Assembly (NCBI GenBank): GCA_900556555.1
Contig: USPF01000007.1
Span: 1-49,801, forward strand
Length of the DNA: 49,801 nt
From: an uncultured Blautia sp.
GTDB lineage: Bacteria; Bacillota; Clostridia; Lachnospirales; Lachnospiraceae
Reading direction: 5' to 3'
Below, piece by piece: positions 1-49,801 of this stretch. The notes below the pieces were generated by a model. The model saw nothing but the letters and a program-made list of their open reading frames with translations, searched no databases and was not told where the DNA came from. The translations under genes were made by a program, and so were the position numbers. The number at the start of each line of letters is the position of its first letter. The first letter of the stretch is position 1.

Positions 1-49
1 CGCGACCTTGCCAAGGTCGAGGCCGCGGGTTCGAGTCCCGTCTCGCGCT
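1..49 (+). tRNA. tRNA-Gly (anticodon GCC), 3' part; 5' end outside the window
   Basis: The window opens inside the anticodon arm: CGACC-TTGCCAA-GGTCG gives a 5-bp stem and a seven-base loop with anticodon GCC. It is followed by a T-arm (GCGGG, loop TTCGAGT, CCCGT) and the 3' acceptor strand CTCGCGC with discriminator T, as expected for glycine tRNA. No CCA is encoded. The D-arm and 5' acceptor strand lie upstream of base 1. Confidence 0.9.
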
Positions 50-63
50 TTTTTTGTTTCTCC

Positions 64-115
64 AAAAAGCGAATGTATTGCTCTGAAACAGAGTGGACAT
101 TGGCTTTTTTATTTT
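64..115 (+). terminator. Intrinsic terminator after the tRNA
   Basis: A long interrupted hairpin: AAAAAGC, AATGT and GCTCTG on the left pair with CAGAGT, ACATT and GCTTTTTT on the right around an AAA loop, with two internal loops, and a T tract follows. It would end transcription of the upstream tRNA unit before the darA promoter. Confidence 0.75.
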
Positions 116-150
116 TCTGATATTTTCCAAAGCTTTAGTGTGATAAAGTC

Positions 151-179
151 TTGGAAAATCAAATATTCTATGGTATAAT
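151..179 (+). promoter_or_regulatory. Sigma-A promoter of darA
   Basis: TTGGAA (151-156) and TATAAT (174-179) are separated by exactly 17 bp. The possible TTG start codon at 151 lies inside this -35 box, which argues for the downstream ATG at 229 as the real start of the gene. Confidence 0.8.
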
Positions 180-228
180 GTCACATAGACAGATTCTGCC
201 GGAAAGCAGAAAAAGGAGGAATAAAATT

Positions 229-567
229 ATGAAGATGATTTTTGCCATTGTGAGAAAAGAAGACGAAGGATTCGTAATAGAAAGACTGAATAAGGAGAAA
301 ATCAGTGTCACAAAACTTTCCAGTACAGGTGGTTTCCTGCGAAAAGGAAATGCAACCCTGATGATCGGTACTGAGGATGAGAATGTTGATACGGTTTTGC
401 AGATTATCAAAGAAGAATGTGCAAGAAGAAAAGAAGTCATGATTAATCCAACATATTCTGCAGGAAGCAAAGGCCCGGTTCTTGGATATGCGGCTCCTCC
501 GGTTACCATTGATGTAGGCGGTGCTACGGTATTTATTGTCAATGTGGAGCAGTTCCTGAAGCTTTGA
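229..567 (+). CDS. darA: Cyclic-di-AMP-binding PII-like protein DarA (PstA/YaaQ family)
   Basis: 112 residues, the usual length of the DUF970/PstA family of PII-like trimeric proteins, which bind the second messenger c-di-AMP in the cytosol. The family pattern is clear: an N-terminal strand (KMIFAIV), the conserved TKLSSTGGFLRKGNATLMIG block near residues 28-47, and a C-terminal VGGATVFIVNVEQF strand. The start at 229 is chosen because AGGAGGA lies 8-13 bases upstream and because an upstream in-frame TTG at 151 falls in the promoter. The downstream target of this protein is not well defined in the family, and nothing next to it here identifies one. The 4Fe-4S protein gene follows after 116 bases and has its own promoter-like sequence. 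Confidence 0.9.
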   Translation: MKMIFAIVRKEDEGFVIERLNKEKISVTKLSSTGGFLRKGNATLMIGTEDENVDTVLQIIKEECARRKEVMINPTYSAGSKGPVLGYAAPPVTIDVGGATVFIVNVEQFLKL

Positions 568-581
568 TTGAAAAATACTCC

Positions 582-610
582 TTGTGAAATTTGTAAGATG
601 ATGGTAAAAT
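582..610 (+). promoter_or_regulatory. Probable promoter of the 4Fe-4S protein gene
   Basis: TTGTGA (582-587), a 17-bp spacer, and TAAAAT (605-610). It is followed by a short leader carrying a perfect hairpin. No terminator is visible between darA and this site, so some read-through from darA is possible. Confidence 0.5.
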
Positions 611-630
611 TATAAGGTGATAGAATTAGA

Positions 631-651
631 ATGTTTACGGGCTGTAAACAT
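631..651 (+). promoter_or_regulatory. Perfect inverted repeat in the leader of the 4Fe-4S gene
   Basis: ATGTTTAC and GTAAACAT form an 8-bp perfect inverted repeat around GGGCT. It lies about 20 bases after the -10 and 32 bases before the start codon, so it could be a DNA operator or an mRNA hairpin. No T tract follows, so it is not a terminator. Confidence 0.4.
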
Positions 652-683
652 GGAATCATTATTACAAAGGCGGAGGATTTATA

Positions 684-1070
684 ATGAAAAAATTAAAAGT
701 TGTTAAAGGTGCAAAATGTATGGCGTGTCTGGAATGCGTAAGAGCCTGTTCCGAAAGCTTTTATAAAGAGTTTGATCCAGACAAATCCTGCATTCAGATT
801 GTAGAGAAAAAAGGCGAACCAAAACCAATGGTTTGTGTACAGTGTGGTAAATGTGCTGCTGCCTGTCCAGAAGGTGCAATCACACAGAATGCAAAAGGCG
901 TTTACATGATCAATAAGAAAAAATGTACAGGATGCGGAAAATGTGTGGAAGCCTGTCCATTTGGTGTTATGGTAAAAGCAGAAGATTCACCGGTTACAAC
1001 AAAATGTATCGCATGCGGTATCTGTGCAAAAGCATGTCCTGCAGACGTACTGGAAGTTGTAGAAGCATAA
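684..1070 (+). CDS. Ferredoxin-like protein with four CX2CX2CX3C cluster motifs
   Basis: 128 residues, cytosolic, with no signal peptide or membrane segment. Four complete cysteine motifs are visible at C12/15/18/22, C51/54/57/61, C81/84/87/91 and C108/111/114/118, most followed by proline. This fits a polyferredoxin carrying up to four [4Fe-4S] clusters, similar in arrangement to electron-transfer subunits of molybdo/tungsto-enzymes such as aldehyde oxidoreductases. No catalytic partner is encoded nearby, so it probably serves an enzyme elsewhere. Its start has a good GGCGGAGG site. The gene is transcribed alone, between its own promoter and a terminator. Fe-S electron transfer is secure; the partner and pathway are unknown. 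Confidence 0.85.
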   Translation: MKKLKVVKGAKCMACLECVRACSESFYKEFDPDKSCIQIVEKKGEPKPMVCVQCGKCAAACPEGAITQNAKGVYMINKKKCTGCGKCVEACPFGVMVKAEDSPVTTKCIACGICAKACPADVLEVVEA

Positions 1071-1101
1071 GAAATAGAGAATATAAGAGAATTAGGGAAA
1101 G

Positions 1102-1137
1102 CAGATGTTTTGTTTGAGGATGAAACATCTGTTTTTT
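1102..1137 (+). terminator. Intrinsic terminator
   Basis: CAGATGTTT (1102-1110) and AAACATCTG (1123-1131) form a 9-bp perfect stem with a 12-base loop, followed directly by six T residues. It separates the ferredoxin gene from the NAD operon. Confidence 0.85.
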
Positions 1138-1189
1138 GTTGTAAAAAGGACAGGTTTCTGTAAAAAAAGAATGAAATTACTGTTAAATT

Positions 1190-1225
1190 ATGTGTCTTGT
1201 CACATGTAAAAAACTGTTGTATAAT
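1190..1225 (+). promoter_or_regulatory. nadA promoter with overlapping candidate NiaR operator
   Basis: The -35 TTGTCA (1197-1202) and -10 TATAAT (1220-1225) are 17 bp apart. An inverted repeat ATGTG-N6-CACAT (1190-1205) covers the -35 box, so a bound protein would block RNA polymerase. The operon encodes a NiaR-type repressor, so autoregulation through this site is the simplest reading. Binding itself is inferred. Confidence 0.6.
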
Positions 1226-1259
1226 GACTCTCAAATGCCGTCAATGGGAGGAAAAAAGT

Positions 1260-2168
1260 ATGTTATCTGTAAAAGATGAGATAGAAAAGCTGAGAAAAGA
1301 AAAAAATGCGGTCATTCTGGCTCATTATTATGTGCCAGGGGAAGTGCAGGAAATCGCTGATTATGTAGGAGATTCTTATTATCTGAGTAAGAGAGCCAGG
1401 GAAACAGAGGCGGAAATAATCGTCTTTGCCGGGGTTGCTTTCATGGGGGAAAGTGCAAAAATCCTGAATCCTGGGAAGAAGGTGCTGCTTCCTGATTATG
1501 AAGCAGATTGTCCTATGGCACATATGGCGACCAGGGAAAAAGTGGAGGAAATGAGGGGAAAATACAAGGATCTGGCTGTTGTATGTTACATTAATTCTAC
1601 TGCGGAATTAAAAACCATTTCAGATGTGTGTGTGACATCATCAAATGCAGTAAAAATTGTAAAAAATCTTCCGAATAAGAATATTTTCTTTATTCCTGAC
1701 GGAAACCTTGCAGCCTATGTGGCAGAGCAGGTGCCGGAGAAACAGATTATCAGGAATCAGGGGTACTGTCCTGTACATAGAGAAATTACAGTGGAAATGA
1801 TAAATCAGGCAAAAGAACGGCACCCGGAAAGTGAACTTCTGGTACATCCGGAGTGTACTTCTGATGTGACGAAAGAAGCAGATTATGTTGGAAGCACAGC
1901 CGGAATCATAGAGTATGCCTGTGGGTCTTCTAAGGACAGCTTTCTCATTGGAACAGAATCAGGTGTTCTGTATGAACTGGAAAAAAGATGTCCTGATAAG
2001 AAATTTTATCCTGTGATGGAGCAGCAGTGCTGCATGGATATGAAAAAGGTGACCTTAGAGAAGGTAAGAGATTGCCTGAGAGATGAGAAACAGGAAGTTC
2101 TTCTTTCAGAAGAAGTGAGAAAGCAGGCAGAGGCAGCACTGGAACATATGCTGGAGTTGGCAGAGTAG
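1260..2168 (+). CDS. nadA: Quinolinate synthase A
   Basis: 302 residues. It condenses iminoaspartate with dihydroxyacetone phosphate to quinolinate, the second step of de novo NAD synthesis, using a [4Fe-4S] cluster. The three conserved cluster cysteines are visible as C84 (DCPMA), C199 (HPECTSD) and C257 or C258 (QQCCMDMKK), with the family motifs AHYYVPGEVQEIADYVGDS and YINSTAELK. The start at 1260 has GGGAGGAAAAAAGT directly upstream. An in-frame ATG at 1197 would begin inside the promoter and is rejected. It is the first gene of nadA-nadB-nadC-niaR, with 10 bases to nadB. Confidence 0.95.
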   Translation: MLSVKDEIEKLRKEKNAVILAHYYVPGEVQEIADYVGDSYYLSKRARETEAEIIVFAGVAFMGESAKILNPGKKVLLPDYEADCPMAHMATREKVEEMRGKYKDLAVVCYINSTAELKTISDVCVTSSNAVKIVKNLPNKNIFFIPDGNLAAYVAEQVPEKQIIRNQGYCPVHREITVEMINQAKERHPESELLVHPECTSDVTKEADYVGSTAGIIEYACGSSKDSFLIGTESGVLYELEKRCPDKKFYPVMEQQCCMDMKKVTLEKVRDCLRDEKQEVLLSEEVRKQAEAALEHMLELAE

Positions 2169-2178
2169 GAGGAAAACC

Positions 2179-3492
2179 GTGAAGATAGAAACAACAGACA
2201 TTATCATTGTAGGCACAGGTGCCAGCGGATTGTTCGCAGCACTTCATATTCCGGAAAAATATGAAATCCTGATGCTTACCAAGGATGTGGCAGAACATAG
2301 TGACTCCTATCTGGCACAGGGAGGAATCTGCGTTCAAAGGGACGAGGATGATTACGACAGTTTTATGGAAGATACTCTGAAAGCAGGGCACTATGAAAAC
2401 AGAAAAGAATCTGTGGATATTATGATTCGTTCTTCCAGACAGGTCATTGAAGAACTGATTGCATTAGGGGTGGACTTTGCAACAAAAGACGGGGAGCTGG
2501 ATTACACAAGAGAGGGATGCCATTCAAAACCAAGGATTTTATTCCATAAAGATATCACAGGGGAAGAAATCACAAGCAAACTTTTATATGCTGTAAAAAA
2601 CAGAAAAAATATCCGTATTCTGGAGAAAACAACCATGGTGGATCTGATAGAGGAGGACAATACCTGTATTGGTGTCATGGCAAGAGACGAAAAAGGGGAA
2701 CTTTTAGCCATTCAGGCAGATTATACCATGCTGGCAAGTGGAGGAATCGGTGGACTGTATGAACATTCTACAAATTATCCACATTTGACAGGAGATGCAC
2801 TTGCCATTGCCATGCATCATGGTATAAAATTAGAGAATATCGATTATATACAGATTCATCCTACAACGCTGTATTCCAAAAAGCCGGGGAGACGTTTCCT
2901 GATTTCTGAGTCAGTAAGAGGAGAGGGTGGAAAATTATATGATGTCCATGGGGAACGGTTTGCAAATGAGATTTTGCCCCGGGATATCCTGACAGAAAAA
3001 ATACACCAGCAGATGGAAAAGGATGGTACTTTTCATGTGTGGCTGGATATGAGCTGCCTGGGGGAAGAAACGATTTTAGGTCATTTTCCGAATATCTATA
3101 AAAGGTGTCTGGAAGAAGGCTATGATGTGACAAAAGAGTGGATTCCTGTAGTCCCTGCCCAGCATTATTTCATGGGAGGGATTCATGTAAATTCCAACAG
3201 CCGTACAACCATGGAACGCTTGTATGCAGTGGGAGAGACCAGTTGTAATGGAGTTCACGGCCGGAACCGTCTGGCAAGCAATTCGCTTCTGGAGAGTCTT
3301 GTTTTTGCAAAACGGGCAGCACTGGAAATCCAGGGATTCATGGAAAATTCAGAAGAAACAGAAGAAAACAGAGACTTTGACCGCTTATGCAGGGAATCAG
3401 AGAAATTTATCAAAAGAGAAGAAAAAAATCTTGAGGAGCAATATAAAGTAGAAATTTTAGCAGAAATAGAAAAGGAGAGACAGGAACGATGA
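2179..3492 (+). CDS. nadB: L-aspartate oxidase
   Basis: 437 residues, GTG start preceded by AGGAGG. It oxidises L-aspartate to iminoaspartate with FAD and hands the unstable product to NadA. The N-terminal dinucleotide fold (IIVGTGASGLFAAL, residues 9-22), the SYLAQGGI block, and the C-terminal GETSCNGVHGRNRLASNSLLE flavoprotein signature are all present. The protein is shorter than the ~530-residue enterobacterial enzyme because the C-terminal helical region is reduced, which I believe is common in clostridial forms. Its stop codon overlaps the nadC start (ATGA), so translation is probably coupled. Fumarate, rather than oxygen, is the likely electron acceptor in an anaerobe. Confidence 0.94.
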   Translation: MKIETTDIIIVGTGASGLFAALHIPEKYEILMLTKDVAEHSDSYLAQGGICVQRDEDDYDSFMEDTLKAGHYENRKESVDIMIRSSRQVIEELIALGVDFATKDGELDYTREGCHSKPRILFHKDITGEEITSKLLYAVKNRKNIRILEKTTMVDLIEEDNTCIGVMARDEKGELLAIQADYTMLASGGIGGLYEHSTNYPHLTGDALAIAMHHGIKLENIDYIQIHPTTLYSKKPGRRFLISESVRGEGGKLYDVHGERFANEILPRDILTEKIHQQMEKDGTFHVWLDMSCLGEETILGHFPNIYKRCLEEGYDVTKEWIPVVPAQHYFMGGIHVNSNSRTTMERLYAVGETSCNGVHGRNRLASNSLLESLVFAKRAALEIQGFMENSEETEENRDFDRLCRESEKFIKREEKNLEEQYKVEILAEIEKERQER

Positions 3493-4340
3493 ATCCAATT
3501 ACTATGATGATGAATGCAGATGAATTGATTCTTCTTGCATTAAAAGAAGATATTACCAGCGAAGATATTACCACAAATGCTGTGATGAGAGAAAAGAAAA
3601 TGGGAGAGGTAGAACTGCTGTGCAAACAGACAGGTGTGATTGCAGGCCTGGATGTTTTTGCCAGAGTATTCCAGCTCCTTGATCCGGATACAGAGGTTGA
3701 ATTCTATGCAAAAGACGGGGACAGAGTGGAAAAAGGACAGCTTTTAGGACTTGTAAAAGGAGATATCAGAGTTTTGCTGTCAGGAGAGCGTACGGCATTG
3801 AACTACCTTCAGAGAATGAGTGGAATCGCTACTTATACCAGAGAAATTGCAGAGTTATTAAAGGGAAGCAAAACAAAACTTCTGGATACCAGAAAGACAA
3901 CTCCGAACATGCGTATTTTTGAAAAATATGCAGTAAAAGCAGGCGGTGGTTACAACCATAGATACAATCTGTCTGATGGTATTCTTCTGAAGGATAATCA
4001 TATTTCGGCGGCCGGAGGTGTGAAAAACGCCATCGAGATGGCAAAGGAGTATGCTCCATTTGTACGGAAAATCGAGATTGAAACAGAGAACCTGGATATG
4101 GTAAAAGAAGCAGTGGAAGCAGGTGCAGACATCATCATGCTGGATAACATGACTCCTGAAGAAATGCAAGAGGCAGTAGCGTTTATTGACGGAAGAGCCC
4201 AGACAGAGTGTTCCGGAAATGTGACAAGAGAGAATATTGAAAAAGTAATCTCAGTGGGAGTGGATTATATTTCCAGCGGTGCACTTACACATTCTGCACC
4301 GATTTTAGACCTTTCCTTAAAGAACCTTCATGAGGTATAA
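3489..4340 (+). CDS. nadC: Nicotinate-nucleotide pyrophosphorylase (quinolinate phosphoribosyltransferase)
   Basis: 283 residues, the normal length. It converts quinolinate and PRPP to nicotinate mononucleotide, CO2 and pyrophosphate, the third step of the pathway. The signature RTALNYLQRMSGIAT, then LDTRKTTPNMR and KAGGGYNHRYNLSDGILLKDNH, and the IEIETEN...DIIMLDNM strand motifs of the PRPP-binding barrel, are intact. It overlaps nadB by four bases and is followed 34 bases later by the repressor gene. Confidence 0.95.
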   Translation: MNPITMMMNADELILLALKEDITSEDITTNAVMREKKMGEVELLCKQTGVIAGLDVFARVFQLLDPDTEVEFYAKDGDRVEKGQLLGLVKGDIRVLLSGERTALNYLQRMSGIATYTREIAELLKGSKTKLLDTRKTTPNMRIFEKYAVKAGGGYNHRYNLSDGILLKDNHISAAGGVKNAIEMAKEYAPFVRKIEIETENLDMVKEAVEAGADIIMLDNMTPEEMQEAVAFIDGRAQTECSGNVTRENIEKVISVGVDYISSGALTHSAPILDLSLKNLHEV

Positions 4341-4374
4341 TAGAAGCAAAGAGAGATAGAAAGGATGGAAAGGA

Positions 4375-4881
4375 ATGGTTGGAGAAGTACGGAGAGAAGA
4401 AATTTTAAAATATATTTCCAACAGCAGTGTACCAGTGTCCGGTACTGCCCTGGCGAAAATGTTTTGTGTCAGCCGCCAGGTGATTGTGCAGGATATTGCA
4501 TTATTGCGGGCAAAAAATTATGACATTCTTTCCACAAACAGAGGATATATTATCCATCAGCCAAAGCGTGTAGAAAGAATTTTCTGGGTATGTCACGAAG
4601 GTGATCAGATTGAAGAAGAATTAAACAGAATCGTGGATTTAGGCGGAACGGTGGTGGATGTTTTTGTGTACCATCAGATTTATGGAGAGCTGCGGGCACA
4701 GTTAAATATCAGTTCCAGACGGCAGGTTCAGCAGTTTGTGGAGGATATCAGGAGCGGGAAGTCACAGCCGCTTACGAATCTTACTTCCGGACATCATTGT
4801 CACACGATTTGTGCAGAGAGTGAGGAAGTATTGAATCTGATTCAGGACAGTTTGATTCAAATGGGGATTTTCGAGAAATAA
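4375..4881 (+). CDS. niaR: NiaR (YrxA)-type nicotinate-responsive repressor with 3H domain
   Basis: 168 residues. An N-terminal winged HTH of the HTH_11 type (residues 6-60, VSGTALAKMFCVSRQVIVQDIALLRAKNYDI) is followed by a 3H domain (about 70-168). H74, E82, H141 and H143 sit with spacing like the metal-binding residues of the Thermotoga homologue; this match is inferred from family knowledge. NiaR proteins repress NAD synthesis or niacin uptake genes when nicotinate is present. Its place as the fourth gene of the nad operon, and the palindrome over the nadA -35, support autoregulation. The start at 4375 has GAAAGGA about ten bases upstream. Confidence 0.9.
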   Translation: MVGEVRREEILKYISNSSVPVSGTALAKMFCVSRQVIVQDIALLRAKNYDILSTNRGYIIHQPKRVERIFWVCHEGDQIEEELNRIVDLGGTVVDVFVYHQIYGELRAQLNISSRRQVQQFVEDIRSGKSQPLTNLTSGHHCHTICAESEEVLNLIQDSLIQMGIFEK

Positions 4882-4906
4882 GAAACGTACATAGGAGGCG
4901 GTTTTT

Positions 4907-5824
4907 ATGAAGTCTGATACAGCAGTAGTTTGTTCCAATTATGATGGTCTTTCTTTGTCTGTGCTTGTCACACAGCCGGAGGAAGGGTGCAGAGGTGTGG
5001 TACAGATTTCTCACGGCATGGCAGAACACAAGGAGCGGTATCTGCCTTTTATGGAATATCTGGCAAAATGCGGGTATGCGTCTGTGATTCATGACCATCG
5101 TGGTCACGGAAAAAGTGTGAAATCACAAGAAGACCTGGGATATTTTTATGAGGGTGGAGAGAAGGCTGTGGTAGAGGATCTGCACCAGATTACCGTGTGG
5201 GCAAAAGAACGGTTTCCAGGAGAAAAGTTCTATATGGTAGGCCACAGTATGGGCTCTCTGGCAGCCAGGATGTATTTGAAAAAATATGATTTTGAACTGG
5301 ATAAACTGGTTCTTACAGGACCACCGTGTAAAAATCCAGCAGTGGATTTCGGACTTGCATTTGCCAGAATGCAGAAAAAATTAAAAGGCGGGAATTATAA
5401 AAGTAAAGAAATCGAAGCCCTGGCTTTTGGAGCATTTGCAGCGAAATTCCCGGAGGAAAAACATAAAACCTCCTGGATAGCAGCAGATAAATCCGTGGTG
5501 AAGGCATATGATGAATCTGAACTTTGTGGCTTCCCTTTTACAGCAGATGGATTTGAAGGATTATTCCTGCTTATGAAAGGGGCTTACAGCAAAAAGGGCT
5601 GGTGGATGCAGAAGCCAAAGCTTCCGGTTTTGTTTCTGGCAGGAGAAGATGATCCCTGTGCAGGAAATGGCCGCCAGTTCGTAAAAGAAATGCAGTTTTT
5701 AAAAGCAGTTGGTTATCAACATGTGACAGGAAAGCGTTATCCAGGTATGCGTCATGAGATTTTGAATGAAAAGGATAAATACCTGGTATATGAAAATATT
5801 GTTACCTATCTGGAAAAGGAATGA
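4907..5824 (+). CDS. Alpha/beta hydrolase, monoacylglycerol-lipase/lysophospholipase-like
   Basis: 305 residues, cytosolic, of the Hydrolase_4 (serine aminopeptidase S33-like) group. The catalytic triad can be placed: nucleophile S114 in GHSMGS, acid D248 or D249 in AGEDDPCAGN, and H283 in GMRHEIL. The oxyanion region ISHGMAEHKERY and the DHRGHGKS turn match lysophospholipase/monoacylglycerol lipase homologues. The substrate cannot be told from sequence. It has a strong AGGAGG site 25 bases after niaR and lies seven bases before birA, so it is probably co-transcribed with both, without an evident link to NAD metabolism. Confidence 0.85.
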   Translation: MKSDTAVVCSNYDGLSLSVLVTQPEEGCRGVVQISHGMAEHKERYLPFMEYLAKCGYASVIHDHRGHGKSVKSQEDLGYFYEGGEKAVVEDLHQITVWAKERFPGEKFYMVGHSMGSLAARMYLKKYDFELDKLVLTGPPCKNPAVDFGLAFARMQKKLKGGNYKSKEIEALAFGAFAAKFPEEKHKTSWIAADKSVVKAYDESELCGFPFTADGFEGLFLLMKGAYSKKGWWMQKPKLPVLFLAGEDDPCAGNGRQFVKEMQFLKAVGYQHVTGKRYPGMRHEILNEKDKYLVYENIVTYLEKE

Positions 5825-5831
5825 AGAAGGT

Positions 5832-6791
5832 ATGGCAGCGAAATCAAAACTTCTTGAAATGTTAGAACAAAATAGAGGAATCTATCTGTCAGGAGAAAGG
5901 CTTGCAGAGCAGTTGGGGGTTTCCAGGGCTGCTGTGTGGAAAGCCATCAAACAATTGCGTGAAGAAGGGTATGAAATTCAGGCTGTGACAAACAAAGGAT
6001 ATGCTCTGGCGGAGCAAAATGATATTCTTTCCGCAGAAGCAGTCCGCTGTTTCCTGGAAAATCAGGAGGTACAGGTGCAGGTGTTTCAGGAGATTTCTTC
6101 TACCAGCCAGGTGCTGAAACAGATGGCTCTGGAAAACAAGCTGCCTCATGGCTCAGTGGTTGTGGCTAATTGTCAGAAGCAGGGAAAGGGAAGAAGAGGA
6201 AGACAGTTCTATTCTCCTGGGAACAGTGGCCTGTATCTCAGTGTGCTTCTGTATCCCCAAAAGACAGCAGGAGAAAGCCTAAAAATCACAGCAGCAGCGG
6301 CTGTGGCTGTGTGCAGGGCAGTGGAGCAATGCTGTGGGAAGACCCTTGGTATTAAATGGGTGAATGACCTGTATTTGAATGAAAAGAAGGTGTGCGGGAT
6401 TCTCACAGAAGCAGTGACAGATTTTGAGACTGGAGATATTGAATTTGCAGTGGCTGGAATCGGATTAAACCTTTATGAACCAGAAGGCGGATTTCCAAAA
6501 GAACTTGAAGGAAAAGCAGGAAATATGCTCCGAGGGGATGAGTATGTGGACAGAAACCGTCTGGCAGGCTGTATCGTGAATGAACTTTTAAAAGAGCTAG
6601 ATAAAAATGAAATACCAAAGGAATATATAGAAAGAAATATTGTTCCAGGAAGGTGGATTTTTGTACGGCAGGGGGAAACCAGCCGCAGAGTAAAGGCAGA
6701 AAGAATCTTAGAGGATGGGAGATTGCTGGTCATACGGGAAGACGGTGAGAAGGAATTGCTTCAAAGTGCAGATGTGTCACTGGAGCTATAG
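5832..6791 (+). CDS. birA: Biotin--[acetyl-CoA-carboxylase] ligase with N-terminal repressor domain
   Basis: 319 residues. It activates biotin to biotinyl-AMP and attaches it to carboxylase carrier domains. Residues 5-60 form a winged HTH (SGERLAEQLGVSRAAVWKAIKQLREEGYEI), so this is the bifunctional type that can also repress biotin genes. The catalytic domain shows the biotinyl-AMP loop GKGRRGRQF (118-126), the core KWVNDLYLNEKKVCGILTE (175-193) and a C-terminal SH3-like cap. The start at 5832 is preceded by GAAGAAGG; the upstream in-frame ATG at 5766 lies inside the preceding gene. No biotin synthesis genes are in the window. Confidence 0.93.
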   Translation: MAAKSKLLEMLEQNRGIYLSGERLAEQLGVSRAAVWKAIKQLREEGYEIQAVTNKGYALAEQNDILSAEAVRCFLENQEVQVQVFQEISSTSQVLKQMALENKLPHGSVVVANCQKQGKGRRGRQFYSPGNSGLYLSVLLYPQKTAGESLKITAAAAVAVCRAVEQCCGKTLGIKWVNDLYLNEKKVCGILTEAVTDFETGDIEFAVAGIGLNLYEPEGGFPKELEGKAGNMLRGDEYVDRNRLAGCIVNELLKELDKNEIPKEYIERNIVPGRWIFVRQGETSRRVKAERILEDGRLLVIREDGEKELLQSADVSLEL

Positions 6792-6812
6792 CTCCAGTCA
6801 CCGTCTTTTTTT
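6741..6812. terminator. Nested convergent terminator between birA and vanZ
   Basis: ACTGGAGC-TATA-GCTCCAGT (6779-6798) is a perfect hairpin containing the birA stop codon. It is enclosed by a second, outer pairing GACGGTG (6741-6747) with CACCGTC (6799-6805), followed by seven T residues. The structure overlaps the last codons of birA and abuts the end of the opposing vanZ-like gene. Confidence 0.7.
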
Positions 6813-7289
6813 CGGGGTAAAGCTATGGCAGAAGACCTGCACCAGAATAATACCAAACAGAGCACCTGCACTGTCGATCATGACATCCTGTTTGGAAGGC
6901 CCTCTTCCTGCTACAAAGGACTGATGGAATTCATCTGTGCAGGCAAATCCTACAGACAGCAGTCCGGCCAGGATAAAGAGGGAAAATCCACGGACACCAT
7001 ATACATAAAGCGGGAAAGAAAGGCAGATGGCCAGAATAAAGTATTCGGTCATATGTGCCAGTTTCCGCACCGGTAATTCAATTTTATCCGCATAGGCCTG
7101 TTTCTCCCACTCAGAGAGATTTTTATCTAAGATACGGTCTGCCACAGAGACAATACCATAACTGATTTTATGGCTTAAATTTCCAGATTCTGTTCCGGTC
7201 TGTCCGGAAAAGCTGAAAATAATGTACATCATAGCAAGGGCAGGAAGAAAAGAAAATGGTTTCAGCATGTAAATGATAAATTTTTTCAT
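6798..7289 (-). CDS. VanZ-like membrane protein
   Basis: 163 residues with about four hydrophobic segments (near 8-28, 84-98, 103-118 and 140-157). The conserved VanZ family features are RKLAHMTEYF (residues 75-84), TDEFHQSFVAGRGPSKQDVMIDSAG (116-140) and the closing glycine-rich helix. VanZ was first known for raising teicoplanin resistance, but most homologues, including short single-domain ones like this, have no proven function. No vancomycin-resistance genes lie nearby, so resistance should not be inferred. It is convergent with birA and divergent from the lipoprotein gene. Confidence 0.85.
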   Translation of the reverse strand: MKKFIIYMLKPFSFLPALAMMYIIFSFSGQTGTESGNLSHKISYGIVSVADRILDKNLSEWEKQAYADKIELPVRKLAHMTEYFILAICLSFPLYVYGVRGFSLFILAGLLSVGFACTDEFHQSFVAGRGPSKQDVMIDSAGALFGIILVQVFCHSFTPKKRR

Positions 7290-7361
7290 GTTCTGCTCCT
7301 TTCCAGGAAAATAACATATAAAAAGTTTTCGGGTTTTCTTGTGTAAAGAGTAACATTGTTT

Positions 7362-7439
7362 CTTACAGATTTACTAAGAAAGAGTATCATTTTTTGTAAG
7401 CGTTGTAAAGTTTTAGATTTCATTTGTGCTGGCACAAAT
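7362..7439 (+). promoter_or_regulatory. Candidate promoter, cre-like site and palindrome before the lipoprotein gene
   Basis: CTTACA (7362-7367), 17 bp, TATCAT (7385-7390) could be a promoter. TGTAAGCGTTGTAA (7395-7408) fits 12 of 14 positions of the CcpA cre consensus. ATTTGTGC-TG-GCACAAAT (7422-7439) is a perfect 18-base palindrome with a two-base centre. All are inferred from sequence only; the promoter is the weakest. Confidence 0.4.
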
Positions 7440-7470
7440 CGTTATCCTATGGGGAGGCATGGAGATTATT

Positions 7471-7914
7471 ATGAAAGAAAAGCGTTTTTTAGTGATGGTT
7501 CTTTTGGGACTGTTGTTGTTTTCTTCTGGCTGTTCTTTGTTTAAGGAAACGCCGGAAAAAGTGGTTTCTGAGACGAATCACAGCGTTTCTGCAAATACAG
7601 AAGAAACGCCTGAGATACAGAAAACAGAGGGATATATCCTGGATTATGATGAGACAACCATTTACGTGGATTTGGAAAATACCGGCAGCAGAACATATCC
7701 GGGAGAAGGGGAAGACCGTAAGGTGGCTTTTGATATTTCTGATGCAGAGCAGATTCAAACAGAAGTTTCTGAGTTTAATCCTGCCAGAGAAACTCTCATT
7801 CGTTCAGGAATTCATGTGGAAATTGAATATTATGTTGAGAACGGTGTAAATATTGCAACGAAAATAAGCTCAAATGGAGATGAATTAGAGCCAATAGAAT
7901 CTTTTTATCAATAA
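7471..7914 (+). CDS. Small secreted lipoprotein of unknown function
   Basis: 147 residues. A positively charged start (MKEKRF), a hydrophobic core (LVMVLLGLLLF) and the lipobox FSSGC give a lipid-anchored protein cut before Cys21. The mature part is acidic and rich in E, T and D, with a short linker and a predicted small beta-rich domain (GYILDYDETTIYVDLENTG ... VHVEIEYYVENGVNIATKI style strands). I do not recognise a family. The start at 7471 is supported by GGAG six bases upstream; an earlier in-frame start at 7426 falls in a palindrome. It is monocistronic, followed by the promoter of the T-box unit. Confidence 0.7.
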   Translation: MKEKRFLVMVLLGLLLFSSGCSLFKETPEKVVSETNHSVSANTEETPEIQKTEGYILDYDETTIYVDLENTGSRTYPGEGEDRKVAFDISDAEQIQTEVSEFNPARETLIRSGIHVEIEYYVENGVNIATKISSNGDELEPIESFYQ

Positions 7915-7943
7915 AATGAGTAATTAAAAAAATCAAAAAACTT

Positions 7944-7972
7944 TTGACAAATACAAAAAATAAGAATATACT
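7944..7972 (+). promoter_or_regulatory. Strong sigma-A promoter of the T-box transcript
   Basis: A perfect TTGACA (7944-7949), a 17-bp spacer and TATACT (7967-7972), in an A-rich context. It drives the leader and transporter gene downstream. Confidence 0.85.
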
Positions 7973-8000
7973 AAACAATATAAATAAAAATGAAAAGGCA

Positions 8001-8281
8001 ATGAAAAGAAGAGTACATTTTCGGAAACGGCAAAGAGAGCTTCGGGTGGTGAGAAGAAGTGCGGAGAAGAGAATGGAAGATGGTCTTGGAGCCTCGCACC
8101 GACTGCATGCTTGCATAGGCTGCGATGGGAGCGCCCATTACAGCGCCAGGATATAAGGAATTCATGAGATTCCCGTATCTGTCAGAGGTCTTTGTTTATT
8201 CAGAGATAAAATAAGGTGGTACCACGAAGTATAATGCTCTCGTCCTTAGTGTTTTATGACACAGGGGCGGGAGATTTTTTT
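8001..8281 (+). promoter_or_regulatory. T-box riboswitch leader
   Basis: A tRNA-sensing leader. Stem I elements are recognisable: GAGTAC at 8011, AAAGAGAGC at 8032 and the apical GGTGGTGAGAAG region. The T-box sequence AAGGTGGTACCACG is at 8213-8226. The terminator arms CTCTCGTCC (8237-8245) and GGGCGGGAG (8265-8273) pair over nine positions and precede T residues at 8275-8281. The T in the UGGU bulge should pair with a discriminator A, which disfavours tRNAs with G or U at position 73 such as Trp, Gly and Cys. The specifier codon lies probably in the stretch near 8094-8106, but I could not assign it. Exact 5' boundary uncertain. Confidence 0.85.
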
Positions 8282-8308
8282 CGTTTCATTGTCAAGAAGG
8301 AGGTACAT

Positions 8309-9643
8309 ATGAGTCAACAAACGCAAAGCAAAGAAACAACAGCAAAATGGTCTGGCAGCCTTGGTTTTATTATGGCAGCAGCCGGTTCTGCTGTGGGTAT
8401 GGGGAATTTGTGGCGGTTTCCTATGCTGGTAGGAGAGAATGGAGGGGGAGCCTTTGTTCTGGTTTATCTAATCTGCATCTTTTTGGTGGGAATTCCTATG
8501 ATTATTGCAGAAGTTAGCATTGGGCGTGCAGGGGGAAAAGACGCATTCGGAAGCTATAAAGCCCTGAATAAAAAATGGGGCGGTGTAGGTGTTCTGGCAG
8601 TAATTACCAGCTTTATTGGCCTTTCTTATTATGCCGTGTTAGGAGGCTGGGTTATCCGATACATTTTTGCAGCAGTTACTGGTGCATCTGAAAAAGGAAC
8701 CGAGTTTTTCCAGACATTTACGGCAAATCCGGGAAGCCAGATTCTTTATTATCTGGTATTTATGGTCATTACCGTTCTAATCGTGGTAAGAGGAGTTCAG
8801 AAGGGAATCGAAAGCTCCTGTAAGGTAATGATGCCGCTTCTGGTTGTCTGTATGCTAGTGATTGTTGTCCGTTCCTGCACACTGCCGGGTGCAGCAGCAG
8901 GAATCGAATTTTTCCTGAAACCGGATTTTTCAAAACTGACACCAGGTGCCTTTTTATCAGCACTGGGACAGGTATTCTTCTCTCTTTCTCTTGGAACAGG
9001 GGCAACCATCACCTATGGAGCTTACCTTGGAAAAGACCAGAATATTGTAAAAAGTGCAGGAAGCATTGCTTTCTTCGATACACTGGTGGCAATGATTGCA
9101 GGTTTTGCCATTCTCCCGGCCGTATTTGCATTTGGATTTGACCCGGAAAGTGGCCCGAGCCTGATGTTCCAGACCCTTCCTACTGTATTTGGTGAGATGC
9201 CGGGCGGAAGAATATTTGGCATTATTTTCTTTGTCCTGGTATTATTTGCAGGAGTTTCTACCAGTATTGCTTATCTGGAAGTCGTGGTTTCCTTTGCAGT
9301 AAATACCTTTAAAGTGACCAGAACCAAGGCTGCTGTTATTTTCAGTATTTTAATCACCTGTCTGGGCATTCCATGCGCATTAAGCTTCGGTATCTGGAGT
9401 GATATCAAGATTGCCGGAAAGAGTTTCTTTGATCTGGCAGATTATTTGGTGTCCAATGTTTCTCTGCCAATTGGCGGCATTCTTGCCTGTATTTTCATTG
9501 GCTGGGTATGGAAGACAAAACATGCAGTTCATGAAATTACCAATGAAGGAAAGGTAAGCTTTAAACTGGCGGGACTTTGGTCTGTACTGATCAAATACGT
9601 GCTTCCGGTACTGATTGCAGTGGTATTTGTCACATCTTTATAA
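8309..9643 (+). CDS. Sodium-dependent transporter, neurotransmitter:sodium symporter (SNF) family
   Basis: 444 residues with about eleven membrane segments, the usual bacterial size. The signature of the LeuT-like fold is clear in TM1: FIMAAAGSAVGMGNLWRFP (residues 20-38), whose unwound GMGN centre helps form the sodium and substrate sites, followed by GGGAF and the GIPMIIAEVSIGR block. Members import amino acids with sodium; the substrate here is not given by sequence alone, but the T-box leader upstream makes an amino acid nearly certain. The start at 8309 has GAAGGAGG upstream; the longer frame from 8216 would begin inside the T-box motif and is rejected. It is followed by a terminator. 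Confidence 0.92.
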   Translation: MSQQTQSKETTAKWSGSLGFIMAAAGSAVGMGNLWRFPMLVGENGGGAFVLVYLICIFLVGIPMIIAEVSIGRAGGKDAFGSYKALNKKWGGVGVLAVITSFIGLSYYAVLGGWVIRYIFAAVTGASEKGTEFFQTFTANPGSQILYYLVFMVITVLIVVRGVQKGIESSCKVMMPLLVVCMLVIVVRSCTLPGAAAGIEFFLKPDFSKLTPGAFLSALGQVFFSLSLGTGATITYGAYLGKDQNIVKSAGSIAFFDTLVAMIAGFAILPAVFAFGFDPESGPSLMFQTLPTVFGEMPGGRIFGIIFFVLVLFAGVSTSIAYLEVVVSFAVNTFKVTRTKAAVIFSILITCLGIPCALSFGIWSDIKIAGKSFFDLADYLVSNVSLPIGGILACIFIGWVWKTKHAVHEITNEGKVSFKLAGLWSVLIKYVLPVLIAVVFVTSL

Positions 9644-9650
9644 ACTACAG

Positions 9651-9685
9651 GGAGTTGTCTCATAGAGGCAGCTCCTATTTTGTTA
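9651..9685 (+). terminator. Intrinsic terminator of the transporter gene
   Basis: GGAGTTGTCTC (9651-9661) and GAGGCAGCTCC (9665-9675) form an 11-bp stem with G-U pairs around a three-base loop, followed by TATTTTGTTAT. Confidence 0.75.
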
Positions 9686-9732
9686 TAGTCAAATAGAGGA
9701 AAATAAGGTATAATGATTGCACAACGTGCAAT
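9686..9732 (+). promoter_or_regulatory. thyA promoter with a perfect palindrome at the start site
   Basis: TAGTCA (9686-9691), 17 bp, TATAAT (9709-9714). Directly after the -10, ATTGCAC-AAC-GTGCAAT (9716-9732) is a perfect 7-bp inverted repeat that would cover the transcription start, a typical repressor position. The cognate regulator is unknown. Confidence 0.55.
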
Positions 9733-9766
9733 CCAAGTAATTTAGGATAAGAGAAAGGACAGGACA

Positions 9767-10618
9767 ATGAGTTTAGCAGATAAATTGTTTATTGATATGT
9801 GCCGTGATATTCTGGAAAACGGCACAGATACCAAGGGTGAAAAGGTCCGGCCCAAATGGGAAGATACCGGTGAATTTGCCTATACGATCAAACGTTTCGG
9901 TGTGGTGAACCGTTATGATCTTCGGAAAGAATTTCCGGCACTGACGCTCAGAAAGACAGCGTTAAAGAGCTGCATGGATGAAATTCTCTGGATTTACCAG
10001 AAAAAATCCAATAATATCAAAGATTTAAAACCGAATATCTGGGATGCCTGGGCAGATGAAAATGGCTCCATCGGTACCTGCTATGGTGATGTGGTAGGAC
10101 GGAAGTTTATGTATAAGGGTGAGCAGACGGACCAGATGGATTATGTGCTGAAGCAGTTAAAAGAAAATCCATACAGCAGAAGGATCATGACAAACCTGTA
10201 TCAGTTTGAGTATCTTCACAGCGGGGCTCTGGATCCTTGCTGCTACAGTATGACCTACAATGTGACCAAGGAAAGAAACAGTGAAAAACTGGTTTTAAAT
10301 GGGGTGCTGAATCAGCGTTCCCAGGATGTTCTTGCGGCAAATAACTGGAATGTGTGCCAGTATGCGATTCTTTTAATGATGGTAGCTCAAGTGAACGATA
10401 TGATTCCGGGAGAACTGGTACATGTGATTGCAGATGCCCATATTTATGACCGCCATGTAGATGCAGTAAAAGAACTGATTACCAGAACACCATATCCGGC
10501 ACCAAAGGTATCTCTGAATCCTGAGGTAAAGGATTTTTATGCATTTACTACAGATGATCTGATTGTGGAAGATTATCAGGCAGGACCACAGGTGAAAAAT
10601 ATACCCATTGCAGTGTGA
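9767..10618 (+). CDS. thyA: Thymidylate synthase
   Basis: 283 residues. It methylates dUMP to dTMP using methylene-tetrahydrofolate and releases dihydrofolate. The catalytic cysteine is C158 in ALDPCCYSM. Other landmarks are the phosphate-binding SRRIMTNLYQ (137-146), LNQRSQDVLAANNWNVCQYA (181-200) with the conserved Q-R-S-x-D, and HVIADAHIYDRH. The sequence resembles the Bacillus ThyA (phage-like) branch more than the E. coli branch. Its product dihydrofolate is recycled by FolA, encoded 13 bases downstream, so the two form a natural operon. Confidence 0.95.
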   Translation: MSLADKLFIDMCRDILENGTDTKGEKVRPKWEDTGEFAYTIKRFGVVNRYDLRKEFPALTLRKTALKSCMDEILWIYQKKSNNIKDLKPNIWDAWADENGSIGTCYGDVVGRKFMYKGEQTDQMDYVLKQLKENPYSRRIMTNLYQFEYLHSGALDPCCYSMTYNVTKERNSEKLVLNGVLNQRSQDVLAANNWNVCQYAILLMMVAQVNDMIPGELVHVIADAHIYDRHVDAVKELITRTPYPAPKVSLNPEVKDFYAFTTDDLIVEDYQAGPQVKNIPIAV

Positions 10619-10631
10619 GAGAGGAGAAAAA

Positions 10632-11120
10632 ATGAACTTAATCGTAGCAGCAGATGCCAACTGGGGCATCGGAAAAGAAAATAAACTGCTGGTGAGCATT
10701 CCGGCAGATATGAAATTTTTCAGAACCACCACCACAGGGAAAGTAGTTGTTATGGGAAGGAAAACACTGGAAAGTTTTCCGGGAGGTCTTCCGTTGAAAA
10801 ACAGAGTGAACATTGTGATTACCAGAGACAAAAATTACAAAGCAAAGGATGCAGTGATTGTCCACAGCATTGAAGAAGCATTGGAAGAAGTTAAAAAATA
10901 TCAGTCAGAAGATGTCTACGTAATCGGCGGCGACAGCATTTACAGGCAGATGCTGCCGTATTGTGACAAGGCACATGTGACAAAGATTGACTTTGCCTAT
11001 GAAGCAGATACCTTCTTCCCGAATTTAGACGAGGATGCACAGTGGAAAGTCACAGAAAGAAGTGAGGAACAGACCTATTTTGATATTGAATATGAGTTCA
11101 GGACTTACGAAAGAGTGTAG
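10632..11120 (+). CDS. folA: Dihydrofolate reductase
   Basis: 162 residues. It reduces dihydrofolate to tetrahydrofolate with NADPH, restoring the cofactor consumed by ThyA. Motifs in order: LIVAADANWGIGKENKLL (3-20), the P/W-type substrate region IPADMKFFR, VVVMGRKTLESFP (NADPH binding), NIVITRD and the glycine pair in DVYVIGGDSIYRQMLP. The acidic active-site residue normally at position 27 is the D in IPADMKFF. The start at 10632 has GAGGAG upstream. It is the second gene of thyA-folA; no terminator is visible right after it. Confidence 0.94.
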   Translation: MNLIVAADANWGIGKENKLLVSIPADMKFFRTTTTGKVVVMGRKTLESFPGGLPLKNRVNIVITRDKNYKAKDAVIVHSIEEALEEVKKYQSEDVYVIGGDSIYRQMLPYCDKAHVTKIDFAYEADTFFPNLDEDAQWKVTERSEEQTYFDIEYEFRTYERV

Positions 11121-11156
11121 GATAATAAAGGCGTTAGGTAAATAGAGACGCTTTGC

Positions 11157-11576
11157 ATGGAGCAGGAGAGAAATGCTTCATCTGTTCTGCCTGAACTTGT
11201 CAGGTTTCTGAAGTTTGTGACGGCAAATCTTAAAGAAAGCGAAGAGGATTTTGGAGATGAATTGGTGAATCAATTCCAGAATTCTATTCGTGATATTAAG
11301 AAAAGCCGGGAAATGGGAGAGCGTTATATGATTTTTGAAGAAATGCTGCGAGAGGAAAAACAGGAAGGATTAGAAGAAGGGCAATTAATGGCCCGGCAAG
11401 CGTCAGTTTTAGAATTCTTGGAAGAATTAGGTGATATTCCGGCAGAACTACAAGAAAAGATAAAGAACCTGGAAAATATCGAAAAACTGAAAATGCTGCT
11501 TAAGCTGGCAGTCAGGGCTGATTCTATAGCTGATTTTGAAAAAGAGGCGGAATCCTATTTTATTTCTGAGGAGTAA
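11157..11576 (+). pseudogene. C-terminal remnant of an Rpn-family PD-(D/E)XK nuclease/putative transposase
   Basis: 139 residues that look like the back half of the Rpn/PDDEXK_2 family: a helical segment ending in the characteristic charged stretch EEMLREEKQEGLEEGQLMAR, then a short leucine-rich tail. The N-terminal catalytic nuclease part, normally about 150-200 residues, is missing, and there is no convincing ribosome site before the ATG at 11157. The 37 bases between folA and this frame contain no relic of it. I read it as a decayed fragment, possibly silent. A small expressed protein cannot be ruled out because the frame is intact for 139 codons. Confidence 0.6.
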
Positions 11577-11595
11577 ATGTCAATATATCTAAGGA

Positions 11596-11650
11596 CTGTC
11601 GCATTAAGGTGTATTTATAAATATTCTTGACATGCATCTTAATGCGACAG
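11596..11650. repeat. 19-bp inverted repeat (small palindromic element)
   Basis: Left arm 11596-11614 (begins CTGTCGCATTAAG) and right arm 11632-11650 (ends CTTAATGCGACAG) pair over 19 positions, with two G-U pairs in RNA and a 17-base AT-rich loop. No T tract follows on either strand, so it is not a standard terminator. It lies right after the Rpn remnant and could be a miniature mobile element or a dispersed palindromic repeat. Confidence 0.6.
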
Positions 11651-11756
11651 CTTCATCTATCAAATTTCTTAAAAAAGTATCTTATTCATTCAATCATTTA
11701 TCAAAAATAAAAAATTCACAGAGGAATTCTATAAACACATTTCATAAAGTCAAAAA

Positions 11757-12788
11757 TTATTTTTCTGTTGTTTCTCTTCGGATTAAATAAGGAGTAATAA
11801 CTTTATGTAGCGGTTTTTCTAAGGGAACGGGTTTTCTTTTCTTGCGTTCATTCATCTGTTCTACCAATAACTTTACTGCTTCGTGGGCAATTTGCTCAAT
11901 GTGCTGTCCAACTGTGCTGATGGGGATAACTGCTTCTGTGGAAATCGGAGAGTCGTCAAATCCTACAATGTAATAATCATCAGGAAGGTGGCCGTAACGC
12001 TGAATCAGGAGATTTAGAAATACATTTGCATGGGTATCACTGGAAACAAAGATGCCTTTTCTCTGATTCGGATAGGTCTTCTCCAGTTCATCCACTACTT
12101 CGCTCAGATTTTTCCGCATGAATTCATAAGTATTTCCCAGGTCTTTGTAGATGATACGGTGATTCAGATTTTTTTCTTCGCAAATATCCAGAAATCCTTT
12201 GATACGTCCATAGGCAGGAATTTCCGGTGCTGTAGGTGTGTTAATGTGAATAAAGACATCGCACTTATGGCTCACCAGAAGGCTGGTGGCCTGAACACCG
12301 CCCATGTAGTTATCTGTATTTACGCTGGATACATACTGATCTTCCCTTTCAATCGTTACAATCGGAATGTGCAGGTCAGCAAGTTCTTTGGAAGGAATGG
12401 TAAAGCTTAAAATAATCAGGCCTTCGATTTTGTAGGCCAGCAGTTCCTGAATATACTGACGTTCCGTATCCGCATGTTCATTTCCGATAAATACAAGAAA
12501 TTTATAGCCAAACTCCTCATAAGTCTGAAGAATCTGATTCAGCATTTCCGAATAATAATGGTTATGAAGATTGGGAATGATGATACCGATAAATTCTGTT
12601 TTTCCGTTTGCCAGAATCCTGGCAACTTTATTCTCTTTATAATTTAATTCTACTAAAGCTTTTGAGATGATTTCCTGGTTTTCCAAAGTAAGGGAATCAG
12701 GATTGTTAAAATACCGGGAAATAGTAGTTTTGGAAAAGTTGGTGTATTTTGCAATGTCATCAAAAGTCACATTTTTTTTCTGCTTCAT
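11757..12788 (-). CDS. LacI-family transcriptional repressor of the sucrose/fructoside locus
   Basis: 343 residues. The N-terminal HTH (VTFDDIAKYTNFSKTTISRYFNNPDSLT, residues 7-34) and hinge helix (ENKVARILANGKTEFIGIIIPN) are followed by a periplasmic-binding-protein-like effector domain (60-335) with the usual IVGFDDSP near the end. It is transcribed away from the ABC transporter genes, and palindromes GTAACCGGTTAC lie on both sides of the intergenic region. The effector is inferred to be sucrose or a fructoside-derived sugar from the linked enzymes. The start has a GGGGAA site. Confidence 0.9.
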   Translation of the reverse strand: MKQKKNVTFDDIAKYTNFSKTTISRYFNNPDSLTLENQEIISKALVELNYKENKVARILANGKTEFIGIIIPNLHNHYYSEMLNQILQTYEEFGYKFLVFIGNEHADTERQYIQELLAYKIEGLIILSFTIPSKELADLHIPIVTIEREDQYVSSVNTDNYMGGVQATSLLVSHKCDVFIHINTPTAPEIPAYGRIKGFLDICEEKNLNHRIIYKDLGNTYEFMRKNLSEVVDELEKTYPNQRKGIFVSSDTHANVFLNLLIQRYGHLPDDYYIVGFDDSPISTEAVIPISTVGQHIEQIAHEAVKLLVEQMNERKKRKPVPLEKPLHKVITPYLIRRETTEK

Positions 12789-12831
12789 AAGTTCCCCTTT
12801 TCATGATTTTTCGTGAAATATCATTGTCTGA

Positions 12832-12886
12832 AGTATAACAGAAACTTTGTGAAAGGACAAGAAATAATCGGTTAAGTAACCGGTTT
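12832..12886 (-). promoter_or_regulatory. Promoter of the lacI-type gene with upstream operator
   Basis: On the minus strand TTGTCC (12855-12860) and TATACT (12832-12837) are 17 bp apart. Just upstream of the -35, CGGTTA-AG-TAACCG (12869-12882) overlaps AACCGGTT (12879-12886). These share the core of the sites in front of the transporter genes, pointing to autoregulation. Confidence 0.55.
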
Positions 12887-12970
12887 TGTAAAATGCTCCC
12901 AAATTTGTAGAAAGGAAATCGTATATTTTTTACAAACTTTATGGAGAGGGCAAAAAATCAGCCAAATTTA

Positions 12971-13036
12971 TTGACGGAAAAGTGTATTTATGCTAGTATG
13001 AAACTAGAAAGTAACCGGTTACTTTACCGGTTACTA
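12971..13036 (+). promoter_or_regulatory. Promoter and tandem LacI-type operators of the sugar operon
   Basis: TTGACG (12971-12976), 17 bp, TAGTAT (12994-12999). Downstream, AAAGTAACCGGTTACTTT (13008-13025) is an 18-base perfect palindrome centred on CCGG, the classical LacI-family geometry. A second, less perfect copy TTTACCGGTTACTAA follows at once, centred near 13028. Both lie between the -10 and the coding start, suited to blocking initiation. The 12789-13106 gap holds only these regulatory sites and the leader. Confidence 0.75.
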
Positions 13037-13106
13037 ACAGGGAAAGAACCAGGAAAAACAGGAAGAGTTCTAAAATATGAAATATTGAATTAAGGAGGAG
13101 AAAAGC

Positions 13107-14483
13107 ATGAAGAAAAAAGCAGTGACAAGAATGCTGGCATCAATACTTGCAGGAGTGCTGGCATCCACAGCACTTACAGGGTGCACCTTTGGTTTTGCCA
13201 GCGACCCGGATGACCCCAATGAGGTAAAGGAAAAGGAGCCTATTGATACTTCTACAGATACTTTTCAGTATGATTCCAGTCTTAACGGAACGAACATTAC
13301 ACTTTTAAACTCCAAGGCAGAGATTCAGAGTGCACTGGAAGAGATGGCGGCACAGTTTCAGGAGAAAGCAGGGGTACATATTGAGGTTATGCCGGTGACA
13401 GATGGTGATTCTCCTTATACTAAGGTGGTAAGCCTTTATAACTCAGGAACTCCGGCTACTATGGCAATCCTGGATACCACAGATGTGATTGCACTTGCAG
13501 AGGAAAAAGCCTTGGACTTATCAGAAGAGCAGTGGATCGGTGAAGCAGAAGAGTATATCACAAAGGTCAATGACAAGGTGTACAGTTTTCCGCTTTGTAT
13601 TGAGGGGAGAGGGTTAATTTATAATAAAGCAGTGATTGAAGAAACATTGGGAAAAACTTTTGAACCAGAATCTATCACTACACAGGAAGAATTCAAAGGG
13701 CTTCTGGAGGAATTGAGAGAAGCAGGCATGGAACGCCCAATTTCCGTGGCAAAGGAAGACTGGTCTTTAGGAGCACATCAGCTTCAGTATATTTATGAAA
13801 CGGAAGACGGAACCTCTCCGGGAGCACAGGAAGTCATTGAAGAGATCAAAGACGGAACATTAGAATTGCGCGAATATGCCCGTCTGGACCAGTTCCTGGA
13901 TATGTTTGACATTTTAAGAGAATACAATGTGGCAAAAGCAGATCCACTTGGTGCAGATTACGATGAAATGGCCATTGATCTTGCAGATGGAAAGACTGCT
14001 TTCTGGTTAAACGGAAACTGGGCGTGGCCAAATCTGGAAGAAGCCGGAGCAGAGACAGAGGATGCATATGGTTTTCTGCCGTATTATTTGAACAATGACA
14101 CAGAAGATTTTGTAAACAACAAGATTCAGGCATCTCCTTCCAAACAGGTGATGATTGACGGACAGCTTGCTACAGAAAAGGAGCAGGCAGCGGCAAAGGA
14201 ATTTTTAAACTGGATTGTTTACAGTGAGATTGGACAGCAGATGATTGTAAAGTCAGCCAGCCTGATACCACCTTTCCAGAATAATCCTTATGAACCGAAA
14301 GACCCATTAAGCCGTGATATTTATGAGAAGGCTCATGAAGGAAAAACTTTTAATGCATCTGCCATTGTTCCAAATGACCACTGGGCTGTTCTGGGAGCTG
14401 CTATGCAGAAATATCTGGCAGGAAGAAGTGACAGAGAGGAACTGACCAGTTCTATTGAAAAATACTGGGCAGAGCAGAAATAA
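13107..14483 (+). CDS. Extracellular sugar-binding lipoprotein of an ABC transporter (CUT1 type)
   Basis: 458 residues. A basic start (MKKKAVTRM), a hydrophobic core and lipobox LTGC put the cleaved lipid anchor at about Cys26, so the protein sits on the outer face of the membrane. The rest is a family 1 solute-binding fold; GTPATMAILDT, YSFPLCIEGRGLIYNKAVIEE and FWLNGNWAWPNLEEAG are typical cleft elements. It is the first gene of the operon with two permeases, GH32 and amylosucrase, so sucrose or a short fructooligosaccharide is the likely ligand. The ATPase (MsmX type) is not encoded here, as is common for CUT1 systems sharing one ATPase. Confidence 0.9.
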   Translation: MKKKAVTRMLASILAGVLASTALTGCTFGFASDPDDPNEVKEKEPIDTSTDTFQYDSSLNGTNITLLNSKAEIQSALEEMAAQFQEKAGVHIEVMPVTDGDSPYTKVVSLYNSGTPATMAILDTTDVIALAEEKALDLSEEQWIGEAEEYITKVNDKVYSFPLCIEGRGLIYNKAVIEETLGKTFEPESITTQEEFKGLLEELREAGMERPISVAKEDWSLGAHQLQYIYETEDGTSPGAQEVIEEIKDGTLELREYARLDQFLDMFDILREYNVAKADPLGADYDEMAIDLADGKTAFWLNGNWAWPNLEEAGAETEDAYGFLPYYLNNDTEDFVNNKIQASPSKQVMIDGQLATEKEQAAAKEFLNWIVYSEIGQQMIVKSASLIPPFQNNPYEPKDPLSRDIYEKAHEGKTFNASAIVPNDHWAVLGAAMQKYLAGRSDREELTSSIEKYWAEQK

Positions 14484-14502
14484 GAGAAAGAAGGCGGAAT
14501 CT

Positions 14503-15375
14503 ATGAAATCAACGAATAATAAAAAAGACTTCTGCATGTTTGCATTACCGGGAATGTTTTGCTTCTTTGCAGTGGTGATCGTACCTTTTATATATGGTGT
14601 ATATCTTACCCTGACAGACTGGAATGGTGTATCCAAAGTGAAAAATTTTATTGGGCTTGCCAATTTCGCAGGGGTTCTGAAAGATGCACAGTTCTGGAGT
14701 TCTTTGGCACTAACGTTTAAATATGTAATCGCAGTGGTTGTTCTTGTAAATGTACTGGCGTTTGCCATTGCTTATCTTCTTACACGGGGAATCAAGGGAC
14801 AGAATTTCTTCCGTGCAGGATTTTTTACACCAAACTTAATTGGCGGTATCGTGCTTGGGTATATCTGGCAGTTTGTATTTTCCAGAGTATTTGTAAATAT
14901 TGGCGAGAGTACAGGCTGGTCCTTTTTTGAGGCTTCCTGGCTGTCAGATCCAAACAAAGCATTTCTGGCTCTGGTAGTGGTTTCTGTATGGCAGCTTTCC
15001 GGCTATATGATTTTAATTTATGTAGCAGGATTTATGGGATTAAGCAAAGATGTTATGGAAGCAGCGAATATTGACGGGGCATCCGGCTGGGTGAAATTAA
15101 AGAACATTATTATGCCACTTATGATGTCTTCCATTACCATTTGCCTGTTTTTAACACTGTCAAGAGCTTTTATGGTATATGATGTGAACCTGTCCCTGAC
15201 AGCAGGTGCTCCTTACGGAACAACAGAGATGGCGGCAATGCATGTGTATGAAAAAGCCTTTACCTCAAGACAGTTCGGTATAGGGCAGGCAGAAGCATTT
15301 ATATTGTTTATCATTGTAGCCTGCATCAGCGGCCTGCAGGTATATTTCACAAAGAAGAAGGAGGTTGAAGCATAA
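14503..15375 (+). CDS. ABC sugar transporter permease, MalF/UgpA type
   Basis: 290 residues with about six membrane segments. After a short cytosolic N-terminus (MKSTNNKKDF) the first span is LPGMFCFFAVVIVPFIYGVYL. The EAA loop that contacts the ATPase is visible as EAANIDGASGWVKLKNIIMPLM. It pairs with the downstream permease to form the channel for the ligand caught by the binding lipoprotein. The start at 14503 has AAGGCGG upstream; an earlier in-frame ATG at 14455 overlaps the lipoprotein gene and is rejected. It overlaps the next gene by one base (TAATG). Confidence 0.92.
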   Translation: MKSTNNKKDFCMFALPGMFCFFAVVIVPFIYGVYLTLTDWNGVSKVKNFIGLANFAGVLKDAQFWSSLALTFKYVIAVVVLVNVLAFAIAYLLTRGIKGQNFFRAGFFTPNLIGGIVLGYIWQFVFSRVFVNIGESTGWSFFEASWLSDPNKAFLALVVVSVWQLSGYMILIYVAGFMGLSKDVMEAANIDGASGWVKLKNIIMPLMMSSITICLFLTLSRAFMVYDVNLSLTAGAPYGTTEMAAMHVYEKAFTSRQFGIGQAEAFILFIIVACISGLQVYFTKKKEVEA

Positions 15376-16238
15376 TGAACCAGGATACACAGATTGGCGG
15401 AAATAAGAAAAAAATAACGAATATGATTTCAACAGCAGCATTGCTGGTTTTGTTTGTGGCATATATGTTTCCCTTTGTAATGGTGCTGATCAATTCCCTG
15501 AAACAGAAAAGAGATATTATCAAAAGCCCGTTTTCCTGGCTGTTTACGATTAAAGGATTATCCTTTGATAACTTTGTAAAAGCATTTACACAGATGGACT
15601 TTCCGAGAGCTTTTGGAAATTCTCTGATTGTAACGGTTTCAGCGACTGTGCTGGTAACCTTGTTTGCATCTATGCTTGCCTATTATATTGTACGTCACAA
15701 TAATAAGATTTCTAAACTGACGTTTTCCTTTATGGTGGCTTCTATGATCATTCCGTTCCAGGCAATCATGATTCCGCTGGTCAGCATTTACGGAGGAACT
15801 TTAAATATCCTGAACCACAGAGCAACCTTGGTTTTTATGCATACCGGATTTTCCATGGCAATGTCTGTATTTATGTTCCATGGCTTTATCAAGGGAAGTA
15901 TGCCCATTGCATTGGAGGAGGCAGCTTATATTGATGGATGTACACACAGCCAGACATTTTTTAAGATTGTATTCCCACTGTTGAAACCGATTATTTCTAC
16001 AATGACAATTTTAAATGCTATGGCTTTCTGGAATGATTTCCTTTTGCCATCACTGGTACTGACAGATAAGAAGCTTCTGACTTTGCCATTGTCTACCTAC
16101 AGTTTTTATGGTACCTATTCTGCTGATTACGGAACAATCATGGCAGGATTGCTGCTGTGTGTGATTCCGATTTTAATCCTGTATGTTATTTTGCAGAAAC
16201 AGATTATCAGCGGAGTAGTTGCAGGTGCAGTAAAATAA
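15375..16238 (+). CDS. ABC sugar transporter permease, MalG/UgpE type
   Basis: 287 residues with about six membrane segments, starting with a hydrophilic N-terminus then LLVLFVAYMFPFVMVLINS. The EAA loop appears as EEAAYIDGCTHSQTFFKIVFPLLKP, followed by NAMAFWNDFLLPSLVL, the usual MalG-type C-terminal pattern. Its start codon overlaps the stop of the first permease, so the two are probably translated in fixed ratio. Last transport gene before the two cytosolic enzymes. Confidence 0.92.
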   Translation: MNQDTQIGGNKKKITNMISTAALLVLFVAYMFPFVMVLINSLKQKRDIIKSPFSWLFTIKGLSFDNFVKAFTQMDFPRAFGNSLIVTVSATVLVTLFASMLAYYIVRHNNKISKLTFSFMVASMIIPFQAIMIPLVSIYGGTLNILNHRATLVFMHTGFSMAMSVFMFHGFIKGSMPIALEEAAYIDGCTHSQTFFKIVFPLLKPIISTMTILNAMAFWNDFLLPSLVLTDKKLLTLPLSTYSFYGTYSADYGTIMAGLLLCVIPILILYVILQKQIISGVVAGAVK

Positions 16239-16267
16239 AGATATAAGTATAAAGGGAGTATCTGGTT

Positions 16268-17650
16268 ATGATAAAAGACATATTACATGTAAAGGCCCCA
16301 GGGAACTGGATCAATGACCCAAATGGATTTATTTACTATAAAGGAAACTATCATTTGTTCTATCAGTATTTTCCATATGCACCAGAATGGGGAACCATGC
16401 ACTGGGGTCATGCAGTCAGCGAAGATCTGGTACATTGGCAGCACCTTGGAGTGGCTTTGTATCCAACCAAGGACTATGACAGAAATGGTATTTTTTCAGG
16501 AAGTGCCATGGAAAAGGATGGAGAGCTGTATCTTTATTATTCAGCAGTAAAATATCTTGAGGCAGAAGAAGAAAATATCCATCTTGCAAAAGATGAAAAA
16601 TTTGAGACAAGCCAGGCCATGATCATTTCTGAGGATGGGGTTCATTTCGATAACATACATGAAAAAAAACAGATTATCCCTGTGATTTATGAGGAAGAAA
16701 TAGGACATCCCACCCATACCAGAGATCCAAAAGTCTGGAAACATCATGATAGATACTATATGATTTTGGGAAGTACTATAACCGGAATAAAAGGAAGGGC
16801 GCTATTTTATACAAGTACAGACGGAAGAACCTGGAACTATGCAAATCAATATACGCATAAGGATTTTGGGACTGTTCTGGAATGTCCGGATCTTTTTGAA
16901 CTACAGGGGCAGTATGTATTTCAGGGTTCTCCTATGCATATTATGGATGACGGGCTGGAATACGCCAGCCATCCGGTTTGTGCTCTTGCAGATTTCGGGG
17001 AGGAGAATTGTGAGTTGTGTCTGAGCAGCAAGATGCAGATTGTGGATTACGGATTGGATCTGTATGCACCTCAGACCAATATAGACAAGGACGGAAACCG
17101 TGTGATGATTGCCTGGATGCGTATGCCAAAGGCTGTAAACAGCAACGGAGAACGTGGTGTCTGGAACGGGATGATGTGTGTGCCAAGAATCATGGAAATC
17201 AGAGAAAATCATATTTATTTCCGGCTCCATCCGCAGACAGACCAGTATCTGTCAAGAGAAATAAAGGACAGGGAAAGCCTGGACTGGAAACAGCCTTTCC
17301 GCATCAAAGCGGTTTTGAAACAAGGCGACAGACTGGATATCGGAGGCTATCAGATCGTGGCAGAGGATGACCGTATTAGAACAGACAGAAGCAAGGTGTT
17401 TGGTTCTATGGAAGGATACAGGCTGAAAGCGGAAACTCCAGAGCTTGGAGGAAGATACGAGCTGGATATTCTTGTAGATGAAAATTTAATTGAAATTTTT
17501 GTGAATGAGGGTCAGTATGTACTTAGCCATGTTGTATATAACCTTCAAAAGAAACTTATAGGACCGGTGGATAAGATATTGTCAGGTGCGGAGGATGAAT
17601 ATGAAGAGAAGTGCTGCTGTATTTCAGAAAAGATTAGCAAAACATCATGA
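16268..17650 (+). CDS. Cytoplasmic GH32 beta-fructofuranosidase (sucrase type)
   Basis: 460 residues, no signal peptide. The five-bladed propeller shows the three catalytic landmarks: nucleophile D17 in WINDPNG (14-20), stabilising RDP at 152-154 and acid/base E205 in ECPDLF, followed by a C-terminal beta-sandwich. It would split sucrose, or short beta-fructosides, imported by the ABC system just upstream. Because the sugar enters by ABC rather than PTS transport it arrives unphosphorylated, so plain sucrose or kestose is more likely than sucrose-6-phosphate. Its last 50 bases overlap the start of the amylosucrase gene. Confidence 0.9.
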   Translation: MIKDILHVKAPGNWINDPNGFIYYKGNYHLFYQYFPYAPEWGTMHWGHAVSEDLVHWQHLGVALYPTKDYDRNGIFSGSAMEKDGELYLYYSAVKYLEAEEENIHLAKDEKFETSQAMIISEDGVHFDNIHEKKQIIPVIYEEEIGHPTHTRDPKVWKHHDRYYMILGSTITGIKGRALFYTSTDGRTWNYANQYTHKDFGTVLECPDLFELQGQYVFQGSPMHIMDDGLEYASHPVCALADFGEENCELCLSSKMQIVDYGLDLYAPQTNIDKDGNRVMIAWMRMPKAVNSNGERGVWNGMMCVPRIMEIRENHIYFRLHPQTDQYLSREIKDRESLDWKQPFRIKAVLKQGDRLDIGGYQIVAEDDRIRTDRSKVFGSMEGYRLKAETPELGGRYELDILVDENLIEIFVNEGQYVLSHVVYNLQKKLIGPVDKILSGAEDEYEEKCCCISEKISKTS

Positions 17651-19436
17651 CGAGCTGAGATGGCTGTACATGGAATTATACGGCAATGAATCTATGTTTG
17701 CAGAGCTTACTTCTCAGATGTATGAGTATTACCAGGCCAGAAAAATAAGCCTGAAAAACAGAGATGAAAAGAAAGAAGCACACCCGGATTGGTTTAAGAA
17801 AAATGATATGCTGGGGATGATGCTTTACATTGATAATTTTGCCGGAAATATCAAGGGCGTACAGGAAAAGCTGGATTATTTAAAGTCTTGTAATGTAAAC
17901 TGTATTCACCTGATGCCGTTTCTGGATTCTCCAGAAGGGCGTTCTGACGGCGGGTATGCGGTGGCAGATTTTCGTAAGGTAAGACCGGACCTGGGAACCA
18001 TGGAAGATCTGGCGGTACTTACAGAGGATTGTCACAGAAAAGATATGAATGTATGTATGGACTTTGTTATGAACCATACTTCTGAGGATCACGAGTGGGC
18101 AAAACGTGCCAGACAGGGTGACGGAGAGTACATGAGCCGGTATTTCTTCTATGATAATTATGATATTCCGAGGAAATACGAGGAGACTGTGCCACAGGTA
18201 TTCCCTACCACAGCCCCTGGTAATTTTACATACCTTCCAGAGATGAAGCATTATGTCCTGACCACGTTTTATCCATATCAGTGGGATTTGAACTATAAAA
18301 ATCCAAGAGTGTTTAACGAAATGATGTATAATTTCCTGTATCTGGCAAACCAGGGAATTGATATTATCCGTATCGATGCAGTTCCATATATTTGGAAAGA
18401 ACTGGGAACCTCCTGCAGAAACCTTCCAAAAGTGCATACCATCGTGAGAATGATGAGGATTATCGGTGAAATTGTGTGTCCAAGTGTTATTTTACTTGGA
18501 GAAGTGGTAATGGAACCGGAAAAAGTAGTGCCATATTTCGGAACAGTAGAAAAACCAGAATGCCACATGCTGTATAATGTAACCACTATGGCGACTACCT
18601 GGCATAGTCTTGCCACAGAAGATATCCGCCTGTTAAAGCAGCAGATGGATGCGGTTAATCAGCTTCCGAAGGAGTACACCTTCCTAAACTATCTGCGCTG
18701 CCATGATGATATTGGATGGGGACTTGATTTTGATACCCTGAAATGGTGGGGCATGGAAGAGATTCCTCATAAGAGGTTCTTAAATGATTTCTATACAGGG
18801 AAATACGAAGGAAGTGTCAGCAGAGGAGAGCTTTACAATGACGACCCGGTGACACAGGATGCCAGATTTTGTGGAACTACTGCATCCATGTGCGGGGTGG
18901 AGAGTGCTGGATTTGAACAGGACGAAGAGAAGCTGGAGGCAGCAGTCTGCCTGGATCTGATGCTTCATGCATACATGCTCACACAGTCTGGTATCCCCAT
19001 GCTTTACAGCGGGGATGAAATCGGACAGATCAATGATTATACATACAAAGAAAACCCTCTGAAAAGGGAAGATTCCCGGTATATCCACAGAGGTGTCTTT
19101 CACTGGGAACTGGAGAAGAAACGTGCTAATCTGTCTACGGTGGAAGGGAAAATTTTCCATGGATTGGACAGAATGGAAAAAATCCGCAGACAGGAGAAGG
19201 TGTTTGATGCTTCTGCCAGTGTCTATACTTATGATGTGCATGATGATGGAATTCTCTGTATCATGAGAGAAAAAGATAAAGAAAAGTTTTTTGGGATTTT
19301 CAATTTCAGTAGCAGTGATAAAACTGCCTGGATGCAGGAAGAGGGAGAGTACGAAAATCTTGTGACAAATAAAACTCTGGAGATGAAAGATGTGCAGATT
19401 CCGGCACATACATTTATCTGGGCAAAACGGAAATAA
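17601..19436 (+). CDS. Amylosucrase-type GH13 enzyme (subfamily 4)
   Basis: 611 residues, close to the ~630 of known amylosucrases, no signal peptide. It carries an N-terminal helical domain (about 1-75), then a (beta/alpha)8 barrel with the catalytic set D259 (IIRIDAV), E301 (LLGEVV) and D369 (RCHDDIGW). The WDLNYKNPRVF...GIDIIRIDAVPYIWKELGTSC and GIPMLYSGDEIGQIND blocks are diagnostic of amylosucrase or its sucrose-hydrolase relatives. Such enzymes transfer the glucose of sucrose to an alpha-glucan and free fructose, or simply hydrolyse it. The start at 17601 is chosen for GGAGG six bases upstream; earlier in-frame GTG 17586 and ATG 17595 lack this spacing. It ends the sugar operon. Confidence 0.85.
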   Translation: MKRSAAVFQKRLAKHHDELRWLYMELYGNESMFAELTSQMYEYYQARKISLKNRDEKKEAHPDWFKKNDMLGMMLYIDNFAGNIKGVQEKLDYLKSCNVNCIHLMPFLDSPEGRSDGGYAVADFRKVRPDLGTMEDLAVLTEDCHRKDMNVCMDFVMNHTSEDHEWAKRARQGDGEYMSRYFFYDNYDIPRKYEETVPQVFPTTAPGNFTYLPEMKHYVLTTFYPYQWDLNYKNPRVFNEMMYNFLYLANQGIDIIRIDAVPYIWKELGTSCRNLPKVHTIVRMMRIIGEIVCPSVILLGEVVMEPEKVVPYFGTVEKPECHMLYNVTTMATTWHSLATEDIRLLKQQMDAVNQLPKEYTFLNYLRCHDDIGWGLDFDTLKWWGMEEIPHKRFLNDFYTGKYEGSVSRGELYNDDPVTQDARFCGTTASMCGVESAGFEQDEEKLEAAVCLDLMLHAYMLTQSGIPMLYSGDEIGQINDYTYKENPLKREDSRYIHRGVFHWELEKKRANLSTVEGKIFHGLDRMEKIRRQEKVFDASASVYTYDVHDDGILCIMREKDKEKFFGIFNFSSSDKTAWMQEEGEYENLVTNKTLEMKDVQIPAHTFIWAKRK

Positions 19437-19437
19437 G

Positions 19438-19487
19438 AAAACGCTGGCTTGGCCTGATTGTGATATCACAGGCTGAGCCAGCGTTTT
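19438..19487. terminator. Bidirectional terminator between amylosucrase gene and ilvE
   Basis: AAAACGCTGGCT (19438-19449) and AGCCAGCGTTTT (19476-19487) are perfect complements, with an inner GCCTG/CAGGC pairing. A and T ends flank the stem, so it can work in both directions for the two convergent genes. Confidence 0.85.
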
Positions 19488-19502
19488 AAAGTCTATTTAT
19501 CA

Positions 19503-20528
19503 TTATTCGATGACTTTCAGCCATCCCTTTGGAGCTTCCAGTCTTCCCATCTGAATACCGGTAAGTGTGTCATAGAGTTTCTGTGTTACAGGCCCCATAG
19601 CTTCCATACCGCTTGGGAAGCAGATTTCTTTTCCGTGGTCAATGATTTTTCCTACTGGAGAGATTACGGCAGCAGTACCACACAGACCGCATTCTGCGAA
19701 ATCTTTCACCTCGTCCAAATATACTTCTCTTTCTTCTGCTTCTAATCCCAGGTATTCTTTTGCCACATACATCAGGGAGCGGCGTGTAATAGAAGGAAGG
19801 ATGCTGTTGGATTTTGGTGTGACTACCTTTCCGTCTTTTGTGACGAACAGGAAATTGGCACCGCCTGTTTCTTCTACCTTTGTACGTGTACCTGCATCCA
19901 GATACATATTTTCATCAAATCCCTGGTTGTGAGCGTCTACGATGGCATGCAGGCTCATGGCATAGTTCAGCCCTGCTTTGATATGTCCGGTTCCGTGAGG
20001 TGCAGCACGGTCAAAATCACTGACACGGATGGTCAGAGGTTTTACACCGCCTTTGAAGTATGGACCTACCGGAGTGGTGAATACACGGAACTGGTATTCG
20101 TCAGCAGGTTTCACACCAATAACAGGATTCGTTCCGAACATATAAGGACGGATATATAAGGTTGCACCAGAGCCATAGGGAGGTACATAGGCAGCATTTG
20201 CCTTTACTGTCTGTACGATAGCGTCAATAAAGCGTTCTTCAGGGAATACCGGCATTTCCAGTCTTCTGGCAGAATCAGCCATACGGCTGGCATTTAAGTC
20301 CGGGCGGAATGTGACAATGCGCCCATCCTGTGTAGTATAAGCCTTCATACCTTCGAATACAGTCTGGGCATACTGCAGTACACCTGCACATTCGTTGAGC
20401 ACTACTTTATCATCTTCTGTCAATGTTCCTTCATCCCATTTACCGTCTTTGAAATCAGATACAAAACGATAATCTGTTTTTACATATCCAAAACCAAGGT
20501 TAGACCAGTCAATGTTCTTTTTCTCCAT
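19503..20528 (-). CDS. ilvE: Branched-chain amino acid aminotransferase
   Basis: 341 residues, PLP-dependent fold type IV. It interconverts leucine, isoleucine and valine with their 2-oxo acids using glutamate. Landmarks are FEGMKAYTTQDGRIVTFRPDLNASRM (58-83), the PLP lysine K184 in GTGHIKAGLNYA, and the class-IV signature TRTKVEETGGANFLFV. The start at 20528 (MEKKNIDW) is preferred because GGAGG lies eight bases upstream; a longer start at 20543 would place that site inside the gene. It is monocistronic with its own promoter. Confidence 0.93.
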   Translation of the reverse strand: MEKKNIDWSNLGFGYVKTDYRFVSDFKDGKWDEGTLTEDDKVVLNECAGVLQYAQTVFEGMKAYTTQDGRIVTFRPDLNASRMADSARRLEMPVFPEERFIDAIVQTVKANAAYVPPYGSGATLYIRPYMFGTNPVIGVKPADEYQFRVFTTPVGPYFKGGVKPLTIRVSDFDRAAPHGTGHIKAGLNYAMSLHAIVDAHNQGFDENMYLDAGTRTKVEETGGANFLFVTKDGKVVTPKSNSILPSITRRSLMYVAKEYLGLEAEEREVYLDEVKDFAECGLCGTAAVISPVGKIIDHGKEICFPSGMEAMGPVTQKLYDTLTGIQMGRLEAPKGWLKVIE

Positions 20529-20582
20529 GATAAGTTCCTCCATTCTGCCGCCTGATGCGGTATGTCATCTGAATTTTTTATC

Positions 20583-20611
20583 ATTATAAAACTTTAACGT
20601 GTGAATTGCAA
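20583..20611 (-). promoter_or_regulatory. ilvE promoter
   Basis: On the minus strand TTGCAA (20606-20611), a 17-bp spacer and TATAAT (20583-20588). The 55-base leader shows no T-box or attenuator. Confidence 0.7.
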
Positions 20612-20622
20612 GAGATGTTCCG

Positions 20623-20651
20623 TTGCTTTTTTAGAATCTTTCATATATAAT
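20623..20651 (+). promoter_or_regulatory. Promoter of xpaC-telA
   Basis: TTGCTT (20623-20628), 17 bp, TATAAT (20646-20651), divergent from the ilvE promoter only 12 bases away. Confidence 0.6.
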
Positions 20652-20691
20652 TTAAGAGAAACCATTCAGTAACAAGTAAGGAGTGACAAGG

Positions 20692-21858
20692 ATGTCAGGA
20701 AATGACTGGAATAGATTAGGCAGGGATGTAAAAGATATTGTTCAGAATGCCATTGATACAGGGGATTTTGGAGCCTTAAACCGGGATTTGGGAGTTACCT
20801 TAGAAAACGCTCTTGGGAATATGGCCAGGAGCCTGAAAAATCCAGGATCAAATGGTTTTGCCGGAACTTATAGCAGCTCATCGGAGCGAATGCAGCGGGC
20901 AAGAGAGAAATTTGCACTTTTTGTGAATACCAGGAAGATGAAGGCAGGTAGCATTACGGCATTGGTGGCAGGACTGGCTCTTGCTATAAGCTGTGGCTTT
21001 GCTCTTGGAATTGTAGGAGTGACTGCGTTGTTCTTGGATGCTATTGTGAAGCCTTTTGCAATCACTGCAAGCGTGCTTCTTCCCATAGGGCTGATGGGGG
21101 TGGCAGCAGCAATCTGGGGGAATCAGACCAGGAAAAAGATAGCAAGATTCCGTTCTTATGTAAAAACCTTGAATGGAAAACCGTATGGAAGTATCAAAGA
21201 TCTGGCAAAAAGTGTGAGAAAGTCAGAGAAGTTTGTAATCAAAGATATTGAGAAAATGATCGAGAAGAGGATGTTCCTGGAAGGACATCTGGATAGCAGC
21301 CAGACCTGCCTGATTGCAAGTGACGAAGCATATGAGCAGTACATGGAGACAGAGCGGAATGTGCAGAGAATGAAAGAGCAGGAAGCGAAAAAACCTAAAA
21401 AACAGCTTTCTGAGGAAGCAAGCAAGATTATCGAGGCCGGAAACCAGTACATTGAAGATATCAGAAGAAGCAATGATGCCATTCCAGGAATCGAGATTTC
21501 AAATAAAATGTATCATCTTGAAAACGTGATCCGCCGTATTTTCCAGAGAGTGGAGCAGCATCCTGAGCTTATTGATGACCTTCATAAGTTCATGGACTAC
21601 TATCTGCCTACCACCATGAAACTGCTGAATGCCTATGAGGAGCTGGATAAGCAGGATGCAGTGGGTGAGAATATTCAAAGTGCGAAACAGGAAATAGAAA
21701 ATACCCTGGATACCATTAATGATGCCTTTGAGAATCTGTTAGACAGTTTTTATAAAGAAACAGCATGGGATGTGTCCTCAGATATTTCAGTATTGAAAAC
21801 CATGTTTGCCCAGGAAGGGCTTACCGGTAAGGATAACTTTAATAAGAAAGGAAACTAG
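20692..21858 (+). CDS. xpaC: XpaC-family membrane protein (5-bromo-4-chloroindolyl phosphate hydrolysis family)
   Basis: 388 residues. The N-terminal part (1-80) is hydrophilic and followed by two membrane segments (about 84-106 and 112-140: SITALVAGLALAIS and FAITASVLLPIGLMGVAAAIWG). A conserved cytosolic helical domain (about 150-388) contains long charged coiled-coil-like stretches. It is almost always next to a TelA gene, as here (five bases apart). XpaC was named from a Bacillus hydrolysis phenotype, but its real role is unclear; the pair has been linked to toxic anion and envelope stress. The start at 20692 is chosen for AAGGAG eight bases upstream. Confidence 0.75.
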   Translation: MSGNDWNRLGRDVKDIVQNAIDTGDFGALNRDLGVTLENALGNMARSLKNPGSNGFAGTYSSSSERMQRAREKFALFVNTRKMKAGSITALVAGLALAISCGFALGIVGVTALFLDAIVKPFAITASVLLPIGLMGVAAAIWGNQTRKKIARFRSYVKTLNGKPYGSIKDLAKSVRKSEKFVIKDIEKMIEKRMFLEGHLDSSQTCLIASDEAYEQYMETERNVQRMKEQEAKKPKKQLSEEASKIIEAGNQYIEDIRRSNDAIPGIEISNKMYHLENVIRRIFQRVEQHPELIDDLHKFMDYYLPTTMKLLNAYEELDKQDAVGENIQSAKQEIENTLDTINDAFENLLDSFYKETAWDVSSDISVLKTMFAQEGLTGKDNFNKKGN

Positions 21859-21863
21859 AGAGT

Positions 21864-23006
21864 ATGAGTGAAGAATTTAAGGATTTTACTGTAACACCTA
21901 CTTTAACCTTTGAACCATTGAAAGAAGAAGCACCAGTGGCACAAGTGAAGAAAGAAGATCCTGCAAAGCCTCAGATGGATGACAGTATTCTTTCACCGGA
22001 AGAGAGAAAAATGGTCGATGATTTTTCCAAGCAGATTGATATTCGCAATTCTACAGCGATTCTCCAGTATGGAGCCGGAACACAGAAGAAGATGGCTGAT
22101 TTTTCAGAAGAAGCCCTGGACAAAGTAAGAACCAAGGATTTAGGAGAAGTGGGAGATCTTCTGGAAGATGTTGTGACAGAATTGAAAAATTTCGACGCTG
22201 AGGAAGAGCGAAAAGGCATTATGGGATTTTTTAAGAAGGGTGCAAATAAGCTGGAATCCATGAAAAATAAATATTCCAAGGCAGAGGCGAATGTAAACAA
22301 AATCGTGGAAACACTGGAGAAACATCAGATTCAGCTTATGAAGGATGCTGCGATTATGGACAAAATGTATGCTTTGAATTTGAATTATTTCAAAGAACTG
22401 TCCATGTACATCCTGGCAGGAAAAAAGAAATTAGAGGAAATCCGTGCCACAGAGCTTCCACAGCTTATGAGCAAGGCTCAGATAAGTGGATTGCCGGAAG
22501 ATGCCCAGGCAGCCAAGGATTTGGATTCTCTGTGTGACCGTTTTGAAAAGAAGATCCATGACCTGGAACTGACCAGGATGATTGCGATTCAGACGGCTCC
22601 CCAGATCCGGCTGGTTCAGGGAAATGATACTCTGATGGCAGAAAAAATCCAGTCTACCATTGTAAATACCATTCCATTGTGGAAAAGTCAGATGGTGATT
22701 GCCCTTGGTGTGGCTCATTCTACAGAAGCAGCGAAGGCTCAGAGGGAAGTTACGGATATGACCAATGCACTTCTTCAGAAGAATGCAGAGACTTTGAAGC
22801 TGGCTACCGTAGAAGCTGCAAAAGAATCAGAGAGAGGTATTGTAGATATTGAAACACTTCAGAAGACGAATGAAGCATTGATCAGTACCTTTGATGAGGT
22901 CATGGCAATCCAGAGGGAAGGCCGGGAAAAGAGAAGGGCAGCAGAGGCAGAAATCTACCGCCTGGAAGGAGAACTGAAACAGAAATTATTGCAGATTCAG
23001 AACTAA
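21864..23006 (+). CDS. TelA-family toxic anion resistance protein
   Basis: 380 residues, cytosolic and largely helical, of the TelA/KlaA family (PF05816). Its pattern of long amphipathic helices (for instance SKQIDIRNSTAILQYGAGTQKKMADFSEEALDKVRTKDLGEVG near residues 50-92) matches the family well. Members have been associated with tellurite resistance and with tolerance to cell-wall-active compounds, but the biochemical activity is unknown. It begins five bases after xpaC with a weak ribosome site, suggesting coupled translation, and is followed after 13 bases by ispG. Confidence 0.85.
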   Translation: MSEEFKDFTVTPTLTFEPLKEEAPVAQVKKEDPAKPQMDDSILSPEERKMVDDFSKQIDIRNSTAILQYGAGTQKKMADFSEEALDKVRTKDLGEVGDLLEDVVTELKNFDAEEERKGIMGFFKKGANKLESMKNKYSKAEANVNKIVETLEKHQIQLMKDAAIMDKMYALNLNYFKELSMYILAGKKKLEEIRATELPQLMSKAQISGLPEDAQAAKDLDSLCDRFEKKIHDLELTRMIAIQTAPQIRLVQGNDTLMAEKIQSTIVNTIPLWKSQMVIALGVAHSTEAAKAQREVTDMTNALLQKNAETLKLATVEAAKESERGIVDIETLQKTNEALISTFDEVMAIQREGREKRRAAEAEIYRLEGELKQKLLQIQN

Positions 23007-23019
23007 GGAGGGATTTGCT

Positions 23020-24075
23020 GTGTATCGTGAACATACAAAAGTAATACAGATTGGAGACCGGAAAATAGGCGGGGGGAATCCTGTGCTGATCCAGTCTATG
23101 ACAAATACCAGGACAGAAGATGTAGAAGCTACTGTACGTCAGATTCTGGAGCTGGAGGCAGCAGGATGCGAGATTATCCGCTGCACCGTGCCGAGCCAGG
23201 AAGCGGCAGAGGCTCTGAAAGAGATAAAAAAACAGATTCATATCCCACTGGTAGCAGATATTCATTTTGACTACAAAATGGCCATTGCGGCAATGGAAAA
23301 CGGAGCAGACAAAATCAGAATCAATCCGGGAAATATCGGCGGCCAGGAGAGAATCAAAGCAGTGGTGGATGTGGCAAAGGAGCGTAACATTCCCATCCGT
23401 GTAGGCGTCAACAGCGGTTCTCTGGAAAAAGAACTGGTGGAAAAATATCATGGCGTTACCGCTGAGGGTCTGGTAGAAAGTGCTTTGGATAAAGTAAAAA
23501 TCATCGAAGATCTAGGGTACGACAACCTGGTAATCAGCATTAAATCTTCCGATGTGATGATGTGTGTGAAAGCCCATGAAATTTTAGCAAAGAAAACACA
23601 TTATCCTCTGCATGTAGGCATTACAGAGGCAGGAACCCTGTATTCCGGTAACATTAAATCAGCCGTAGGACTTGGCATTATTCTTTCTCAGGGAATTGGA
23701 GATACCATCCGTGTGTCTCTTACCGGTGATCCGGTGGAAGAGATTAAATCAGCAAAGAGGATTTTGAAAACGCTCAATCTGAGAAAAGGCGGAATCGAGG
23801 TAGTATCCTGTCCTACCTGCGGCAGAACAAAAATTGATCTGATCGGACTTGCAAACCAGGTGGAAACCATGGTACAGGAATTCCCTCTGGATATCAAGGT
23901 TGCTGTGATGGGATGTGTAGTAAACGGGCCAGGTGAGGCAAAAGAAGCTGACATCGGCATTGCAGGAGGCAAAGGTGAGGGCCTTTTGATCAAAAAAGGT
24001 GAGATTGTGCGGAAGGTGCCGGAAGACCAACTTCTGGATACTCTTCGTGAAGAATTAAGAAATTGGCAAGCATAA
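23020..24075 (+). CDS. ispG: 4-hydroxy-3-methylbut-2-enyl diphosphate synthase
   Basis: 351 residues, GTG start with AAGGAGGG upstream. It carries out the sixth step of the MEP route to isoprenoids, reducing the cyclic diphosphate with a [4Fe-4S] cluster. The cluster cysteines are C264 and C267 (CPTCG) and C299 (GCVVNGPGEA). The N-terminal TIM-barrel shows NPVLIQSMTNT and ADIHFD; KIRINPGNIG marks the active-site region. It is the short, Gram-positive form without the middle insert domain of plants. The isoprenoid and replicase genes sit in one run behind xpaC-telA. Confidence 0.95.
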   Translation: MYREHTKVIQIGDRKIGGGNPVLIQSMTNTRTEDVEATVRQILELEAAGCEIIRCTVPSQEAAEALKEIKKQIHIPLVADIHFDYKMAIAAMENGADKIRINPGNIGGQERIKAVVDVAKERNIPIRVGVNSGSLEKELVEKYHGVTAEGLVESALDKVKIIEDLGYDNLVISIKSSDVMMCVKAHEILAKKTHYPLHVGITEAGTLYSGNIKSAVGLGIILSQGIGDTIRVSLTGDPVEEIKSAKRILKTLNLRKGGIEVVSCPTCGRTKIDLIGLANQVETMVQEFPLDIKVAVMGCVVNGPGEAKEADIGIAGGKGEGLLIKKGEIVRKVPEDQLLDTLREELRNWQA

Positions 24076-24090
24076 ATGGAGGCATGGTGA

Positions 24091-27000
24091 ATGGAGAAGG
24101 AATTTCTGGATGTGTTCCGGAATCTGGAATTAAATGGAGAACTAAAGGCACTTCTACAGGAAGTGGTGGTCACAAAAGTTTCTATTAACCAGAGAAAGGA
24201 TCATATCAGGGTCTATATCCAGAGCCGGCAGTGGATTCATAAAAAATATATTTATGCACTGGAGGAGGCCATTGCCTCCCAGTGCTTCAGAGGCGTACCG
24301 ATGACCGTAAAGGTGCTGGAAAAATTTGTGTTATCCAGCCAGTACACACCGGAATTATTTTTCGATGCATACAAGTCATCTATGAGCCTGGAACTGAAAA
24401 ATTACAGCATTCTGGTGTTTAATATGTTCCGGAATGCTGTAATTACGTTTCCAGAGATCAATCAGATGCATCTGGTACTGCAATCCACGGTTCTGGCAAA
24501 GAGCAAAGAAGAGGAACTAATCGGTTATATTGAGAAGGTATTTTGCGAGCGGAGTGGTTTTTCCCTCCGGGTGGAGACAGAGTATCAGGAAGCAAAAGAA
24601 AGCAAATACCGAAAGAACAGTGATATCAGGATTCTACAGGAAGCAGAGCATATCATTGAAATGTCTGCTCTTGGCAGAGGAAAAGAAGAGGAGATACCGG
24701 TACAGGAAGAACCTGTGAAGAAAGAAGAGAAAAAACAGACTGTTTCCGGTAAAAAGAAGGCAGAAGAAAAATCCTTTAAAACGGAAAAAGGAAAAGCAAA
24801 GAATGACAGGAACTTTTCCTCTGATTTCAAACGCAGCGTAAAACGTTCCGATAATCCGGATGTACTTTACGGACGAGATTTTGAGGACGAGGCAATTCCG
24901 CTGGAAAGCATTCAGTCTGAGATGGGAGAAGTCTGCATCCGTGGACAGATTATGACTCTTGAAAAAAGAGAAATCCGTAATGAAAAGACCATTATTATAT
25001 TTTCTATCACGGATTTCACGGATTCCATTACAGTAAAGATGTTTGCCAGAAATGACCAGGTAGCAGAAATTACAGAAGGTGTGAAAGAGAAAGCCTTTGT
25101 AAAACTAAAAGGTGTTACTACCATTGACCGTTATGACAGCGAACTGACCATTGGTTCTGTTGTGGGAATCAAAAAAATCTCAGAATTTAGAAATACCAGG
25201 TTTGATAATGCACCAGAGAAGCGTGTGGAACTTCACTGCCACACCAAAATGAGCGACATGGATGGTGTGTCCGATGCAAAGGCACTGATCAAACGGGCCT
25301 ATGAATGGGGACACAAGGCCATTGCCATCACAGACCACGGGGTTGCGCAGTCCTTCCCGGAAGCAAATCACTGCTTTGATGCCTGGGGAGGTGTTGTGCC
25401 TCAGGATGCAGATTTTAAGGTCATCTACGGAGTGGAGGCTTATCTGGTAGATGACTTAAAAGGAATTGTGCAGAACAGCAAAGGCCAGAGCCTCCATGAT
25501 GCTTTCGTTGTTTTTGATATCGAGACCACAGGTTTTTCTGCTATGAAAGACAAAATCATTGAAATTGGTGCTGTAAAAGTGGTAGATGGAAAGATTACAG
25601 AGCGTTTTTCTGAGTTTGTAAATCCACAGATCCCTATTCCGTTCCGGATTGAGCAGCTTACCAGCATCAACGATAACATGGTAAAAGATGCTCCTACCAT
25701 TGATGTGATTCTGCCTCAGTTTGAGGAGTTCTGCCGTGGATGTGTCATGGTAGCCCACAATGCAGAGTTTGATATGAGCTTTATCCAGAAAAATTATGCG
25801 GATATTGGGATTCAGAGAGAAGATACCATAGTAGATACGGTTGGTATGGCCCGTTTTCTGCTGCCCCAGTTAAACCGTTTTAAGTTGGATACAGTAGCCA
25901 AGGCAGTAGGTGTTTCCCTGGAGCACCACCACAGGGCCGTGGATGATGCTGCCTGTACGGCAGAAATCTTTGAAAAGTTTATTCCCATGTGCGAGGAACG
26001 GGATATCATGGACTTGGATGATTTGAATAAAAAGGGAGCTGTGTCAGTAGAATCGGTACAGAAGATGCCCACATACCATGCCATTATTCTGGCTAAAAAT
26101 GATGTGGGAAGAGTCAATCTGTATCACCTGATTTCAGATTCCCACCTGATTTATTATCACAGAAGACCCAGGATTCCCAAAAGTCTGTACCTGAAATACC
26201 AGGAGGGACTGATGATTGGCTCTGCCTGTGAGGCAGGGGAACTGTATCAGGCAATCTTAAACGGAAGGCCGGAGGCAGAGATTGCCCGGCTGGTAAACTT
26301 CTATGATTATCTGGAAGTTCAGCCCCTTGGAAACAATGCCTTTATGATACGAAATGAAGACCGGTCTGATATTAATTCAGAAGAAGACCTGCAGGAAATA
26401 AACCGTAAAATTATAAAACTGGGAGAAGCCTTTAATAAGCCGGTGGTGGCTACCTGCGATGTGCATTTTCTGGACCCAGAAGATGAGGTGTACCGTAGGA
26501 TTATTATGGCTGGAAAAGGCTTTGATGATGCAGATGACCAGGCACCTCTGTATCTGCGTACAACAGAGGAAATGCTGGAGGAATTTGCTTATTTAGGAAG
26601 AGAAAAAGCAGAGGAAATTGTCATTGAAAATCCGAATAAGATTGCAGATATGGTAGAAAAAATTTCACCTATTCATAAGGGAAAATGTCCTCCTGTCATC
26701 GAAAATTCAGATGCCATGTTAAGAGAAATCTGTTACAACCGGGCACATGAAATTTATGGAGAAGAGCTTCCTAAAATGGTAGAAGAACGTCTGGAAAGAG
26801 AATTGAATTCCATTATTTCTAATGGTTATGCGGTTATGTATATGATTGCCCAGAAACTGGTGTGGAAGAGCAACAGTGACGGTTACCTGGTAGGTTCCAG
26901 AGGTTCTGTAGGTTCTTCCTTTGCTGCTACGATGTCGGGAATTACGGAAGTAAATCCTTTAAGTCCTCATTATTATTGTGCAAAATGTCATTATGCGGAT

Positions 27001-28581
27001 TTTGATTCCCCGGAAGTCCGGGAGTATTCAGGAAGAGCCGGATGTGATATGCCGGATAAAAACTGTCCGGTGTGCGGAGAGCCACTTGTAAAAGAAGGAT
27101 TTGACATTCCCTTTGAGACTTTCCTGGGATTTAAGGGAGATAAGGAGCCGGATATTGACCTGAATTTTTCCGGGGATTATCAGGGAAAAGCACACCGCTA
27201 TGTAGAGGTTATTTTCGGTGCAGGACAGACCTTTAAGGCAGGAACCATTGGTACGCTGGCTGAAAAAACAGCCTTTGGGTATGTGAAAAATTATTACGAG
27301 GAGCGGGGCCAGCGGAAACGAAACTGCGAGATTAACCGGATTGTCCAGGGATGTACCGGAGTTCGGAGAACCACAGGACAGCATCCGGGAGGTATCATTG
27401 TACTTCCTATTGGATGGGATATTGAAGAGTTTACCCCAGTACAGCATCCTGCAAATGATATGAACAGTGACATTATCACCACACATTTTGATTATCATTC
27501 CATTGACTCCAACCTGTTGAAGTTGGATATCCTGGGACACGATGATCCTACTATGATTCGTATGCTGGAGGACTTGACAGGGATCAATGCCAGGGAAATT
27601 CCACTGGATTCCAAGGAAGTTATGTCTTTGTTTAAGGGCACAGAGGCACTGGGGCTGACACCGGCGGATATCAGAGGCTGTCCTCTGGGATGCCTGGGGA
27701 TTCCGGAATTCGGAACAGAGTTTGCAATGCAGATGTTAATTGACGCCAATCCTACGTCTTTTTCGGATTTGGTGCGTATTTCCGGTCTGTCCCATGGTAC
27801 AGATGTATGGCTTGGAAATGCTCAGGATTTGATTAAATCAGGGACAGCGACCATTACCACCTGTATCTGTACCCGTGATGATATTATGATCTATCTGATC
27901 AATAAAGGTCTGGAGCATGGACAGGCATTTACCATTATGGAGAGTGTCCGTAAGGGAAAAGGACTGAAGCCGGAGTGGGAAGAAGAAATGAAAAAGCATA
28001 ATGTACCGGACTGGTATATTGGCTCCTGTAAGAAGATTAAATATATGTTCCCAAAAGCCCATGCAGCGGCTTATGTTATGATGGGATGGAGAATTGCCTA
28101 CTGTAAGATTTTCTATCCACTTGCTTATTATGCAGCGTATTTTAGTATCCGTGCCACTGCTTTTTCTTATGAACTTATGTGCCAGGGAAAAGAAAAACTG
28201 GAATATTTCATGGATGATTATGAGAAAAGAAAAGATACGCTCAGCAAAAAAGAGCAGGATACCTATAAGGATATGAAGATTGTACAGGAGATGTATGCAA
28301 GAGGATTTGAGTTTGTGCCCATTGATATTTATAAGGCAAATGCCCATACCTTCCAGATTATAGACGGAAAACTGATGCCGGCACTGGATACCATCGAAGG
28401 CCTTGGAGACCGTGCGGCAGATGCTGTAGTGGCAGCAGCAGAAGAAGGAGAATTTCTCTCTTTAGATGACTTCAGAAACAGGACAAAAGTTACGGTTTCC
28501 ACCATTGATCTGATGAATGATCTGGGGCTTTTTGGAAAACTTCCACAGTCAAATCAGATGTCTTTGTTTGATTTTCAGTAA
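24091..28581 (+). CDS. polC: DNA polymerase III, PolC-type alpha subunit with proofreading exonuclease
   Basis: 1496 residues, slightly longer than the Bacillus enzyme. Domains in order: N-terminal domain (1-190); a charged, lysine- and glutamate-rich linker (about 200-265); OB fold (around 280-360); PHP domain starting VELHCHTKMSDMDG near 379, interrupted by the inserted DEDD exonuclease (FVVFDIETTGFSAMKDKIIEIGAVKV near 472, HHRAVDDAACTAEIF near 613); zinc finger (CAKCHY...CPVCG near 963-990); and the catalytic palm with PDIDLNFSG near 1020. This is the main replicase of low-GC Gram-positive bacteria and a good lineage marker. ATG at 24091 has GGAGG upstream. Confidence 0.97.
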   Translation: MEKEFLDVFRNLELNGELKALLQEVVVTKVSINQRKDHIRVYIQSRQWIHKKYIYALEEAIASQCFRGVPMTVKVLEKFVLSSQYTPELFFDAYKSSMSLELKNYSILVFNMFRNAVITFPEINQMHLVLQSTVLAKSKEEELIGYIEKVFCERSGFSLRVETEYQEAKESKYRKNSDIRILQEAEHIIEMSALGRGKEEEIPVQEEPVKKEEKKQTVSGKKKAEEKSFKTEKGKAKNDRNFSSDFKRSVKRSDNPDVLYGRDFEDEAIPLESIQSEMGEVCIRGQIMTLEKREIRNEKTIIIFSITDFTDSITVKMFARNDQVAEITEGVKEKAFVKLKGVTTIDRYDSELTIGSVVGIKKISEFRNTRFDNAPEKRVELHCHTKMSDMDGVSDAKALIKRAYEWGHKAIAITDHGVAQSFPEANHCFDAWGGVVPQDADFKVIYGVEAYLVDDLKGIVQNSKGQSLHDAFVVFDIETTGFSAMKDKIIEIGAVKVVDGKITERFSEFVNPQIPIPFRIEQLTSINDNMVKDAPTIDVILPQFEEFCRGCVMVAHNAEFDMSFIQKNYADIGIQREDTIVDTVGMARFLLPQLNRFKLDTVAKAVGVSLEHHHRAVDDAACTAEIFEKFIPMCEERDIMDLDDLNKKGAVSVESVQKMPTYHAIILAKNDVGRVNLYHLISDSHLIYYHRRPRIPKSLYLKYQEGLMIGSACEAGELYQAILNGRPEAEIARLVNFYDYLEVQPLGNNAFMIRNEDRSDINSEEDLQEINRKIIKLGEAFNKPVVATCDVHFLDPEDEVYRRIIMAGKGFDDADDQAPLYLRTTEEMLEEFAYLGREKAEEIVIENPNKIADMVEKISPIHKGKCPPVIENSDAMLREICYNRAHEIYGEELPKMVEERLERELNSIISNGYAVMYMIAQKLVWKSNSDGYLVGSRGSVGSSFAATMSGITEVNPLSPHYYCAKCHYADFDSPEVREYSGRAGCDMPDKNCPVCGEPLVKEGFDIPFETFLGFKGDKEPDIDLNFSGDYQGKAHRYVEVIFGAGQTFKAGTIGTLAEKTAFGYVKNYYEERGQRKRNCEINRIVQGCTGVRRTTGQHPGGIIVLPIGWDIEEFTPVQHPANDMNSDIITTHFDYHSIDSNLLKLDILGHDDPTMIRMLEDLTGINAREIPLDSKEVMSLFKGTEALGLTPADIRGCPLGCLGIPEFGTEFAMQMLIDANPTSFSDLVRISGLSHGTDVWLGNAQDLIKSGTATITTCICTRDDIMIYLINKGLEHGQAFTIMESVRKGKGLKPEWEEEMKKHNVPDWYIGSCKKIKYMFPKAHAAAYVMMGWRIAYCKIFYPLAYYAAYFSIRATAFSYELMCQGKEKLEYFMDDYEKRKDTLSKKEQDTYKDMKIVQEMYARGFEFVPIDIYKANAHTFQIIDGKLMPALDTIEGLGDRAADAVVAAAEEGEFLSLDDFRNRTKVTVSTIDLMNDLGLFGKLPQSNQMSLFDFQ

Positions 28582-28610
28582 AGTTTTTTGCCTTTTTTTG
28601 AAAAAATTTA

Positions 28611-28639
28611 TTGCAAGAAAGCATAATTCGCTATATGAT
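28611..28639 (+). promoter_or_regulatory. purC promoter
   Basis: TTGCAA (28611-28616), 17 bp, TATGAT (28634-28639). No purine riboswitch is visible in the short leader. Confidence 0.6.
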
Positions 28640-28675
28640 GTAATGGAAAAAAGAAAGAAGAGGAAAGGTGAAATT

Positions 28676-29545
28676 ATGCAGGAATACAAACCATTTAAAG
28701 AAGGTAAAGTGCGTCAAATTTTTGATATTGGTGACCAGCTTGTAATGTATGCGACAGACAGAATATCCGCATTTGATTACATCCTGAAGAATAAGATTAC
28801 AGACAAAGGTGCGGTTCTCACCAAAATGTCCAAGTTCTGGTTTGATTTTACAAAAGATATTGTTCCCAATCATATGATTTCCACAGACACGGAGGATATG
28901 CCGGAATATTTCAGACAGCCGGAATTTCAGAATCATGTGATGCTTTGTAAAAAGCTGGAAATGCTGCCTGTAGAATGTATTGTCAGAGGTTATATTTCAG
29001 GGAGTGGCTGGGCAAGTTACCAGGAAAATGGTACAGTATGCGGTATTTCCCTGCCGGAAGGCTTACAGGAATCCGATAAGTTGCCGGAACCTATTTATAC
29101 ACCATCCACAAAGGCAGAAATCGGTGATCATGATGAAAATGTTTCTTTTGAGGCAACGGTGAAAACTCTCGAAAAAGCATATCCGGGAAAAGGAAGGGAG
29201 TATGCAGAGAAACTGCGTGATTATACCATTGCACTTTACAAGAAATGTGCAGAATATGCATTAACCAAAAATATCATTATTGCGGATACCAAGTTTGAGT
29301 TTGGCCTGGATGAGAATGGGGAAGTGGTACTTGGTGATGAGATGCTCACACCGGACAGCTCCAGATTCTGGCCTCTTGACGGCTATAAGCCGGGACAGGG
29401 ACAGCCTTCTTTTGATAAACAGTATGTGCGGGACTGGTTAAAAGCAAACCCGGACAGTGATTTCCTGTTGCCGGATGAAGTAGTAGAAAAGACGGTGGAC
29501 AAGTACAAAGAAGCTTATGAACTGCTTTCCGGGGAGAAATTTTAG
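28676..29545 (+). CDS. purC: Phosphoribosylaminoimidazole-succinocarboxamide synthase
   Basis: 289 residues. It joins aspartate to CAIR with ATP in the eighth step of purine synthesis. Recognisable motifs are GKVRQIFDIGDQLVMYATDRISAFDY (7-32), ECIVRGYISGSGWASYQ, and IADTKFEFGLDENGEVVLGDEMLTPDSSRFW. It belongs to the longer (~290-residue) form rather than the ~240-residue form of many bacteria. The start at 28676 has AGGAAAGG upstream; a 53-codon in-frame upstream extension runs back into polC and is rejected. It stands alone between its own promoter and a terminator. Confidence 0.95.
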   Translation: MQEYKPFKEGKVRQIFDIGDQLVMYATDRISAFDYILKNKITDKGAVLTKMSKFWFDFTKDIVPNHMISTDTEDMPEYFRQPEFQNHVMLCKKLEMLPVECIVRGYISGSGWASYQENGTVCGISLPEGLQESDKLPEPIYTPSTKAEIGDHDENVSFEATVKTLEKAYPGKGREYAEKLRDYTIALYKKCAEYALTKNIIIADTKFEFGLDENGEVVLGDEMLTPDSSRFWPLDGYKPGQGQPSFDKQYVRDWLKANPDSDFLLPDEVVEKTVDKYKEAYELLSGEKF

Positions 29546-29575
29546 GAAGAATTCTCTATATTTATTAAGTATGAG

Positions 29576-29608
29576 CGGCTGGCTGATGTGGCCAGCCGTT
29601 GCTTTTTT
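29576..29608. terminator. Terminator between purC and the aminotransferase gene
   Basis: CGGCTGGC (29576-29583) and GCCAGCCG (29591-29598) form a perfect stem, followed by a T tract from 29603. It serves purC; the opposing gene ends at 29607. Confidence 0.85.
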
Positions 29609-30704
29609 ACAACCCCAATTCTTTTAAAGCATCCATCAGCTCGTCATTTTTCTCCGGGCTCATGATACAGAAACGGATAAAGGAATTATCCAGAAACGGG
29701 AAGGTAGAGCAGTCCCGGATCATCAGGCCCTTTCTAATGCAATGATCAAATACCATTTCAGAAGTCACATCTTCTCTCAAAATCTTCACCAAAAGAAAAT
29801 TAGAACAGGAAGGATATACTTTTACGTGCTCCCAGGTACTCATCAGTTCATACAGGCGGTTCCGCTCACTGGTAATCAGAGCTCTTGTTTTTTCGATATA
29901 TTCTTTATCTGAGAACATGATACATCCTGCGATTTCCGCCAGGCTGTTGATGGTCCAAGGATTCTTCTTGGTATTAATATATTTTAGCAGGTCAGGATTT
30001 CCGGTTACGGCATATCCGAGACGGAGACCGGGAGCTGCAAAGAACTTAGAAATTCCTCTCAGTACAATGAGGTTATTGTAATTATTAGTAAGAGGAATGG
30101 AGGAAATCTTGCTTCCAGCATCTGTAAATTCTTCATAGGTCTCATCTACCATAACAGAAATACCAAACTGCATGGCACGGTCCAGGATTTTCCGCATGTC
30201 TTTTCTTGTAATGGCTGTGGAAGTCGGATTGTTCGGATTACACAGTACCAGAAGATCCAGGCTGTCATTGAGCCGGCTGCAGAAATCTTCCACATTTATC
30301 TGGAATAAATCTTCTTCTTTTAAAGGATAATAAAGAGTCTGTCCTCCCTGCAGGGCAATCTCACGTTCATATTCTGAATAGGTAGGGCCTAAGATCAGGG
30401 CTTTCTGGGGCTGGGTAGTCTGAATAAACAGGGAAATCAGCTCAGTAGAACCATTTCCTACAATGATATTATCAAATTCAGCACCGGTATAGTCGCAGAT
30501 ACTCTTGCGAAGCTTTGTGTAGTCACGGTCAGGATAAGTAGAAATAGCATCTACATGCTTGGAAAGAGTATCCCTGAGCATGGGAGAGATGCCAAGAGGA
30601 TTGACGTTTGCAGAGAAACTGGTAATGTCCTCTTTTTTGATATGATAGATTTCTTCGATTTTTTCCAGGTCACTGCCATGGAAATGGTCTTTATGTTTCA
30701 GCAT
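29607..30704 (-). CDS. PLP-dependent aminotransferase of the HisC/CobD group
   Basis: 365 residues, fold type I. The substrate-binding start (HGSDLEKIEEIYHI...SFSANVNPLGIS) resembles both histidinol-phosphate aminotransferase and CobD threonine-phosphate decarboxylase. The nucleotide-cofactor loop NGSTELIS, the NPNNPTS block, DETYEEF and the PLP lysine in LRGISKFFAAPGLRLGYA are intact. Neither histidine nor cobalamin genes lie nearby, so the substrate cannot be fixed. The HGSDL and NVNPLG motifs lean towards CobD, yet many stand-alone relatives are of unknown function. It is monocistronic, convergent with purC and divergent from the DUF5717 gene. Confidence 0.75.
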   Translation of the reverse strand: MLKHKDHFHGSDLEKIEEIYHIKKEDITSFSANVNPLGISPMLRDTLSKHVDAISTYPDRDYTKLRKSICDYTGAEFDNIIVGNGSTELISLFIQTTQPQKALILGPTYSEYEREIALQGGQTLYYPLKEEDLFQINVEDFCSRLNDSLDLLVLCNPNNPTSTAITRKDMRKILDRAMQFGISVMVDETYEEFTDAGSKISSIPLTNNYNNLIVLRGISKFFAAPGLRLGYAVTGNPDLLKYINTKKNPWTINSLAEIAGCIMFSDKEYIEKTRALITSERNRLYELMSTWEHVKVYPSCSNFLLVKILREDVTSEMVFDHCIRKGLMIRDCSTFPFLDNSFIRFCIMSPEKNDELMDALKELGL

Positions 30705-30735
30705 GGGAACGCCTCGCTTTCATGTTTATTGTACG

Positions 30736-30764
30736 TTGCACAGCAGACTGTTGTAGTGTATAAT
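30736..30764 (+). promoter_or_regulatory. Candidate promoter of the DUF5717 gene cluster
   Basis: TTGCAC (30736-30741), 17 bp, TATAAT (30759-30764). The -10 is perfect; the -35 matches only its first three bases. Confidence 0.5.
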
Positions 30765-30840
30765 CCATAGTAGCAGATTGTGGTCAAGGATTCAATATGG
30801 AATTCATAGTTACGATACGAGACAGGGTAAGGGTGATAAA

Positions 30841-33800
30841 TTGAAAACAAGAATGGAACAACTGATAAATGGAAGATTTGAGTATGATGTACCTGGACTG
30901 AAAGTGTCTGCAGGAGAAATCGTACTGGATACCCTGCCAGAGGAAAAGCTTAGGGGAGAGCTGGAATTCTGGGCAGAAGATCATAGAAGAATTAAGGGAA
31001 TGGCTTATTCCACTCACAGAAGATTTCTTTTAGGAAAAGAGAAATTTTCAGGAGAAACAGTACGGCTTCCCTATGGAATAGACGCAGAAGGCCTGGAAGG
31101 TCAGGATATCATTGAAGGAGAGATTGTATTAAGCACCAGTATAGGAGAATACAGGGTGCCTTTTTCAATTACTGTTAAGAAACCAGAGGTGCGTACTTCC
31201 CAGGGGGCAGTGCGGACACTGGAAGAGTTTGTAAATCTTGCAAAAGATGATTTCAGAGAGGCATATCAGTTATTTGCAGATGCCTCTTTTGCACAATTAT
31301 TGAAAGACAGGGAAGAATTGCTGCCTTATTATGAGTCTATGTCAAAAGCACCTGTTCCCTATCAGAACCTGGAAGAATTTCTCATAGGAGCAGGGCTGAA
31401 AAAGCCAGTATCCCTAAGTCTGGAAAAGGAGACCCTGGAGCTTTATGAGGTGCAGAGTTCCTTGAAAGATACTCTCCGGATCAGGCGGAGCGGATGGGGA
31501 TTTCTCCGTGCAGAGATTGAGACAGAGGGAGAGTTCCTGGAGGTGGAGAAAACATCTATCCAAGATGGGCATTTTATTGGCAGTGTCTATGATCTGGAAT
31601 ATATCATCCGCAGGGAATACCTGGGAAGAGGAAGAAATTTAGGCAGAATCCGGATAAAAACCGTATATGAGACTATAACCTATGAAATTACAGCATCGAA
31701 AAGCAGCCGTATTCAGGTCAATGTCACTGCATACGAGAAGAAAAAACGTCTGGGTGCAGCGAAGGAGCTTCTGAATCTACATCTTGGACGTATTGAGCCG
31801 GAGGCATGGAGCTGCCACATGCAGGACTTGCTGGGAGAATTAAAGGAAAATGGCTATTATTCTACGGAATGCCAGTTATTTGAATCCTATGTCTATCTGA
31901 TAAAAGGAGAGAAAGAGGAAGCAAGGAGACTTTTGGATGCACTGGAAAATAACCAGAAAGTGCATCAGGAAGAAGAACTGGAAGGTGCCTTTTTATATCT
32001 TAATGAGTATTCCCAAAGGAGCACCCAGTCAAGAGAAAATACTATTTCCAGACTCTACCAGCTCTATCAGCGGCGGGTGGACAGTGAACTGCTGTTATAT
32101 ATGATTTTCCAGATGGATGGCGAAGCACTGAGAACTCAGGCAAGGAAAATGTTCCTTCTGGAAGAACAGTACCGCACAGGATGCCGCAGTCCGTTTTTGT
32201 ATCTTATGGCATGCAAATTAGGTGCGGAAGACGGCTCTGTATTCCGCAAAATGAATGCGTTTACAGTGCAGGTATTTTTATTTGCAGAAAAGTATGGCAT
32301 TCTCACAGAAGAGATGGCCTTTCGGGCAGTGGACCTGGCAGGACAGATGAAAGGATTTTCACAAAAAGTGTACGAAATTCTGGAAACAGCCTACGAACTT
32401 TATCCTTCCTCACAGGCAGTCAAAGGAATCTGCCAGCTTATCATGAAAGGGGAACCCAGGAAGCAGGAATATTTCAGGTGGTATGAGCTGGCCGTGCTGT
32501 CAGAACTGAAAATCACAGGACTGTATGAATATTATATTGAGACCATGAGCAGGAATTACCAGAAGGTTCTGCCAAAGGTGATCCGTCTGTATTTTGGATA
32601 TAATAATACGCTAAGTGATAAGAAAAAAGCATTTGTGTACAGCAATGTAATTCGCAACAAAGACATTGATCCTGACACCTATCAGGCATACCGGAAAAAA
32701 ATGGAAGTCTTTGCCTGTGAGAAAATAAAAGAAGGAAGGATGAATGAGGATTTCGCTGTGGTTTACCAGGAGTTTTGCGTGGACTCTCAGGACGAAAATG
32801 TACGTGCAGCTCTTGCAAGGGTTTTATTCACACAGAGGATTTATTGTGATGACCCTAAGATCAGAAGGGTGATTGTCCGTCATGCATCCATGAAAAAAGA
32901 GCAGGTTTATGTCTGTGCAGACAAGACAGCCTATATCTCTCTTTATACAAAAGACGCAGCCGTGCTTTTTGAAGACAGTTGCCAGAGGCGGTATGTGGCA
33001 ACGGTGGATTATAATATTCATCCGCTTCTGGACGTAGAGGAGCTTTCCGGTAAATTATGCAAAGATGGTAAAAAGTATCCAGGAATGCTGCTTCATGTCT
33101 GCGGGGAACTGAAGCATGAAAATCCAGTGAATGAGCAGAATATAGAAAATTTCCAGGCTGTACTGGAACAGGAAGATTTTACGGATTCCTACAGGCAGGA
33201 AATCAGGAAACGTCTTTTGCTGTATTATGAATCACAGATGGATAACAGAAACCTGCGGGAATCTCTGAAAAACATGGATTTCAGAGAATTTGCAAGAGTG
33301 AACAAACGTCTTCTGATCACCATTCTTGTGAAACAGGATATGTTTCTTGGGGCTTATGATCTGGTATGCGAATATGGTTATGAAAACATTGATATCCCGG
33401 TTTTGCTCCGGCTTTGCAGCCAGATGATTTTAAACCTGGAATTTGAATACGAAGAAGAAATGCTTCTTCTTGCATCCTATATTGTAAGGGAAGGCGTGTA
33501 TGATGAAATCCTTCTCCGCTATCTGGTGAAACATTTTGAAGGCCCGGTGGATGAGATGGTATGGCTATGGGAACGTGCCATGGGCTTTGCGGTGGATTGT
33601 TATGGACTGGAAGAAAAGATTCTTTTATACAGCATGTTCACCAGATATGCACATCCCCAGGGGCTGAAAGTCCTTCAGGAATATATCAGCCAGGGGGGAA
33701 GAGAGCAGGTACTTCTTGCCTATCTTACCTTTGAATCTTATGAGTATTTTGTGGGAGAAGCCCCAAAGGACAACTTTTTGTTTGAGGCTCTGGAGAAAGT

Positions 33801-34380
33801 CCTGGAGCATCAGTGGGAGTGCGATATTATTTGCAGGCTTGCCCTTTTGAAGCATGATACAGAAGAAAACAACTGGGATGACAGAAAGATGAAACAGGCA
33901 GGCAAAATTTTGGAGGAATGTGAAGAAGAGCGGCTGAAATTTGCCTTTTTCCAGAAACTTCCGGAAGAACTGCTTCAGATATACCAGATGGATGATAAAC
34001 TGTTTGCGGAGTGTAAAGCAAAACCAGGTGCAAAAGTAACCATTCATTATCAGATAGAGCGGGAGCATGTGCTGTCTGAGGAAAAGACAGAGCCCATGAA
34101 AGAACGGTATCAGGGGATTTATAATAAGGATTTTGTCTTGTTTTATGGGGAAAAGCTCATGGTGTATTTTGTCATAGAGCAGGAAGGCAACAGGGAAATA
34201 ACAGAAAAACAGATACTTACAGTAGATAAGTCTGGTTTTACCGGAAGAAGTAAGTACCAGATGTTAAATGCCATGCTTCAGATGAAAGAAAGAGGACAGA
34301 CAGAGGATTTGTGCCGTATGGAAGAAGAGTATCTGAGACAGGAGCAGCAGATTGGGCAACTGTTCCCACTGATAGATTAA
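30841..34380 (+). CDS. Large uncharacterised protein, DUF5717 family
   Basis: 1179 residues from TTG 30841, chosen because AAGGG lies seven bases upstream; ATG 30853 is an alternative. I recognise it, from memory, as a DUF5717 protein of Lachnospiraceae. Residues 1-110 and about 205-300 look like two beta-sandwich modules (EGEIVLSTSIGEYRVPFSITVKKP; NLGRIRIKTVYETITYEIT). The rest (about 310-1100) is a long, mostly helical repeat-like array suggesting a solenoid, with a final beta-rich tail (GAKVTIHYQIEREH...KLMVYFVIEQEG). No signal peptide, membrane span or catalytic motif is evident, so a large cytosolic scaffold is the best description. It leads an operon with the DUF5716 and TPR-like genes, each with a strong ribosome site. 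Confidence 0.6.
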   Translation: MKTRMEQLINGRFEYDVPGLKVSAGEIVLDTLPEEKLRGELEFWAEDHRRIKGMAYSTHRRFLLGKEKFSGETVRLPYGIDAEGLEGQDIIEGEIVLSTSIGEYRVPFSITVKKPEVRTSQGAVRTLEEFVNLAKDDFREAYQLFADASFAQLLKDREELLPYYESMSKAPVPYQNLEEFLIGAGLKKPVSLSLEKETLELYEVQSSLKDTLRIRRSGWGFLRAEIETEGEFLEVEKTSIQDGHFIGSVYDLEYIIRREYLGRGRNLGRIRIKTVYETITYEITASKSSRIQVNVTAYEKKKRLGAAKELLNLHLGRIEPEAWSCHMQDLLGELKENGYYSTECQLFESYVYLIKGEKEEARRLLDALENNQKVHQEEELEGAFLYLNEYSQRSTQSRENTISRLYQLYQRRVDSELLLYMIFQMDGEALRTQARKMFLLEEQYRTGCRSPFLYLMACKLGAEDGSVFRKMNAFTVQVFLFAEKYGILTEEMAFRAVDLAGQMKGFSQKVYEILETAYELYPSSQAVKGICQLIMKGEPRKQEYFRWYELAVLSELKITGLYEYYIETMSRNYQKVLPKVIRLYFGYNNTLSDKKKAFVYSNVIRNKDIDPDTYQAYRKKMEVFACEKIKEGRMNEDFAVVYQEFCVDSQDENVRAALARVLFTQRIYCDDPKIRRVIVRHASMKKEQVYVCADKTAYISLYTKDAAVLFEDSCQRRYVATVDYNIHPLLDVEELSGKLCKDGKKYPGMLLHVCGELKHENPVNEQNIENFQAVLEQEDFTDSYRQEIRKRLLLYYESQMDNRNLRESLKNMDFREFARVNKRLLITILVKQDMFLGAYDLVCEYGYENIDIPVLLRLCSQMILNLEFEYEEEMLLLASYIVREGVYDEILLRYLVKHFEGPVDEMVWLWERAMGFAVDCYGLEEKILLYSMFTRYAHPQGLKVLQEYISQGGREQVLLAYLTFESYEYFVGEAPKDNFLFEALEKVLEHQWECDIICRLALLKHDTEENNWDDRKMKQAGKILEECEEERLKFAFFQKLPEELLQIYQMDDKLFAECKAKPGAKVTIHYQIEREHVLSEEKTEPMKERYQGIYNKDFVLFYGEKLMVYFVIEQEGNREITEKQILTVDKSGFTGRSKYQMLNAMLQMKERGQTEDLCRMEEEYLRQEQQIGQLFPLID

Positions 34381-34395
34381 AGGAGGGAAAATGGA

Positions 34396-35643
34396 ATGAA
34401 TGAGACTCGGAATATTATCGTAGGTTTGGAAATTGGAAAACTCCAGTCCCAGATCTGCTACTATGACAGGAAAGAAAAAGAACCCATTTCCATTTCCGTG
34501 AAGACAGGGAGCAATCAGTATCTGTTCCCAACCATGCTGTCTAAGAAAAAAGGAGAAGAAATCTGGCATTTCGGAATGGAGGCCCAGTATTTTTCAAAAA
34601 ACGAAGGCGAAATTTCTGTGAATGGGCTTTTGGGATTGTTTGGAAGCCAGGAAGAAATTGAAATCGATGGTATGAAGAGAAGACCAGAGGAGCTTCTGGA
34701 ACATTATCTAAGGGGATGTATTTCTTTGCTGGGGACAGCAGACCCGGCAAGACAGATCAAGGCTGTGATGATCACAGTGCCAAAGCTTACCAAGGCAATG
34801 GTAAAGGCTTTTTATGAGGCAGCAGCAAAGATGGGGTTTGACAGAAAACAGATCTTTCTCCAGGATTATGACGAAAGTTTTTATTATTATGTGATGAATC
34901 ACAGAAGAGATAACTGGAACAGGAAAACAGGATGGTTTCTTTTTGAGGAAAACCAGGTTTCTTTTGCAAGCTTGTCCATTGACAGCCAGAGAAGACCAAT
35001 CGTAGCCTACATTGAGCATGGTGTTACGGCAGAGCTTCCACAAGATCCGGTGGAAAGAGATGATCATTTCTACCGTCTGATTGCCAGATCCTGTGGAACA
35101 GAGCCATATTCCGGCATTTATATCGTAGGGGATGGATTTGACCAGGAATGGGCTGTCCGCTCCACGCCTTATTTGTGCAAAAACCAGCGGCATGTATATT
35201 ACGGGAACAATCTTTATGTGAAAGGTGCATGTTACGGTGCCAGAGAAAAATGCGATGAGGGCAATTTGAAGGGGTATTTATATTTAAGCCCTTCCCTGGT
35301 TCGAAATCATGTGGCAATGGAGATGATGGTCAATGGCTCCCCGAAGACTTACGTTCTGGCAGAAGCAGGAAAAAACTGGTATGAAATCCATACAGAGCTG
35401 GAACTGATTTTAGATGACAGGGATGACCTGGAATTTATTGTAACGCCCATGGATGGCGGAAACAGAACCAGATGCAGCATGAAACTGGATGGGCTGCCCA
35501 AACGTCCCAATAAGACGACAAGGCTTCGGGTGACAGTATCGTATGAGTCAGAGGAACTTTGTGTCATCCGGGCAGAAGACCTTGGTTTTGGGGAAATGTT
35601 CCCTTCAGAAGGGAAGGTCTGGACAGAGAAAGTATCGTGGTAA
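34396..35643 (+). CDS. DUF5716-type protein with degenerate Hsp70/actin-like ATPase fold
   Basis: 415 residues. The opening NIIVGLEIGKLQSQICYYDRKEKEPISI recalls the phosphate-1 loop of Hsp70/actin proteins, and KAVMITVPKLTKAMVKAFYEAAAKMGF followed by QDYDESFYYY resembles the segment leading to their second lobe. Later GIYIVGDGF and LYVKGACYGA match the adenosine and closing KGAxxxA motifs of Hsp70s. The usual D-x-G-T-T is replaced by E-I-G-K-L, and no D-x-G-G-G-T second phosphate loop is seen. The fold assignment is inferred; nucleotide hydrolysis is doubtful. The last ~90 residues add a beta domain. AAGGAGG lies nine bases before the start. Confidence 0.6.
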   Translation: MNETRNIIVGLEIGKLQSQICYYDRKEKEPISISVKTGSNQYLFPTMLSKKKGEEIWHFGMEAQYFSKNEGEISVNGLLGLFGSQEEIEIDGMKRRPEELLEHYLRGCISLLGTADPARQIKAVMITVPKLTKAMVKAFYEAAAKMGFDRKQIFLQDYDESFYYYVMNHRRDNWNRKTGWFLFEENQVSFASLSIDSQRRPIVAYIEHGVTAELPQDPVERDDHFYRLIARSCGTEPYSGIYIVGDGFDQEWAVRSTPYLCKNQRHVYYGNNLYVKGACYGAREKCDEGNLKGYLYLSPSLVRNHVAMEMMVNGSPKTYVLAEAGKNWYEIHTELELILDDRDDLEFIVTPMDGGNRTRCSMKLDGLPKRPNKTTRLRVTVSYESEELCVIRAEDLGFGEMFPSEGKVWTEKVSW

Positions 35644-35656
35644 GGAGGTCATAAAA

Positions 35657-36433
35657 ATGAGCGGCTATATTTTATGCCAGTTAAAAAGGGCAGATATGCC
35701 TTATTATATTGAAAATATCAGTACCAATATTTATAGCATGGAAGAGCTCTGCTATTACTTTTACCATAATATTTATTTGCTGGATGAAACCATCTTAAAT
35801 GAGCATTTATGTGACTGGCTCAGAAAAGAGCTGGGACTGGAAAAGCTTTACAAACGTCTATATAAAATATTAGAAGATGGTGCAGGAACTTCAGAATTTA
35901 TTTTAACCGTGTTTAAAGAAATCAATTATCTTACTCACAATGAATTTAAGAAGTTAAATGAACAGTTAAACCTTCTGGAGCTTCAGCCGGCTGTATTAAG
36001 GGAAAAGAAAAAAGGGGATTATCTGGCAGAAAATAAGATGTATGTCAATGCTATCCGTATCTACGAAAATGCCCTGCAAAAAGAAGATAAAGAAGGACTT
36101 GGAGATCAGTTCGGCGGAGGGATTTATCATAACATGGGATGTGCGTATCTGCATTTGTTCCAATTTGCAGATGCAGCAGAATGTTTCAAAAGAGCCTATC
36201 AGCTTCTGCATACGAAACAGGTGCTGCAGCATTACCTTCTGGCTTCCTATCTGGAGAATCCGGAAGCATTTCCAGCAGTGTGCATGGAAATGGGGATTGA
36301 TGGCAGACAGGAGCAAGAACTGACAGATATGCTCCTGGAAGCAGGAAAGAATGTTCAGCCTGTTTCCGGTGAACAGGCTGAGCAGATTTTGAACCGGTTT
36401 ATCCGGGATTACCATAGAAGCACGGGATTTTAG
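35657..36433 (+). CDS. TPR-like protein of the DUF5717/DUF5716 cluster
   Basis: 258 residues, cytosolic. The first ~110 residues form a helical domain (MSGYILCQLKRADMPYYIENISTNIYSMEELCYYFYHNIYLLDE) that I do not recognise. About residues 115-215 resemble tetratricopeptide repeats: a KKGDYLAENKMYVNAIRIYENALQ helix pair, then GIYHNMGCAYLHLFQFADAAECFKRAYQL. It is the third gene of the operon, with AAGGAGG before the ATG at 35657; a 38-codon upstream in-frame extension overlaps the preceding gene and is rejected. A role as adaptor for the other two proteins is inferred from position only. Confidence 0.65.
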   Translation: MSGYILCQLKRADMPYYIENISTNIYSMEELCYYFYHNIYLLDETILNEHLCDWLRKELGLEKLYKRLYKILEDGAGTSEFILTVFKEINYLTHNEFKKLNEQLNLLELQPAVLREKKKGDYLAENKMYVNAIRIYENALQKEDKEGLGDQFGGGIYHNMGCAYLHLFQFADAAECFKRAYQLLHTKQVLQHYLLASYLENPEAFPAVCMEMGIDGRQEQELTDMLLEAGKNVQPVSGEQAEQILNRFIRDYHRSTGF

Positions 36434-36434
36434 C

Positions 36435-36463
36435 TTGTTTTTTCATAAATGATGGTATATAAT
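36435..36463 (+). promoter_or_regulatory. purB promoter
   Basis: TTGTTT (36435-36440), 17 bp, TATAAT (36458-36463), starting just after the stop codon of the TPR-like gene. Confidence 0.6.
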
Positions 36464-36507
36464 CCAGATGTGTTATACCGAATCAATAGAATAGAGAGGT
36501 AAATAAG

Positions 36508-37941
36508 ATGAGTACAGACAGATATGTAAGCCCTTTATCTGAACGTTATGCAAGCAGGGAAATGCAGTATATCTTTTCTCCTGATATGAAATTCCGTACC
36601 TGGAGAAAACTGTGGATTGCCCTTGCAGAGACAGAGAAGGAGCTGGGACTGAATATTACCCAGGAACAGATTGATGAACTGAAAGCAAATGCGGACAACA
36701 TTAATTATGATGTAGCCAGAGAGAGAGAAAAAAAGGTACGTCATGATGTGATGTCTCATGTTTATGCCTATGGTGTACAGTGCCCAAAAGCAAAGGGAAT
36801 CATCCATCTGGGTGCTACAAGTTGTTATGTGGGTGACAATACCGATATTATTGTGATGACGGAAGCCTTGAAGCTGGTCCGCAAAAAGCTGGTAAATGTT
36901 CTTGCAGAACTGGCAAAATTTGCAGATGAGCATAAAGCCCAGCCTACCCTTGCATTTACTCATTTCCAGCCGGCCCAGCCTACGACTGTGGGAAAGAGAG
37001 CAACCCTGTGGATGCAGGAATTTATGCTGGATTTAGAGGATCTGGAGTATGTACTCAGTACCATGAAATTATTGGGCTCTAAGGGTACTACTGGTACACA
37101 GGCAAGCTTTTTAGAACTGTTTGACGGAGATCAGGAGACTATTGATAAGATTGACCCTATGATTGCGAAGAAAATGGGATTTCAGGAGTGCTATCCTGTA
37201 TCAGGGCAGACCTATTCCAGAAAAGTAGATACAAGAGTGATGAATGTACTGGCAGGAATTGCTGCAAGTGCCCACAAGTTCTCCAATGATATCCGCCTTC
37301 TGCAGCATTTAAAAGAAGTGGAAGAACCATTTGAAAAGAATCAGATTGGATCTTCTGCTATGGCTTATAAGAGGAATCCTATGAGAAGTGAGAGAATTGC
37401 TTCTTTGTCCAGATTTGTAATGGTAGATGCTTTAAATCCGGCCATTACTTCTGCCACACAGTGGTTTGAGAGAACACTGGATGATTCTGCAAATAAGCGT
37501 CTGTCCATACCGGAGGGATTCCTGGCAGTAGACGGTATCCTGGATCTGTGCCTAAATGTGGTTGACGGATTAGTTGTATATCCAAAGGTGATTGAGAAAC
37601 GCCTGAGAAGTGAACTTCCGTTTATGGCAACAGAAAATATCATGATGGATGCAGTAAAGGCAGGCGGAGACCGTCAGGAGCTGCATGAAAGAATCCGTGA
37701 GCTGTCCATGGAGGCAGGAAGAAATGTGAAGGAAGAAGGAAAAGAGAATAATCTTCTGGAGCTGATTGCAGCAGATCCGGCCTTTAATATGACATTGGAA
37801 GAACTGCAGAAAACCATGGATCCTGCAAAATACACAGGAAGAGCTGCCATTCAGGTTGAAAACTTCCTGAAAAATGTGGTAAATCCAGTGCTGGAATCAA
37901 ACAGAGAATTGCTGGGTATGACAGCAGAAATTAACGTATAA
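36508..37941 (+). CDS. purB: Adenylosuccinate lyase
   Basis: 477 residues. It cleaves SAICAR to AICAR and adenylosuccinate to AMP, releasing fumarate in both purine steps. The superfamily signature SSAMAYKRNPMRSE carries the flexible catalytic loop; upstream are HLGATSCYVGDNTDI and THFQPAQPTTVGKR with the conserved histidine. Length and pattern fit the larger (~475-residue) PurB group. With purC and purA in the same window, the pathway is encoded as scattered single genes rather than one pur operon. Confidence 0.95.
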   Translation: MSTDRYVSPLSERYASREMQYIFSPDMKFRTWRKLWIALAETEKELGLNITQEQIDELKANADNINYDVAREREKKVRHDVMSHVYAYGVQCPKAKGIIHLGATSCYVGDNTDIIVMTEALKLVRKKLVNVLAELAKFADEHKAQPTLAFTHFQPAQPTTVGKRATLWMQEFMLDLEDLEYVLSTMKLLGSKGTTGTQASFLELFDGDQETIDKIDPMIAKKMGFQECYPVSGQTYSRKVDTRVMNVLAGIAASAHKFSNDIRLLQHLKEVEEPFEKNQIGSSAMAYKRNPMRSERIASLSRFVMVDALNPAITSATQWFERTLDDSANKRLSIPEGFLAVDGILDLCLNVVDGLVVYPKVIEKRLRSELPFMATENIMMDAVKAGGDRQELHERIRELSMEAGRNVKEEGKENNLLELIAADPAFNMTLEELQKTMDPAKYTGRAAIQVENFLKNVVNPVLESNRELLGMTAEINV

Positions 37942-37970
37942 ACAGGTGTGCAGCCTGGCACATCTTATCA

Positions 37971-37992
37971 GGGCGGAGAATGCCGCCCTTTT
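37971..37992 (+). terminator. Short intrinsic terminator after purB
   Basis: GGGCGG-AGAATG-CCGCCC followed by TTTTGTTG. The stem is short but all G-C. Confidence 0.55.
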
Positions 37993-38035
37993 GTTGTATT
38001 CAGGCAGAGAAAGAAGAGAAAAGGAGAGGTTTTGT

Positions 38036-39319
38036 ATGAACCAGGAGAAAAAAGGAAGAGCCATAGCACTGCTTCCTATCGGAGTGTTTTTAGTGATTTT
38101 TATCGGTGCGGGAGTCTTGTTCCATGACTTTTATACCATGCCTGCGATTGTAGGCTTTCTCATTGCATTGATCGTAGCCTTTTTACAGAATAAGCGGCTC
38201 CGCTTTGCAGACAAGCTGACCATCGTATCAAAAGGAATCGGGGAAGAGAATATTGTGACCATGTGCCTGATCTTTCTGGCAGCAGGTGCATTTTCCGGAA
38301 CCATTCAGGCAGCAGGCGGGGTAGAGAGTACCGTTAATCTTGGACTTTCTATTATGCCGTCTTCCATTGCTGTAGTAGGACTTTTTGTTATCGGATGCTT
38401 CATTTCTGTTTCTATGGGAACATCGGTTGGAACTATCACTGCCATGACACCGATTGGTGTGGGAATTGCAGAGAAAACAGGGATTGCCATGCCAATCTGT
38501 GTAGGTGCAGTTGTCTGTGGTGCCATGTTTGGAGATAACTTGTCCATGATTTCTGATACAACTATCGCAGCCGTAAGAACCCAGGGCTGTGAGATGAAAG
38601 ATAAGTTTAAAGAGAACTTTTTGATCGTTCTTCCTGCAGCGATTATTACTGCGGTTCTGTTTTTCTTCATGGCAAGAGGAAATGCAGGAGATATCCAGGG
38701 AAATCTGGAATATGATATCATCAAGGTGATACCGTATCTGGTTGTTCTGATCGGTGCACTGATTGGTATTAATGTATTTGTGATTCTCATTGCAGGAACG
38801 GTACTGGCAGCAATTGTAGGTGTTGGAACAGGAGCTTTTGCTATTGGTGAATTATTCCAGAAAATGGGTGCAGGAGTTACCAGTATGTATGATATTACCG
38901 TTATTTCCATTATTGTGGCTGCAATCGTGGCTCTTGTAAAGGAATACGGCGGTATTGAGTTTATTCTTAAACTGATTAAAAAGAATATCAACGGTCCAAA
39001 AGGCGGGGAATTTGGTATCTCTGTACTGGCTCTTTTAGTAGACTGCTGTACTGCCAACAATACAGTAGCCATTGTTATGGCTGGTCCGATCGCAAAAGAA
39101 ATCAGTGATGAGTTTGGCGTTTCTGCAAAGAGAAGTGCATCTCTTCTTGATATTTTTGCATCTGTGGGACAGGGAATGATTCCTTACGGTGCCCAGCTTC
39201 TCACAGCAGCAAGTCTTTCCGCACTGTCACCGGTACAGATTATGCCGTATCTGTTTTATCCGATGCTTATGGGTGTAAGTGCAGTGCTGTTTATTCTGTT
39301 TAGAAGAAGACAGGCATAG
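38036..39319 (+). CDS. NhaC-family Na+/H+ antiporter or related ion/substrate exchanger
   Basis: 427 residues, very hydrophobic with about ten to eleven membrane segments. The MGTSVGTITAMTPIGVGIAEKTGIAM and GAMFGDNLSMISDTTIAAVRTQGCEM blocks match the NhaC group of the ion transporter superfamily, and a second-half repeat (VDCCTANNTVAIVMAGPIAKEI) is present. Related proteins exchange Na+ with H+ or with malate/lactate; the true substrate is not visible. The start at 38036 has AAGGAGAGG upstream; an in-frame ATG at 37946 precedes the terminator and is rejected. It stands between purB and purA, probably by chance. Confidence 0.85.
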   Translation: MNQEKKGRAIALLPIGVFLVIFIGAGVLFHDFYTMPAIVGFLIALIVAFLQNKRLRFADKLTIVSKGIGEENIVTMCLIFLAAGAFSGTIQAAGGVESTVNLGLSIMPSSIAVVGLFVIGCFISVSMGTSVGTITAMTPIGVGIAEKTGIAMPICVGAVVCGAMFGDNLSMISDTTIAAVRTQGCEMKDKFKENFLIVLPAAIITAVLFFFMARGNAGDIQGNLEYDIIKVIPYLVVLIGALIGINVFVILIAGTVLAAIVGVGTGAFAIGELFQKMGAGVTSMYDITVISIIVAAIVALVKEYGGIEFILKLIKKNINGPKGGEFGISVLALLVDCCTANNTVAIVMAGPIAKEISDEFGVSAKRSASLLDIFASVGQGMIPYGAQLLTAASLSALSPVQIMPYLFYPMLMGVSAVLFILFRRRQA

Positions 39320-39419
39320 TGGGAAAAATTTCTTAAAAAAATTCTTTATTTCTGTATTGAATTGTAGTATTATACTTTAGTCAAAGAAAACCAGTGCAGG
39401 AATACAGGAGGAATAAAAG

Positions 39420-40697
39420 ATGGTAAAAGCAGTTGTAGGAGCAAACTGGGGAGATGAAGGAAAAGGCAAGATTACAGATATGCTGGCTCAGGAAGCAGAT
39501 ATTGTAGTACGTTTCCAGGGTGGTGCAAATGCAGGACATACAATCGTAAACAAATACGGTAAATTTGCACTCCATTCCCTTCCTTCCGGTGTATTTAATG
39601 AGAATACCACAAGCATCATCGGCAATGGTGTGGCATTGAACATTCCGGTTTTGATGAATGAGATTCAGTCCATTGTGGAAAAAGGTGTTCCTATGCCGGA
39701 TATCAAAGTATCCGACCGGGCACAGATTGTAATGTCTTACCATATTAAATTTGATGAGTACGAAGAAGAACGTCTGGCAGGAAAATCTTTCGGCTCTACA
39801 AAATCAGGAATTGCACCATTTTATTCTGATAAATTTGCAAAAATAGGTTTTCAGGTAAGTGAGCTTTTCCAGGAGGAAGAAGCACTGCGTGAAAAAGCAG
39901 AAAACATCTGTGAAAAGAAGAATATTCTGCTGGAACATTTATACCACAAACCATTATTAAAGGCAGAAGATATCGTGAAAGAGCTGAAACAGTACAGGGA
40001 AATCATAGCACCTTATGTATGTGATGTTTCTACTCTGTTGTGGAATGCATTGAAAGAAGGAAAAGAAATCCTTCTGGAAGGACAGCTTGGTTCCTTAAAA
40101 GACCCGGATCACGGAATTTATCCTATGGTGACTTCGTCTTCCACACTGGCTGCCTATGGTGCCGTGGGAGCAGGAATTCCTCCTTATGAGATTAAAAAGA
40201 TTATTACTGTATGTAAGGCTTATTCCAGTGCCGTGGGAGCAGGTGCCTTTGTATCTGAAATTTTCGGAGAAGAGGCAGATGAATTAAGACGCAGAGGCGG
40301 TGACGGCGGAGAGTATGGTGCCACAACAGGACGTCCAAGACGTATGGGATGGTTTGACTGTGTAGCTTCTAAGTATGGCTGCCGTGTTCAGGGAACTACA
40401 GATGTGGTATTTACGGTATTGGATGTTCTTGGTTATTTGGATGAAATCCCTGTTTGTGTGGCATATGAGATTGACGGGGAGATCACCACAGAATTTCCGA
40501 CTACTTCTTTACTGGAAAAAGCAAAACCAGTCTTTGAGGTATTGCCGGGATGGAAGAGTGATATCAGAGGTATCCGTAAATACGAAGAACTGCCGGAAAA
40601 TTGCCGCAGGTATATTGAGTTTGTAGAAGAAAAACTGGGATTTCCGATTACCATGGTATCAAATGGTCCTGGAAGAGAGGACATTATTTACAGATAA
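39420..40697 (+). CDS. purA: Adenylosuccinate synthetase
   Basis: 425 residues. It joins IMP and aspartate with GTP, the first committed step to AMP. The GTP-binding start VVGANWGDEGKGKITDML (4-21) and QGGANAGHTIV (39-49), GQLGSLKDPDHGIYPMVTSS and TGRPRRMGWFD are all present. GQLGSLKDPDHG is a variant of the usual G-A-Q-G-x-x-L-D-x-D-x-G-T-Y-P motif and marks a divergent PurA subgroup. AGGAGGAATAAAAG precedes the ATG. The following gene lies 780 bases away. Confidence 0.95.
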   Translation: MVKAVVGANWGDEGKGKITDMLAQEADIVVRFQGGANAGHTIVNKYGKFALHSLPSGVFNENTTSIIGNGVALNIPVLMNEIQSIVEKGVPMPDIKVSDRAQIVMSYHIKFDEYEEERLAGKSFGSTKSGIAPFYSDKFAKIGFQVSELFQEEEALREKAENICEKKNILLEHLYHKPLLKAEDIVKELKQYREIIAPYVCDVSTLLWNALKEGKEILLEGQLGSLKDPDHGIYPMVTSSSTLAAYGAVGAGIPPYEIKKIITVCKAYSSAVGAGAFVSEIFGEEADELRRRGGDGGEYGATTGRPRRMGWFDCVASKYGCRVQGTTDVVFTVLDVLGYLDEIPVCVAYEIDGEITTEFPTTSLLEKAKPVFEVLPGWKSDIRGIRKYEELPENCRRYIEFVEEKLGFPITMVSNGPGREDIIYR

Positions 40698-40740
40698 AGA
40701 AAAGATGAAAGCAGGCTGTCAGGAATAGATGGTTCTAAAT

Positions 40741-40778
40741 AGAGGCAGATGTGGCTCGTGAGGGTCACATTTGCCTCT
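40741..40778. repeat. 13-bp hairpin after purA
   Basis: AGAGGCAGATGTG (40741-40753) and CACATTTGCCTCT (40766-40778) pair fully, with one G-U, around a 12-base loop. There is no T tract, so it may be a weak terminator for purA or a repeat element at the edge of the acquired region. Confidence 0.5.
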
Positions 40779-40789
40779 AAAACGTTCTC

Positions 40790-41420
40790 CTGAAAAAGAA
40801 GAAATAGCTACCGACAGTGGTTATATAGAAAAATATCCTTATAAATATGAGATTTTATCGGATATTTGAAAAAGTATTTATAGAGTTCGGAATTCTATCA
40901 GCTTGACTATAAATGGGTCAAATTTCGTGATTTGCCCATTTCAACCTATTTTTTTATGACCCCAATAGGTGGGATTGCGAGTTTTTCGTATATAAGCCTA
41001 ACTTTTTGTGAGAGAAATAGGCTAAATTCCGAGTTTTCCACTTCTCAACTTAGTTTTCTCTCTTAAAACATAAGCCGAATTTAGAGAATCTTATTTAGCA
41101 GCCTATTTGGATCTAAAATAAGTAGGTGTGCAGTCAGAATCTTTAAAAAGCTACCTACTTGTGTTTGAAAACTGTAGGTTAAAAATTACAAAATTACACT
41201 TTCAACCGAAAAATATTGAAACAGGAATTCATCTGTTGCCGCAATACTATTTTATGAGCTGAAATATTCATTTTTCAAGATAGAAGTCTTTTAATGTGGG
41301 AAATTTGAGTATACAAAATTAAAAGTGGAATCTCTGGAGTTTCATAGAACGCTGTAGAAAAAAATTATAGAAATGTTAAAATAAAAAAGTGTATACAATA
41401 GTGAATACATGCAGTGATAG
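40790..41420. other. AT-rich non-coding stretch with many overlapping inverted repeats
   Basis: No open frame with a ribosome site is seen. Inverted repeats include AAATGGGTCAAAT/ATTTGCCCATTT (40911-40923, 40930-40941), ACCTATT/AATAGGT (40944-40950, 40964-40970), AAATAGGCT/AGCCTATTT (41015-41023, 41100-41108), CTAAATTC/GAATTTAG (41022-41029, 41077-41084) and AAGTAGGT/ACCTACTT (41120-41127, 41153-41160). The word CCTA(T/C)T or its complement recurs at least eight times between 40945 and 41180. It does not have CRISPR spacing. A structured leader, an untranslated RNA or mobile-element debris are possible. Confidence 0.5.
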
Positions 41421-41443
41421 AAGGTAATGTATGAGAAGAAGTT

Positions 41444-41452
41444 TGCTATAAT
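41444..41452 (+). promoter_or_regulatory. Possible extended -10 element before the sensor kinase
   Basis: TGC-TATAAT fits an extended -10 with no clear -35. If used, transcription would begin near 41459, so translation from ATG 41427 would be impossible and the ATG at 41478 would be the start. Confidence 0.35.
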
Positions 41453-41477
41453 GAATTTATGGAAGGACAGGTGGAAG

Positions 41478-43256
41478 ATGAAGTTAAAGATGAGGGACAT
41501 TCCAACGTTTTATAAAATTCTATTTCCGAGTATAGCGATTACAGTATTAATTGCATTGACATCTACAATTTTCACCTATAATAAGGCTTCAGAAATTATT
41601 TTGAAAAAGACAGTGCGCCAAAGTCAGGAAACCATTCGGCAGATGTCAGAAAATTATGAGTATTTTATGAAGGGGATATATGACAAAATTAATTATATAG
41701 CATATAGTGCAACTACACAGGAAGAGCTTCGTTATGGAGAGAAAGGTGTTTACGAGGAAGGGTATTTTTCACGGGAAAGAGAATTAAAACGTCAGATGGT
41801 GAGATTGTTTAATAGCTTTTATGTGGATGATTTGGAAATTTATGCACAAAATGGAAAAAATTATTATTTTTCGGTAAAACAGGAGATAAAAAAGCCAGAG
41901 AAAGAAGAAGCTTCACGGATGATACAACAAGCTACAGATGCAATGGGTGGAATTGTTTGTATCAATGATTTGGAACAAAGTGGAAAAATTCAAATTGTAA
42001 AAGAAGTGCGAGATAATTTGCAGATGTCTCCGATTGGAACCATCCGCCTTTCCATTAATTCTGATGCACTGGAACAAATCCGAAAAAATGTTGATTTTGC
42101 ATCTGAAGGTGAAGTATTGATTCTGGATGAAAATAACCAGATTGTACAGGGGGGGACATCGGAACTTGTGGAAAAGGCTGATCAGCTTTTTAAAGCTACG
42201 GAAGGTGAATTTGAATATCAGATGCAGAAGAAAAAATATCAGATAGTTTATATGGTGTCTGATACGACAAAGTGGAAAGTGATTGGTGTTATACCGCTTA
42301 GAGAGATTTCGTCAGATATATTGCCGATTCAGAAACAGATGATAAAGACGTTGATTATTGGAATGTTTATCAGTAGTATTCTTTCTTTTTTACTATCTTA
42401 TGTTATTGTTCGCCCGATTCGAGCGACTGTACTGGCGATGCATCAGTTCTCAGAAGGAGATTTTGAGGTACGTCTTAGTGAAGACAGAAAAGACGAGTTT
42501 GGTGAGATGAACCAGGTGTTTAATGAAACGACAAGAAAGATAGAGGAACTCATGAAGGAAGTGACCAACAGTAAATTGTTGAATAAAGAGATGGAATTTA
42601 AAGCTCTGCAGGCGCAGATTAATCCTCATTTTTTATATAATGCACTGGATACGGTCAATTGGATGGCTATGAAAAAAGGTGAGATAGAAATCTGTGATAT
42701 GGTTAGTGCAATCAGTAATCTTATGCGTATTAGCATTGGAAATAAGCAAGATATCTTTAGTATCCGACAAGAATTAAAATACGTAAAAGATTATTTGTAT
42801 ATACAGGAGACACGCTACCGGGAGCGTTTTCAGGTGTGTTTCTCAATTGATGAGAATATTCTAGATGAAAAAATCCCCAAACTGACAATACAGCCACTGG
42901 TTGAAAATGCAATTGTACACAGTGTGGAGATATCGAAAGGGAAGACGACTTTGAACATAATCGGTTATATAAAGCATGATAATGTTGTGATTGAAATCAA
43001 AGATGATGGGGTGGGTATGGATCAGAATACATTGCTCCATCTGTTGGATCCGCCAGAAGGAAAAGAAAAGGAGATTTCTGTTGCACATACGGGGCTTGGG
43101 ATGTATGCTGTTCATCAGAGATTGCGTTATCTGTATGGAGAAGGGTATGGCCTAATCGCAGATTCAAAGCCAGGAAATGGAACTTGTATAAAAATCTGTA
43201 TTCCTTTTACGAGAGGAGAAGCAAAATATGGAGTTAAAAATTTTGATTTTGGATGA
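41478..43256 (+). CDS. YesM-type sensor histidine kinase
   Basis: 592 residues from ATG 41478. A short cytosolic start, TM1 (about 12-34), an extracytoplasmic sensor of about 250 residues of the dCache type, and TM2 (289-312) are followed by HAMP (VRPIRATVLAMHQFSEGDFEVRL...), a His_kinase domain with phospho-acceptor H384 (QINPHFLYN), and HATPase with N box (PLVENAIVHSVE) and G boxes (IKDDGVGMD, GLGMYAVHQRL). YesM kinases sense extracellular carbohydrate. The start is chosen for a GGTGG site and the promoter-like TATAAT inside the longer frame; ATG 41427 is the alternative. It overlaps the regulator gene by 29 bases. Confidence 0.88.
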   Translation: MKLKMRDIPTFYKILFPSIAITVLIALTSTIFTYNKASEIILKKTVRQSQETIRQMSENYEYFMKGIYDKINYIAYSATTQEELRYGEKGVYEEGYFSRERELKRQMVRLFNSFYVDDLEIYAQNGKNYYFSVKQEIKKPEKEEASRMIQQATDAMGGIVCINDLEQSGKIQIVKEVRDNLQMSPIGTIRLSINSDALEQIRKNVDFASEGEVLILDENNQIVQGGTSELVEKADQLFKATEGEFEYQMQKKKYQIVYMVSDTTKWKVIGVIPLREISSDILPIQKQMIKTLIIGMFISSILSFLLSYVIVRPIRATVLAMHQFSEGDFEVRLSEDRKDEFGEMNQVFNETTRKIEELMKEVTNSKLLNKEMEFKALQAQINPHFLYNALDTVNWMAMKKGEIEICDMVSAISNLMRISIGNKQDIFSIRQELKYVKDYLYIQETRYRERFQVCFSIDENILDEKIPKLTIQPLVENAIVHSVEISKGKTTLNIIGYIKHDNVVIEIKDDGVGMDQNTLLHLLDPPEGKEKEISVAHTGLGMYAVHQRLRYLYGEGYGLIADSKPGNGTCIKICIPFTRGEAKYGVKNFDFG

Positions 43257-44817
43257 TGAGTATATTATTTTGGACGGACTATGTTCGTTTCCGTGGGAGA
43301 TGTATGGATGTAGAATTGTCGGAAAGGCAATGGACGGAGAAGAAGGCATGGAACTGATTGATTCCTATCACCCAGATATTATACTGAGTGATATTAAAAT
43401 GCCAGCAAAAACTGGGATTCAGGTTGCGAGATATGCAAAAGAAAAATATCCAGATACCGAGGTTATTCTGTTGACCGGATATGATAATTTTAGCTATGCA
43501 CAACAGGCGATTACGATAGGGGTATCAGATTATTTGTTAAAACCAGTGAATTTCCGTGAAATGCATGAAGTGATAGAAAAAACATGTAAAAAAATACGGA
43601 AAAACCGATTTGAAAGACAGGATTATTATGAACTTCAGAAAAATTATCAAAAAGCCTTGCCGGAAATCAGGACAAAGTTGATTTCTGATTTGCTGAACGG
43701 AAGAATGAAAGACCGGGAAGCACTAATTAAGAAAATGAATCAGATTAATTTGAAAATAGAAAGATATTTGGTTATTTACGGAAAATTTTGCAGAGGAGTA
43801 CAGTTGGATATGGATCCAGGCCTACTGGATTTTATTATCTGTAATATCTGTAAAGAATATCTGGAAAAATTTAGTTATCAAGTATATGCAGAGACAGATC
43901 CATTGGGTTATACATTTTTGGTTGGGTTTGATGCGGGAGTAAATCCAAAAGATGCTGTCAGTCGGTGTAAAAAATATTGTGAAAAGATGTTAAAGAGCAT
44001 TCAGGAAATTCTGAAGTGTACGATGGCAATTGGAATGAGTCAGGTGTTTCAGGAGGCCTACGATATGGCTATGGCATACAGACAAAGTGTTATAGCTTGT
44101 GATAATAATATCGGAAATGAGGAAAATGGAGGAATCATTGAATATCAAGATGTTTGTCAGTGGGAGAATACAGCATGGGAAATAACTGTGGGAGAGAGAA
44201 GAACACTTTTTTCTGCGATTCATCAAGGATATATCGAGACTGCAAAAGAAATTGTAAAGAAAATTTTTGATGGCTGTCAGGACATTGATGTAATGCGTTA
44301 CGCAGCCATGGAATTGATGATTAACTGTTTTCAGTATGTATTTAGTGATGAGATTGTTGCAGTGGGAGAAAACAGCAGAAATATTTTGCCATTGAAATTG
44401 GAAAATATCTATTTTTGCCATAATAAAAAAGAATTATTGCGTATTATGAATGATACAATTACGAAACTTATGATGCATAACCAGGATATAAAACTTGATA
44501 AAAAACAACAGATGGCAAAACAGATTATGGATTATATCTGTGAAAACTATAGTCAGGATATTTCGTTGGATCACCTGGCAGAAAAGTTTAGAATTAGTAA
44601 AACGTATATTAACAATCTATTGAAAAATTTTTATCATCAAAGTTTTTTGGACGTTTTGCAGGATTATAGATTGAAAGAAGCCAAAAAAATGATTTTGAAA
44701 AATCAGTATAAAATTAGCGATGTTGCTGAGAAGGTTGGATATCATGATGTTAGTTATTTTATCCGCGTGTTTAAGAAAAAATATGGGGTAACACCGAATA
44801 GTTACGGAAAATATTAG
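43228..44817 (+). CDS. YesN-type response regulator with AraC DNA-binding domain
   Basis: 529 residues. The receiver (1-120) has the acidic pocket D9/D10, phospho-acceptor D55 (DIILSDIKMP) and the K at LLKPVN. A middle region (about 140-410) of unclear fold is usual in YesN proteins. The AraC-type HTH (about 425-525) shows DYICENYSQDISLDHLAEKFRISKTYINNLLKNFYHQSFLDVLQDYRLKEAKKMI and the closing YFIRVFKKKYGVTPNSY. It overlaps the kinase gene and precedes the sugar-binding gene, so it most likely activates the ABC/GH32-like operon downstream. Confidence 0.92.
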   Translation: MELKILILDDEYIILDGLCSFPWEMYGCRIVGKAMDGEEGMELIDSYHPDIILSDIKMPAKTGIQVARYAKEKYPDTEVILLTGYDNFSYAQQAITIGVSDYLLKPVNFREMHEVIEKTCKKIRKNRFERQDYYELQKNYQKALPEIRTKLISDLLNGRMKDREALIKKMNQINLKIERYLVIYGKFCRGVQLDMDPGLLDFIICNICKEYLEKFSYQVYAETDPLGYTFLVGFDAGVNPKDAVSRCKKYCEKMLKSIQEILKCTMAIGMSQVFQEAYDMAMAYRQSVIACDNNIGNEENGGIIEYQDVCQWENTAWEITVGERRTLFSAIHQGYIETAKEIVKKIFDGCQDIDVMRYAAMELMINCFQYVFSDEIVAVGENSRNILPLKLENIYFCHNKKELLRIMNDTITKLMMHNQDIKLDKKQQMAKQIMDYICENYSQDISLDHLAEKFRISKTYINNLLKNFYHQSFLDVLQDYRLKEAKKMILKNQYKISDVAEKVGYHDVSYFIRVFKKKYGVTPNSYGKY

Positions 44818-44906
44818 ATAACGATAAAAGTTGAAAATAATTACATAACTTTTAGAGGAGTGTGGAAATTTATTACTGTTTTGTGTTTATATGTACCAAT
44901 TTTGTG

Positions 44907-44939
44907 AAAATCTTTCATTCAAGGAATGAAAGATTTTTT
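44907..44939 (+). terminator. Terminator of the two-component genes
   Basis: AAAATCTTTCATTC (44907-44920) and GAATGAAAGATTTT (44924-44937) form a 14-bp perfect stem around AAG, then TT. The TATAAT at 44941-44946 begins almost at once and could be the -10 of the next operon. Confidence 0.85.
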
Positions 44940-45000
44940 ATATAATAAAGCCACAAAACAAACAGAGTGATATATCTTTAGAAAGGAAGGGTACAAATCT

Positions 45001-46317
45001 ATGAAAATGAAAAAATTAGGTGCTTTGTTATTAACTGGTGTTATGACAGCGTCTACACTTTTGGCCGGCTGTGGAAGTGGTACATCGGAAAAAACGACAC
45101 AGACAGATAATGGAAGTAATGGTGAGAGAAAGAAAATTACGATTCTCATGCGAGCTAGTGAAACATCCGCAAAATACATCATCATGAAAAAACTGCTGAC
45201 AGAATTTAGTGAGGAAAAAGGCTTGGAGCCGCCAGAATTTGAACTAATCAGTGGCGATGCTGATTATGTGACAAAATTACAGTTGTATATTAATAGTAAC
45301 ACACTGCCGGATATTTACGGATGTGCGAATGGAGCACTGTCGGAAGCAGCAAAGGATATTGGAGGTATTGTAAATATCGGTGACGAACTGGAACGTATTG
45401 GTAAAAAAGATGAGATGAACGTTGCGGTCTATGATTTCTTCAAGGACAAGGAAGATGACAATGTTTATCTGTTTCCAGAATCATTGAACTGCGAATTTTT
45501 CTTCTATAGAAAAGATATTTTTGAAAAATATAATTTGGAAACTCCAACCACATGGAATGAGTTTCTAGAGGTCTGCCAGACACTGAAAGATAATGGAGAG
45601 ATTCCGTTGATTGTAGCAGGGAAAGAAAACTGGCAGCTGATGAGATATCTTTCTTTCGCACCGTGGAGAATGACGAAAGATCAGTTCATTATGGATTACA
45701 TCGACCAAGAAGATACGTTCTCTGAAAATGAAGCAGCAAAAGAGGGTGCAAATCTGTTATACACTCTTGGTACAGAAGATTATTTCCAGGGTGGTTTTTT
45801 AAGCACAGACTATACAGCAGCGACAGATTTGTTCTTTGGTGGAAATGGTGCTATGTGGTATAGCGGATCAGGTCAGATTACTCAGGCAAGTGAGATGTAT
45901 AAGAATGAACAGCTTGGATTCTTTGCAGTGCCGGATGTTGACGGCCAGGAAAATATGGAAACCAATGTACCAATCCATGGTGGATTTGGAACCGCATTCA
46001 ACGCAAAAACATATGATGATACAATGAAAGAATTCTTCGAATACATGTGTGATCATTATTCCGAAGCATGTTATAACGAAGCACAGGTATTTTCACCGTT
46101 TAATGACGAGATTCCAGAAGGATTGGATCAGTTGTTTTATGATTTGCAACCGCTGTTTGAGAATGCTACAGATGCCTGGGTATCTTGGGATGATAAACTG
46201 GATTCTGCAACTTTGACTAATATTGTGGATGAGCAGCAGAAGCTGGCACAGGGAAAAGAGACTCCGGAAGAATTTGAGGCAGCAGCAGATCAATTTATCA
46301 TCAATAATTCAAAATGA
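45001..46317 (+). CDS. Sugar-binding lipoprotein of the second CUT1 transporter
   Basis: 438 residues. A basic start (MKMKKLG), a hydrophobic core and lipobox LLAGC place the lipid-modified residue at about Cys23, followed by a flexible S/T/N-rich linker. The family 1 binding fold shows ADYVTKLQLYINSNTLPDIYG, YLFPESLNCEFFFYRKDIFEKY and GGNGAMWYSGSGQI. It differs clearly from the first binding protein at 13.1 kb, so the ligands probably differ too. AAGGAAGG lies upstream. Likely ligand: a fructoside-type or related oligosaccharide, inferred from the GH32-like enzyme in the operon. Confidence 0.9.
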   Translation: MKMKKLGALLLTGVMTASTLLAGCGSGTSEKTTQTDNGSNGERKKITILMRASETSAKYIIMKKLLTEFSEEKGLEPPEFELISGDADYVTKLQLYINSNTLPDIYGCANGALSEAAKDIGGIVNIGDELERIGKKDEMNVAVYDFFKDKEDDNVYLFPESLNCEFFFYRKDIFEKYNLETPTTWNEFLEVCQTLKDNGEIPLIVAGKENWQLMRYLSFAPWRMTKDQFIMDYIDQEDTFSENEAAKEGANLLYTLGTEDYFQGGFLSTDYTAATDLFFGGNGAMWYSGSGQITQASEMYKNEQLGFFAVPDVDGQENMETNVPIHGGFGTAFNAKTYDDTMKEFFEYMCDHYSEACYNEAQVFSPFNDEIPEGLDQLFYDLQPLFENATDAWVSWDDKLDSATLTNIVDEQQKLAQGKETPEEFEAAADQFIINNSK

Positions 46318-46345
46318 TGATAGGTGATAGGAAGGGAGAAACTTC

Positions 46346-47230
46346 ATGCAAAAGACATATGGACAAAAAAAGGTAATCTTGATGTTTTTACTTCCGGCAT
46401 TTATCGTATACACATTGTTTGTAGTGGTTTCAGTCATATGGGCAGGCTATTATAGCCTGTTCGACTGGAGTGGTGTGGGAGAAAAGGTATTTCTGGGTAT
46501 AGAGAATTATAAACAGTTATTTACGCAGGACACCGTATTCTGGACGACGGTGTTACATACACTTGTATATACCGTAATATGTGTTGTGATCCAGGTGTTT
46601 GGCGGATTGCTTTTTGCGATTTTCCTGTCAAGAATCACAAAGTTCAGAGCCGGACTACAGACACTATATTATGTGCCGGTAGTAATTTCATCGGTTGCTA
46701 TCTGTCAGATTTTTACGAAATTGTTTTCTGTAACACCAACTGGTGTTATTAATGCTTTACTTTCGTTATTTAATCCGGATTTGCTGTATATGGAGTGGAT
46801 TTCAAATGATTCTCTTTCATTAATTATTGCAGCATCGGTCGAGGGATATAAATATCTTGGATTGTACATGGTTATTTTTTATGCAGCTTTGATAGGAATT
46901 CCGAAAGAACTGGATGAAGCGGCTATCATGGATGGAGCAAATGTAATTCAACAGTACAGATATGTAAAAATACCGTATATCAGACCGGTAATCATAGCAA
47001 ATTGCATCCTGGTATTAAATGGCTCTTTGCGTTCTTTCGATATTTCATATCTGTTGACAAAGGGTGGACCTGGAAATTCATCAGAATTAATGTCAACATA
47101 CATGTATAAACAGGCATTTACCAGTATGAAATATGGATATGGCAGTGCGGTTGCGATGGTTATTGTAGCCATTTGCTTAATAGTAGGATTTCTGTTTAGA
47201 CGGTTTACGGAAAGAGGTGGTGAAGAATGA
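46346..47230 (+). CDS. ABC sugar transporter permease, MalF/UgpA type (second locus)
   Basis: 294 residues, about six membrane segments; the first is VILMFLLPAFIVYTLFVVVSVIWAGYY. The EAA loop is DEAAIMDGANVIQQYRYVKIPYIRP. It forms the channel with the next gene, which it overlaps by four bases (ATGA). No ATPase gene is in the cluster, so a shared MsmX-like ATPase elsewhere is expected. Confidence 0.92.
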   Translation: MQKTYGQKKVILMFLLPAFIVYTLFVVVSVIWAGYYSLFDWSGVGEKVFLGIENYKQLFTQDTVFWTTVLHTLVYTVICVVIQVFGGLLFAIFLSRITKFRAGLQTLYYVPVVISSVAICQIFTKLFSVTPTGVINALLSLFNPDLLYMEWISNDSLSLIIAASVEGYKYLGLYMVIFYAALIGIPKELDEAAIMDGANVIQQYRYVKIPYIRPVIIANCILVLNGSLRSFDISYLLTKGGPGNSSELMSTYMYKQAFTSMKYGYGSAVAMVIVAICLIVGFLFRRFTERGGEE

Positions 47231-48069
47231 GATTAAAGACCAAGAGAAATATTTTTACAGGGTTAAAAACCATTACAGCAGCCCTGCTGATTATTTTACA
47301 GGTATATCCCATTTTTTATGTAATCATCTCCAGTATGAAGACAACAGATGATTTTCGGAGTCTGCCATCTTATGCATTGCCGAGTGCTTTAAATTTTGAA
47401 AATTACATTAAAGTGTTCACAACGAGTCCAATGCTGAACTATTTTAAGAATAGTATTATAATCACAGTAGGAGTTTTAATTCCGTTACTGTTGATCAGTT
47501 TTATGGCAGGGTTTGCGTTGAGTAAGATCCAATTTAGGGGAAATAAGAAGATTTTGTCTTACTTTTTACTTGGATTGATGCTTCCGTTTCAGGTTGCATT
47601 GATTCCGTTATTCACTATTTTTAGTAAGATGGGAATCCTCAACACCTATCCGGCAGTCATTTTGCCACAGATTGCGTTCTCTCTGTCATACTCGATTCAG
47701 CTGTTTTATTCATTCAGTAAATTCCTGCCGGATGAGATTATCGAGGCTGCAATCATTGATGGGTGTTCACCGATGCGGACATTTTTCAAGATTGTATTTC
47801 CGATGTCGACGAACTCGCTGCTGACGGTAGCAACGATGCAGGGTGTCTTTACATGGAATGATTTTATCAATGCCTATACGTTTACGAGATCTACCAATAT
47901 GAAAACTGTTACGTTGGGGCTGAACGACTTTGTCGGTTTTATGGGAACTACAGACTGGGGTGCTACATTTGCGGCAATTACCGTCACTGTGTTACCGACA
48001 TTTTTGTTTTATTTCTTTACGAATAAGTACATGCTCAGCGGTTTGACCGCCGGAGCAGTCAAAGGATAA
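47227..48069 (+). CDS. ABC sugar transporter permease, MalG/UgpE type (second locus)
   Basis: 280 residues, about six membrane segments, opening with ITAALLIILQVYPIFYVIISS. The EAA loop is EAAIIDGCSPMRTFFKIVFPM and the C-terminal GVFTWNDFINAYTFT follows the MalG pattern. Coupled to the preceding permease through a four-base overlap; the GH32-like gene follows after 34 bases. Confidence 0.92.
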   Translation: MRLKTKRNIFTGLKTITAALLIILQVYPIFYVIISSMKTTDDFRSLPSYALPSALNFENYIKVFTTSPMLNYFKNSIIITVGVLIPLLLISFMAGFALSKIQFRGNKKILSYFLLGLMLPFQVALIPLFTIFSKMGILNTYPAVILPQIAFSLSYSIQLFYSFSKFLPDEIIEAAIIDGCSPMRTFFKIVFPMSTNSLLTVATMQGVFTWNDFINAYTFTRSTNMKTVTLGLNDFVGFMGTTDWGATFAAITVTVLPTFLFYFFTNKYMLSGLTAGAVKG

Positions 48070-48103
48070 TTATATGCCTGCGGGCAGGAAAGAGAGGAAA
48101 ATT

Positions 48104-49519
48104 ATGAAAATTTACTATCAGCATCCAAATACCTGGTTTGGCGATTGCATGCCTTTTGGAAAGGATGATACATTCTATCTGTTCCACCAGAGAGATACCA
48201 GAGTCCCGTGTCCTTTTGGAGAACCATTTGGCTGGGATTTGGCAACCACAAAGGATTTTGTGACTTATGAGGATTGCGGTGTGGCAATTCCGAGAGGAAC
48301 GGATGAAGAGCAGGATCAGTTTATCTTTGCCGGAAGTATCTGCGAAGACAGAGAAGGAAAATATCATGCATTCTACACCGGTTACAACAGAGATTATCCA
48401 AAACAGGGAAAACCATCTCAGGTACTGATGCATGCGGCCAGTGAGGATCTGAAACACTGGACAAAGACGCAGGATGCAGTGACCTTTGTTCCGCAGCCGG
48501 GATATGATCCGGATGACTGGAGAGATCCGTTTGTACTGTGGGATGACGAATCCGAAAAATATATTCTGATTCTGGGGGCACGTCTGGAAGGAGACAAGCA
48601 TAAAACAACAGGAAGAACCGTTTATTTTACATCAGATGATCTTGCAGACTGGGAGTTTCAGGGGGATTTCTGGGCACCGGATCTGTTTACCATGCATGAG
48701 ATGCCGGATCTTTTTAAGATGGGAGACTGGTGGTATCTGATCACAACAGAATATTCCCATGCATCCACACAGGTGTACCGTATGGCAAAAAGCCTGAAAG
48801 GACCTTGGATCGCACCGGATGACGATGCTTTTGACGGAAGAGCTTATTATGCAGGAAGAACCTTCATGCTGAATAATCAGAGGATTCTGTTTGGATGGGT
48901 TCCGACACGTGCCAACGAGACGGACAGTGCAAATCTCTGGTACAGACCGGAGGCAGATAAAGAAGATTTTATCTGGGCAGGAACTTTTGTCGCACATGAA
49001 CTGTATCAGAGAAAAGACGGCACTTTAGGCTGCCGGATACCGGATACGGTATGGAATGCATTTAAGAATGAGAAAAAGCTGGATGATGTAAAACTGGAAA
49101 AAGAATCAGGAAGAGCATTACGGCATGTAGTAACGGAGACCGGTGACTGCTACCGATACGAAGCAGATGTCACATTTACTGAGGGTACCCGTGGATTTTC
49201 AATCGGAGTACGGGCTCAGGAAGCGGATGATGAATTCTATTCCTTTACATTTGAATGCCCGAAGGATCGTGTGATCTTCGAGAAATCTCCGAACTGGCCG
49301 TGGCCACAGATGAACAATATGGGACTGGAACGTCTGATTCGTCTGGTTCCTGGAAAGAAATATCATGTACAGATTATCGTGGATGATACGATTGCTACAC
49401 TGTATGTGGACGGAGTTGCCTTGAATACCCGCATGTATACAAAACCGGGAGAGGGAATCTGTTTGGGAGTTATAGATGGAAGTGCGGTATTTGAAAATCA
49501 GAGTATTGCATATCTTTAA
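48104..49519 (+). CDS. Atypical GH32-like (clan GH-J) glycoside hydrolase
   Basis: 471 residues, no signal peptide. It has a five-bladed-propeller N-terminal part and a C-terminal beta-sandwich (about 340-470). The nucleophile motif differs from the usual W-x-N-D-P-N-G: it reads WFGDCMPFG, with D14 in the nucleophile place. The stabilising R-D-P is kept (WRDPFVL, 139-145) and the acid/base segment is HEMPDLF with E199. The changed first motif suggests a different substrate, still probably a beta-fructoside or related sugar brought in by the linked ABC system. The start at 48104 is chosen for GAGAGGA upstream; ATG 48074 would add ten residues. Family placement is by motif only. Confidence 0.75.
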   Translation: MKIYYQHPNTWFGDCMPFGKDDTFYLFHQRDTRVPCPFGEPFGWDLATTKDFVTYEDCGVAIPRGTDEEQDQFIFAGSICEDREGKYHAFYTGYNRDYPKQGKPSQVLMHAASEDLKHWTKTQDAVTFVPQPGYDPDDWRDPFVLWDDESEKYILILGARLEGDKHKTTGRTVYFTSDDLADWEFQGDFWAPDLFTMHEMPDLFKMGDWWYLITTEYSHASTQVYRMAKSLKGPWIAPDDDAFDGRAYYAGRTFMLNNQRILFGWVPTRANETDSANLWYRPEADKEDFIWAGTFVAHELYQRKDGTLGCRIPDTVWNAFKNEKKLDDVKLEKESGRALRHVVTETGDCYRYEADVTFTEGTRGFSIGVRAQEADDEFYSFTFECPKDRVIFEKSPNWPWPQMNNMGLERLIRLVPGKKYHVQIIVDDTIATLYVDGVALNTRMYTKPGEGICLGVIDGSAVFENQSIAYL

Positions 49520-49746
49520 AAAATAAACAAATCCTGGTGCGGGAGAGCGAAGGTGTCATAGAAGCAGAAATTTTCCCGGATTATGAGTATGCAAAGAAAA
49601 AAGAAATCAAAGATATCCAGGCAGTGCTTCAGGAAGTCATAGATACTTACAACCAGGGAGCACCTGCTTATAAAAGAGTCTACAGGCTGAAAGTCCGTGA
49701 TACAGAGTTTGCAAAAACACCATCTAAGAAGATTAAAAGATATTAA
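49520..49746 (+). pseudogene. C-terminal fragment of a long-chain acyl-CoA synthetase (AMP-binding)
   Basis: About 75 codons stay in one frame from the stop of the preceding gene to TAA at 49744. The recognisable end is VRESEGVIEAEIFPDYEYAKKKEIKDIQAVLQEVIDTYNQGAPAYKRVYRLKVRDTEFAKTPSKKIKRY, which I recognise as the extreme C-terminus of acyl-CoA synthetases, including the catalytic lysine region (KTPSKKIKR). Nothing of the preceding ~450-500 residues is present. GTG 49537 could start a frame but has no good ribosome site. I treat it as the stump of a gene cut by insertion or deletion. Confidence 0.75.
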
Positions 49747-49747
49747 A

Positions 49748-49771
49748 AGGGGCTGTGAAATAACAGCCTCT
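49748..49771. repeat. Short hairpin at the window end
   Basis: AGGGGCTGT (49748-49756) and ACAGCCTCT (49763-49771) pair over nine positions with one G-U. The sequence goes on with GAGGACTTTTCGTTC to the window end. It could be the terminator of the old acyl-CoA synthetase gene or the end of a mobile element starting here. Confidence 0.4.
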
Positions 49772-49801
49772 ACGGAAAAAGAGGACTTTTCGTTCAAAAT
49801 G

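Follow-up and report, generated by a model that had tools for sequence, protein, structure and literature searches.

A three-gene module of Lachnospiraceae that may be a collapsed form of a multi-Hsp70 operon

Yeast Ssz1, the lidless and non-hydrolysing Hsp70 of the ribosome-associated complex (RAC), binds ATP, according to the part of the source that we cite (PMC7083937), and its partner Zuo1 has a J domain. GAP1-N2 GTPase-centred systems, found predominantly in actinobacteria and firmicutes, bring HSP70, GrpE and TPR genes together, and a subset of them has a second HSP70 lacking the peptide-binding domain, as described in the cited part of the survey (Kaur et al., 2020, PMC7159879). DnaK-, HscA- and HscC-type systems join intact Hsp70s to GrpE.

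Here we describe a locus in a 49,801-nucleotide window (the whole stretch of DNA that was analysed) that compares with each of these. Two of its three proteins are members of the Pfam families DUF5717 (PF18984, PF18983) and DUF5716 (PF18980), whose function Pfam lists as unknown. DUF5716 appears from its sequence to have neither lid nor catalytic residues; unlike ATP-binding Ssz1, it is missing the equivalents of K70 and T199, and the stretch that holds the GrpE-binding lobe is absent. Common ancestry with DnaK/HscA/HscC-type Hsp70s is indicated through two genes, H2 and H3, of a larger, eight-gene operon. Intact Hsp70s and a GrpE domain occur in that operon as in DnaK/HscA/HscC systems, but there three intact Hsp70 paralogues stand together with a scaffold, a TPR protein and a pseudo-Hsp70. 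In contrast to both RAC and the DnaK/HscA/HscC systems, neither the window proteins nor the one eight-gene operon scanned (locus L143) gave a Pfam match to a J domain, an uncommon lack in machines built on Hsp70.

Lachnospiraceae belong to the dominant commensals of the human gut, and the module is near-universal in the genomes of this family that were sampled, yet neither Pfam nor the literature searched assigns it a function. For DUF5716/DUF5717 the search returned one unrelated paper; judged by titles and the starts of abstracts, the literature on Lachnospiraceae or Lachnospirales signatures, on Hsp70 operons and on transposon essentiality that it covered contained nothing on the module. 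New here is the connection of both DUFs with Hsp70 and the larger operon.

The three-gene locus

Three adjacent plus-strand ORFs at 30841–36433 encode DUF5717, DUF5716 and a TPR protein (Table 1), separated by 15 bases (DUF5717/DUF5716) and 13 bases (DUF5716/TPR), in agreement with the tight grouping proposed in the original prediction. That prediction also placed a strong ribosome site before every gene; we found such sites 5' of the DUF5716 and TPR genes, but the DUF5717 gene has a weaker one (AAGGGTGAT). The family names DUF5717 and DUF5716 given there are correct by Pfam, and the third protein, predicted to be TPR-like, indeed has TPR repeats, the only Pfam match above cut-off (TPR_2, E = 4.4e-7).

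Table 1. Coordinates of the module, its predicted domains and neighbouring signals
Feature	Position	Strand	Basis or detail
CobD/HisC-like aminotransferase, divergent; marks the chromosomal place, outside the module	29607..30704	-	TIGR01140
Shine-Dalgarno-like AAGGGTGAT, weaker, 5' of the DUF5717 gene	30829-30837
DUF5717 gene, 1179 aa, scaffold-like	30841..34380	+	TTG start; Pfam PF18984 + PF18983
DUF5717 residues 18-114, predicted Ig-like (PapD/ASH-type) beta-sandwich 1	30892..31182	+	AF2 model
DUF5717 residues 190-290, predicted beta-sandwich 2	31408..31710	+	AF2 model
DUF5717 residues 296-1047, predicted helical repeat array with a small beta domain (664-728) within	31726..33981	+	AF2 model
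DUF5717 residues 1053-1127, predicted C-terminal beta region, then two helices	33997..34221	+	AF2 model
Shine-Dalgarno-like AAGGAGGG, strong, 5' of the DUF5716 gene	34380..34387	+
DUF5716 gene, 415 aa, apparent lidless pseudo-Hsp70	34396..35643	+	Pfam PF18980
DUF5716 residues 1-298, actin/Hsp70-type NBD without reference-DnaK stretch 184-263	34396..35289	+
DUF5716 residues 304-415, SBD-beta-like sandwich; C-terminal end of the protein	35305..35640	+
Shine-Dalgarno-like AAGGAGGT, strong, 5' of the TPR gene	35642..35649	+
TPR protein gene, 258 aa	35657..36433	+	ATG start; Pfam TPR repeats
TPR protein residues 1-115, N-terminal region, strongly conserved	35657..36001	+	Match also present in T of the eight-gene operons
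TPR protein residues 252-258, conserved C-terminal tail YHRSTGF	36410..36430	+

We observed a promoter-like site (10/12 match) at 30737–30764 in a scan of the window, where such sites are no commoner than chance (22, against a shuffle mean of 20.4). From 36433 to the start of the following gene, at 36508, the scan gave no plus-strand site resembling a terminator, and transcription may therefore run on into that gene. The aminotransferase scored 287.0 bits against TIGR01140, slightly below the cut-off of 290.55.

DUF5717 matched PF18984 over residues 1–868 (E = 5.2e-247, 822 bits) and PF18983 over residues 871–1175 (E = 1.5e-95, 320 bits), against curated cut-offs of 25 and 25. Its AF2 model (pLDDT 87.0) bears out the beta-sandwich and long helical array expected of the giant protein, with a domain arrangement that is uncertain at a pTM of 0.57. 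Matches of the helical array to OGT, IFT, Ski3 and Ctr9 fell within the helical-repeat background and were set aside in judging function. In the TPR protein, Y252, H253 and T256 of the tail are invariant (36 rows).

Conservation of the module and its larger relative

DUF5717 was present in 245 of the 250 Lachnospiraceae genomes sampled, and DUF5716 in 145/150. Among the best 80 of 106 confirmed DUF5716 loci, the order DUF5717-DUF5716-TPR was kept in 79, so the grouping is not due to chance. Median gaps were 12 bases at each of the two junctions, measured in the 67 and 78 of the 79 three-gene loci that had a start pattern (L058 is fused). Six loci carry DUF5716 and the TPR protein as a fusion, L197 has a split DUF5716, and L031 is the sole genome with DUF5717 elsewhere, apart from DUF5716 and TPR; homologues of the three genes were thus found together rather than mostly apart. 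The constant order, the fusions and the same-order larger operons all favour the proposal that the three genes work together, possibly as a physical complex. Protein distances were compared in the 34 loci, out of the 80 and the window, that had full-length versions of all five proteins (the three module proteins, PurA and PurB). TPR distances also tracked PurB (partial r 0.61), so TPR co-evolution with DUF5717 and DUF5716 is not specific.

In other families of the order, the fetched loci contain an eight-gene operon with the order N-C-H1-G-H2-H3-H4-T, as far as contigs reach, and in many of them it adjoins the same aminotransferase gene. N and C are DUF5717 split into two genes, and T is the TPR protein. 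H1, H3 and H4 are Hsp70s with intact ATP-site residues, H4 of L143 also carrying a von Willebrand A domain; G has a C-terminal GrpE domain. H2 is a degenerate Hsp70, nearest to DUF5716, and in L143 it matches both PF00012 and PF18980. DUF5717-DUF5716-TPR is a colinear subset of this operon. The far loci were picked for operon parts that share one contig, so their linkage describes a selected sample, and L176 and L180 were labelled three-gene on partial contigs. A gene for a coiled-coil, probable membrane protein with two hydrophobic stretches lies after some forms of the operon, which makes the cytosolic location suggested in the original prediction less certain.

We found no matches to H1, H4 or G among the ORFs of the 80 DUF5716 loci and the window, and no H1, G, H3 or H4 gene beside DUF5716; the whole-genome check for loss of H1, H3 and H4 covered nine genomes. 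G occurred in 94/295 genomes of the order and in none of 150 family and 148 class genomes, bar weak, mostly GrpE-sized matches.

DUF5716 as a probable degenerate Hsp70

DUF5716 (PF18980, E = 4.6e-107, 358 bits against a cut-off of 34.7) has a predicted structure that matches the NBD and SBD-beta of DnaK in fold comparison, the actin-like NBD being followed by SBD-beta as in an Hsp70. Judged by this model, it looks like a pseudo-Hsp70, and structure comparison and ATP-site residues together uphold the degenerate Hsp70/actin-like fold that had been ascribed to the second gene. The link to Hsp70 came from fold comparison and the operon Hsp70s: the Pfam scan of the window protein returned PF18980 alone and no PF00012 match, and a profile search of PDB sequences found no Hsp70 at E values up to 1, its sole match, CTF19 (E = 0.28), being a chance one. 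A profile built from H3, one of the intact Hsp70s, matched the window DUF5716 at E = 8e-18. In the tree, H2 and DUF5716 form one branch (support 100) that is sister to H3 (support 100), on long branches of a kind whose joins may be false. Left out of the Hsp70 set were H2 of both L138 and L141, every Hsp70 ORF no longer than 430 aa, and an H4 fragment from L124.

K70 was kept in 0/17 DUF5716 and 0/49 H2 rows, versus 43/44 H1, 42/42 H3 and 37/37 H4 rows; T199 was likewise absent from all 17 and 49 and present in every H1, H3 and H4 row. T11 was kept in none of the 17 DUF5716 rows and a threonine stood at the T12 position in one. On these residues, DUF5716 seems unable to use ATP. The D8 position holds D or E in 16/17 rows, the adenosine-motif glycine is kept in 17/17, and H2 keeps D194 in 15/16 rows; with these features persisting, DUF5716 may still bind nucleotide. 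An invariant glutamate, E160, lies two alignment columns from the E171 position and is a doubtful equivalent of it. Only 14–20 residues follow SBD-beta, versus 150–154 in DnaK, and the SBD-alpha lid is missing. The stretch absent from the NBD is what we take to be lobe IIB, the site of GrpE binding: the segment with this lobe spans 106–150 residues in 45/45 H2 sequences of larger operons and 52–64 residues in the 19/19 three-gene sequences examined.

Function and alternative readings

We consider it likely, at a probability of about 0.6, that the three genes make a chaperone-like scaffold complex, left over from the collapse of a multi-Hsp70 machine that was driven by ATP. Origin from a larger Hsp70 operon is well supported by the sequence comparisons, and the module is best read as a collapse of the eight-gene operon, a direction that we infer over build-up. 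By analogy with yeast Ssz1, it most likely works as a nucleotide-independent, chaperone-like scaffold. DUF5717, with its Ig-like domains and helical array, would serve as the platform and the TPR protein as an adaptor; DUF5716 would be a peptide clamp or docking module that needs no nucleotide and stays open permanently; a partner's tail may fill its beta-domain, as Zuo1 fills that of Ssz1. Such a complex, running no ATP cycle itself, would hold a client or assemble it and might pass it on to the housekeeping DnaK. More tentatively, the order may possess a class of multi-Hsp70 machine that has not been described before, cut down in Lachnospiraceae to a nucleotide-free core with a lineage-essential job. 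Besides an Ig-like/solenoid scaffold, the full machine would comprise three active Hsp70s, of which one has a vWA domain, a pseudo-Hsp70, a built-in GrpE domain and an adaptor with TPRs, and some loci would add a membrane anchor; the core would keep an assembly or holding job, performed by a chaperone that descends from Hsp70 but has given up ATP.

If DUF5716 is read as a pseudo-Hsp70, and DUF5717 as a pair of subunits from a larger chaperone operon joined into one protein, two DUFs become testable machine parts. The series from eight to three genes offers a natural experiment on the loss of the ATP cycle by a machine of Hsp70s: K70 and T199 are lost already in H2, and in the sequences compared the GrpE-binding lobe is gone where the GrpE-domain gene is gone.

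The loss of ATP-site residues would also suit a structural or cytoskeletal assembly that has no chaperone activity and may sit at the membrane, the actin-like NBD being an architectural block on its solenoid scaffold. The Ig-like tandems of DUF5717 gave fold matches to ciliary central-apparatus and centrosome scaffold domains, and the gene for the coiled-coil protein described above comes after some operon forms. We nevertheless regard this reading as unlikely: DUF5716 keeps its SBD-beta, with invariant residues including W328, Y329 and E330, the matches to eukaryotic scaffolds are generic, and that coiled-coil gene was found neither in the window nor among the ORFs of the 80 DUF5716 loci. Hsp110 retains ATP binding, and the missing K70 and T199 equivalents set DUF5716 apart from it; together with a sequence that gives no sign of DnaK contact, this makes it rather improbable that DUF5716 is a DnaK co-chaperone (for example, an Hsp110-like exchange factor or allosteric partner) recruited to one site by DUF5717 and the TPR protein.

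A biological-conflict (defence) system, kin to the GTPase-centred ones, has in its favour that HSP70, GrpE and TPR or FNIII proteins stand beside GAP1-N2 GTPases in the cited part of that survey (Kaur et al., 2020, PMC7159879). It is very unlikely here: none of the three window proteins or the eight L143 proteins has a GTPase domain, PADLOC gave no match for 5/8 L143 proteins and weak ones for the other three, and near-universal presence in Lachnospiraceae beside PurB-like (51/80 loci) and PurA-like (38/80) neighbours is unlike a defence island. Least credible is a decaying remnant of little function, as might be argued from fast evolution (mean identity 47–50% for the module proteins versus 86–88% for PurA and PurB in the 34 loci), from the split DUF5716 gene and from genomes with at least two separate DUF5717 matches. 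Against decay, both DUF5717 and DUF5716 are retained in nearly every genome sampled, the DUF5717 places are nearly all stop-free among the matches listed, and the alignments of DUF5717, DUF5716 and the TPR protein contain many invariant columns.

A colinear subset of an eight-gene operon

The three-gene module is a colinear subset of an eight-gene operon of other families of Lachnospirales, and comprises N and C (the two DUF5717 halves, here fused), H2 (the pseudo-Hsp70 closest to DUF5716) and T (the TPR protein). Profile searches of 295 genomes of the order matched DUF5716 in 142 and DUF5717 in 125, many of them distantly. We inspected 51 places for operon structure, omitting L187, a stretch of 100 bases, and observed the order N-C-H1-G-H2-H3-H4-T, where H1, H3 and H4 are further Hsp70s and G is a protein with a GrpE domain at its end. 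Sixteen loci held all eight genes in order, as did L124, although its H4 and T are both split; a further nine extended from C to T, and in several of these N was joined to C. The remaining loci were partial, lacked some recognised gene or had the three-gene form, and relative order was unchanged in all. H1 and G occurred together in 44 loci.

At the eight-gene locus L143, Pfam assigned HSP70 to H1, H3 and H4 (E 3e-75, 7e-61 and 8e-95, respectively), a vWA domain to H4 and GrpE to G (E 4.7e-9), while H2 matched both DUF5716_C (1.7e-23) and HSP70 (5e-20). GrpE covered about half of the short G of L124 (E 5.4e-12). The ATP-site residue K70 was present in 43/44 H1 (one alignment gap), 42/42 H3 and 37/37 H4 sequences, and in 0/49 H2. 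At L170-L172, a 308-311 aa protein after H4, to which the T profile gave no match, takes the place of T. The N-C fusions of L128 and L142 are perhaps separate in origin from Lachnospiraceae DUF5717.

Coordinates of the window genes and of individual features at other loci
Feature	Location	Strand	Description
Gene 1	window:30841-34380	+	TTG start; DUF5717, PF18984 + PF18983 (Pfam)
Gene 2	window:34396-35643	+	DUF5716 C-terminal, PF18980 (Pfam)
Gene 3	window:35657-36433	+	TPR repeats, the only Pfam assignment
3' flank of module	window:36508-40697		ORFs we take to be PurB-like, membrane antiporter-like and PurA-like
DUF5716	L079:8506-10398		C-terminal tail of ~200 residues, repetitive, Pro/Ala/Glu/His-rich; 5' of TPR gene
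DUF5716	L197:4326-5923		Two overlapping ORFs; may be frameshift, sequencing error or true split
H4	L124:4343-6384		Over two ORFs; T matches on two short ORFs; H2 of same genome branches beside DUF5716
N-C fusion	L128:4539-8516		1326 aa, within eight-gene locus
N-C fusion	L142:6724-9741		1006 aa, within eight-gene locus
Coiled-coil gene	L138:6554-7978		3' of three-gene module
Coiled-coil gene	L141:6805-8115		3' of three-gene module
Hsp70-family frame	G403:C12:29185-30255		503 aa, E 1.6e-52; additional, away from divergent three-gene module

Direction of change and chromosomal place

In an Hsp70 tree of 79 rows rooted on DnaK and HscC (a quick method, with long branches), DUF5716 grouped with H2, the H2 proteins of L124 and L142, both from larger operons, branched nearest to it, and H2 plus DUF5716 was sister to H3. 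Because DUF5716 nests among intact Hsp70s, we infer that the operon probably changed by loss, not gain. The segment from the phosphate-2 to the adenosine motif, which holds the GrpE-binding lobe IIB, spanned 106-150 residues in 45/45 H2 of larger operons (the L180 contig shows H2 and H3 alone) and 52-64 residues in 19/19 three-gene sequences examined. Four of these 19 (L138-L141) come from genomes that themselves gave no G match; the remaining 15 are taken to lack G on the basis of the family sample.

That sample of 150 Lachnospiraceae genomes yielded no G protein; 10 genomes matched weakly, with E no better than 2.5e-8, eight of them through the GrpE end of G in 206-263 aa frames and two partially. 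Across the order, G matched in 108/295 genomes, or 94 once 14 weak matches (E above 1e-6) were set aside, and weakly in 28 of 148 genomes of the class (frames of 172-335 aa). When the order genomes were ranked by their DUF5716 match, G occurred in just one of the top 49 (E <= 2.6e-29), G653, with weak matches in G575 and G806. No ORF of the window or of the 80 DUF5716 loci matched H1, H4 or G, and the H3 matches were DUF5716 itself among the first 20 listed. In nine whole module-bearing genomes, PF00012 found DnaK-like Hsp70s, a second long Hsp70 in five, the additional 503-aa frame in G403, and MreB-sized frames; a 524-aa frame in genome G001 matched weakly.

Eight- and three-gene forms appear to occupy a corresponding chromosomal place at the loci that bear a marker. 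A CobD/HisC-like aminotransferase gene lies upstream of the window module, divergently, and relatives were present in 23/44 eight-gene loci (one only 27% identical) and 33/80 three-gene loci. A ValS-like gene was seen in 7/44 eight-gene loci and at the three-gene locus L140, downstream where seen. At 12/51 loci, the three-gene loci L138 and L141 among them, T or its replacement was followed by a gene for a coiled-coil protein of 362-475 aa, in which two hydrophobic stretches were recognised by eye. In the window and the 80 DUF5716 loci we found no ORF for this protein, and therefore it may be lost or relocated there.

Conservation of the trio

DUF5717_N was present in 245 of 250 genomes sampled from the family of Blautia parvula (Lachnospiraceae by lineage) and in 5 of 398 sampled across the phylum, B. 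parvula's own included; its frames were nearly all open among the matches listed. DUF5716 was present in 145/150 family genomes. The module evolves fast, with a mean identity of 47-50% versus 86-88% for PurA/PurB. The closest named relatives of the window locus were Blautia (79% to a Blautia hansenii locus), and an NCBIfam scan of the three window proteins gave nothing close to any cut-off.

Searching genome contigs with the DUF5716 profile gave 106 confirmed places. In the best 80 of these, profiles of the three proteins placed DUF5717, DUF5716 and TPR adjacently, in this order and on one strand, at 79, some with DUF5717 truncated by a contig end. The sole exception, L031, had DUF5716-TPR alone, with DUF5717 elsewhere in the genome (L186), adjoining a CobD-like aminotransferase. 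Gaps were 15 and 13 bases in the window; across the loci, each junction had a median of 12 (n=67 and 78). PurB and PurA occurred in 51/80 and 38/80 three-gene loci.

At L058 and L192-L196, six loci in all, a single frame encodes both DUF5716 and TPR. Mapped onto a quick midpoint-rooted tree, this fusion requires three changes of state, and well supported branches force two of the three; they may be separate gains, or gain plus loss. Across 34 loci, DUF5716 and DUF5717 distances correlated at 0.947 (partial 0.70). TPR protein distances correlated with those of DUF5716 and DUF5717 at 0.87 and 0.89 (partial 0.30 and 0.37); this signal is non-specific, since they also track PurB (partial 0.61).

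Possible mechanism and published parallels

The eight-gene form combines an Ig/solenoid scaffold with a pseudo-Hsp70, a GrpE domain of its own and three Hsp70s whose ATP sites are intact, which suggests an ATP-driven machine serving one client or site. In the window form, the ATP-using parts are gone, and scaffold, pseudo-Hsp70 and adaptor retained. The nearest mechanistic analogue of this form would be Ssz1, which is described as lacking lid and hydrolysis and retaining a beta-domain stabilised by its partner's tail (PMC7083937). Given this analogy and the loss of ATP-using parts, we favour a nucleotide-independent complex for holding or docking.

Literature searches on the two DUFs and on Hsp70 operons of these bacteria found no description of the module. 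The closest published genomic theme found was the HSP70-GrpE-TPR/FNIII arrangement carried by GTPase-centred conflict systems, which differ in their GTPase and distribution (PMC7159879). As DUFs, DUF5716 and DUF5717 are already known; what appears new, within the literature searched, is their recognition as members of one reduced multi-Hsp70 operon. One candidate for an intrinsic ligand is YHRSTGF, the tail conserved at the C terminus of the TPR protein.
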